Translations under genes and position numbers: made by a program
Assembly: GCA_003134215.1 (NCBI GenBank)
Contig: PLAD01000222.1
Location: forward strand, 2,722 to 36,536
From: Armatimonadota bacterium
GTDB lineage: Bacteria; Armatimonadota; Armatimonadia; Armatimonadales; Capsulimonadaceae
Reading direction: 5' to 3'
DNA: 33,815 bases
Notes under the pieces: model-generated
Database searches by the model: none
What the model was told of the DNA's origin: nothing
Seen by the model: only the letters and a program-made list of their open reading frames with translations
Part shown: one piece after another, positions 1-33,815 of the stretch
How positions within the stretch are numbered: the stretch's first letter is position 1
How the letters are laid out: the number at the start of each line of letters is the position of its first letter

Positions 1-23
1 CACTTCCTACAGGCTGCTGCCAT

Positions 24-686
24 CTAGCTCTCGGCGATAACCGAATGTTCTGGCTGAGCTTGAATCTCAGATGTCGTCGGTAATCGCTTGGAGCGCATCA
101 GTCGCGGCAGCAGGATGCCTTCGTATTTTGAAGCGTAAGCAACGGCATTTCCAACGACAATGCCGAAGATCGCGCCGATCAGCACCTGATAGACAAAATG
201 CTCGCGGATCTCGACTCGGGACCAGCCTACAGCGACCGCTATAGCAAATGCGTACGGCGAAAGCTTTGGGAACTTATGCAGCAGAAGGGACGATACGGCG
301 AAGGCAGTGAGCGAGTGTCCGCTCGGAAATCCGTGCATGGCGCCGTCGGGACGACGAAGTGGGACGAGCTTAAACCCGAGGCTGAGAATCGCGCAGCACA
401 ACGTAATATCCCACACGCCCCACGAGAGGTCCGGGCGGTTCAATTTCCTGGCAATCAGGAAAAAAAGCGCCGCTGTGGCGGCGAGCATGCAGTTGTAGAT
501 ACTGTACCAGTGCTCTCCCAGAGCCCGCCCGACCATGCAGACCTTATGTGTCGGGATTATGGCAAAGCAGCAGGCAAAAGCTAACGCGGCAAAGGCCAGC
601 AGCGGTTGAGCATAAGTTTTAAGTGATGGACCTCCAACTATTGCGGCAGTTGAATGGGTCCCAGGTACTATTTCGCGATCGTTCAT
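24..686 (-). CDS. PAP2-family (phosphatidic acid phosphatase-like) membrane protein
   Basis: A 220-residue protein with several hydrophobic segments and the three-part PAP2 signature: K106-x5-RP, PSGH at 121-124 and SR-x5-H at 156-163. Members of this family remove phosphate from lipid phosphates such as phosphatidate or undecaprenyl pyrophosphate at the membrane. Two details are odd. The first motif is one residue shorter than the usual K-x6-RP. The acidic residue that normally follows the catalytic His by four positions is Gln167. The nucleophile His163 and the PSGH His124 are present, so activity is possible but not certain. The gene is followed, on the same strand, by the window edge; upstream of it is the unrelated oxidoreductase gene, 134 bases away. 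The ATG start at 686 lacks a strong Shine-Dalgarno sequence. Family assignment is fairly secure; the substrate is unknown. Confidence 0.85.
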   Translation of the reverse strand: MNDREIVPGTHSTAAIVGGPSLKTYAQPLLAFAALAFACCFAIIPTHKVCMVGRALGEHWYSIYNCMLAATAALFFLIARKLNRPDLSWGVWDITLCCAILSLGFKLVPLRRPDGAMHGFPSGHSLTAFAVSSLLLHKFPKLSPYAFAIAVAVGWSRVEIREHFVYQVLIGAIFGIVVGNAVAYASKYEGILLPRLMRSKRLPTTSEIQAQPEHSVIAES

Positions 687-820
687 ACAGCAAAGAGCCT
701 GTCAAGAATTTTGATCGATTGGAGTCGGCTTTTCAATTATTGCATGGCGGTCTGACTTTCACCGCGCATCTCATCGGCCCAGATCGGTTTTTTAACGTTG
801 GCCGCTAGAGTGTTCGTTTC

Positions 821-1837
821 TCAAAGTGCAACTGGTATTCTCTGACGGGTCTCCGACGATTCTATGGCGGCGAATACCATGGCAAGCGACTTGATATTGT
901 CGTGGCATTCTCCCATGGGTGTAGCCCCGGTCTTGAGCGCGTTCAGGAAGTCCTGAATTGAACCAGCGATACCGCTGGGCTCTTCGACTACCTCGGCGGT
1001 CAACGGCGTGATCGCTCGAATAAAACCCTCTTCACCGGACACCAGTTCAGCCGTCGGGGGGTGATCGCCGACACCGTCCCAGGTCGCTGTTCCTTTGGCG
1101 CCGACTGCTCTCCACTCTGCTTCCCAGCTTGTCGCCTGCCCCTCGCTGCACCAGGAGCCACGATAGGTATAGCGCAGGCCGCCGACCATCTCGAAAATTG
1201 CTGTCGCGCTCACATCGCCGGAATACCAGCTCCAGGGCGGATTGAACTCCTCGCAATAGACGGCAACCGGGTCGCCGTTGCACAGATAACGCGCCGCGTC
1301 GAACGTGTGGATGGCCATGTCCAGGATCAAAGGACTTGCCATTTCGTCACGGAAACCGCCGAAATGAGCGCCGATGTAGAAGTCGGAATTGAGAATTCCG
1401 AGCGGACCAACTTTTTCAATCAAGCTGCGGTACGCGGAAAGGTTTTTGTCGTACCGCCGGCTCTGGCTGACCATATACAGCTTGTCGGATTTTTCGGACG
1501 CCGCCACCATTTCGCGCGCCTCGGCCATTGACGCCGCCATCGGCTTCTCGCCCAGAACGGGAACACCGGCCTTCAGGGAGGTAAGGGTAACCTCCTTGTG
1601 CGATTCAGGAATCGTGACATCAACCACGAAATCCGGTTTGACCTCGGCGATCGCTTTCTCCAGGTCGCTTCCCGTGTAGGCGCTAATACCGATTTTGTCA
1701 GCAGCGCTCGCCGCCGCATCGGGCCGAATATCTACCCATCCGCCGATTTCAACCTGATTGGAAATAGACTTAAGATTGCTTCCCCACGCCTGTCCCATGG
1801 CGCCCGCGCCGACGATCACTGCTTTGAAAGTGCTCAA
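821..1837 (-). CDS. Gfo/Idh/MocA family NAD(P)-dependent oxidoreductase
   Basis: A 338-residue protein of the usual family length. The N-terminal Rossmann fold shows G10-A-G-A-M-G15, followed by the family EKP motif at 97-99, whose Lys normally contributes to catalysis. A D173-x3-H177-x2-D180 pattern fits the conserved C-terminal active-site segment. These enzymes oxidise or reduce sugars, inositols or related polyols with NAD(P). The substrate cannot be read from sequence. The start is TTG, chosen because AGGA lies about ten bases upstream and the glycine motif follows at the expected distance; no ATG fits better. It is on the same strand as the PAP2 gene but separated by 134 bases, so an operon is not evident. 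Confidence 0.9.
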   Translation of the reverse strand: MSTFKAVIVGAGAMGQAWGSNLKSISNQVEIGGWVDIRPDAAASAADKIGISAYTGSDLEKAIAEVKPDFVVDVTIPESHKEVTLTSLKAGVPVLGEKPMAASMAEAREMVAASEKSDKLYMVSQSRRYDKNLSAYRSLIEKVGPLGILNSDFYIGAHFGGFRDEMASPLILDMAIHTFDAARYLCNGDPVAVYCEEFNPPWSWYSGDVSATAIFEMVGGLRYTYRGSWCSEGQATSWEAEWRAVGAKGTATWDGVGDHPPTAELVSGEEGFIRAITPLTAEVVEEPSGIAGSIQDFLNALKTGATPMGECHDNIKSLAMVFAAIESSETRQRIPVAL

Positions 1838-1922
1838 AATCCAGTTCCTTTAGAATGCTTGTCCCAGTGATTATATGAGTTTCGCGGAAGTTAGTCAATT
1901 AAATGACGGGGCATATCGCATA

Positions 1923-1952
1923 TTGCACGACGTCTCCGCAGTCGTGTATAAT
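1923..1952 (+). promoter_or_regulatory. Strong sigma-70-type promoter ahead of the tRNA-Gly fragment
   Basis: TTGCAC at 1923-1928 and TATAAT at 1947-1952 are 18 bases apart. An inverted pair CACGAC (1926-1931) and GTCGTG (1941-1946) sits within the promoter. Transcription would start near 1959, about 40 bases before the tRNA fragment. This suggests that the left copy was once the functional tRNA gene. Confidence 0.65.
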
Positions 1953-1997
1953 AGAGATCCACAAAGCACGTTCCAAACGAGCCGTCGTTTGAACTAT

Positions 1998-2037
1998 GCG
2001 GGAGTAGCTCAGTGGTAGAGCACCTACTTCCCAAGCA
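1998..2037 (+). pseudogene. tRNA-Gly(CCC) 5' half, broken after the anticodon loop
   Basis: Forty bases match the 5' part of the intact tRNA-Gly at 7769-7840, with a single difference at 2026 (A instead of G in the anticodon stem). The match covers the 5' acceptor strand, D arm, and the anticodon arm through AAGCA, then stops abruptly; no variable loop, T arm or 3' acceptor strand follows. A good promoter lies just upstream. The break at the anticodon is the kind of place where site-specific integrases cross over, so this may be the left junction of an integrated element whose right junction is the intact tRNA. A simple partial duplication is the alternative. Confidence 0.8.
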
Positions 2038-2353
2038 AACCCCTTAGTTTTAGTAATATCCTAGTATAAATAGCCCCCTTCGGTACAATCATTGTATCCG
2101 GCGGGGCTCGAAGATCTTCACGAGAGGACATTTCATAACTCCTTATTGACAGAATGCTCTATCGGAAGGAATTATCTACCGGCCGGAAACGCGGCGGCTA
2201 TTTGACGCTTACATTGCGCACACCATATGCCCCCAAGTTCTCAGAATACATAATCTGTCGATACGTTCCATGCAATTGATGTTTACCATCGGTACCATGC
2301 AGCTTATAATGGCGTTGTCGTGAGCCAAGTCTAAGCTACTGCCAAGATAGAGT
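2038..2353. other. Non-coding stretch inside the left edge of the island
   Basis: I see no convincing open reading frame here on either strand. It holds the 37-base imperfect inverted repeat at 2072-2108 and the sequence just downstream of the pseudogene on the minus strand. No integrase or transposase remnant is recognisable. Confidence 0.5.
2072..2108. repeat. 37-base imperfect inverted repeat (hairpin)
   Basis: The outer arms are AGCCCC and GGGGCT; the inner arms are GGTACAAT and ATTGTATC around a single central C. Sixteen of eighteen positions can pair, counting G-T pairs. There is no T-run on either side, so a standard intrinsic terminator is not clear. It lies 35 bases inside the tRNA break, so it could be a terminator for the leftward pseudogene or an element-end structure. 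Confidence 0.6.
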
Positions 2354-3295
2354 TTACGGATTTGCCGTCTTTATAACAAGCTGACCCGAGTTGTCTAAGA
2401 CTGATATAAATGGGTTACTCGAATCCGCACCAGTATAATCCTGATGTGAGCCGTCAAAGCCATCAAAGTGCACTTTCCACGTCCCGTCAGGATAGGGAAC
2501 GGATTGCGAATCTCCCCAATTAAGATTGACCGGCGTGGCGATTGTAACTGGGGGAGCCGTCTGCTACTGACTTTCTGTAAAAGCGATTGAGAACCGAATC
2601 TTTCCCGATGTGCCAAATCTGTGGTGTACCGTTGTGACTTGATACACGACTTGATTACCATTGTCGCTCTGAAACGAAATACTGTAATCGCCTTCGTTTG
2701 GACTTCCCTTGAAAATTTGTTCTGAATGTTGAACTACCTGCCAACCTGAATCGGGACTTACACTATAGGTATTTGTATGGTCATCGTTCCGGCCATCACT
2801 GCCAGAAGTCTGATAGTAATCTGTTGTACGATAAGTCCGGGTTACGGTATTCGGCGCTGGTGTTTAAGTATAGTAGACAGTAATGTTGCCTGGACTACCA
2901 GGTAGTTCACCGATTAATATATTGTAGGTATCCGTGTTGCGATGCTTTTCAATACCAAGCAATGCAGTCGTTTGCCATGGAACGGTAAGTGATCCGTGTA
3001 CATAGCCGAATTGGTGTGTCCCGGCAGGTGTTCCAGCCTCTAGAATGTCGCCGGACGGCACCAGAAACTTTAGAGACTGTGTTGTATTTTGAGCGGCTGT
3101 TTATGTGTGTCCACTAATTGTCAAGGTCGGGGTAAATCCACTTGTTGCAGCGAATTCGAAGTTCCCCTGCATAGAAATCGATATAATGGAGTGCCCGGTG
3201 TTGACCCGAATGACCACATAAGGTGCATTGGTGGCAAGCTGTGAGATAGAGAGTAAGCATCCGGCGGGAATTGCGAAGATCAACTCCTTGGGCAT
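2354..3295 (-). pseudogene. Secreted or surface beta-rich protein, interrupted by three in-frame stops
   Basis: One minus-strand frame reads as protein-like sequence from the ATG at 3295 to a TAA at 2354, broken only by TAA at 3101-3103, TAA at 2864-2866 and TAG at 2564-2566. No frameshift is needed. The translated segments are rich in Thr, Ser, Gly, Tyr and Asn with short hydrophobic strands, typical of beta-sandwich surface proteins; for example, one piece reads PDGTWKVHFDGFDGSHQDYT. The frame also stays open upstream of 3295 toward 3400, so the original start is unclear. Each stop is one C-to-T change from a Gln codon, which fits decay by point mutation. Stop-codon readthrough is the less likely alternative. 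I do not recognise the family. It follows the HicA-like gene on the same strand. Confidence 0.65.
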
Positions 3296-3375
3296 CGTTG
3301 CCCGACTCGCCCCAATCCGCTCGTAGGGAATAGCCGACGTGAGCGATGGACATACGAGCGGATGCGATAAGAATA

Positions 3376-3708
3376 TCAGCGCCGTCGTCTTCGAGGTTCC
3401 CTGGGCGCAGCATCAGGTTCAGGCAACTTTACAATTTGTCTGTCCAACAGATGCTGTCGTAATTGATCTGCCGTGAAGGGACATTCGATAAAATCTATCA
3501 TTTGCTCCTTCGAAAGGTTGCCAATTTGCTTTTGCCGCATCGAAAGCATACTGTCGTCGAACTGCTTTTCGCCATGACTAGTCCTAGTTCGCACAGATGA
3601 TTTCTTGCCGTCAAGCCAGTACCAGTACATATTATGATGCGTGGGATCTTCTTCGAAGCCCTTTGCTTGCAAAGCTTTCCTGAATTTGTCCGTGTCGTAT
3701 GTGGCCAT
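3376..3708 (-). CDS. HicA-like small protein (putative mRNA interferase toxin)
   Basis: A 110-residue protein. Residues 8-55 follow the HicA double-stranded-RNA-binding-like layout: an N-terminal helix ending in KGF, then T23-H24-H25 where classical HicA has the GSHH catalytic His, a strand segment MYWYWLDGKKSSVRTRT, then S44-H45-G. HicA toxins cleave mRNA and are neutralised by HicB. The protein is longer than classical HicA (about 60 residues), with an extra helical part containing IECPF and an Arg-rich tail. The ATG overlaps the stop of the upstream 356-residue gene by one base (TAATG), so the two are translationally coupled. Similar small proteins with THH...SHG...DD are widespread from memory, often labelled HicA-like; toxicity here is inference. 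Confidence 0.6.
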   Translation of the reverse strand: MATYDTDKFRKALQAKGFEEDPTHHNMYWYWLDGKKSSVRTRTSHGEKQFDDSMLSMRQKQIGNLSKEQMIDFIECPFTADQLRQHLLDRQIVKLPEPDAAPREPRRRRR

Positions 3709-4778
3709 TAGGCGATTTCCTCCACGGCGTCAACATCGTCGTCAATCAGATCCCTAAGGTCAATAGCGTCCTCAGTCAAGTTTTTATCCAACTCGCCAAT
3801 CAGTCCGTCGTAGAGAAAGGCAAATTCCTCATGGAGTTGATACACGGCTTGTTGACGATCTGAAGAAAAGGCGACAATACCGTATTTTGGACATTCGTAG
3901 ACCCAAAGCTCATTTCGATACGCCGGGAAACAACTGACCGGGGCAACTAGCTTAAAACGCCGCTTTTGCCACATGAACGAACCAATATTGAATGGAGAAA
4001 GATCAACTGTTGAAACATCGTATACATCGTCAACCTGCCGTACTGACCCATCGTAATTGAGTTGAACGCTCCCTATGACCTCTACGACTGAACCAGCAAC
4101 CAATTGCGATATCTGTTCTTCCATGTCCGAAGGATACAGACATAGTATTTCCCGAAAGGCATGTCTGACGACAATATGCCGTGAACCAGCCTTTACACGG
4201 ATTTCTACTAAATCACCTACAATTCGTTGAACGTCAGCTTCAGATGAAGAAGATGATAACTCAAAATAATTGCTGATCTGGTGCCTAGTCAGCGGAGTAA
4301 GCACTGCCTTGAAGACACCGGTACCGTTGCCAATAAAGACCGACAAACCTTCATCGTCTCGTGGACACATCTGCTGAAGAGACTTGAGGGTTCTTGCTCT
4401 TCCAACGGAATCTGGCATGAGACGTATAAGCTCATTGTCATTCTTGTTATTAATCGCAGACACTACATTCGGTAAGTCTTGGATGGCCTCAACCCCTAAA
4501 TCGGGCATTCCCGGAAGAACAGGATTGCTGCCAAGTTCCGAAGTTAGCGTAAGGCTTCCGGCTTCCGTCTTGGATAGAAACAGTTCGCACGATGCCCGAA
4601 TATAGCTTGGCCATGTTCCACGTGAAGCCACGCCACTCGTACTCTTCGATAGCGCAAGATTGTATAGCGTGGTCTGGGCAGCACCAAGCTTCGAAGCTAG
4701 GGCAGCGAACGAAATGCGCCCTTCGCTAACGGCTTCACCATCTAATTTAATTGTAAGCGTACGCTCGGTAGTTGCCAT
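3708..4778 (-). CDS. Hypothetical protein with possible C-terminal HicB-like domain; partner of the HicA-like gene
   Basis: A 356-residue soluble protein; I do not recognise a full-length family. The N-terminus begins with a short strand (LTIKLDGEAV) followed by a helix. A Ser-rich linker lies near residue 195. The C-terminal part, roughly 289-345, reads VYECPKYGIVAFSSDRQQAV followed by a helix and a Leu/Asp-rich helix; this strand-turn-strand-helix pattern resembles the partial RNase-H fold of HicB antitoxins. It is encoded first and overlaps the HicA-like gene by one base. In type II modules the first, larger, acidic protein is usually the antitoxin. If so, this one is more than twice the size of ordinary HicB. 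A C-terminal Asp/Glu-rich tail adds to the acidic character. Function inferred from context only. Confidence 0.55.
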   Translation of the reverse strand: MATTERTLTIKLDGEAVSEGRISFAALASKLGAAQTTLYNLALSKSTSGVASRGTWPSYIRASCELFLSKTEAGSLTLTSELGSNPVLPGMPDLGVEAIQDLPNVVSAINNKNDNELIRLMPDSVGRARTLKSLQQMCPRDDEGLSVFIGNGTGVFKAVLTPLTRHQISNYFELSSSSSEADVQRIVGDLVEIRVKAGSRHIVVRHAFREILCLYPSDMEEQISQLVAGSVVEVIGSVQLNYDGSVRQVDDVYDVSTVDLSPFNIGSFMWQKRRFKLVAPVSCFPAYRNELWVYECPKYGIVAFSSDRQQAVYQLHEEFAFLYDGLIGELDKNLTEDAIDLRDLIDDDVDAVEEIA

Positions 4779-4867
4779 AATACTTGCCCAAAAAGTAGCT
4801 TGCTAACCGAATATTTGCTTGGTCGATGCGATTTTCGCTGATGCAAAGGACGAATTCTGCATTGTAC

Positions 4868-4882
4868 CCTTCTGAACGAAGG
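4868..4882. promoter_or_regulatory. Short inverted repeat upstream of the HicB-like gene
   Basis: CCTTC-TGAAC-GAAGG lies about 90 bases before the start codon at 4778. On the minus strand it sits between a TTGCAC and a TACAAT, but those two are 20 bases apart, longer than ideal for a promoter. It could be an autoregulatory operator of the two-gene module. No protein-binding consensus is known for this family, so this is a suggestion. Confidence 0.35.
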
Positions 4883-4946
4883 CTTAGTGCAAGATTTTGA
4901 TAGCCACACCTTATATTCCACGATTGGAGGGCTAGCGCTAGTCAAT

Positions 4947-4965
4947 AATCCCGTTCGGGAATATT
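4947..4965. promoter_or_regulatory. HipB operator-like site O3
   Basis: AATCCCGTTCGGGAATATT, the most symmetric of three related sites upstream of hipB (TCCCG-TT-CGGGA core). HipB-type antitoxins bind such short palindromes to repress their own operon. It lies 110 bases before the hipB start and could also influence the divergent HicB-like gene. Confidence 0.7.
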
Positions 4966-4996
4966 TTTTGAAGTCGCACATCCTTCATCATAAAAT

Positions 4997-5015
4997 AATC
5001 CCTGACGGTAATATT
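4997..5015. promoter_or_regulatory. HipB operator-like site O2
   Basis: AATCCCTGACGGTAATATT shares the TCCC-n4-GG-n-A layout and the AATATT tail with O3 and O1, but its palindrome is weaker. It lies 50 bases downstream of O3, roughly five helical turns. Confidence 0.65.
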
Positions 5016-5036
5016 TAGTTGGTTTTGCCTCTTGAC

Positions 5037-5045
5037 TGGTATAAT
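5037..5045 (+). promoter_or_regulatory. hipBA promoter, extended -10
   Basis: TGGTATAAT (TGn-TATAAT) lies about 30 bases before the hipB ATG. No well-placed -35 element is visible, which suits an extended -10 promoter. The O1 operator starts at the very next base, so a bound HipB would block polymerase. Confidence 0.6.
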
Positions 5046-5064
5046 ATTCCCGTTCGGTAAACAT
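5046..5064. promoter_or_regulatory. HipB operator-like site O1
   Basis: ATTCCCGTTCGGTAAACAT has the same CCCGTTCGG core as O3. It directly abuts the extended -10 element and ends 11 bases before the hipB ATG, the expected place for repression. Confidence 0.7.
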
Positions 5065-5075
5065 TTAACATTACC

Positions 5076-5315
5076 ATGAAATACACTCCCGCACAACTAG
5101 GCAAACTGATACGATCTACCCGCAAGTCGCTCCGAGTGACGCAGGAGCAACTCGCCATGACTGCCGGAACGGGCTTGCGATTCATAATCGACCTCGAAAA
5201 AGGGAAGCCGACGTGCGAAATTGGCAAGGCGCTCACCGTGCTGCAAACCCTCGGTATTGATATGACGTTGGTGCCGCCAAAGAATAGCGTCGAAGGTGAA
5301 GCGGAGGCGCAGTGA
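5076..5315 (+). CDS. hipB: HipB-like antitoxin, HTH (Xre-type) transcriptional regulator
   Basis: A 79-residue protein, normal for HipB. Residues 7-62 form an Xre-type helix-turn-helix: LGKLIRSTRKSLRVTQEQLA then a recognition helix beginning around GLRFIIDLEKGKPT. HipB binds and neutralises the HipA kinase and represses the operon. Three operator-like palindromes lie just upstream. The stop TGA overlaps the start of hipA, so the pair is translationally coupled. The C-terminal tail (VEGEAEAQ) is acidic, as in many HipB proteins. The ATG at 5076 is well placed after the O1 operator. Confidence 0.9.
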   Translation: MKYTPAQLGKLIRSTRKSLRVTQEQLAMTAGTGLRFIIDLEKGKPTCEIGKALTVLQTLGIDMTLVPPKNSVEGEAEAQ

Positions 5316-6559
5316 TGGCTCGAACCCTCGATGTATACCTCCACCATAACCTCGTCGGGCACCTTATCCAGGATGACCACGGCGACATGGTGTTCGATTA
5401 CGCTGAAAGTTGGCTGAGCCGACCGAACGTCATCGCCCTTTCTAACTCACTGCCGCTTCGTGCCGAGCGCTTCGGTCGCAACGAATGCCGTGGCTATTTT
5501 GGCGGTATCCTGCCGGAATCGGATAAGAGGGATATCATCGCCAGAAACCTAGGCATAAGCTCTAAGAACGATTTCGCAATGCTGGAGCGCATCGGCGGCG
5601 AATGCGCCGGTGCGGTGACATTCGTTGCCCCAGGCGAGGATCTGCCTGAGGACCAAGACCGTTACCGCATACTAAGTGGTTCTGAATTGGCGGATATCCT
5701 TCGCTCACTGCCTCGCCGACCGCTCATGGCCGGAGCCGACGATGTTCGCCTTTCGCTGGCAGGTGCGCAGGACAAGATTGCAGTCCGTATCGTCGGCGAC
5801 GAAATATCGATTCCCCTCGGCGGAGCGCCAAGCACCCACATTCTGAAGCCAGCCATCGAGCGGTTTCAAAGTGTCGTTTTCAACGAATCGTTCTGCATGA
5901 CCCTTGCCCAACGAATCGGGCTGCCGGTCGCCCATGTGGAAACAGGCAAGGTTGAGGATATCGATTATCTCGCCGTTAAGCGTTACGACAGGAACTTCAC
6001 GGATGCGGGGACATTGGAGCGGCTTCACCAAGAGGACTTTTGCCAGGCACTCGGGATTGCCTCCGAACAGAAATATCAGAACGAGGGTGGTCCCTCACTT
6101 CAGCAATCCTTCGAACTGGTCCGTGAAACGTCGGCACTGCCTGTCATCGACCTAACGACTTTGCTCGATGGCGTTCTCTTCAACTTCCTAATTGGCAACA
6201 ACGACGCCCATGGCAAGAACTTTTCGCTTCTTCGCACGATTGTAAGCGGGAAGGCCACGATTCGCCTCGCCCCGTTCTATGACCTTCTGAGCACCGCCTT
6301 TTATCCCGAGCTATCAACGAAGATGGCGATGAAGTTCGGCGGCGAGTACGACTCTGAGAAAGTCGTAGCAAAACACTTCGACAGATTCGCCCAAGATGCA
6401 AATCTTGGCAAGGCGATGGTAAAGCGGCGAGTGAAGGAAGAAGTGGAGGCGGTGATATCAACGCTGGCGACGATGCCGGTGGATAGGCAGGTCGCCGATG
6501 ACATCGCCTCGCTCATCCGGCGGCGTTGCGAGAAGACGTTGGTGCGGCTCGGAGATTGA
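5312..6559 (+). CDS. hipA: HipA-like serine/threonine kinase toxin
   Basis: A 415-residue HipA-family kinase. HipA phosphorylates glutamyl-tRNA synthetase in E. coli, halting translation and promoting persistence; the target here is not known. The sequence has an N-terminal subdomain (about 1-110); the autophosphorylation segment RLSLAGAQDK with Ser148; ATP-binding Lys179 in HILKP; the catalytic loop NNDAHGKN with Asp298; and the metal-binding Asp324 in APFYDLLS. All expected catalytic residues are intact. The start is either GTG 5312 or ATG 5315; the ATG (TGATG overlap with hipB) is more likely, giving 414 residues and moving each position down by one. The gene ends convergently 84 bases from the HATPase-type pseudogene. 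Confidence 0.93.
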   Translation: MMARTLDVYLHHNLVGHLIQDDHGDMVFDYAESWLSRPNVIALSNSLPLRAERFGRNECRGYFGGILPESDKRDIIARNLGISSKNDFAMLERIGGECAGAVTFVAPGEDLPEDQDRYRILSGSELADILRSLPRRPLMAGADDVRLSLAGAQDKIAVRIVGDEISIPLGGAPSTHILKPAIERFQSVVFNESFCMTLAQRIGLPVAHVETGKVEDIDYLAVKRYDRNFTDAGTLERLHQEDFCQALGIASEQKYQNEGGPSLQQSFELVRETSALPVIDLTTLLDGVLFNFLIGNNDAHGKNFSLLRTIVSGKATIRLAPFYDLLSTAFYPELSTKMAMKFGGEYDSEKVVAKHFDRFAQDANLGKAMVKRRVKEEVEAVISTLATMPVDRQVADDIASLIRRRCEKTLVRLGD

Positions 6560-6643
6560 ACCTTATTCGTCGGCCCGTCTAATCTTATGTGATTGTGGTC
6601 GAAAGGTGCGCCCTAATCTCAGCGCCAATACTTGATGGACCTA

Positions 6644-7590
6644 CTAACGCTGGCGCAGCGTATACACCGCCACCTTAACCCCCGTCCCGCTGATACCATA
6701 AACCGGCTCCGGCAATCCATGCCTACGCATCTCTTCGAACATGCGCCGGATGCCGCCAGTGGATTCCCGAACATATCCAGTCATGTCAGCTAATACACGG
6801 GCGATATGCGGGTTACGGGAATACCGAGCGTTTTGTATGTTCTGAACACGAACCAGCCCCGGTAGCCGACCAAGGCTTTCGACTTCCAGGCGATCCTCGA
6901 AAAGCGTCACCCGAATGCCGTCGCCCTGTAAACTGTAAGAACGGTGCGTCACTGCATTGACGATAGCTTCAAACCAGGCAAACTCGGGGAGAAGCGGGAT
7001 TCGTTCGAAACGACCACCCGGTACTTGGCGAATGACGGAGCCAAGCTTTTCCGCAACTAGTTCCCTTGTGGCGTCAATGATCTGCGGTATAGTTCCTTCG
7101 ATGCGGATGTCTTCAGACAGGTTCGACTGTGTTCCTGTTTCTACGGTCATTCCTCGGTACTGAAGGAAGCGCACATATGACCACACCGGCGTCGTGCGTC
7201 CAAAGAGCAGCCGTCCGGCTTGCGTAACGCCTGTTCGATTGCCGGTGCCGAGGTAAAGTCCACGGCTCCTCAGAAGTGCAGCGGTATCAGTAGCACCGAC
7301 CTTGTGCTTGTAAGCAGCGATAGCTTCGTCATTGAGGTCTTCCAGCGTCAGGTCGTGCACAATCGTTCCATCGCAAATTGACTCGCCCTTGTCGAACGCA
7401 AGGTCCCGCTCTTCGGTCGGCCCGAGCCGCCGGTTTTCGTCGCCGACACGAAGAAAACATTCGTGCTTCTTGTTGCGGTGGATTGCTCACCGGCCTCTTT
7501 ATCGAGCACGAGGATACGGTCATCCTCTCCTTTGTCATTCGTGCAATCGATATAAGCAACTGCATGACTAACGAAGCGTAGAATCGGTAG
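6644..7590 (-). pseudogene. AlbA_2/HATPase_c_4 ATP-binding regulator (COG2865-like), truncated and frameshifted
   Basis: The main frame (stop at 6644, GTG at 7360 a possible internal start) encodes the C-terminal half of a predicted DNA-binding regulator with a GHKL-type ATPase domain: FEAIVNAVTHRSY, DRLEVESLGRLPG and RNPHIARVL are typical of HATPase_c_4. The same frame stays open upstream to about 7485 and reads HECFLRVGDENRRLG, the end of an AlbA_2 (Schlafen-like) domain. A different frame then continues with AVAYIDCTNDKGEDDRILVL to 7590. So at least one frameshift lies near 7478-7490 and the N-terminal two-thirds of AlbA_2 is missing. It is probably a decayed remnant; a short protein from GTG 7360 (238 residues) could still be made. 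Confidence 0.75.
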
Positions 7591-7714
7591 TCATGGAGCT
7601 AGGAAGCGTCCTTGACAAGGCCCCTCGATAGGTTAGCAGGATTCTCCCAAACGCCCCTCGCTACCGATTTTCTGCCAAAAAAATGACCTAGACTCAAAAT
7701 CACCGTGCCGGACA

Positions 7715-7723
7715 TGGTAAAAT
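7715..7723 (+). promoter_or_regulatory. Extended -10 element upstream of tRNA-Gly
   Basis: TGGTAAAAT fits the extended -10 form; no clear -35 is seen. Initiation would fall roughly 40 bases before the tRNA. It is weaker than the promoter ahead of the broken copy at 1998. Confidence 0.4.
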
Positions 7724-7768
7724 AATCGAGTCCAGCACGTTTTGAGCGTGAGGGGCTATGTTACTTTT

Positions 7769-7840
7769 GCGGGAGTAGCTCAGTGGTAGAGCACCTGCTT
7801 CCCAAGCAGGGTGTCGCGGGTTCGATCCCCGTCTCCCGCT
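7769..7840 (+). tRNA. tRNA-Gly (anticodon CCC)
   Basis: A 72-base cloverleaf. Acceptor strands GCGGGAG and CTCCCGC pair fully, with discriminator T at 7840 as usual for bacterial glycine tRNAs. The anticodon arm is CCTGC-TTCCCAA-GCAGG, giving anticodon CCC for codon GGG. The T arm is GCGGG-TTCGATC-CCCGT. The 3' CCA is not encoded. Its first 40 bases are repeated in the truncated copy at 1998-2037. Confidence 0.95.
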
Positions 7841-7939
7841 TCCGTATCCGTTTATCTTTCCTCCGTCCTATTTTCTCCCGACGTCTGTCGCAGCCTCTTC
7901 GTATAATATTTCGTATATTTGGACAGACTCGGGATGTGA

Positions 7940-8134
7940 ACCAGGACAGTCACGCTAGAATGGACAGCCGACACTATTCGCCAACTGATAGACCAACTGC
8001 CATCTAAATCTCAGGGATTGCTTAATGGCGAGTTTTTGCTCGATGCCATTCAGCGGATCGGAGTGGATGGAATTGCAGCAGGTCGACCTCGGCCTGATGG
8101 CCGGGCCTGGAGCGAGATTGAAGGATTCGAGTGA
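7940..8134 (+). pseudogene. Antitoxin-like remnant of a second vapBC-type module
   Basis: A frame without a start codon reads VTLEWTADTIRQLIDQLPSK and, further on, GEFLLDAIQRIGVDGIAAGR, ending at TGA 8132-8134. It is protein-like and of antitoxin size, but I do not recognise the exact family. The stop overlaps the start of a PIN-like fragment by four bases (GTGA), the same arrangement as the intact vapBC nearby. The lack of a start codon indicates decay. Direct repeats of TTCGTATA at 7898 and 7910 lie just upstream and may mark its old promoter. Confidence 0.5.
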
Positions 8135-8229
8135 TCCTCGTCGATACTAGCCCAATCGTATTCACAATCTACAAGCAGTGCTACGCTTTCGGCGCCGCAG
8201 TATTGTCCTGCTGTGTTTGGGGCCGCTAA
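8131..8229 (+). pseudogene. PIN-domain toxin N-terminal stub
   Basis: From GTG 8131 the frame reads VILVDTSPIV, the classic first strand of a PIN-domain RNase with the first catalytic Asp. The match ends after about ten residues, and the frame stops at 8227-8229. The body of the toxin is gone, probably lost when the neighbouring vapBC on the opposite strand arrived or through deletion. Confidence 0.55.
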
Positions 8230-8240
8230 CACTTAGGCTT

Positions 8241-8654
8241 TTAAGTGTTCAATACATCGATCTTCTCTGTTCTTGCTGCGGAAATCAGTTCGGCGTCTAG
8301 TGTCGCAAGAGGAAGCGCACGACGAATTGCAAGCTCAAGATAGGCTGCGTCATAGAGGGTCAAACGATGTCGCTCTGCTAGGTCTAAGGTTTCCGTCCAC
8401 GCATGCACATTTGTTTCAGTGTCGATAGATATCGGCAATGACAAGAGATCGGCTAATGTTGCGTCCCGAAAGGCCGCGTCGGTTCTGGCGCGCCGCACTC
8501 CCATTTCGAGAACGTTTGCAACCTCAAGACGCCATAGTCCAGGGACCCATGCGCCCTCTGCTAGCACCTTCTCAAAAACCAAACGGGTACCTGATGTGTT
8601 CTCGTTATTATAGGCCCAAGCTAACGCAATCGAAGCATCAAGGACCAAGCTCAC
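8241..8654 (-). CDS. vapC: VapC-like PIN-domain ribonuclease toxin
   Basis: A 137-residue PIN-domain protein of normal length. The four acidic residues expected in the Mg2+-dependent RNase site are visible: Asp6 in VLDASI, Glu44 in WRLEVANVL, Asp102 in LYDAAYLELA and Asp120 in LATLDAEL. VapC toxins cleave tRNA or rRNA; the target here is unknown. The GTG start overlaps the antitoxin stop by four bases (GTGA), giving coupled translation. It ends 12 bases from the PIN stub on the other strand, so the two modules are back to back. Confidence 0.9.
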   Translation of the reverse strand: MSLVLDASIALAWAYNNENTSGTRLVFEKVLAEGAWVPGLWRLEVANVLEMGVRRARTDAAFRDATLADLLSLPISIDTETNVHAWTETLDLAERHRLTLYDAAYLELAIRRALPLATLDAELISAARTEKIDVLNT

Positions 8655-8899
8655 GGACGACCTTTGTCTCTCTCCGTCTTCAATTCGCTCCAGTTGAAAT
8701 CAACCTTGTTACGCGCCGCCCTTTCTTCAAGTCGCTGTGCCGCAGCGCGCGCCTGCGCACGATCGTTGCCTTCGACATTTGGAACAAGGCGGGCAACTGG
8801 CCGTCCATGGCGTGTGATTATGATTTCCTCTCCTTGTTCGACACGGCTGAGCAGAGATCCCAATGTGTTCTTTGCCTCAAAGGCTCCAATTTCGTGCAC
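8651..8899 (-). CDS. vapB: VapB-type antitoxin, Phd/YefM family
   Basis: An 82-residue protein whose N-terminal half is a Phd/YefM DNA-binding fold: EIGAFEAKNTLGSLLSRVEQ, then GEEIIITRHGRPVARLVP. The C-terminal half is a charged helix that would wrap around VapC. Such antitoxins bind a palindrome in their own promoter and neutralise the toxin. The start is GTG at 8899, preceded by GAGGT at the right distance. A perfect 18-base palindrome lies 17 bases upstream. It is the first gene of the vapBC operon. Confidence 0.9.
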   Translation of the reverse strand: MHEIGAFEAKNTLGSLLSRVEQGEEIIITRHGRPVARLVPNVEGNDRAQARAAAQRLEERAARNKVDFNWSELKTERDKGRP

Positions 8900-8915
8900 G
8901 ATTTACCTCATATTG

Positions 8916-8933
8916 ATCTAGCTTAAGCTAGAT
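8916..8933. promoter_or_regulatory. Perfect palindromic operator of vapBC
   Basis: ATCTAGCTTAAGCTAGAT is an exact 18-base palindrome 17 bases before the vapB start. On the minus strand, TATAAT (8937-8932) overlaps its edge, so the -10 element and operator share bases, as expected for autorepression by a Phd-type antitoxin. Confidence 0.75.
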
Positions 8934-8985
8934 TATACCGGCTTGATGATTGCTTCTAACCAGGCTTTTACCAGGCATTGACGAA

Positions 8986-9030
8986 CAAACGCCCCCGAAT
9001 GCAGCGATTAACGTGCTTCGAAGGCGTTTG
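8986..9030. repeat. Inverted repeat downstream of the flavoprotein gene
   Basis: CAAACGCCCCCGAA (8986-8999) pairs with TTCGAAGGCGTTTG (9017-9030) with two mismatches. It lies about 90 bases past the stop of the leftward flavoprotein gene. No T-run follows, so it may be a factor-assisted terminator or an mRNA-stabilising hairpin. Confidence 0.45.
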
Positions 9031-9116
9031 CCCGACGACACATCGTTTGCCATAAGATAGTCCGGACGTCAGACTACAGTTCTGTCGTCGTGGACGTGTT
9101 CGCAAACAAGCGAGTT

Positions 9117-10583
9117 TCAGACAATTGCGGGACTAATTAGCGGTGTCGCGTTTTGACCTGCTTCGACGGGCTGCTTGGTGACAAACTCCTCATAATAAGA
9201 GCGTTCGACATTCACATCCCATAGGTCATAGTCCGCGCCGCAGACGTTCCGCGCCGCAAGCATACCAGTGAGCATCGAGTGGTCCTGATTGTTATAGCGA
9301 TGCATGCCATTACGGCCTATCGTTTGGAGGTTGTAGATTGTGGAAAGATACTTTCTTAGTATGTCGACGTTTTCCTTATACGTGCCGTCATACACCGGGT
9401 AGGCTTTCTTTTGCCGAATAACGGTTCCGTCAACTACCTTGAGACCGGATCCCAAGCGAAGGGAGTTCAACTCCTTCGAGGCCAATTTAATCAGGTCCTC
9501 GTCAGCCATCTCCCATATTTCATCACCCTCGGAGCAGAAGTATTCCATTCCCAAGCTCGACTTGCTGGCGTCGGGAACCAGCGCTTCGCTCCAATTTCGA
9601 AAGTTTTGGATACGTCCTACGTTTACTCCTGGCGTATGGATGTAAATCCAGTTGTCAGGGAAAATATTTGCGTTGTCGACAATGAGGCAGACGATTAAGA
9701 AATCGCGATATTTTAAGTTTTCCGCAGCTGTTAACGCGTAATCTGGGGCGGGAGGATCGATTTTTTTGATCAGCTCGGTGATCGGCATACTTGAGATAAG
9801 GTGGTCGGTGCTGATTTTTTGTTCGACACCGCCTTTCACAGTTGTTATCGAATCAACTTTGCCATTCTCTACACCGATCTTTGAGACACCGGTATTGAGC
9901 GTAACAGTTCCGCCGCGGCGCTCGACTGCAGATTGAAACGTCTCCCACATTTGACCAGGACCATACATCGGATATTGAAAATTTTTGATAAGAGACTTAA
10001 TTTTGTCTCCACCGAATAGTGCGTTCATGACAGCACGCTTGAGAGACATGCCCTGGATCCGCTGTGCCGCCCAATCCGCGCGGATTTCTTTGCACGGAAT
10101 TCCCCAGACCTTCTCAGTGTAAGTCTTAAAGAAATGTAAATAAAGTCTCCGCCCAAACCGGTTTGTTACCCATTCTTCGAAGTTCTCCTCCGGGAATTGA
10201 GGCCAAGTCTTCCACTTTAGGTAACTGAGGACGATGCGGATACTCTCGTAGACTCCGAGATTTTTCAGAGTTCCAAAGAGGTTGAGGGGATAATCATAAA
10301 ACTTGCCGCGATAGAAGATGCGCGACATGCGTCGGACGCTGAGAAAATTATCTCCCAGTACCTCTAGCCACAGATCTTGAACTTCCTGGCTTTTCGTGTA
10401 GAAGCGATGCCCGCCGATGTCGATGCGATAGCCCTTATAAATATCCGTTCTGGATATTCCACCGACTGTATCGGATTGCTCTAACACCAGTGGCTGTTCA
10501 CCACGTTTTACCAGTTCATAAGCCGCGGTTAATCCAGCTGGTCCAGCGCCGATGATAACGACGGAATTCTTACAACCTTCCAT
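9117..10583 (-). CDS. FAD-dependent amine-oxidase-superfamily protein (UDP-galactopyranose-mutase-like or protoporphyrinogen-oxidase-like)
   Basis: A 488-residue flavoprotein. VVIIGAGPAGLTAAYEL at 8-24 is the FAD Rossmann motif (G12-x-G14-x2-G17), followed by LEQSDTVGGISRT and IDIGGHRFYTKS, typical of the NAD(P)/FAD-dependent group next to glycosyltransferase loci. A C-terminal TIGRNGMHRYNNQDHSML segment fits the second FAD contact. Members include enzymes that rearrange or desaturate sugar nucleotides or lipids; the substrate cannot be fixed from sequence. The gene begins a polysaccharide locus and is divergent from the GT2/GT-C gene. The ATG start has AAGGA upstream. A sigma-54-like element lies about 180 bases upstream on the same strand. 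Confidence 0.8.
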   Translation of the reverse strand: MEGCKNSVVIIGAGPAGLTAAYELVKRGEQPLVLEQSDTVGGISRTDIYKGYRIDIGGHRFYTKSQEVQDLWLEVLGDNFLSVRRMSRIFYRGKFYDYPLNLFGTLKNLGVYESIRIVLSYLKWKTWPQFPEENFEEWVTNRFGRRLYLHFFKTYTEKVWGIPCKEIRADWAAQRIQGMSLKRAVMNALFGGDKIKSLIKNFQYPMYGPGQMWETFQSAVERRGGTVTLNTGVSKIGVENGKVDSITTVKGGVEQKISTDHLISSMPITELIKKIDPPAPDYALTAAENLKYRDFLIVCLIVDNANIFPDNWIYIHTPGVNVGRIQNFRNWSEALVPDASKSSLGMEYFCSEGDEIWEMADEDLIKLASKELNSLRLGSGLKVVDGTVIRQKKAYPVYDGTYKENVDILRKYLSTIYNLQTIGRNGMHRYNNQDHSMLTGMLAARNVCGADYDLWDVNVERSYYEEFVTKQPVEAGQNATPLISPAIV

Positions 10584-10900
10584 GGTATATCAGTCCTTTT
10601 TGCACTTCTACTACCCTAATTCTGTCATTCTTACAGCACAAAACGTAAGAGACGAGACACCTATTATATGACTAACGCTTCGATTTCTGTAGGTGGTAAC
10701 GCAACATTTGTGTAAGAAGATAATATCTTGATGTACGAGGTATCGTCTTGACATACCAATCTATGGCATAAACCGTGCCATATTGTAAATTGCACTGAAA
10801 TTTTGAGGCACAGACCAGACGTTAGGAAGCAAAATACATGTGAAGCTGTGACCATCAATTGTCGTCATGTATAATGGTAAGCCATGGGTACTTTTAACCG
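10584..10900. other. Divergent intergenic region between flavoprotein and glycosyltransferase genes
   Basis: It holds the sigma-54-like element at 10765-10781 pointing left and a TATAAT at 10870-10875 pointing right, with GTGACC 16 bases before it as a possible -35. No credible gene is seen. The glycosyltransferase ATG at 10901 has no clear Shine-Dalgarno sequence. Confidence 0.5.
10765..10781 (-). promoter_or_regulatory. Sigma-54-like (-24/-12) promoter toward the flavoprotein gene
   Basis: Read on the minus strand it is ATGGCACGGTTTATGCC, which fits TGGCACG-n4-TTGC with one mismatch and the required GG/GC spacing. A near-identical element (CTGGCACGGTTTGTGCA) lies ahead of the glycosyltransferase operon at 20988-21003. 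The core is also palindromic (TGGCA-n7-TGCCA), so a repressor site is the alternative. Confidence 0.55.
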
Positions 10901-13495
10901 ATGAGCAAGAAGCTCTCGATATCAGTCATTATTCCTTGCTATAATGCGAGGCAAACGCTCAAGGAATGTCTGGATGGTATATTGGCCGGTGATAGTCAGC
11001 CGGAAGAGATTTATGTTTCCGACGATTCCTCCTCCGACGACTCCGTTGCTATAGCCCGATCCCATCCCCTTCAGCCCAAAGTCCTCGTGTCCGCTGAGTC
11101 CAGCAACATGCCGGGCGGTCCAGCGCGCGCCCGGAACAAAGCCGCCGCCCAAGCAACAGGCGACATCATGGTGTTCATTGATTCGGATGTTGTAGTGCAT
11201 GCCTCGACAATCGCTAAGCTGCGATCGGAGTTCGAACGAGACAACTCCGTTTCAGCCGTATTTGGTTCCTACGACTCCGAAAAAGCCGGCCAGAAGACAG
11301 TATCACTTTACAAAAACCTCCTCCACCATTATGTACATCAGAAAGGCGGCAGGCGCGAAGCAAATACCTTCTGGGCAGGATGCGGAGCCATCCGCCGGAA
11401 CATCTTTGAGGACGTCGGTGGTTTTGACAACTCCATTACTGCTCCATCTATAGAAGATATTGAGTTGGGGTACCGGCTTCGAGACCGCGGACATAGAATC
11501 ATCAATTCTCCCGAAATCCTGGTTTCACACCTGAAGCGGTGGACGTTACATTCGCTCGTGATGACGGACATCTTTAAGCGTGCGATCCCGTGGTCTCAGC
11601 TTCTTGAAGACGGCAGGACCTCTGCCGGCGGCGACTTGAACATTGACGCGAGGGCACGTATATGTGCAGCAGCCGTTTTGGTCGGCTCTATTTGTTTGTT
11701 GGCGGCACTATGGAAGCCGGTGGCGCTGATCGCTGTAGCCGCTGCCGTCGGAACAGTTCTGGTCCTTAATTGGGACATGTTTAGGCTGTTCGCAGCCGTC
11801 GGAGGATTATCTTTTTCTACGTCGGCACTTTTTTTGCATACCTTCTACCTTTTCTACAGCAGCATGACGTATGTCGCGGTTGTGCTGATGTCACGGTGCC
11901 AACGTATCTTGCAAAGGTTATATGGTACTCATGCCATAGATGCGGCGGTCGCGCTTGTCTTCCTTTGCATAATGATACTCACCAATAGCGGGGGCATCTA
12001 TACCGGTGACGCAAACAACCAAATGCGAGCGTCAATGGTTCTCGCGACGACTGGTCACTTAGGCTTGCCGTACTGTCCGGTGAAAAACCACTCACTTTGG
12101 CTGCAGGCGCCAAATGGACTCTACTATGAGTTTCACGATATCGGCGGGGAGCTTTTAATGCTTCCGTCCGCGCGGCTCGGAGCGATGTTGACCAAATCTC
12201 ATGGAGCAGAGCTTATTTCTTACCCGCCGCTGATAAGCAGGTCTCTCTCATCACTCTGTTATTCTGCCATTGCCGCGTCGGGATCCTTCTACCTCTACCT
12301 GTTCTTTCGTATTTTCTGGAACCGTCGCACCGCGTATTTACTGACACTGGCATTTTCCTTTGCCACAATTTACTGGGTGTATTCGAAAGCGAATTGGGAC
12401 GTTATCTTGGGTGCTGCCGGTTATTGCGCAATCTTGTACTATTGCGCTGTCCTCCTTGATCCGAAGACGCAAGATCGCAAGACGCTGACGTCCCTCTCTC
12501 TGAAACTTGGTCTGATTACTGCCGCCGTATGCATGTGTCGATTTTACAACGGACCGTTTATTTTGTTAGGACTGGCGGGACTTTGCTTTATGAGGCGATT
12601 CCCGCTCTCTGCGTATCTCACATGCGGCATCCCAATCGTTCTTGCTTTGTCTGTCGATTTTTTTTACAATCAGTTGCGAACAGGTTCGCCCTTTCAGACG
12701 GCTGCGATCGGCCGACAGCCCATATCCAACGTCGTTGTCGACAACACATCGTGGATCAACGGGGTTTTCGGCCTGTTGTTTTCACCTAATCGCGGGCTTT
12801 TCATTTTTGCTCCAATATTTCTTTTGATCCTGATGTCGCCCTTTCTTTGGAAGCGGCTTGCCGACACTCGCTACCGAGCGTTAACTCTACTTTTTGGTTC
12901 TGGGGCTGTGGCTTACCTATTACTTGTGGCCAAGTTATCGTTTTGGGCTGCGCGTGGATGGGGCCCTCGATATCTTGTCCCGCTGCTTCCGGTGTTGTTC
13001 CTCCCGGTCGCGGCCGTGCTGGCGGAGTTGTGGCATGACCAGCGTTGGCGCTTGGTTCTAAAGCCGTTGATCTTTGTTTCGTTTCTGCTCACGGCTGCAC
13101 CCGTATTCGTCAATTTCTTCTATGCTACGAACACATATCCGGGAAACGACTCAGCGGTTTCCAATCTGCCGCTTGAACATCTTGCAGTTTGGCACGGGCT
13201 GTGGCTTGCTTGCCACGGCCGCCCTCTGCCCCCCGACCCGGCAATGAACACGCTGCTGAAGCGCGAAGTATTGGATTTTCCAGATCTATGGATGGCACGG
13301 GTATGGGAAGCCGGCCATTTTGTTGCGCGGGTTCTGGATGTATCATTTGCATCGATATTAACGCTGGCCGCAGTCTGCAGCCACGTCATTGCATGGAGAG
13401 GCACCGCTGTTGATGTTAAGCCGGACAATAGACGAAAAGGCGATAGCATCGATGTGCAGCATGAACGACTGGCACAGAATTTGCCAAACATATAA
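10901..13495 (+). CDS. Two-domain glycosyltransferase: GT2 (GT-A) N-terminus fused to a polytopic GT-C-like membrane domain
   Basis: An 864-residue protein. Residues 6-240 form a GT2 domain: SVIIPCYNARQTL, DDSSSDDS, DSD at 94-96 for metal and nucleotide binding, WAGCGAIRR near 158-166 and the ED pair 185-186 (the catalytic base region) in SIEDIELGYRLRD. Three hydrophobic segments follow (about 253-330). From about 345 a second membrane domain begins with one helix and then TGDANNQMRAS, with Asp370 placed like the catalytic acidic residue in the first periplasmic loop of GT-C enzymes. Many further hydrophobic segments extend to about 840. A cytoplasmic GT-A that charges a lipid carrier could thus be linked to a periplasmic GT-C that uses it. 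The permease gene follows 27 bases after the stop in the same frame. Confidence 0.75.
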   Translation: MSKKLSISVIIPCYNARQTLKECLDGILAGDSQPEEIYVSDDSSSDDSVAIARSHPLQPKVLVSAESSNMPGGPARARNKAAAQATGDIMVFIDSDVVVHASTIAKLRSEFERDNSVSAVFGSYDSEKAGQKTVSLYKNLLHHYVHQKGGRREANTFWAGCGAIRRNIFEDVGGFDNSITAPSIEDIELGYRLRDRGHRIINSPEILVSHLKRWTLHSLVMTDIFKRAIPWSQLLEDGRTSAGGDLNIDARARICAAAVLVGSICLLAALWKPVALIAVAAAVGTVLVLNWDMFRLFAAVGGLSFSTSALFLHTFYLFYSSMTYVAVVLMSRCQRILQRLYGTHAIDAAVALVFLCIMILTNSGGIYTGDANNQMRASMVLATTGHLGLPYCPVKNHSLWLQAPNGLYYEFHDIGGELLMLPSARLGAMLTKSHGAELISYPPLISRSLSSLCYSAIAASGSFYLYLFFRIFWNRRTAYLLTLAFSFATIYWVYSKANWDVILGAAGYCAILYYCAVLLDPKTQDRKTLTSLSLKLGLITAAVCMCRFYNGPFILLGLAGLCFMRRFPLSAYLTCGIPIVLALSVDFFYNQLRTGSPFQTAAIGRQPISNVVVDNTSWINGVFGLLFSPNRGLFIFAPIFLLILMSPFLWKRLADTRYRALTLLFGSGAVAYLLLVAKLSFWAARGWGPRYLVPLLPVLFLPVAAVLAELWHDQRWRLVLKPLIFVSFLLTAAPVFVNFFYATNTYPGNDSAVSNLPLEHLAVWHGLWLACHGRPLPPDPAMNTLLKREVLDFPDLWMARVWEAGHFVARVLDVSFASILTLAAVCSHVIAWRGTAVDVKPDNRRKGDSIDVQHERLAQNLPNI

Positions 13496-13522
13496 GGGTG
13501 CGTTCGTGCAGGCGCGAGTCTT

Positions 13523-14422
13523 TTGCTTCCCTGGTTCGACGTAATAGCAGAAAGCGACGAGATTATCGATTTGTTGTCTTATACTTATGAAAGTCCATTA
13601 GCAAGTCCTCTAGGTTTTCTTAGGAACTCATTGCATGATCTGTTGACTTCTATCGACCCTGCCTACCGCCTGTTTCGCCGCAACCTCGCTCTGCGATACC
13701 GATACTCTTCGCTTGGGATCGCGTGGTCGGTTGCTCCTGCTCTCATCATTTCACTGGTCATGACTGTAGGGCAGCGCGCAAAGCTTTCCGCCTTGTACGG
13801 CGGGACGGTACCCCCGCAATTTTACGCAGTCTTCGGACTGTTCATTGCCTTGACTTTCGTAGAAGCGATGAATACACAGCGACTGATTTTTTCCGGGATA
13901 AGTCACCAGATGATGAGAAGCAGAGCCGCAATTGAAAGCCTGATACTCGCAGGGGCGGCCGAAAACGCGTTCAATTTGTTGGTAAAACTCATTGTGCTCG
14001 CGGGAGTGTTTCTGATTTTCCGAGTTCCGTTGGCTCCGACATGGCCTTTCGGATTAGTTGGCTTCGGAATGATACTCATACTAGGCACAGCCGCTGGGCT
14101 TTTGTTGGCGCCATTCAACGCACTTAGGGATGACATAGAGAACATTATGATGTTCTTCCCCTGGGTTTTCTTCGCTGCCGCGCCAGTCTTCGTCGCTGCT
14201 CGTCCCCATACGGTGCTGGCGACGGTCTATCGACTGAACCCCCTTAGTTCACTGATCGACATGACGCGCACTGCAACCTATGGCTCAGCCGGCAATGCGG
14301 TGTTCGCATCTTGCGCCACGTACTTTACGTGCGGCATTATCGCATCGACTTTTGTTCTCTTTCTGACATGGGCGCTTTGCCGAATATCAAAGCCATATGT
14401 AGTGGAACGTTATCTCGTATGA
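13523..14422 (+). CDS. ABC-2 type polysaccharide export permease (Wzm-like)
   Basis: A 299-residue membrane protein with an amphipathic N-terminal region (FRRNLALRYRYSSLGIAWSV) and six hydrophobic segments, as in Wzm/TagG permeases that export lipid-linked O-antigen or teichoic acid. The neighbouring ATPase with a long C-terminal domain fixes the pairing: the stop overlaps the ATPase ATG by four bases (ATGA). The start is uncertain. The frame is the same as that of the preceding glycosyltransferase and is open from its TAA at 13493-13495. TTG at 13523 is the first usable start and no ATG precedes the conserved part, so the first 40 residues are tentative. Confidence 0.85.
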   Translation: MLPWFDVIAESDEIIDLLSYTYESPLASPLGFLRNSLHDLLTSIDPAYRLFRRNLALRYRYSSLGIAWSVAPALIISLVMTVGQRAKLSALYGGTVPPQFYAVFGLFIALTFVEAMNTQRLIFSGISHQMMRSRAAIESLILAGAAENAFNLLVKLIVLAGVFLIFRVPLAPTWPFGLVGFGMILILGTAAGLLLAPFNALRDDIENIMMFFPWVFFAAAPVFVAARPHTVLATVYRLNPLSSLIDMTRTATYGSAGNAVFASCATYFTCGIIASTFVLFLTWALCRISKPYVVERYLV

Positions 14423-15798
14423 TCGATTCCCAAGTTAATATTCTTGAAGTGAGAAAGGTTTCGAAGCGATTTTGCCGCGATCCAAAATACGCAATCAAGT
14501 ACGCTCTTCAGGATATCGTCGGAGATCTTCGCGGGGGGATGGACCGTGATACACTAAGGCCCGGCGAGTTCTGGGCAAATCGAGATGTCTCGTTCGAAGT
14601 AAAAAGAGGTGAAGTCGTCGGTCTCATTGGGCACAATGGGGCCGGGAAAAGCACGCTCATCAACCTCTTATCCGGCATCCTGAAGCCATCGGCCGGCGCT
14701 ATTACGATTGCGACTAACAAGGTTGTGTTGATGGATCACAACGGCGGTTTGAGCGCAAAATTGTCCGGCCGCGAGAACATCGGCAACCTGTTGTACATGA
14801 ACGGCCTGCACGGACCAGAGGTCGCGGCCTGCATGGACGAGGTCATTGCATTTTCGGAACTCCGCGAATTTATCGATGCGCCGGTGGGGAGTTATAGCCT
14901 GGGCATGCGAGTGAGGCTGAGTTTTGCCATTAACGCGCGACTGCGTCCGGACATGTTTATCGTCGATGAAGCGCTGAACGGCGGCGACTTTCGTTTTCAG
15001 TTGAAGTTCAAACAGTTCCTTGATGAATACGTCGCTTCTGGAGGTTCAATTCTTTTTGCGTCCCACGACATGTTCGCTGTTCAAAGCTTCTGTAAGCGAG
15101 TCGTCCTGATGGACCATGGCACGGTGGTTCGTGTCGGCGATCCCACCGAAGTAATTCACGAATATACCAGAATCGGAGCAGCAAGGGCGAAAACAGGAGC
15201 GGTCGCCCGGACCTTTGCATTTGAAAGTGAAACACGTGACAATGGCGCATCCCTCACCTCCGACGGCATCGGCATGGCGAGCGTAGTTGAAGAAGTGGTG
15301 ACCGTTGAGTCTGTGATTGTGGCGTCTCCCGATGGCGGCGACCTTTATCCCGGAATGCCCGCCCAGGTGACCGTCGGTTGTTATGCCAGACAGGCCGTAC
15401 AAGACGTCATTTGCGGCTGCGAAATCGGTGTCGGCGACTTATTCCCGGTCGCATCCATAGCGGGCGGACTTGAGACGCCCTTTGATCTTAAAGCCGGCTG
15501 GAATACATTTACGTGTACTGTAGACCGACTGCCTCTCCTACCCGGAAAGCACGTTATGACGATCGTCATCATGAAGAGTGGAGGCGGAGGCACACTGGCG
15601 TTTAAAGGTTACAGCGATGCGCCGGTGATTTTCGAAGTGAAGGGCTCTGCCGATCCATTATTCAATATGGCCCTCTACCGAAAAAATCTGATGTTTATTC
15701 CGGCGGGGTGGCGGAAGGACGAACAGGGAGCGCCGCTTATCGCCGAGACTGTCGCCACTCATAATATAGCGCCCTTCGACGTTCATTCGTCGCAGTAA
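14419..15798 (+). CDS. ABC transporter ATP-binding protein with Wzt-like C-terminal domain
   Basis: The ATG at 14419 is chosen because it overlaps the permease stop (ATGA) and gives a 459-residue protein beginning just before the ATPase; a longer frame opens at 14311 but would run inside the permease gene. Visible motifs: Walker A GHNGAGKST at 71-79, a signature region YSLGMRVRLSF near 159-169, Walker B DMFIVDEAL near 178-186, and the H-loop SHD at 215-217. Residues from about 270 to 440 form a beta-rich domain like the Wzt C-terminal carbohydrate-binding domain, which reads the terminal modification of the glycan before export. The last 62 bases overlap convergently with the GT8 gene. Confidence 0.9.
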   Translation: MIDSQVNILEVRKVSKRFCRDPKYAIKYALQDIVGDLRGGMDRDTLRPGEFWANRDVSFEVKRGEVVGLIGHNGAGKSTLINLLSGILKPSAGAITIATNKVVLMDHNGGLSAKLSGRENIGNLLYMNGLHGPEVAACMDEVIAFSELREFIDAPVGSYSLGMRVRLSFAINARLRPDMFIVDEALNGGDFRFQLKFKQFLDEYVASGGSILFASHDMFAVQSFCKRVVLMDHGTVVRVGDPTEVIHEYTRIGAARAKTGAVARTFAFESETRDNGASLTSDGIGMASVVEEVVTVESVIVASPDGGDLYPGMPAQVTVGCYARQAVQDVICGCEIGVGDLFPVASIAGGLETPFDLKAGWNTFTCTVDRLPLLPGKHVMTIVIMKSGGGGTLAFKGYSDAPVIFEVKGSADPLFNMALYRKNLMFIPAGWRKDEQGAPLIAETVATHNIAPFDVHSSQ

Positions 15799-16768
15799 CG
15801 AACATTTTCGCGCTTTGCCATGCTACGTTCGCCGGCCAACCTTTACGCTGCGATTTTGAGAGCCATCCCGACCGATATAGCGTGTTCGTCCACATGTCAT
15901 ATCCCATCCCTGCCATGTAAGAGTTCCATGGCTTGAAGGTGCCGGCATAATGATAAATTGCTGCAGAACCACGGAGCTCTTCCGCTCGCTCGGCATAGAC
16001 CGCATGATCGGGCCACGTCGGATCCTTCAGGATTTTCCCCAGAAATGCCGGAGCAAAGTTCCATTCGACGTCTAACATCCCCCATTTACCGGCGAGGACG
16101 GCATTAAGACTATCTTGGTCGGCCCAGCGAATGTATTCGGAATGACTGGTCGTATACTGAAGACAGGCTTCAGTGATGCTGTCTTGCCGCCATTTTTTGA
16201 GGTTGATCATCAGGACGCCGGAATTGAAATATGGGGTGTCCGGCCGCAGCCCAATTTTATCGAAGTTTCGCAAGCCAAGCAGCGACGACACGACGGGTAT
16301 CGCCATATCTCTTCCCGCAAGAGCATGCCATGGCTCAATTGGCACGCTCCATAGCTTGCTTATATCGGCGGCAATGAGCACGTCGCAATCGAGGTACAGA
16401 ATACGGTCGCAGCCTTCCGGGATCAGACGGTCCAGAAGGAGCCGAGTATAGTTGTCTGCCGTAAATCGAAAATTAACAGGGAGGTTTTGCAAGCAGCTAA
16501 GGTCCGGATGCACGACCTTCAAGATTACGTTCAACTGAGGAAAGTCACTTACAATCCGATTTAAGCCTTGTTGACTTTCTTCCGACAAATCACTGCTGAA
16601 GACATAGATGACAAGAGACGAAGCTGGCTGCAGGTGTTCGAGTAACGAGTAAAGCGCCACGGCAAGCGGCGTAGCGAAGCGCTCGTTTACGCAGAAGGCA
16701 ACCGCCATGCCGGGTTCACATGCATCTGACCGCCCACTTGTCGCATCATTCTCCTTGATCATGCTCAT
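15737..16768 (-). CDS. Family 8 glycosyltransferase (LgtC/galactosyltransferase type)
   Basis: A 343-residue retaining-type GT8 enzyme. It has the N-terminal AVAFCVNERFATPL strand, the metal-binding D127-C-D129 in RILYLDCDVLI, YFNSGVLMINLKKW, the DQD at 217-219 and the C-terminal HYAGTFKPW (273-281), whose His completes the Mn2+ site in LgtC. These enzymes transfer a sugar from UDP-Gal or UDP-Glc; the donor is not determined here. It is the last gene of the leftward glycosyltransferase operon, four bases after the GT2 stop. No clear Shine-Dalgarno sequence precedes the ATG. Its 3' end overlaps the convergent Wzt-like gene by 62 bases. Confidence 0.9.
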   Translation of the reverse strand: MSMIKENDATSGRSDACEPGMAVAFCVNERFATPLAVALYSLLEHLQPASSLVIYVFSSDLSEESQQGLNRIVSDFPQLNVILKVVHPDLSCLQNLPVNFRFTADNYTRLLLDRLIPEGCDRILYLDCDVLIAADISKLWSVPIEPWHALAGRDMAIPVVSSLLGLRNFDKIGLRPDTPYFNSGVLMINLKKWRQDSITEACLQYTTSHSEYIRWADQDSLNAVLAGKWGMLDVEWNFAPAFLGKILKDPTWPDHAVYAERAEELRGSAAIYHYAGTFKPWNSYMAGMGYDMWTNTLYRSGWLSKSQRKGWPANVAWQSAKMFVTATNERRRALYYEWRQSRR

Positions 16769-16772
16769 TTAA

Positions 16773-17750
16773 TTACTGACGCCTAATAAATTTGATGAAG
16801 TTTCTCGGTGAATGTTTGGCTGTTTTCATAACAGTTTGCACCGCAAGAAGTGCGTTCATCGGGACGGCCTTCCACTGACCTCTGAAAGTTCTTAGTAATG
16901 TCATGGCGGCATAGTTGAACGCGATTCGGCCCAGCAAAAATGCTCGCTCTTCGTCGGTAAGAAGCTCATAGTGGCGGCTAAACATTGTCTGTGCATCGTT
17001 AATAAAGAGCTTTTGCACAAATTCCACCCTGTCCCCGCTGTCGCATATGTTGTCTCCATCCACTCGTTTTATCCACAATGGAAACATTGTAAATGCAATT
17101 CTGGTGGGTTTGTTAAGGACGATGTCGAGCAGTAAACATCCGTCATCTGCAATGTGTAGGCCGCTTGCCCAACCGTAGGTTTCAACGGTCGAACGTCGCA
17201 TCAACAAGGCTGAGGATGGGGAAACGCACATGTCAAGATACATGGCTCGGACCGCAGGCGGCTCCATAAGGCGCCATCCGAAACAATCGCTGTGTTTGAA
17301 ATCCCACCACCGGTACCCTCTTTCAAAGAAGCTCCTGTATCGTTTTCCAGACGGATCTATATTGGCTGAGTTGGAGAATACGAAATCGACATCAAGTGTT
17401 TGTAGAGCCTCCAGGCTTCGCTCAAGAAATTGAGGTTTCCATATGTCGTCAGAGTCAAGCGAACAAAGGTACTCGCCGGTTGCGTATTTCAATCCGGCAT
17501 TCCTTGCCGCGGCTTGCCGTTGATTCGCCTGATAAACGTATTTAACGTCGGGCATCGCGCTGACCAGCTCCCGGGTATTGTCCGTCGAGCCGTCATCAAC
17601 AACTATGATTTGCGTTTTCTTGTATGTCTGCGCCCTAATGCTGTCCAAAGCCTCTAAAAGGAACTCCGCCCGATTGTAAGTTGGAACAACAATTGAAACA
17701 AGGCCAGGTTCGAAATCGGCGGCGTTCGGCTGTGCGTTTTTAACGTGCAT
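16773..17750 (-). CDS. Family 2 glycosyltransferase (GT-A)
   Basis: A 325-residue soluble GT2. It shows VSIVVPTYNRAEFL, VVDDGSTDNT with DDGSTD at 52-57, and the DxD-type D99-S-D101-D102 in LCSLDSDDIWKP. A C-terminal basic tail (RNFIKFIRRQ) could touch the membrane. It would transfer a sugar from a nucleotide donor to a growing glycan. The ATG at 17750 overlaps the 3' end of the preceding GT4 gene by 11 bases, and the following GT8 starts four bases after its stop, so all three are one transcription unit. The specific sugar is not predictable. Confidence 0.9.
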   Translation of the reverse strand: MHVKNAQPNAADFEPGLVSIVVPTYNRAEFLLEALDSIRAQTYKKTQIIVVDDGSTDNTRELVSAMPDVKYVYQANQRQAAARNAGLKYATGEYLCSLDSDDIWKPQFLERSLEALQTLDVDFVFSNSANIDPSGKRYRSFFERGYRWWDFKHSDCFGWRLMEPPAVRAMYLDMCVSPSSALLMRRSTVETYGWASGLHIADDGCLLLDIVLNKPTRIAFTMFPLWIKRVDGDNICDSGDRVEFVQKLFINDAQTMFSRHYELLTDEERAFLLGRIAFNYAAMTLLRTFRGQWKAVPMNALLAVQTVMKTAKHSPRNFIKFIRRQ

Positions 17751-18999
17751 TGCAGACCTCTATCAGCTTGGCTGCAAACGACCGTCCACCGTCGGTTTTG
17801 ACGAGTCGACGAATCTGAATTGCGGCCTGCCGCCCCATCGCTTCCCATTTGTCTCTGCTCAACCACGCTCGTTCCATTACTTTATCAAATCCCTGTGCGG
17901 TTGCGCTTTCTGCGACGAAACCAGTGTTGCCGTCATCGATTACTTCTGCGCTCCCGCCGGCCGGCGTCACGATACATGGTCTTCCGCAGTACATTGCTTC
18001 GACCACAGTAGCCGGCAGCCCCTCGGCCCGCGACGACATTACCAGTACTTGGTGCGAGCGCCAAACGTCGGTAACGTCATTGGTAGTTCCTGCGAATCGG
18101 ATGTTTTCGACATTCAGAAGCTTCGCCATTCCCTTAATGCCATTATCGTATTCTCCGCGCCCGAACACCGACACGTCGACCGGTCTTTCGCGCCATTTAT
18201 TTTGCGCCAAGACGCGTAGGAGAATGTCCTGACCTTTTTCCTGAGGGCATAACCTTCCTATTGTCGCAATTCTGTACCTCTCATTCACGGTTTCAGGCCA
18301 AGCCAATGGCTGCTCTACCGGAGTCGTGACCGGACTTCGGACAACTTCGGCGTGCGGAAATCGCGTTCCGATTTGCAACTCCGTTAATTCTCTATTGTGC
18401 TCTGAAACAAAATATACTTTTTGTGCTCCGAAAAAGGCGTTTGCCATAGGTTCGCGAACATGATCAGGCGGAAATATCCATTCACTTGCTTTATGCGAAA
18501 TTAAAACATATGGGATGTTCAGTCGCAAGCATGCTATTGCAAATTCTGTCCCGTCGAAATTACCGCCTTGAGACACCACTACCAAATCAGGCTTCAGCTC
18601 CTCAAGTCTGAGGGCCAGCCAAAAGAACTGGCGACTGAAATCCGGATGAAGTCGATGTCGGTGACGAAAAGGAACGATCCAAGATGGCGGCTTGAGCTTA
18701 AGAAATCGGTCGACGCTATCGCTTTTATCGGCGCTGAAATCTTCGACCGATATTCCAGCACCTGTCAATTCCTTAATTGAATCGTGCTCAAAGTCGACGC
18801 AGGACTTTATCACCGCTACCCTGTGGCCATCAGCCAAAAGACATTTGGCTGTTTCGAACCAGAGCACCTCGCATCCACCCCAAGGATCAGGGCACCAGCT
18901 CAAAATAACGATGTTTTTCCGGATATCTTGAGTTTTAGAGGCGCTTGAAGTAAAAGTGGCGGCCGATCCCGACGATCCATTAGAAGTATTTTGTTTCAC
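17740..18999 (-). CDS. Family 4 glycosyltransferase (GT-B)
   Basis: The GTG at 18999 is chosen over the upstream ATG at 19092 because it overlaps the previous gene's stop by four bases (GTGA), the coupling used throughout this locus, and because the upstream 31 residues look non-conserved. It gives 419 residues. The N-terminal Rossmann domain starts with NIVILSWCPDPWGGCEVLW. The nucleotide-sugar-binding half has GRLCPQEKGQD (with the conserved Arg and Lys) and an EX7E motif in RAEGLPATVVEAM, as expected for an active retaining GT4. The protein is clearly related to the C-terminal half of the next upstream gene product, for example both read SEH then LTELQIG, so the two arose by tandem duplication. 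Confidence 0.88.
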   Translation of the reverse strand: MKQNTSNGSSGSAATFTSSASKTQDIRKNIVILSWCPDPWGGCEVLWFETAKCLLADGHRVAVIKSCVDFEHDSIKELTGAGISVEDFSADKSDSVDRFLKLKPPSWIVPFRHRHRLHPDFSRQFFWLALRLEELKPDLVVVSQGGNFDGTEFAIACLRLNIPYVLISHKASEWIFPPDHVREPMANAFFGAQKVYFVSEHNRELTELQIGTRFPHAEVVRSPVTTPVEQPLAWPETVNERYRIATIGRLCPQEKGQDILLRVLAQNKWRERPVDVSVFGRGEYDNGIKGMAKLLNVENIRFAGTTNDVTDVWRSHQVLVMSSRAEGLPATVVEAMYCGRPCIVTPAGGSAEVIDDGNTGFVAESATAQGFDKVMERAWLSRDKWEAMGRQAAIQIRRLVKTDGGRSFAAKLIEVCNAR

Positions 19000-20891
19000 G
19001 CGCCCGCCAATCGTTCTGCCAAATCTTTCGCAGCATGCGGACTCAGACGGACTCGAATACGTTTCGCCGCTTCGCATCCTATATATTCCCACCGGTCCTT
19101 AAGCTGCCAGGCATGCTCCAATACTCTGTCCAAATCAGTCTCGCCTTGTCCTTCCATACAGAAACCAGTCACGCCATGTTCGACGAACTCTGAGTCACAG
19201 TGGGGAGAAGTCATTATGGCCGGGCGGCCGCAAGCAAGCGCTTCAACGACATGCTGAGACTTGTTCTGCGAAATTGACGGAACTACGACGGCGTGATGCG
19301 TATGCCAGGGGATAGCGTCTTCGTCGTAATCTGAAAATGTTACGTTGTTAAGTTGAAGGAAGTCTGCGGCGCTTCTTAACGATTTACCTTCATTTACGTG
19401 ACCGTAGAAAGTGATGTCAATCGGTCTTTCCTGCCACTTTTTCTGGGCTAACAGCTTCAGCAACATGTCCTGACGATCTTCATTGACACTGAAAGTGCCC
19501 AGACACGCCAATCGGACCCGCCCGCTTTCTCCCTGTGGCCATCGAAGCGGACCGTGTTCAGGAAATCGGTAAAAATCCTGGACGATTTCAGCCCGGGAAA
19601 GCTTTACGCCTATTTGCAGTTCGGTGAGCTGCTTATCGTGTTCTGAAGTGAAGAACACTGACTTAGCGCTTTGGTAGATGAATTTCATGTCAGCATGTAT
19701 GGGATCCGGGGGCCATAGTTGATCGAAAGCTCGATGGACGATCAATATATAGGGATAACCGTGGTCCAGGCAGGCGCCGGCCAGCATCAGTCCGTCAACG
19801 TTTCGACTCAGACAAACGATCGCTAACTGAGGATTGATCGAGAGCAATCGCGCTTTCAACCGGCGATACCTGCCGTCGATCCAAGCTGCCGGCCGGTACC
19901 TATATGGAACAAGTGAGCGAAGATAATTCACAGCCGCCGGAGTCGAGTCGGCATTGTAGTCATTTAAGTCGATATTGCAGCGTATCAACTCTTTGATGCG
20001 CTCGTGATTTCCGTCAACCGCATATTTAACCACAGAAACCTGGTGCCCGCCCTTTGATATATGCGTTGCCATACCGAACCAGAGTTCGTCGGATTCAGAC
20101 CATGGTTCCGTGCCGCCGACGAGAAATGCAAACTCTCTCTTCGTGGATTTGTCAACAAGACAATTTATTCTCGCATAGATCTCCTTGTTGATATCGCTTT
20201 TACTCATCCCATCCGTTCTGAATGGAGGCCCAAAAGCTACAGTCGCCTTATTGCCCTTTTTCCAGGTATTGCTGTTTCCCAGACAAGAAGGCAAAATTGA
20301 TAGATTGTATTTGTAGGCGACGGTAGCCGCAAGCGAGCCCAGGTCATCGGCGCCGTTCAATGCTTCCCAGTGTTCCTTGGTTTGCGGAAATATCATTACT
20401 GGTTCTTGCCGACTAACAGCGCCTTCTATGTCCTTTAGTAGACGCCGCTGACCAGACACCGACGGCTTTTCGGTTAAGATCATATTATTACAAGTTGACA
20501 TTCCGGCTCTGAGGAAAGGATTGCTGAAATATAATTCTAACCATTTCTGCCACCCGTACTTCGGAGAGTCGAAGAAGCCGGAGTTCGAAACACCCTGGAT
20601 TTCTTTGTCAAAACGGTCCTTGACGATCCTCCTGTATACGAAAGAATCAGGCGGTCGATGATAAGGGAGCAAACAGCGAACGTAAAAAGTAGGCCACAAC
20701 TCGGTGCGCCGCATGAGGAGGTGGTTTGACACGAGAACAAATGGGCCTTCCGCAACGGATGCCAGATGCTCGCCGCCGGAGACCGTCAAATCGAATGTAG
20801 CACACCGGCGCTGAAGAAATGCGATATAGGGTCGTATAACCAGATGGCCCCAAAGGGTGCCCAGCATCTTTACAAACGGCTGGAAATCCAT
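18996..20891 (-). CDS. Fusion of a divergent PlsC-like acyltransferase domain and a degenerate GT4-like domain
   Basis: A 631-residue protein. Residues 1-250 resemble the PlsC/lysophospholipid acyltransferase fold: VSNHLLMRRTELWP (H57) where H-x4-D is expected, IFPQTKEHW where FPEGTR is expected, ILPSC and FGPPF. The acidic residue of H-x4-D is Arg62. Residues 253-631 match the neighbouring GT4 in length and order, but the phosphate-binding Arg and Lys are Thr466 and Asp472 (GTFSVNEDRQD), and the first Glu of EX7E is Gln542. Both halves may therefore be catalytically altered or serve a binding role. It opens the leftward glycosyltransferase operon; a sigma-54-like promoter lies about 100 bases upstream. 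The frame is intact, so it is not an obvious pseudogene. Confidence 0.75.
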   Translation of the reverse strand: MDFQPFVKMLGTLWGHLVIRPYIAFLQRRCATFDLTVSGGEHLASVAEGPFVLVSNHLLMRRTELWPTFYVRCLLPYHRPPDSFVYRRIVKDRFDKEIQGVSNSGFFDSPKYGWQKWLELYFSNPFLRAGMSTCNNMILTEKPSVSGQRRLLKDIEGAVSRQEPVMIFPQTKEHWEALNGADDLGSLAATVAYKYNLSILPSCLGNSNTWKKGNKATVAFGPPFRTDGMSKSDINKEIYARINCLVDKSTKREFAFLVGGTEPWSESDELWFGMATHISKGGHQVSVVKYAVDGNHERIKELIRCNIDLNDYNADSTPAAVNYLRSLVPYRYRPAAWIDGRYRRLKARLLSINPQLAIVCLSRNVDGLMLAGACLDHGYPYILIVHRAFDQLWPPDPIHADMKFIYQSAKSVFFTSEHDKQLTELQIGVKLSRAEIVQDFYRFPEHGPLRWPQGESGRVRLACLGTFSVNEDRQDMLLKLLAQKKWQERPIDITFYGHVNEGKSLRSAADFLQLNNVTFSDYDEDAIPWHTHHAVVVPSISQNKSQHVVEALACGRPAIMTSPHCDSEFVEHGVTGFCMEGQGETDLDRVLEHAWQLKDRWEYIGCEAAKRIRVRLSPHAAKDLAERLAGA

Positions 20892-20987
20892 CCTGAGTAA
20901 CTGTTATCCTTACTTATTCGCTCCGTATAAACGATAAAGTTATCGTCGCAGGCAGTTGTTGTGCATTAAACGTATTGCACTAATGTT

Positions 20988-21003
20988 GCACAAACCGTGC
21001 CAG
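20988..21003 (-). promoter_or_regulatory. Sigma-54-like (-24/-12) promoter of the glycosyltransferase operon
   Basis: On the minus strand: TGGCACGGTTTGTGCA, one mismatch from TGGCACG-n4-TTGCA, with the correct GG-to-GC spacing. Transcription would begin near 20977, leaving an 86-base leader before the ATG at 20891. It nearly equals the element at 10765-10781. A GTGCA/TGCAC inverted pair lies in the leader (about 20961-20980). Confidence 0.6.
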
Positions 21004-21029
21004 AAATGTGAATATAGCGACTGAGGGGA

Positions 21030-21056
21030 GCGCTGCACGATCTGATCGTGCAGCGC
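21030..21056. terminator. Perfect 13-base-arm hairpin after the prepilin-like gene
   Basis: GCGCTGCACGATC and GATCGTGCAGCGC flank a single T, an exact inverted repeat seven bases past the prepilin-like stop. No T-run follows in the leftward direction, so it may terminate with help or protect the transcript's 3' end. It also insulates the sigma-54-like promoter just beyond. Confidence 0.55.
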
Positions 21057-21062
21057 AGTCGT

Positions 21063-22037
21063 TTAGACCGGGCTGAAGGTTGCGGAATAGCCCTGAGCGT
21101 TGGCAGTACCTGCGGCGGACGGTTCTATGGCTGTCGTGCCCCAGTTGGTCTTATCGAACGGGTCCGTCGCTGAAACCGCGGAATAGCCGGGAGAAACCGA
21201 TCCAGGAAGCATCCACTTTACATGTCCGTCGGCGAACACAAAGTTTGAGCCGCCTGCGTGCACACCGGTTGCGCTTTTGTAGCACATGGCATTTGCTGCG
21301 CAGGGAGACGTAAAACTAGGCGTAACGACCGCAGCGGCGATTGCTCCGCCCAGAACACCCGTGGCAAGGGATTCGGCGTCGTCAACACCATTGTAATTTC
21401 CTCCTCCATTCCGCTGCCACGTGATGCCGTTTCCTGTCGGACTGTAATACTCGTTGTCCCGGTTTCCGACCCCGTTATTTCTAAACTCGGTTGAGTTGTT
21501 GTAAGGCGCGAAGTCACCTTGCTCCTCGTACAAAAGGACAGTGTTCGCCGGGGCATTTTCTGCACTTGTTACGGTCCCCATCACGCCGCTGCCTTTGATG
21601 AACGTATGACCGCCGGCAGTAAAATCGGTTCCAAGCAGCGCCTGATTGGCGGAATACGAAATCGGGAACATTTTGAAGAGCACTCCGCCGCTGACGTTCG
21701 TCCCTACCTGGCCGTTATTTGGCACCACTGTCGGGTCGTCCGGGCACTGATAAACATTGATGCTATTGACATATGCGTAGAGCGGTCCTGCCCACGCAAA
21801 GCCTTCGTCATTGCTGGAAGTTCCTTCCGGATACAGCTCGTCATAGTCCTGCGTATATTGTAAGAATGCAAGTCCAAGCTGCTTTTCATTGCTTTGGCAG
21901 GTGCTCTGACGAGCCTTCTCTCGTGCAGTGGCAAAGACAGGGAACAAAATCGCGGCGAGTAACGCTATTATTGCTATTACAACTAAAAGTTCTATAAGTG
22001 TAAAACCAAGAGCTTTGCAAGGATACTTACTTTTCAT
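21063..22037 (-). CDS. DUF1559-type prepilin-like secreted protein
   Basis: A 324-residue protein with a type IV prepilin N-terminus: a short basic leader, cleavage expected after Gly11, then F12-TLIE with Glu16 and a hydrophobic helix, followed by [19 protein letters not shown]. The C-terminal region contains H-x9-DG in [17 protein letters not shown], the hallmark of the large DUF1559 family common in Planctomycetota and Armatimonadota. Such proteins are thought to be pseudopilins processed by PilD-type peptidase; individual roles are unknown. The Thr/Asn/Gly-rich middle suits a surface protein. The start is supported by AGAAGGA upstream. An AAACGTTT palindrome (22067-22074) lies 30 bases upstream and may be a regulatory site. 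Confidence 0.9.
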
Positions 22038-22477
22038 GATCTATATTCCTTCTGTTAGGAGCAGTTAAACGTTTGCACAAATTCACATAGGCTTTGTATG
22101 CTTTCGATATTACCCGCTCAGAACCAGTGAAATCAACCCTGATACGGCTGATTTATATTAAAATACAGCTACAAAAGAACAAAAATAACTAATTCCCATA
22201 GGATTAATGTTAATAACATCTGGAGGTAAGGCCATACTCGAACTGACTATCGTTTGGAAGTGTGGGAGAGAGAGTAAGTGGATGCGATCAAAAGACCGAA
22301 TTTGTTGAGACTAGCCTGAATCGCTAGATTTTGTCGAATCTTTGCAAGACTTTAATATAAATATGGAAGAAAATTGGGTATAAACCGTGATTGTAGTTTG
22401 GTGCTTCTGTATAGCCGATGCACACTTGGATAATTTGTTTTTCTGTTGATGAAGTGTTGTAATGTGGGGCGACGCCG
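22038..22477. other. AT-rich divergent intergenic region, 440 bases
   Basis: No credible gene. It should contain the promoters of the leftward prepilin-like gene and the rightward hypothetical gene. It holds AAACGTTT at 22067-22074. A partial copy of the sigma-54-like sequence lies near 22377-22393 (TATAAACCGTGA on the plus strand), but without the GG and GC pairs. No strong sigma-70 promoter stands out. Confidence 0.5.
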
Positions 22478-23071
22478 ATGAATCCGTTTATTAAATTTCT
22501 TACTGCTTTACAAGGCGACCAGCCTGGTACAGGCGACGAGGATGTCGATTCTCAATCGCGTGTGGATATGCAGCTGCATGAACCTCTCCCTCAGGAAACG
22601 GCGCCGCAAGATGTTAATCTTGCTCAGCGTATTACGCTCGAAGGTGATCCTTCAATAAACCTTGCTCCGAAAATAAGGCGGGAATTTAAACCGGAGAAAG
22701 GCCTGCCGTCATCGCAAGCCGAAGTTGACGCCATCCCAAGTGGACAGAGGACCATTTCCTTTTTTACGTCAAGGCCGGTGCCTGTAACCGCTGTCGCTGT
22801 TATAACAGTATTAATTGGCGGTCAGCCGAGGCAGGTTACTGCAACACACAAGGAAGCTCAGCTTTGCCGAGCCGGCAATGTTCCTCATGTTCGTGCGTTC
22901 AAAATTAAGGATCGGACGATACCCTGGTATGAGTGGAGCAAGTACGACCCCTACAAGCACTATTGGGCAATGGAAGAACGCAACTGGGCAGGCACCGCCA
23001 CTATTATTCCTTGTCTGATGCGTGTAGAAAACTGCGACCCAACTCTCAAGGGCTATTTCAAGGGCGACTGA
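22478..23071 (+). CDS. Hypothetical protein, 197 residues
   Basis: I do not recognise this family. The first 90 residues are polar and probably flexible, with many Gln, Asp, Glu and Pro. The second half (about 92-195) looks folded: strand-rich segments around VTAVAVITVLIGGQPRQVTA, then many aromatics (WYEWSKYDPYKHYWAMEERN) and two Cys residues. There is no signal peptide or membrane helix. The ATG at 22478 follows GGGGCGACG, a poor ribosome site. It converges on the HD-GYP gene, 13 bases away. Its intact frame and consistent composition argue for a real gene. Confidence 0.7.
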   Translation: MNPFIKFLTALQGDQPGTGDEDVDSQSRVDMQLHEPLPQETAPQDVNLAQRITLEGDPSINLAPKIRREFKPEKGLPSSQAEVDAIPSGQRTISFFTSRPVPVTAVAVITVLIGGQPRQVTATHKEAQLCRAGNVPHVRAFKIKDRTIPWYEWSKYDPYKHYWAMEERNWAGTATIIPCLMRVENCDPTLKGYFKGD

Positions 23072-23084
23072 TCGAACGTCCAGT

Positions 23085-24158
23085 TCAACGAGGGACAATC
23101 TCGGACACCTGATCGAAAGAGTTCAAGAACACATCGAGCAGGAAAGGGTCAAAATGCTTTCCTCGCTCTTCACGCATCATAGTGAAAGCCCGGTCAATCG
23201 GGAATGCGGACTTGTACGGCCTGGCGCTTGTCAAAGCGTCAAAGACATCTGCGATAGCGCATATCCGGCTGAGCAATGGAATTTCGTTTCCGCTGATCCC
23301 GTCTGGGTATCCTTTGCCGTCCCAACGTTCATGATGAGACTGCGCAATGACTTGACCGGCTTCCAGTAATTTCGACGATGATCCACCAAGAATCTGTGCG
23401 CCGAACAATGTGTGAAATTGCATTACTCGGCGCTCTTCCGATGTTAAACTAGCCGGCTTCAGCAGAATATCGTCTGCAACTCCGATCTTTCCAACATCGT
23501 GCATCAGAGAAGCATACTTCAAAATGGCAAGATCTTCCCGCGCCAGGCCGATCTTTCCTCCGATGAGGACGCAGTATTTGCTGACCCGTTCGACATGGTC
23601 GGCCGCTTCCGTGTCGCGAAATTCGGCTGCAGCGGCCAGCCTCCGTATTGTGTCGACGTGGGCGTCGTAAATATGCTGCTCTGCAGCGGCCACCTGACGC
23701 AGCGCTTCCACTAATTGATTCGTACGTGCGTCTACCGTGTCTTCTAACGCTCGTTCGCGCCTTTTGACCTCGTCCTGATTTGCTTTTACTTGAAGCTGCG
23801 CAAATAGACGAACTCGGAGTTCCGTCTGATCGATCGGCTTTGCAATGAAATCGTTGGCGCCAAGCTCTACCGACGTTAGCCGATCCTCCAGGCTGTCACT
23901 CGCCGTGACCACAATGATCGGTATGTCGGATGCTTCGGCCGAATTCCGAATTCTGGTGGTTAGTTCATGTCCGTGCATACCTGGCATCATTAAATCCACC
24001 AGCACCAGCTCAATATCGTTGGCGATTAATTCAAGGGCCTCCTGGCCGCTTGAAGCCAGGACAGCTGTATGTCCAAGCCTCTCGATACTTGCTTCTAGTA
24101 AATCCCGGTTGATCTCGGAATCGTCAACCACTAAAATGCGTTTTGCAGCGCCCATCAT
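23085..24158 (-). CDS. Response regulator with HD-GYP domain (putative c-di-GMP phosphodiesterase)
   Basis: A 357-residue protein. Residues 7-120 are a receiver domain: ILVVDDSE, the phosphoacceptor Asp in LVLVDLMMPGM and the conserved Lys in FIAKPID. A helical linker (about 125-165) follows, then an HD-GYP domain with HDVGKIGVADDILLKP, HH...GKGYPDG and IADVFDALTSARPYK, where metal-binding residues are intact. HD-GYP enzymes hydrolyse c-di-GMP to pGpG or GMP. Its ATG overlaps the stop of the single receiver gene by four bases (ATGA), so kinase, receiver and effector form one operon. Phosphorylation by the transporter-kinase two genes upstream is likely but inferred from order. Confidence 0.93.
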   Translation of the reverse strand: MMGAAKRILVVDDSEINRDLLEASIERLGHTAVLASSGQEALELIANDIELVLVDLMMPGMHGHELTTRIRNSAEASDIPIIVVTASDSLEDRLTSVELGANDFIAKPIDQTELRVRLFAQLQVKANQDEVKRRERALEDTVDARTNQLVEALRQVAAAEQHIYDAHVDTIRRLAAAAEFRDTEAADHVERVSKYCVLIGGKIGLAREDLAILKYASLMHDVGKIGVADDILLKPASLTSEERRVMQFHTLFGAQILGGSSSKLLEAGQVIAQSHHERWDGKGYPDGISGNEIPLLSRICAIADVFDALTSARPYKSAFPIDRAFTMMREERGKHFDPFLLDVFLNSFDQVSEIVPR

Positions 24159-24553
24159 CTGCTGCTCATTCTGAGATCGTCGATCTCTTCCATGAGCTTC
24201 TCGATCGATTGAACGAACGTTCGAGTTTGAATTGGTTTTGTCATATAACCTGCGCAGCCGGCGCTTACTGCCGATTCTCGGTCGCCTTGCATCGCGTGGG
24301 CTGAAACGACGACGACCGGAATGTGCACCGTTTTTTCATCCGACTTCAAGCGCTTCGCGGCCTCAAGTCCATCCATCCCAGGCAGCGCAATATCCATAAG
24401 GACCAGATCGGGCTGCAGTCTCGCGATGAGATGCAACGCCTCTTCGGCGGAACGGATACCGAGGACGTTATAACCGTGAATTTCAAGCAGGTCAATTGCC
24501 AGCTCAAGATTAAGTTCGTTATCTTCGACTATGACAATTGTTTTAGTTTTCAT
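24155..24553 (-). CDS. Single-domain response regulator (CheY-like receiver)
   Basis: A 132-residue receiver with TIVIVEDNELNLELAIDLLE, the phosphoacceptor Asp in DLVLMDIALPGMDG, Ser/Ala in VVVSAHAM and Lys in YMTKPIQ. It has no output domain, so it probably relays phosphate or binds a partner. It sits between the sensor kinase (18 bases upstream) and the receiver-HD-GYP gene (four-base overlap). This resembles phosphorelay sets such as those with DivK-type regulators: LEIHGY and SAEEAL near the N-terminus are typical of that subgroup. Confidence 0.92.
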   Translation of the reverse strand: MKTKTIVIVEDNELNLELAIDLLEIHGYNVLGIRSAEEALHLIARLQPDLVLMDIALPGMDGLEAAKRLKSDEKTVHIPVVVVSAHAMQGDRESAVSAGCAGYMTKPIQTRTFVQSIEKLMEEIDDLRMSSR

Positions 24554-24571
24554 AAAATGTGTCGGCCGCTC

Positions 24572-27500
24572 CTATGCGGCAAGACGGATTTCCGGGATAG
24601 CGGATTCGTCCTCTGCTCTTATCGGGAGCCTAACATAGAATGTGGATCCATGGCCCACTCCCAGGCTTTCGGCCCATGCTGAGCCCCCATGAAGCTGCAC
24701 CAATCTTTTAGTGATGCTTAGACCCAATCCTGTTCCTTGCTGCTCACGGGAATACGACGAATCTGTCTGTTCAAACTCTTTCCAGATGCGTTCGATGTCT
24801 TCGGGTGCGATACCGATTCCTTCGTCCTTGACAGAAATCAGCAGTTGTTCGGCCGCCATCTCTGCGTGCACTTCGATTCTCCCGTGCTCTCTCGTGAACT
24901 TGACCGCATTCGAAAGCAGGTTCAGAAGGACCTGTCTCATGTGCGCATCGTCCGCATAGAGTGCCGGAACGTTGGGCTCAACATCGACTGTAAGTTCAAT
25001 GGACTTCTTCGAAGCGAGTGGTCGAATAATTGAGATCGCCGCGTTGAGAATGACTGAGACATCTAGTTCGGTTTTAATCAGGTCAACGCGGCCGGCTTCG
25101 ATTTTTGAATGATCGAGGATGTTATTGATAAGTTCGAGCAGGTGCTTGCCGCTGGTCAGAGTGTGCCCAAGATACTTTATCTGCTTCGGATTCAGCGCTC
25201 CGAAGTGCTGATCGAGCAGCAGCTCGGAGAATCCGAGAATGGCGTTTAGCGGCGTACGTAGTTCATGGCTCATATTGGCCAGAAACTGGCTCTTCGAACG
25301 GTTGGCAAGCTCGGCCGTCAGCTTGGCCTGAACAAGCTCCTCGCGCTCCAGTTTGCGTTCGGTGATATCCGCAAGGCAAACGACTGCGCCGGTCACTTTA
25401 CCGTTGTCTATGATCGGGGAGGACGAGTATTCAACCGAGATAGACGATCCGTCCTTTCGCCAGAACACCTCCGTGTCGACATGGCATCGACCAGTTGAGT
25501 GAAGGGCGTTGTAAATGGGACAGTCCTTTATGCTGTAGTGGCTGCCGTCTTGGTGACTGTGGTGTGATAAGGTGTGTACATTCTGTCCAACCATCTCATC
25601 GCGACTATAACCGAGCGTCCGGGCCGCAGCTTCGTTGACGAAAGTGCAGATACCGTCAAGATCGATTCCGTAAATGCCTTCCGATGTTGACTCTAATAGA
25701 AGCAAGTTGTTAGTGGCGAGTCTTAAACGCTCGTCCTCTTCCGCTTTACGTTCCGTGATGTCGCTGTGCGAACCGGCCAAGCGATACGGTACTCCGTTGC
25801 CATCGCGCAACGCGGCTCCCCTGGCAAGTATCCAGAGCTGCCTGCCGTCCTTATGGATCATTCGATACTGTATCTCAAAGGCGGAAATGGCGCCTGACAG
25901 GTAGTCGTCAATGTGCTTTTTGACCGTAACTAGATCATCCAGGTGCAGTAAATTGAGCCAGGTTTCAACCTGGTTGGTCAGCTCGTGGTCTAAGTAACCC
26001 AGCATGCTCTTCCACCGAGGGGAGAAATAGACACGATTATTCGTGATGTCCCAGTCCCACAGTCCGTCCATCGAACCTTCGACAGCCACGGCGAAGCGCT
26101 GATTGCTTTCGACAAGCTCTGCCTGAGCAATCCGCAAGCCTTCACGGGCGTTGTCCAGCCCTCCTGCAGCACTTGCAATTTCCGTCTGCATCAAATTGAA
26201 CGACGCAGCCATTTCCGACATCTCGTCGTTAGTCAGCACGTTGACCGCGATAACGTCGATCCGTGCGTGTGCATCCTCGAGGCGCCCCGCACCAAGAGCC
26301 TCCATGGCGCGTGAAAAGTCGGCAAGCGTTCCGGTCGCCAAGCGCCTTGCAGCGATGGAGATCTCTTCCGCCGCGTGCGCGATCATGCCTGGCAAAATCA
26401 GGCCGACACTGATTGTCAGCAGCGCTACCGCGACAAATATGTCTTGAAGGCCGGCGATAAGCGCCGGACGGCTCTGCGAAACATGATCGATTGCCAGCAG
26501 ATATCCACCGCCGTCAAGTGCGAGGACCAGCAGCATTGCCCCGGTCAACTTTGAATGAAGTGAGTTGAAAAGCGGCCTGAGGCCCGCACCGCGACGTTCG
26601 AACAGCCTTTGGACGCCGTTTATGGCGACGCCGGAATAAGCGAGAGCGATGCCGGCCAGGACTGTCGGGAGCCCGAACTGTTCGAAGCCAAGTAGGGTTG
26701 AAAGCCCCCAGATACTCGCCGCAACAACACCGGCCGTGATTGTCCAGTCCGGAGCTCGATACGGACGAGGCAAGTCCGGCGCGTTTCGACGCAGCAGCCA
26801 GACTGCGATGTTTGGCATTCCGATACCGATCAAGTAGGTCAGGTTTGCAGCCGCGATCACCCAGGTGGGGTCGCCTGTCAATAAGAATATGATCGCAAAT
26901 CCGGCTGTAAGCAGCGTCGCGACCCATGGACAGTCGGTTTTCGAACGCATTGCCAAAATTTTCGGCAGCAGTCCATCATCGGCAAGCTGCGAAATCGTAC
27001 GTGAGGCGCCGGCGAGCGGCTGAAGGGTGCCCTGAAACATGTTCAGTGTCATGAACCAGATCGCTGCGCTCTTTGCCAAAGGACCGGCAAACGGAGCAAA
27101 TGTCGGTCCAAGCACGTTCTGCAGATCGTTAAGCAGCGGTGCAGTGCCGAAAAAGCCAAGCCATACAAAGGGAAGAATGACAAAATAGAGGCCGGCCATC
27201 AATGCGCTTGCCAACATCGCCTTGGGCACATTCTTTGCCGGGTCGATTGTTTCGCCGACATGGCACGCGGCAGCCTCGAATGCCGGAGCGGCAAAGCCGA
27301 TCAGGTAAAGACCGGCCATGGCCGACGTGACTTTTCCAAAGAACCCGCCGAAGGGAGTGACCAGGTGGAATGTCGTCGCTCTATGCCAATCTTCATGGCC
27401 GGTCAGCACTGGAATGACAGCCGACATAAACGCAAGAATGGCCGAACCGATTGCAATGGGAATGGCCAGTCTCACGACACTTTTGACGCCGGACAGGTTG

Positions 27501-27964
27501 ACTGCCGTAAAGAGTGAAATAATGCCGATTGCAATAAGATTAATTGGAACGTGCGGCAAATACCACTGGTGCAGAGCGCAGGCCGAGAGAATTGCCGTCA
27601 GTCCGCAGGTTGGAATCCAGCCCCACCAATAACAGGTGCCGGTCAGTACAGCGAGAACCCGGCTGTACGGGCGAAAAGCCTCTGCGCAGGTGGCCGCAAT
27701 GCCGCCGACGCGATTCGGCCACATCAGGATAAGTTCTGTCCAGCCCGGGGCTGCGAGCCACGACAATATCAATCCGAGGGCTAGGAGCGGGATTGCGGCG
27801 CTTCCTTGAGTCGCGATCAGTCCACCGGCGCCGGCAATTAAAAACAGACTTTGATTACTTCCACCCATAGCGAGCGCGGTGGTGCCGAACCACCCGATCG
27901 TTCTTGGATGTTGCTTGCCGGAGTTGTTGGACATCGGCGAAATTCCGTCGCCTAGCTGGTCCAT
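24572..27964 (-). CDS. APC-family transporter fused to a PAS-PAS histidine kinase
   Basis: A 1130-residue protein. Residues 18-470 form a multi-span amino acid/polyamine/organocation (APC) permease-like domain: GTTALAMGGSNQSLFLIAGA, EAFRPYSRVLAVLTGTCYWW and a proline-rich late segment NAPDLPRPYRAPDW typical of this superfamily. Two more membrane segments and a HAMP-like linker (about 475-600) follow, then two PAS domains (about 625-745 and 755-875), HisKA with phosphoacceptor His900 in MSHELRTPLN, and HATPase with N box NLLSNAVKF, DEGIGIA and GTGLGLSI. This parallels CbrA, where an SLC5 transporter is fused to a kinase, but with an APC-type module. It heads an operon with two response regulators. 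A second ATG lies 10 codons in, so the start is uncertain. Confidence 0.88.
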   Translation of the reverse strand: MDQLGDGISPMSNNSGKQHPRTIGWFGTTALAMGGSNQSLFLIAGAGGLIATQGSAAIPLLALGLILSWLAAPGWTELILMWPNRVGGIAATCAEAFRPYSRVLAVLTGTCYWWGWIPTCGLTAILSACALHQWYLPHVPINLIAIGIISLFTAVNLSGVKSVVRLAIPIAIGSAILAFMSAVIPVLTGHEDWHRATTFHLVTPFGGFFGKVTSAMAGLYLIGFAAPAFEAAACHVGETIDPAKNVPKAMLASALMAGLYFVILPFVWLGFFGTAPLLNDLQNVLGPTFAPFAGPLAKSAAIWFMTLNMFQGTLQPLAGASRTISQLADDGLLPKILAMRSKTDCPWVATLLTAGFAIIFLLTGDPTWVIAAANLTYLIGIGMPNIAVWLLRRNAPDLPRPYRAPDWTITAGVVAASIWGLSTLLGFEQFGLPTVLAGIALAYSGVAINGVQRLFERRGAGLRPLFNSLHSKLTGAMLLVLALDGGGYLLAIDHVSQSRPALIAGLQDIFVAVALLTISVGLILPGMIAHAAEEISIAARRLATGTLADFSRAMEALGAGRLEDAHARIDVIAVNVLTNDEMSEMAASFNLMQTEIASAAGGLDNAREGLRIAQAELVESNQRFAVAVEGSMDGLWDWDITNNRVYFSPRWKSMLGYLDHELTNQVETWLNLLHLDDLVTVKKHIDDYLSGAISAFEIQYRMIHKDGRQLWILARGAALRDGNGVPYRLAGSHSDITERKAEEDERLRLATNNLLLLESTSEGIYGIDLDGICTFVNEAAARTLGYSRDEMVGQNVHTLSHHSHQDGSHYSIKDCPIYNALHSTGRCHVDTEVFWRKDGSSISVEYSSSPIIDNGKVTGAVVCLADITERKLEREELVQAKLTAELANRSKSQFLANMSHELRTPLNAILGFSELLLDQHFGALNPKQIKYLGHTLTSGKHLLELINNILDHSKIEAGRVDLIKTELDVSVILNAAISIIRPLASKKSIELTVDVEPNVPALYADDAHMRQVLLNLLSNAVKFTREHGRIEVHAEMAAEQLLISVKDEGIGIAPEDIERIWKEFEQTDSSYSREQQGTGLGLSITKRLVQLHGGSAWAESLGVGHGSTFYVRLPIRAEDESAIPEIRLAA

Positions 27965-28035
27965 AAAAGAGTTCTTCCACTGTTAGTCATGATTATCACT
28001 GCTAGTATGTATTGGCTTACAATTTGAGTTGGATT

Positions 28036-28179
28036 ATGGCCAACGAAAGCACGTTAAATTTGTCGCTATTCTCGCAGCAAGAGAAGACGCATAGCGGCGG
28101 GCCAATCGTCGAAAAAATACTGGGAGTGATTGATAAAATTAAAGTATGGTGTATATTGAATATAACGATGTTAGAATAA
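28036..28179 (+). CDS. Possible 47-residue small ORF upstream of tetR
   Basis: ATG 28036 to TAA 28177-28179 encodes a small polar protein starting MANESTLNLSLFSQQEKTHS. No family is recognised, the ribosome site is weak, and its 3' end lies in the tetR operator region. It may be spurious. Confidence 0.2.
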   Translation: MANESTLNLSLFSQQEKTHSGGPIVEKILGVIDKIKVWCILNITMLE

Positions 28180-28195
28180 CTAACGTTGATATATT
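28162..28195. promoter_or_regulatory. Two overlapping TetR operator-like half-matched sites at the tetR start
   Basis: Compared with the perfect operator at 28817-28839 (centre CTAACATTGTTAG), the window 28162-28178 matches 13 of 17 bases (around AACGATGTTAG) and 28178-28195 matches 14 of 18 (around CTAACGTTGAT). They abut the tetR ATG, so TetR binding would repress its own gene. Confidence 0.6.
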
Positions 28196-28801
28196 ATGGG
28201 TATAAGAGAACGGCGACAACGACAAAAAGCGGCGACGAGAGAAGGCATATTAACTGCCGCGCTCATACTGGCCAAGAACGAGGGCTGGCAAGCGGTCACA
28301 GTGCGACGGCTTGCCGAATTGGTCGAGTACACGCCGCCGATTATCTACCGATATTTCGCAAGCAAGGATGCGCTTTTTAAAGAGCTGCAAAATCGAGGGT
28401 TTGACGAGCTTAATTCGAGGATCGCAGTTGTGTACGCTGCAGCCGCCGATCCTCGGGAGCGACTGATCGCGATGGCCGACACCTATATCGTGTTCGCATA
28501 CGAGCGACCGGAGCTCTATGAGTTGATGCACGGAAGCAGCAGCGCTGCCGTTGACCTGGACAGCACGCTGGAACAAGCGACATCCGGCGCAAGCATTATC
28601 GAGAACTGCCTCGAAGAGTGGGCGGCCTCTCGTTCTGTTTCCTTGAGAAGCATCGAGGACTGCGTCGATATCGCCTGGGGGCTGCTGCACGGTCTCATCA
28701 CCGTCGAAATGCTTGGACGAATTTCCGGCGGAAAAGACCGCGTCAGGACGCTCGCGGAAAATACCATCAAAGATCTGCTCAAAGCCTGGGCGACGGGATG
28801 A
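28196..28801 (+). CDS. TetR family transcriptional regulator
   Basis: A 201-residue TetR protein. The N-terminal HTH has AATREGILTAALILAKNEGW, then VRRLAELVEYTPPIIYRYFA (recognition helix and the YRYF signature) and SKDALFKEL. The C-terminal ligand-binding domain has EMLGRIS and helices typical of the WHG subgroup. TetR proteins repress neighbouring genes until a small ligand binds. The oxidoreductase gene follows 65 bases downstream and carries a perfect palindrome in its promoter, which makes it the probable target. The ATG is preceded immediately by an operator and a TATATT with no Shine-Dalgarno sequence, so its transcript may be nearly leaderless. Confidence 0.92.
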   Translation: MGIRERRQRQKAATREGILTAALILAKNEGWQAVTVRRLAELVEYTPPIIYRYFASKDALFKELQNRGFDELNSRIAVVYAAAADPRERLIAMADTYIVFAYERPELYELMHGSSSAAVDLDSTLEQATSGASIIENCLEEWAASRSVSLRSIEDCVDIAWGLLHGLITVEMLGRISGGKDRVRTLAENTIKDLLKAWATG

Positions 28802-28816
28802 TATTATTTTTTCTCT

Positions 28817-28839
28817 ATAATCTAACATTGTTAGATTAT
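28817..28839. promoter_or_regulatory. Perfect TetR-type operator over the oxidoreductase promoter
   Basis: ATAATCTAAC, ATT, GTTAGATTAT: exact 10-base arms around a 3-base centre. TATAAT at 28816-28821 overlaps its left arm. It lies 27 bases before the ATG at 28867. Related copies are found at the tetR start. Confidence 0.8.
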
Positions 28840-28866
28840 ATTTCAAAGTAAGATAGGATAAATAAA

Positions 28867-29853
28867 ATGACTGGAAATAAGATGACAACTTCGATATCGA
28901 AATATAAAATCGCGCTCTTCGGCGCAGCGGGTGCGGTTGGAAAGAGCATTGCGCATGCACTTCGGGCCAACGGGCAATCTTATCGCGTCGTCGGTCGGGA
29001 GACTTCTCGGCTGGAATCCGCGTTCGGCGACGATTCCCTTGCCGAGATCGTCGGTTGGAACCCCGATGATCCCGCATCGGTTCGCGCGGCAGCCGAAGGG
29101 ATCGACACCATCATTTATCTGGTCGGAGTTCCCTACAACCACTTCGAACTGCACCCGGTTTTGATGCAGAAAACCCTTGACGGAGCTCTCGCAGCCGGGG
29201 TCAAACGGATCGTTCTGATTGGGACCGTCTATCCATATGGAGCGCCCACAACTCCGACCGTTGCCGAGAGTCATCCGCGCAATCCGACTACGTTCAAGGG
29301 CAAGATGCGTAAAGAGCAGGAAGAGATTTTGTTGAAAGCACACGCGGACGGAAAGATCCAGGCTGCGATCCTGAGGCTGCCGGACTTCTACGGTCCCAAT
29401 GTCGACCAAGCCAGCTTCTTGCATCTTCTCTTCAAAGCTGCATCGGAAGGAGGCGCCGCCGATATGATCGGGCCGATCGACACCCCGCACGAGTTTGTTT
29501 TCATACCTGATGTAGGCCCAGTTGTTCTTGAACTCGCATCGAAGCCGGAAGCCTACGGCCGTTTGTGGAACCTTGCCGGCGCCGGCGCAATAACACAGCG
29601 TGAGATCGCCGAGAAAGTATTTGAAATGGCCGGCAGGAAGCCCAGCCTTCGCGTCGTCGGCAAGACCGGCCTGCGCCTGCTCGGACTATTCAACCCGATG
29701 CTGCGAGAACTGGTCGAGATGCACTACCTCCAAACCACCCCCGTCCTGATGGACGACACCGCACTAACCCAGCTCATCGGCCCAATCAAGAAAACCCCCT
29801 ACGCCCAGGGTATCAGGGAAACTTATGAAACTTACAAAAAGGAGGCAAAGTAG
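28867..29853 (+). CDS. NAD(P)-dependent oxidoreductase, extended SDR / epimerase-like
   Basis: A 328-residue Rossmann protein. KIALFGAAGAVGKSIAHAL (G19-x2-G22-x2-G25) is the nucleotide-binding motif of extended short-chain dehydrogenases. It has DTIIYLVG at the fourth strand and VLIGTVYPYGAP at the active-site Ser/Thr position. The usual YxxxK pair is not evident: the equivalent region reads TFKGKMRKEQEE without Tyr, so this may be an atypical or NmrA-like member rather than a classical epimerase. It is likely controlled by the adjacent TetR through the palindrome in its promoter. AGGAT lies 10 bases before the ATG; a second ATG is five codons in. TetR-SDR pairs commonly deal with reactive or toxic small molecules. 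Confidence 0.82.
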   Translation: MTGNKMTTSISKYKIALFGAAGAVGKSIAHALRANGQSYRVVGRETSRLESAFGDDSLAEIVGWNPDDPASVRAAAEGIDTIIYLVGVPYNHFELHPVLMQKTLDGALAAGVKRIVLIGTVYPYGAPTTPTVAESHPRNPTTFKGKMRKEQEEILLKAHADGKIQAAILRLPDFYGPNVDQASFLHLLFKAASEGGAADMIGPIDTPHEFVFIPDVGPVVLELASKPEAYGRLWNLAGAGAITQREIAEKVFEMAGRKPSLRVVGKTGLRLLGLFNPMLRELVEMHYLQTTPVLMDDTALTQLIGPIKKTPYAQGIRETYETYKKEAK

Positions 29854-29899
29854 ATCTGTAGTTGCCGGAATGACCGTTTATGTGGCTTTGCTCGGTACC

Positions 29900-29933
29900 T
29901 TGACAAAGGTTCAGAGGAAAGCCATTATATAAT
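29900..29933 (+). promoter_or_regulatory. Promoter-like sequence before the FN3 protein gene
   Basis: TTGACA (29900-29905) and TATAAT (29928-29933) both match consensus, but 22 bases apart, wider than usual. Overlapping ATTATA at 29924-29929 gives a spacing of 18. Either could serve. Confidence 0.4.
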
Positions 29934-30026
29934 GTATAAAACTTCGCCGCCCCGCATAATTCTAATTTATTCCACAGGCCAATTTCGTTCGGAAACGGCT
30001 CTCAACACCCTGAGAAATCCTGGACT

Positions 30027-31454
30027 ATGCTAAAAATCGACGCCTATGCCATCAGAGCACGATCACGCATACCTGCTTGTAAGTCAACAACCCTCGTCAC
30101 GCTTCTTCTCCTTGCCGCACCGATCCTTGCCGACCCGTTCGCCAATGCACAATCTTCTCTGTCCGGCCGGCCGTCAGCGCCGAGCATCTCTCAGGCCATC
30201 AGTGGCGACGGCGCTGTAACTCTCACCTGGAATGCACCTTCATTTGGTGTGGTCGGCGCGGCTTTCTCGGTTTACCGCGGCGCGGCGCCTGGCGCGGAGG
30301 CAGCGACGCCGATTGTTTCAGGTCTGACAGCCCTGACATACAAGGATAAGGGCCTGGCCGATGGTGTTCCCGAGTACTACACGGTGGTTGCGAGTAACCC
30401 CAAGGGATCTAGCGCACCAAGCCCTGAGGTTATGGGCGTTCCGTACGCTGCCCCTACAGGACTGACCACAATTCCCGGCGATGTCGAAGTACTGCTGACC
30501 TGGGCCCCGCTTGCCGGGGCTTCGACCAATGGCGGAGGGTATATCGTTTGGCGGTCGTTGACTCCCGGAGGGCCCTACACACAGGTGACGACGACTCTGA
30601 TTTCCGGAGGCCCTGCCTACCTGGACACTGTGGGCGGACACGGGCTCGATATCGGTGCAACTTATTACTACGTTGTCACCTACCTCGACAAATACGGAAA
30701 TGTCAGCCCAAAATCATCCGAAGTTTCCGCGGCCACTGCGGCCGCCGGTGGTGTTTGGAGCCTCTCCGTTTCTCCCAGTGACACGTCATCCGGGTCGACC
30801 TCCGATCCAAACGCAAGTTCCGATGGCGCTGCTCACCTTTCCACCGGAACAGTCTTTGCGACAGTCGCCGGACCGCAGTCAGCGGCTGCAAATGAGGCGG
30901 CAACGGCATTGATTGGCGGGACATGTACGGCGATCTGGCATCCAGACACTCCCGGCGCTCTTCCAGGACTTTACGTTGTTGTCGAAGACCGGACTGGAAA
31001 TATCTATGGTGAGATAGCCGGAGAGTTTTCAGGCGACGCCTCGGTTGCAATCGCCGGCGGTCCTTCCCTGGAAACTCGCGACCCCGCATCGGCGACTCAG
31101 ATCGCGTCGCTGCCGAAACTGACGGAAACACTGGACGAAAGTACGCCTGGAGTTGTCGCAATGACGGTCACAGCGACGGACCATACACGGAAGGTCACTG
31201 GCCAGGCGCCCCAATCGATACATTCCTACACCGAAAACTTATCGGTCTCGTCGCAGACCGTGCATGTATTTACCCCGGAGTTTTTCGAGGCGAACTACAG
31301 CACATCGCCGCACGTCTTCCTGTCATTTCCGCTCCCGGAAACATCTATTGCCGCGCTGGCCGCTGCAGGTGAAGGTACACCGGCCGGAGACGCCTGCTCC
31401 GCCTGGGGCGAGGTTACCGACGAGTATTCTAAGTTCAAAGTGGATGAGAGGTAG
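30027..31454 (+). CDS. Secreted protein with fibronectin type III repeats
   Basis: A 475-residue protein. It starts with a basic region followed by TTLVTLLLLAAPILA and a probable signal peptidase site near ANA-QS (about residue 42). Two FN3 domains follow: the first (about 50-140) with VTLTWNAP and YYTVVASNPKGSS, the second (about 142-235) with VLLTWAPL and YYYVVTYLDKYGNVS. A Ser/Thr/Asp-rich linker leads to a C-terminal region (about 270-470) that I do not recognise. FN3 repeats in bacterial secreted proteins usually act as spacers or binding modules in cell-surface or polysaccharide-degrading proteins. No catalytic domain is visible. It has no same-strand neighbour close by. Confidence 0.85.
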   Translation: MLKIDAYAIRARSRIPACKSTTLVTLLLLAAPILADPFANAQSSLSGRPSAPSISQAISGDGAVTLTWNAPSFGVVGAAFSVYRGAAPGAEAATPIVSGLTALTYKDKGLADGVPEYYTVVASNPKGSSAPSPEVMGVPYAAPTGLTTIPGDVEVLLTWAPLAGASTNGGGYIVWRSLTPGGPYTQVTTTLISGGPAYLDTVGGHGLDIGATYYYVVTYLDKYGNVSPKSSEVSAATAAAGGVWSLSVSPSDTSSGSTSDPNASSDGAAHLSTGTVFATVAGPQSAAANEAATALIGGTCTAIWHPDTPGALPGLYVVVEDRTGNIYGEIAGEFSGDASVAIAGGPSLETRDPASATQIASLPKLTETLDESTPGVVAMTVTATDHTRKVTGQAPQSIHSYTENLSVSSQTVHVFTPEFFEANYSTSPHVFLSFPLPETSIAALAAAGEGTPAGDACSAWGEVTDEYSKFKVDER

Positions 31455-31477
31455 ACAAGACGGCAGCATCGCCGTCT

Positions 31478-31996
31478 CTAACTATGCTGCTGCGCGCGGC
31501 TCAGGGCGGCTTCTTTGGCGCAGACATTCATGTTGATACTCAGGTTGACCTTCGGGATGATCCATTTCACGTAACCTAGAGAAATCAGCAGTTCGATATT
31601 ACCAAGGCAGTAATTTTCTTCTTCATCGGAGTATTCGAGGAGCTCGTCAATCGTGATCGTCGTACCACGAAACGCCGCCTGATCGGCTAGCGTATGTACG
31701 AATCGCTTGCGCATGTCGCGATTTTTGGCGATCAGTGAGGCATGTGCAAGGCCTGCCTTTTCGCAGCGTAGAACTCCCTGCGGCGTCAAGCGGACAATAT
31801 TGTCTTCATGATGTGGCAGCACCCATCCCTGTTTGATGAGCTGGTTGTAATGCTCCCAGAATACATTCATGTCGAACTTTAAATGTACCGCCCAAAGGTC
31901 AAGAGACTCCAGTGTCGCATCGCCGGCGGCGAAGCTCTTGGTGTAGAGGTAGTGCAGGATTGATTCATCCATCGAAAGGTTATCCATTGCGTACAC
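31478..31996 (-). CDS. Hypothetical protein, possible winged-helix fold
   Basis: A 172-residue soluble protein that I do not recognise. Its first 100 residues are helical with a wing-like segment: SILHYLYTKSFAAGD, then VFWEHYNQLIKQGWVLPHHE followed by VRLTPQGVLRCEKAG, the helix-turn-helix-then-wing pattern of winged-helix regulators. The C-terminal part repeats a similar shape: DELLEYSDEEENYCLGNIEL then LISLGYVKWIIPK. It may be a small DNA-binding or dsDNA-associated protein. Two ATGs are possible, at 31996 and 31987. It is convergent with the FN3 gene, with 23 bases between stops. Confidence 0.65.
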   Translation of the reverse strand: MYAMDNLSMDESILHYLYTKSFAAGDATLESLDLWAVHLKFDMNVFWEHYNQLIKQGWVLPHHEDNIVRLTPQGVLRCEKAGLAHASLIAKNRDMRKRFVHTLADQAAFRGTTITIDELLEYSDEEENYCLGNIELLISLGYVKWIIPKVNLSINMNVCAKEAALSRAQQHS

Positions 31997-32505
31997 TCCG
32001 ATCAGTCATAGAAGCCCTTTAACGGGACTAGGTTCTCATTACATGCTCCTATTCTAACATGACGAGTCCTTCTTGGCAATAGCATGTGACGACAAAAAAG
32101 GACGGCTTTACGATCGGCAGTTAGCCAATCGAAACACCGTCCCATTTTATGTTGTTTGGGCGACCGGTCGAGGCTGCCCGTTCATGACCCATCGTCGGCG
32201 TTCCGGTTCGAATAATCGTTACGTTGGCGATAATGCTGCCATTGCTTCGGCTATTCGTTAATGGGTGTAACGAGAGTTAAAACGAGGCTAAACCTCGCCA
32301 CCACCCTGTTGACTATCTTCCATTTAGCCACCACCTCCTAGGTTTAAAGGATGTGTCTATCATACCCTGTATTTCACAGATCATAGAAGTATTTTCTTCA
32401 GACTCTTCCCGGTGTCCAGCCCAGCTAAGTTTCGCTGCTGTTGGGCAGGGGTAACTCCTTGCAGTGACATTCAGGCTACGCATGCTGTTTGTTAGGAGGA
32501 ACTTT
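31997..32505. other. Intergenic region of about 510 bases
   Basis: Divergent promoters are expected here but none is strong. A CGAGG-CTAAA-CCTCG hairpin at 32283-32297 is followed on the minus strand by TTTT and could be a weak leftward terminator. Two GCCACCACC direct repeats lie at about 32297 and 32328. A 62-codon frame at 32073-32261 has no homology signs and I do not call it. AGGAGGAAC directly precedes the next gene. Confidence 0.45.
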
Positions 32506-32967
32506 ATGAGCACAACGCCAACATCGCCGAGTTCGCCGTCGACCCAGTCTGTGGCAACCGGGACCATTATCGGAATCGCCGTCGCCATTGTTGTTGTAGC
32601 AGCAATCGCCTACTTTATCTATGCCGGCACTCAGAACCAAACGCCGACCAGTACGATTACGACGATCAACAATCCAGCACCGGCGCCGGCTACATCGCCG
32701 AATGTGAGCGGTACACCTGGTTCATCCAGTAATACGACCATTAACATACCACCGTCGAACTCGTCATCCAACTCTTCGTCGCCGGCTCCGTCACCCAGCA
32801 ACGGATCGAGTTCGACGGCAGCGCCGAACTCCTCCACGAATTCGTCGCCTAGCAGCGGGTCGAGCAATAACAGCAACTCTGGTCCTGGAACGACCGCAAC
32901 CGGAAATAGCGGCAGTGCAGGCGCCACCGGAAGCGGATCAGGAGCCGGCTCCTCCGGCGGAATGTAA
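32506..32967 (+). CDS. Single-span membrane protein with Ser/Asn/Pro/Gly-rich low-complexity tail
   Basis: The ATG at 32506 is chosen because AGGAGGAAC lies a few bases upstream; a longer frame from 32464 would cover that ribosome site. It gives 153 residues: a short polar N-terminus (MSTTPTSPSSPSTQSV), one hydrophobic helix (about 18-40, TIIGIAVAIVVVAAIAYFIY), then about 110 residues made of Ser, Asn, Thr, Pro, Gly and Ala in imperfect repeats (SSNSSSPAPSPSNGSSS). Such tails are usually unfolded and extracytoplasmic, perhaps glycosylated. No function is recognised. A strong terminator follows the stop. Confidence 0.8.
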   Translation: MSTTPTSPSSPSTQSVATGTIIGIAVAIVVVAAIAYFIYAGTQNQTPTSTITTINNPAPAPATSPNVSGTPGSSSNTTINIPPSNSSSNSSSPAPSPSNGSSSTAAPNSSTNSSPSSGSSNNSNSGPGTTATGNSGSAGATGSGSGAGSSGGM

Positions 32968-32988
32968 CCCCGTATCCCCAGCGTATTT

Positions 32989-33024
32989 GCCCCGCAAGGC
33001 GTAATTGGTCTGCGGGGCTTTTTT
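32989..33024 (+). terminator. Rho-independent terminator
   Basis: GCCCCGCA (32989-32996) pairs with TGCGGGGC (33011-33018) and is followed by six T at 33019-33024. It terminates the low-complexity membrane protein gene, 22 bases past its stop. Confidence 0.93.
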
Positions 33025-33063
33025 GATGATCAACAAATCCGTTTTATAAGTTTTTTCACAATA

Positions 33064-33102
33064 GTGGCACCCTTAATAAAAATGATGTTAATTGGGTGCC
33101 AC
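33064..33102. repeat. Inverted repeat with 9-base perfect arms
   Basis: GTGGCACCC (33064-33072) and GGGTGCCAC (33094-33102) flank an AT-rich loop with TTAA on each side. A third copy of GTGGCACCC is at 33216-33224. These may be remnants of a small mobile element or a hairpin repeat; no transposase is seen. Confidence 0.55.
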
Positions 33103-33259
33103 GGTATGAGTCTCAGCTCGAACGGTGTCTGAGATGGAGCGGACGCTCCTGCTCAATTGTTGACCAGGTTGCTTAGCAGTAGACAGCAAAACACCCTTCC
33201 GCTGGAGGCGAAAGCGTGGCACCCGTAGAAAAATAACTAGCGCGGCACCGCACTCAAAA

Positions 33260-33523
33260 ATGGAATCAAATGGAATAAAAATGACTCCTTCGCCAAAATT
33301 TGCTGCAAAGTTCATTGACAACATAGGTGATCAGCAAACAAGATTCAAAACCTCACTGTCGGACAGTATCGCCGGCTCGTTTATGGTATCTGTGTTTTGT
33401 GCCGTCTTATTATTTGACATATGGTTACCTGCTCCGGCTGACGCTGTAGGCGTAAAAATTTTTCTGGGCGTCATAACCGCGATTCCACTTCCGACTATAA
33501 AGTGGCCCGTCTTGCCACTCTAG
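33260..33523 (+). CDS. Hypothetical small membrane protein
   Basis: An 87-residue frame from ATG 33260. About residues 37-56 (SIAGSFMVSVFCAVLLFDIW) and 60-85 are hydrophobic, so one or two membrane segments are likely. No family is recognised. Directly after its TAG (33521-33523) the same frame continues as protein-like sequence to another TAG at 33647-33649, so this may be a piece of a decayed longer gene. It lies in the debris-rich approach to the RHS-type frame. Confidence 0.4.
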   Translation: MESNGIKMTPSPKFAAKFIDNIGDQQTRFKTSLSDSIAGSFMVSVFCAVLLFDIWLPAPADAVGVKIFLGVITAIPLPTIKWPVLPL

Positions 33524-33649
33524 CTGCCGCGTTGTAATGTTATACGATGCACAGAAAAAGAAAAAGCACAACTTTGGGAATACGCTAAATCCTTCGCAAC
33601 TCAGTTGGGCGTACCATGTGAGCCCTTCTTCTGGGAGCCCACGAACTAG
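33524..33649 (+). pseudogene. Protein-like fragment without start, upstream of the RHS frame
   Basis: In the same frame as the preceding small ORF, 41 codons read with a plausible composition, including EKAQLWEYAKSFATQLGVP and ending PFFWEPTN. No start codon is present. It may be the tail of a decayed gene, perhaps an immunity or cargo gene tied to the RHS locus; family unknown. Confidence 0.35.
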
Positions 33650-33680
33650 CCGTTTAAGCTGCCCCCATTATTAGGCCAAC

Positions 33681-33815
33681 ATGACATTACAAACCGACGC
33701 TCTTGGAAACACGATGTACTGGGGTAATACCAGCGGTCCCGGCGGCTACAACATCGCGAACCAGAACGTCATGGTGACTTATCCGGCGACCGGCCAAACG
33801 GGAACCGGCAACAGC
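33681..33815 (+). CDS. RHS-repeat-type protein fragment, cut by the window edge
   Basis: From ATG 33681 the frame runs to the end of the window. LQTDALGNTMYWGNTSGPGG matches the TDALGNT-type core of RHS/YD repeats, followed by a Thr/Gly/Asn-rich stretch. Full RHS proteins are long shells (over 1000 residues) that carry a toxin at the C-terminus. This frame begins inside a repeat, with an in-frame TAG nine bases before the ATG and no signal peptide, so it may be a displaced (orphan) RHS piece or a gene whose upstream part is elsewhere. Only 45 codons are visible. Confidence 0.55.
   Translation, partial: MTLQTDALGNTMYWGNTSGPGGYNIANQNVMVTYPATGQTGTGNS

Follow-up and report, generated by a model that had tools for sequence, protein, structure and literature searches.

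The window, a stretch of 33,815 nucleotides from an Armatimonadota metagenome-assembled genome, contains a two-gene module that on its sequence is very probably a member of Class 8 of the HicBA superfamily of type II toxin-antitoxin systems, and the antitoxin of this module carries an N-terminal body that is also found beside PIN nuclease genes and other partners. The hicB-like gene lies upstream of the hicA-like gene (Table 1), and the open reading frames of 356 and 110 aa overlap by one base within the stop/start sequence TAATG at 3706–3710, through which the two genes are likely to be translationally coupled. A preliminary description of this DNA had reported the two reading frames, the overlap at base 3708, the motifs THH (residues 23–25) and SHG (residues 44–46) in the smaller protein, and a location beside hipBA. 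All of these are present as described, with hipB and hipA lying divergently at 5076–5315 and 5312–6559. The source genome consists of 418 contigs, is 87.7% complete, and contains the large gene in one copy.

Table 1. Features of the hicBA locus (positions are those of the window).
Feature	Position	Strand	Description
hicA-like toxin gene	3376–3708	minus	110 aa
Class 8 hicB-like antitoxin gene (putative)	3708–4778	minus	356 aa; precedes hicA
hicB stop codon	3708–3710	minus	base 3708 shared with the hicA start codon (TAATG)
C-terminal HicB-like domain	3729–4007	minus	aa 258–350 (approximate); acidic
OB-fold middle domain	4008–4235	minus	aa 182–257; nearest to the lysyl-tRNA synthetase anticodon-binding domain
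N-domain of HicB	4254–4778	minus	aa 1–175; helix-rich alpha/beta; common to proteins paired with PIN and DUF6932
Three 23-nt repeats	4944–5065	no strand	AATAATCCCGTTCGGGAATATTT type, core TCCCGTTCGGGA, arms TCCCG/CGGGA; 50 and 49 bp apart, upstream of hipB

Direct searches of Pfam, NCBIfam, PADLOC, PHROGs and PDB returned nothing significant for the window proteins, and the small protein alone matched no Pfam family, the HicA_toxin model PF07927 included. Its membership of the HicA superfamily rests on its relatives rather than on a match of its own: PF07927 is matched by 9 of the 12 relatives in an alignment termed A8, the best at 5.6e-5. When a profile of 23 relatives was compared with a profile of ten canonical HicAs (PF07927 matches from related genomes), the match had a probability of 92.6%, an E-value of 4.4e-7 and a score of 42. 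No column shuffle of the HicA profile reached this score (0 of 100, maximum 14.9), and the reversed profile scored 11.7. The histidine at the GSH/GDH position is catalytic in the HicAs that have been studied; His24 falls at this position and is present in all 12 rows of A8 and in 19 of the 23 rows of the wider alignment. Also conserved are Thr41, Ser44-His45, Gln61 and Cys76. The window protein ends in a basic PRRRRR tail, and the net charge ranges from 0 to +8 among the window protein and six relatives. In one relative (L012, 2705–3106, minus strand), the HH motif is replaced by GPD; the presumed catalytic histidine is gone and the pair is kept.

The AlphaFold2 model of the small protein (pLDDT 75) places helices at residues 6–15, 52–61, 67–75 and 80–89 and strands at 18–20, 26–30 and 36–42. 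This predicted alpha-beta-beta-beta-alpha-alpha-alpha order resembles a dsRBD-like fold with two extra C-terminal helices. The model of the 356-aa protein (pLDDT 82) comprises the N-domain, an OB barrel and a strand-rich C-terminal domain, whose relative placement carries modest confidence (pTM 0.49). The HicB-like layout previously assigned to residues 289–345 is borne out by strands at 273–288, 291–296 and 301–305 followed by a helix at 308–327. The profile of this domain matched that of canonical HicB with a probability of 78.9%, an E-value of 1.6e-5 and a score of 31, in an alignment spanning the 'ELWVYECPKYGIVAFSSDRQQAVYQLHEEF' segment; 0 of 100 shuffles reached this score (maximum 13.4). 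The net charge of the C-terminal domain is −10 in the window (residues 258–356) and −8 to −12 in six relatives. Sequence profiles, gene coupling and predicted fold order thus back the HicA-like and HicB-like reading. The structural comparison gave a divided result, the predicted fold order being in agreement but Foldseek recovering no HicA or HicB entry itself. Foldseek with the HicA model found no HicA and nothing significant in the PDB, and in BFVD a lone, insignificant HicA-like match (E 2.5). With the large model, lysyl-tRNA synthetase (LysRS) entries led the list through the OB domain (E 4.4e-4); OB matches dominate, and the first 50 include no HicB fold. When PDB sequences were searched with profiles, neither HicA nor HicB was found and the matches were chance ones only (MecI, 0.08; IF3, 0.38). 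Sub-threshold matches to DUF900 (0.029), DUF1707, GlcD, a type II REase and UvsY were dropped.

The arrangement corresponds to a class described by Gerdes (2024, mBio, PMC10865869). Class 8 HicBs are 331–356 aa long and lack a DNA-binding domain. Of their three domains, the N-terminal one shows similarity to nothing known, the middle one is LysRS-like and the C-terminal one is HicB. Class 8 HicAs are about 95 aa long with two extra C-terminal helices, and hicB precedes hicA, close to it or overlapping (PMC10865869). The window has hicB upstream of an overlapping hicA, a HicB of 356 aa with a LysRS-like middle domain, a HicB-type C-terminal domain and no recognizable DNA-binding domain (a Pfam search found no HTH, RHH or Phd domain), and a HicA with the predicted alpha-beta-beta-beta-alpha core and two C-terminal helices. 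Because all the features of Class 8 that can be tested in sequence are present, the module is best regarded as an added member of the described class; the antitoxin had been called oversized, which is right, but its size is that of Class 8 and not new (PMC10865869). The window HicA differs from the class in its length of 110 aa, due to the basic tail. The N-domain, for which Gerdes found no relatives (PMC10865869), here recurs with other toxin families. With the classical hicAB systems (Classes 3 and 4; PF07927, PF15919) the module shares a dsRBD-like HicA whose histidine occupies the GSH position and the strand-helix HicB antitoxin domain, but the gene order is reversed, there is no HTH or RHH domain, and the antitoxin is roughly three times the size. 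Panacea (PanA, DUF4065; PMC8832971, PMC10440598) is similar in that a single domain on the antitoxin side is combined with many unrelated toxins in bicistronic operons; it is a different family, set apart by name and architecture, and the toxin-specific portion of Class 8 antitoxins forms a C-terminal domain of its own.

The preliminary description had proposed co-occurrence of the two genes as a check, and the small gene abuts or overlaps the downstream end of the large gene in nearly every locus whose contig permits this to be seen. The pair was found in Armatimonadota, Cyanobacteria, Pseudomonadota, Actinomycetota, a Methanocaldococcus virus and a Geminocystis plasmid. When 291 phylum genomes were searched with the large protein, without use of the small protein, relatives were identified in at least 8 genomes other than the source genome. 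In the phylum loci L012–L018 the large gene is followed immediately by a relative of the small gene, and named relatives from the phylum include Chthonomonas and Armatimonadetes metagenome-assembled genomes (L084 and L094, the loci of G145 and G215). A scan of GTDB species genomes added at least 13 loci (Cyanobacteria, Melainabacteria, Thiodictyon, Thermoleophilia and others), and of these named-genome loci, the 10 that retain an intact C-terminal domain all have the small gene as well. Methanocaldococcus fervens tailed virus 1 (L020, 2989–4297) contains a Class 8-like hicBA pair of 333 and 104 aa; both proteins of this archaeal tailed virus are annotated merely as hypothetical. On the 10.4-kb Geminocystis plasmid pGM3709_06 (L021), hicB crosses the start of the record with the small gene downstream; this hicB is missing from the PLSDB gene table, and the product of the plasmid hicA is listed as hypothetical. 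Scans of viral contigs yielded one HicA locus (L022). The HicA profile also matched weakly at L048 and L049 (E near 1e-3), without confirmation that these are genes.

Comparison of the loci supports a domain-based organization of the antitoxin. Partners of HicA relatives consist of the HicB domain alone (L044, 106 aa; L022, 123 aa), of OB and HicB domains (L016, L041), of a HicB domain with other N-terminal parts (L042, L043), or of a Phd/YefM-HicB fusion (L045, Phd at 4e-8), such that the C-terminal domain is the sole antitoxin part that accompanies nearly every HicA relative seen. In the archaeal virus protein, the C-terminal domain has a weak match to the PHD_like antitoxin family (0.0022). 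Locus L044 (2678–5254) has two tandem copies, in which a bare HicB domain and HicA are followed by an open reading frame fusing the HicB domain to a truncated HicA. Broken copies are informative as to which part of hicB goes with hicA. In a degenerate copy from Rhizonema NSF051 (L089, 145–1288), hicB is frameshifted just before the C-terminal domain and hicA matches for only about its first 24 codons, and in L096 both the C-terminal domain and hicA are absent. In L087 and L093 the N-terminal part is split off from hicB and hicA is whole. This pattern, in which hicA is damaged or lost together with the C-terminal domain but kept without the N-terminal part, is expected if the C-terminal domain is the antitoxin. 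It is very improbable that the window pair has itself decayed or lost activity and persists in the island by chance: degenerate copies such as L089 exist, the HicA tail is basic and of low complexity, and the module is single-copy in the genome, but both frames are open and the one-base coupling and key residues are retained.

The N-terminal ~280 residues, previously left unexplained, consist of the N-domain and the OB fold, and this N-OB body recurs with other toxins, whereas the published account is without N-domain relatives. A profile of the N-domain built from Class 8 proteins identified six further proteins in the phylum, and proteins with both N-domain and OB occur also in cyanobacteria and Pseudomonadota, coupled to genes other than hicA. 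PIN nuclease (VapC) genes are partners in L113 and L144 (4-bp overlap in each) and in L149, L150, L151 and L152; the PIN partners scanned, all but that of L151, match Pfam PIN at 1e-11 to 1e-18. The last ~70 residues of the L113 and L144 proteins, past the OB fold, are unlike HicB and presumably resemble a VapB-type tail; a tblastn search of plasmids with the PIN-paired tail found nothing, and one with the N-OB proteins found only the Geminocystis plasmid or nothing. DUF6932 proteins are partners in L115, a second locus in L142, L147, L161 and L162, with matches of 1e-18 to 1e-35; DUF6932 has a nucleotidyltransferase fold (DNA_pol_B_palm at 1e-5 in L162). These five DUF6932/N-OB pairs are themselves candidate nucleotidyltransferase toxin-antitoxin or defense pairs. 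In L110, L114, L145 and L148, an uncharacterized family of 176–256 aa, with no Pfam match in the members scanned, is encoded directly upstream of long N-OB proteins that have a helical N-terminal extension before the N-domain and OB. An N-OB protein in L159 (146–3919) adjoins an HsdM-type N6 DNA methylase, which suggests a restriction-modification or defense setting. The N-OB proteins of L111, L112, L158 and L160 have no identifiable partner, and L146 has a HicB domain with no hicA nearby.

The relationship among these bodies was supported by profile comparison. A profile made from Class 8 alone (Z=1e6) matched L144 at 1.7e-15, L145 at 9e-13, L113 at 5e-11 and L115 at 2e-8, and profile-profile comparison of the Class 8 body with the other N-OB groups gave probabilities of 95–98.5% and scores of 61–111, compared to a maximum of 21 for shuffles. 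The weakest group was that of the cyanobacterial 262-aa PIN-paired proteins (3e-6 to 0.08 for single sequences; E 2.8e-8 for the group). Since the N-OB body is seen beside PIN, DUF6932, the uncharacterized family and HsdM, it has apparently been swapped between several modules that resemble toxin-antitoxin systems. Its sharing with other toxin families appears to be new; we met no description of it in the literature found. It is a tentative but real possibility that N-OB is a promiscuous sensor/antitoxin platform. In this view it would have been joined to three or more toxin types unrelated to one another (HicA RNases, PIN nucleases and DUF6932 nucleotidyltransferases), the inhibitor in each case being C-terminal or specific to the partner, and it would detect a shared trigger, for example phage infection.

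The same neighbors could point to the large protein being the defense effector or regulator itself, its N-domain and OB binding an invader molecule and the HicA-like protein serving as an accessory nuclease. The PADLOC candidate defense protein PDC-M32A weakly and partially matches the N-OB of L088 (1.5e-4) and L113 (2e-4), which favors such a role; the window large protein itself has no PADLOC match. This explanation is quite unlikely, however, as HicA relatives also occur with the bare HicB domain or Phd-HicB in a classical toxin-antitoxin arrangement and loss of hicA goes with damage to the C-terminal domain. The DUF6932 partners match another PADLOC entry, PDC-M63A (8e-12 and 2e-8).

The module is located in an island with other toxin-antitoxin genes. 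The divergent hipB and hipA match HTH_19 (4e-8) and HipA_C (1e-54), and a Phd/YefM antitoxin gene (PF02604, 8e-13) overlaps a PIN toxin gene (PF01850, 9e-9) at 8241–8899 on the minus strand; together with hicBA this gives three toxin-antitoxin pairs within 5.6 kb. Clustering of toxin-antitoxin pairs was also remarked upon by Gerdes (PMC10865869). A tRNA-Gly lies at 7769, and between it and hipA (6644–7360, minus strand) is a 238-aa fragment, perhaps left over from a longer gene, that matches a RecG-like C-terminal domain (HATPase_c_4, 8e-18). The three repeats lie in the intergenic region shared by hicBA and hipBA, and so are upstream of hicBA as well; from their sequence and position they are probably HipB operators. 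These repeats bear on whether N-OB within Class 8 is an autorepressor of the hicBA promoter, taking the place of HTH, RHH or Phd, rather than a sensor. Since Class 8 HicB has no recognizable DNA-binding domain, some other element has to control expression, and the body does hold an OB fold. We consider it unlikely: the repeats sit by hipB and resemble HipB sites, and among the window protein and six relatives the N-domain is near neutral (−4 to +3) and the OB acidic (−5 to −10), its acidity also making general nucleic-acid binding by the OB less likely.

We know of no bench data on Class 8 hicBA, and the following model relies on homology for the action of HicA. The hicB gene would be translated first, with hicA coupled to it through TAATG. 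HicA would act as a translation-independent mRNA-cutting RNase using His24, and the acidic C-terminal domain of HicB would bind and occlude it. The N-OB body would replace the HTH, RHH or Phd part of other HicBs as a portable unit, one found also beside PIN and nucleotidyltransferase genes, and might sense a stress or phage signal, or determine how stable the complex is or how it oligomerizes, leading to release of HicA. We thus infer a portable sensor or regulatory body swapped between modules, with the C-terminus as toxin-specific inhibitor. A role in defense is plausible based on the weak PDC-M32A match and the clustering with hipBA and the Phd/PIN pair.

With this window, Class 8 hicBA gains a member from the Armatimonadota, and a first lead is obtained on the N-terminal body of the class. 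The NetFlax map of promiscuous antitoxins by its own statement missed HicBA, and therefore the N-OB network may have been overlooked. From the comparisons made here, the N-OB body looks like an interchangeable regulator or sensor, and if it does sense a trigger, modules that combine this body with different toxins would be expected to respond to one and the same trigger.

What the first reader, a model, noticed from the sequence alone, without database searches (positions are those of the whole stretch)
4947..5064. Three HipB operators spaced at about 50 bases, next to an extended -10 promoter
Sites at 4947, 4997 and 5046 share a TCCC-n4-GG core and AAT-rich edges, each about five helical turns from the next. 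The nearest abuts TGGTATAAT. The furthest lies toward the divergent HicB-like gene, so HipB might also control that module.
Basis: partly seen in the sequence, partly recalled or inferred. Interest (0 to 1): 0.55.

Follow-up and report, generated by a model that had tools for sequence, protein, structure and literature searches.

The report
Fixed-pitch HipB operator array at hipBA
Upstream of a hipBA toxin-antitoxin operon lie three copies of the likely binding site of its own repressor, one every 49-50 DNA letters, and the same ruler-like layout recurs at related operons across several bacterial phyla, suggesting that the repressor-toxin complex grips the promoter DNA at a fixed geometry.

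Summary
The three sites are real: palindromes at 4944-4966, 4994-5016 and 5043-5065 (pitch 50 and 49 bp), far beyond chance. They belong to the hipBA operon at 5076-6559. Relatives keep them: about 80 hipBA loci (HipA 46-65% identical) from Acidobacteriota, Verrucomicrobiota, Bacteroidota, Armatimonadota and Proteobacteria show TTCCCG-nn-CGGGAA sites 49 or 50 bp apart, and 66 have all three. The promoter sits between the two nearer sites. The distal site is kept whether the upstream neighbour is codirectional (33) or divergent (24), and this window's divergent gene is at no relative's hipBA, so control of that gene is not supported. Two further results. Pitch is a property of the HipA lineage: E. 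coli's clade uses 28 bp, this one 49-50, even where the operator sequence differs. And the spacers carry A/T-rich steps every 10.2 bp, symmetric about the spacer midpoint, absent outside the array and replicated. Best reading: HipB-HipA complexes bind the three operators cooperatively on one face of curved DNA and enclose the promoter. HipB operator arrays are known; this pitch class and the shaped spacers look new.

The parts
4944..4966 (.). Distal operator O3, AATAATCCCGTTCGGGAATATTT (core 4948-4961)
   Evidence: conserved in 66 relatives
4967..4993 (.). O3-O2 spacer, no conserved sequence in relatives except A/T peaks every ~10.2 bp; here it holds a weak promoter-like TTGAAG-17-TAAAAT (4968-4996)
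4994..5016 (.). Middle operator O2, AATAATCCCTGACGGTAATATTT (core 4998-5011)
5019..5024 (+). -35-like TTGGTT, at the position where about three quarters of non-redundant relatives have the first T of a TTG
   Evidence: Read; conservation
5037..5045 (+). Extended -10 TGGTATAAT of the hipBA promoter, running into O1
   Evidence: Read; A/T-rich -10 position conserved just before O1
5043..5065 (.). Proximal operator O1, AATATTCCCGTTCGGTAAACATT (core 5047-5060), covering the expected transcription start
5076..5315 (+). hipB, 79 aa, Y4mF-family HTH antitoxin
   Evidence: TIGR03070 71.9 bits, cut-off 71.65; HTH_19
5312..6559 (+). hipA, 415 aa, HipA kinase toxin
   Evidence: HipA_C and Couple_hipA; aligned to E. 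coli HipA 2wiu; SLAGAQDK, GNNDAHGKN and PFYDLLS motifs read from the translation

Best explanation
The three palindromes are the autoregulatory operators of this hipBA module. A HipB dimer carrying HipA on its flanks binds each one. The fixed 49-50 bp pitch lets neighbouring complexes touch through HipA at the middle of each spacer, so the three sites fill cooperatively. The spacer DNA is curved, with A/T-rich minor grooves facing inward every ~10.2 bp, so that all three HipB dimers sit on the inner face of one arc of about 120 bp. The promoter lies in the O2-O1 spacer (-35 just after O2, -10 running into O1), so it is both bracketed and bent when the array is filled, and transcription stops; loss of HipB opens it. 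O3 adds cooperativity and more places to hold HipA inactive. Shown here: the sites, their pitch, their conservation, the promoter position, the phased A/T. Inferred: HipB binding, HipA bridging, curvature and repression.
For: Sites and chance. About 80 relatives: 139 of 159 adjacent-site spacings are 49 or 50, 7 more are 48 or 51; 66 loci with full triples, 52 non-redundant. The O3-O2 spacer has no conserved bases, so the distance itself is what is kept. -35/-10 located between O2 and O1 in relatives. A/T periodicity in both spacers, z about 10, none comparable beyond O3 or O1; period 10.2, peaks at +-5 and +-15 from the midpoint; survives strict de-duplication and recurs in a separately drawn set (n=23, z 8.8) and in loci with other operator sequences (n=9, z 5.5). 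Pitch follows the HipA tree (13 changes, shuffled mean 40.5, none of 200 as low). Precedents: E. coli HipB binds four operators with HipA as co-repressor and bends DNA 70 degrees (PMC3920265); HipA dimerizes in the HipA/HipB/operator complex (PMC7029023); Legionella HipB binds three evenly spaced operators in EMSA (PMC10653801).
Against: No binding, footprint or expression data for this clade. HipA bridging was described for E. coli, whose pitch is 28/39/28 bp; at 49.5 bp the contact would have to differ. About 13 of the relatives show only two sites at the threshold used, so O3 is not indispensable. Phased A/T may raise flexibility rather than fixed curvature. Relatives are not fully independent, and many are metagenome bins.
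Confidence: 0.72

Rival explanations
1. A plain operator array without bridging: each HipB dimer binds on its own, O1 blocks the -10, O2 blocks the -35, and the ~50-bp pitch between O2 and O1 simply reflects the length of a promoter. O3 is a spare copy left by tandem duplication of a promoter-operator unit.
For: Promoter fits exactly between O2 and O1; this window has a weak promoter-like sequence in the O3-O2 spacer in the same register; Legionella HipB gives stepwise shifts (PMC10653801).
Against: The O3-O2 spacer carries no conserved promoter or other sequence in relatives yet keeps 49-50 bp and the same A/T phasing; drifting spacing would be expected of a spare copy. Other HipA clades hold other fixed pitches.
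Confidence: 0.2
2. One reading: O3 lies toward the divergent gene and lets HipB control that gene pair as well.
For: O3 is the site nearest to the divergent start (4778) and the gap of about 165 bp could hold a promoter.
Against: O3 kept with 33 codirectional and 24 divergent neighbours; no homologue of the 356-aa divergent protein at any relative's hipBA; no promoter match on the minus strand at 4868-4930.
Confidence: 0.06
3. The phased A/T steps reflect an architectural host protein (IHF-, HU- or Fis-like) or general promoter composition, not HipB-HipA geometry.
For: An IHF site upstream of E. coli hipBA has been mentioned (PMC3376134); A/T-rich DNA is common near promoters.
Against: Phasing is symmetric about each spacer midpoint, present equally in the non-promoter spacer, absent just outside the array, and shared across phyla and operator motifs.
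Confidence: 0.1

Closest known systems
E. coli K-12 hipBA operators O1-O4 (HipB, TATCC-N8-GGATA)
   Same: HTH antitoxin HipB encoded just downstream, palindromic operators in tandem at the promoter, HipA as co-repressor (PMC3920265).
   Different: Four sites at 28, 39 and 28 bp (measured in L096; sites also), other half-site, and one operator lies between -35 and -10; here three sites at 50 and 49 bp with the whole promoter between two operators.
Legionella HipBST operators O1-O3
   Same: Three evenly spaced operators upstream of hipB, bound in EMSA (PMC10653801).
   Different: 53-bp gaps, i.e. 71-72 bp start to start, different motif, split HipS/HipT toxin; here an intact HipA.
Caulobacter hipBA1 and hipBA2 operator sites
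   Same: Three operator sites each, inverted repeats at regular intervals (PMC8545095; PMC7029023).
   Different: Spacing and sequence are given only in supplements that could not be read, so the pitch class is unknown here.
hipBA loci of the same clade, e.g. Legionella erythra L027, Comamonas kerstersii L052, Roseomonas rosea L068
   Same: Same operator consensus, same 49-50 pitch, same promoter position.
   Different: Neighbouring genes differ.

Membership tests
Type II hipBA toxin-antitoxin module | HTH antitoxin gene directly upstream of, and overlapping, a HipA kinase gene | tested here: met
   TIGR03070 (just over cut-off), Couple_hipA and HipA_C; 4-bp overlap at 5312-5315
Type II hipBA toxin-antitoxin module | HipA kinase motifs intact | tested here: met
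   SLAGAQDK, GNNDAHGKN, PFYDLLS align to E. coli HipA
Type II hipBA toxin-antitoxin module | HipA toxic, HipB neutralizes it | not testable with these tools
   Needs expression
HipB autoregulatory operator array | Several copies of one palindrome at the hipBA promoter | tested here: met
HipB autoregulatory operator array | Conserved with hipBA across genomes | tested here: met
HipB autoregulatory operator array | HipB binds the sites and represses | not testable with these tools
   Inferred from homologues (PMC10653801, PMC3376134)
E. coli-type hipBA operators | TATCC-N8-GGATA and 28-bp pitch class | tested here: not met
   Window TCCC-N4-GG at 50/49 bp; E. coli 28/39/28 and in another HipA clade
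HipBST | Toxin split into HipS and HipT | tested here: not met
   Single 415-aa HipA with both domains
HicAB (divergent pair) | Match to HicA or HicB family models | tested here: not met
   No Pfam, NCBIfam or PADLOC HicA/HicB match for 3379-3708 or 3711-4778; a remote relative is not excluded

The most novel reading that the evidence does not exclude
HipB-HipA complexes build lineage-specific nucleoprotein scaffolds: each HipA clade has its own exact operator pitch (about 28, 31, 41, 47, 49.5 or 71 bp), set by the HipA-HipA contact and not by the operator sequence, and in the 49-50 bp class the DNA is wrapped, nucleosome-like, on the complex through A/T steps phased at 10.2 bp. This would make the promoter itself a store that holds the toxin inactive.
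Probability: 0.4. Interest if true: 0.75.

Novelty: new variant of a known kind. Interest (0 to 1): 0.55.

Why it matters
HipA is the founding persistence toxin, and why hipBA promoters carry several operators and large HipB-HipA-DNA assemblies is only known in detail for E. coli. A pitch held to within one base pair across phyla while operator sequences change, with spacer DNA shaped to match, predicts a specific and different assembly that can be tested with simple 5- and 10-bp insertions. It also gives a sequence-only way to sort HipBA systems by assembly type.

Tried and rejected
A universal helical phase for all HipB arrays: 28, 39, 49.5 and 71 bp all give about n+0.7 turns at 10.5 bp, but wider sampling found 30-31 and 41 bp (n+0.9) and 47 bp (n+0.5), so no single phase holds. 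HipB regulon beyond hipBA: no further site with 2 or fewer mismatches in the assembly, which is 88% complete. Control of the divergent gene: see rivals. The Schumacher 2015 and Wen 2014 papers are not held, so their details come only through papers that cite them. Some hipB calls in the wide sample were wrong ORFs; 16 failed a HipB profile and were left out of the tree. The HipA tree is a quick one with long branches; the p31 and p41 classes are not single clades in it.

Full report
What was claimed.

Observation. A repeat search finds one family of exactly three 23-nt copies at 4944-4966, 4994-5016 and 5043-5065, spaced 50 and 49 bp. A pattern made from them matches nowhere else in the window with up to three mismatches (0.01 expected), and nowhere else in the host assembly with two or fewer. 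The genes to the right are hipB (5076-5315) and hipA (5312-6559): the first passes the Y4mF/HipB model TIGR03070 just above its cut-off, the second carries both HipA domains and aligns to E. coli HipA including the kinase motifs. There is one hipA like it in the genome, and only five of 100 other genomes searched as relatives have a HipA match, one of them close (64%), so the module is patchily distributed.

Conservation. A scan of one genome per species brought 80 loci with HipA 46-65% identical. Upstream of their hipB genes the same palindrome recurs. With a simple consensus score (TTCCCG-nn-CGGGAA, at least 9 of 12) there are 239 sites against about 11 in shuffles, and adjacent spacings are 49 (67 times) or 50 (72), with four at 48 and three at 51. 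Sixty-six loci have all three sites at 48-51 bp, 52 of them non-redundant. Titles of these records name Acidobacteriota, Verrucomicrobiota, Bacteroidota, Armatimonadota and Alpha-, Beta-, Gamma- and Deltaproteobacteria. Many are metagenome bins, but isolates (Legionella, Comamonas, Roseomonas, Deefgea, Microvirga) show the same. About 13 loci show only two sites at this threshold.

Anatomy. In the non-redundant set the core is TTCCCG-AT-CGGGAA with A/T arms. Outside the operators the only clearly conserved bases are a TTG about 21-23 positions after the start of O2 and an A/T-rich -10 element just before O1, about 17 bp apart, so the promoter lies in the O2-O1 spacer and its -10 runs into O1. 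The window fits: TTGGTT at 5019-5024 and TGGTATAAT at 5037-5045. The O3-O2 spacer has no conserved bases and still keeps its length.

Phased spacer DNA. Both spacers have A/T-rich peaks at about 5 and 15 bp on either side of the midpoint and G/C-rich steps at the midpoint and at 10 bp. With the arms included the period is 10.2-10.3. The amplitude over the interior is 2.0-2.1 against a shuffled mean of 0.32 (maximum 0.92; z about 10), while stretches upstream of O3 and downstream of O1 show no comparable signal (z -1.0 to 2.2). It survives strict removal of similar spacers, and recurs with the same phase in 23 loci of a separately drawn gammaproteobacterial sample (z 8.8), nine of which have other operator sequences (z 5.5). 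A few of the 23 (for instance L100, identical to L027) are also in the first set, so that set is largely, not wholly, independent; the nine with other operator motifs are outside the first set.

Pitch classes. From 274 gammaproteobacterial genomes about 110 further hipA loci were read, and repeated palindromes were sought without a given motif. Best lags cluster at 27-28 (with 54-56), 29-31, 40-41, 47, 49-50 (with 98-101) and 71. Mapped on a HipA tree the classes need 13 changes against 40.5 for shuffled labels (0 of 200 as low). The 28-bp loci fall together with E. coli in one clade (support 100), the window lies among 49-50 bp loci, and a separate 49-50 bp clade has operators of the form AATCCTA-n-TAGGATT. 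So the operator sequence changes while the pitch stays. An initial idea that all pitches share one helical phase did not hold.

The distal site and the divergent gene. Among relatives the gene upstream of the array is codirectional in 33 and divergent in 24 cases within 300 bp (a simple ORF-based call). The 356-aa divergent product of this window has no homologue at any of those loci. The promoter scan finds nothing on the minus strand at 4868-4930. O3 therefore belongs to hipBA; control of the neighbour is possible but has no evidence. The HicB/HicA label is not confirmed.

Mechanism. E. coli HipB represses its operon by binding four operators cooperatively, with HipA as co-repressor and a 70-degree bend per site (PMC3920265); [quoted passage not shown] Legionella HipB binds three evenly spaced operators in vitro (PMC10653801). 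By analogy, and because the distance and not the sequence of the O3-O2 spacer is kept, the most likely mechanism is cooperative filling of three sites by HipB-HipA complexes that touch over the spacer midpoints, on the inner face of curved DNA, with the promoter enclosed. The binding, bridging, curvature and repression steps are inferred.

Known or new. HipB operator arrays as such are known (E. coli four sites; Caulobacter hipBA1/2 three sites, PMC8545095 and PMC7029023; Legionella HipBST three). A search of the held literature for HipB operator spacing found no paper; subscription papers and supplements could not be read. The 49-50 bp class, the link of pitch to HipA lineage and the phased spacers were not found described. 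I rate it a new variant of a known kind.

Noticed in passing
window 8241-8899 (-): A second toxin-antitoxin pair: Phd/YefM antitoxin (8651-8899) followed by a PIN-domain toxin (8241-8654), with overlapping ends.
   Followed up: no
window 7769-7840 (+): tRNA-Gly (ccc), the only tRNA in the window, between the hipBA side and the PIN pair; hipBA and its neighbours might be an island next to it.
   Followed up: no
window 3376-4778 (-): Two overlapping divergent genes, 356 aa and 110 aa, without a database family. The 356-aa protein has a weak plasmid match in Geminocystis (25.6%); the 110-aa protein looks like HicA by eye only.
   Followed up: partly
window 6644-7360 (-): 238-aa ORF with a RecG-C-terminal/ATPase-like domain (PF13749); PADLOC gives a pAgo model at 67 bits. 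Possibly a truncated transcriptional regulator.
   Followed up: no
L082 (genome G080): The nearest relative in the same phylum (HipA 64%) has a TAA stop inside hipA but still keeps three operators at 50 and 50 bp.
   Followed up: no
L014: This locus appears to have a fourth operator, at 49, 49, 49 bp.
   Followed up: no
L154, L125, L128, L141: Arrays with unequal spacings (40 and 71; 40 and 86; 86), which may combine two pitch units.
   Followed up: no
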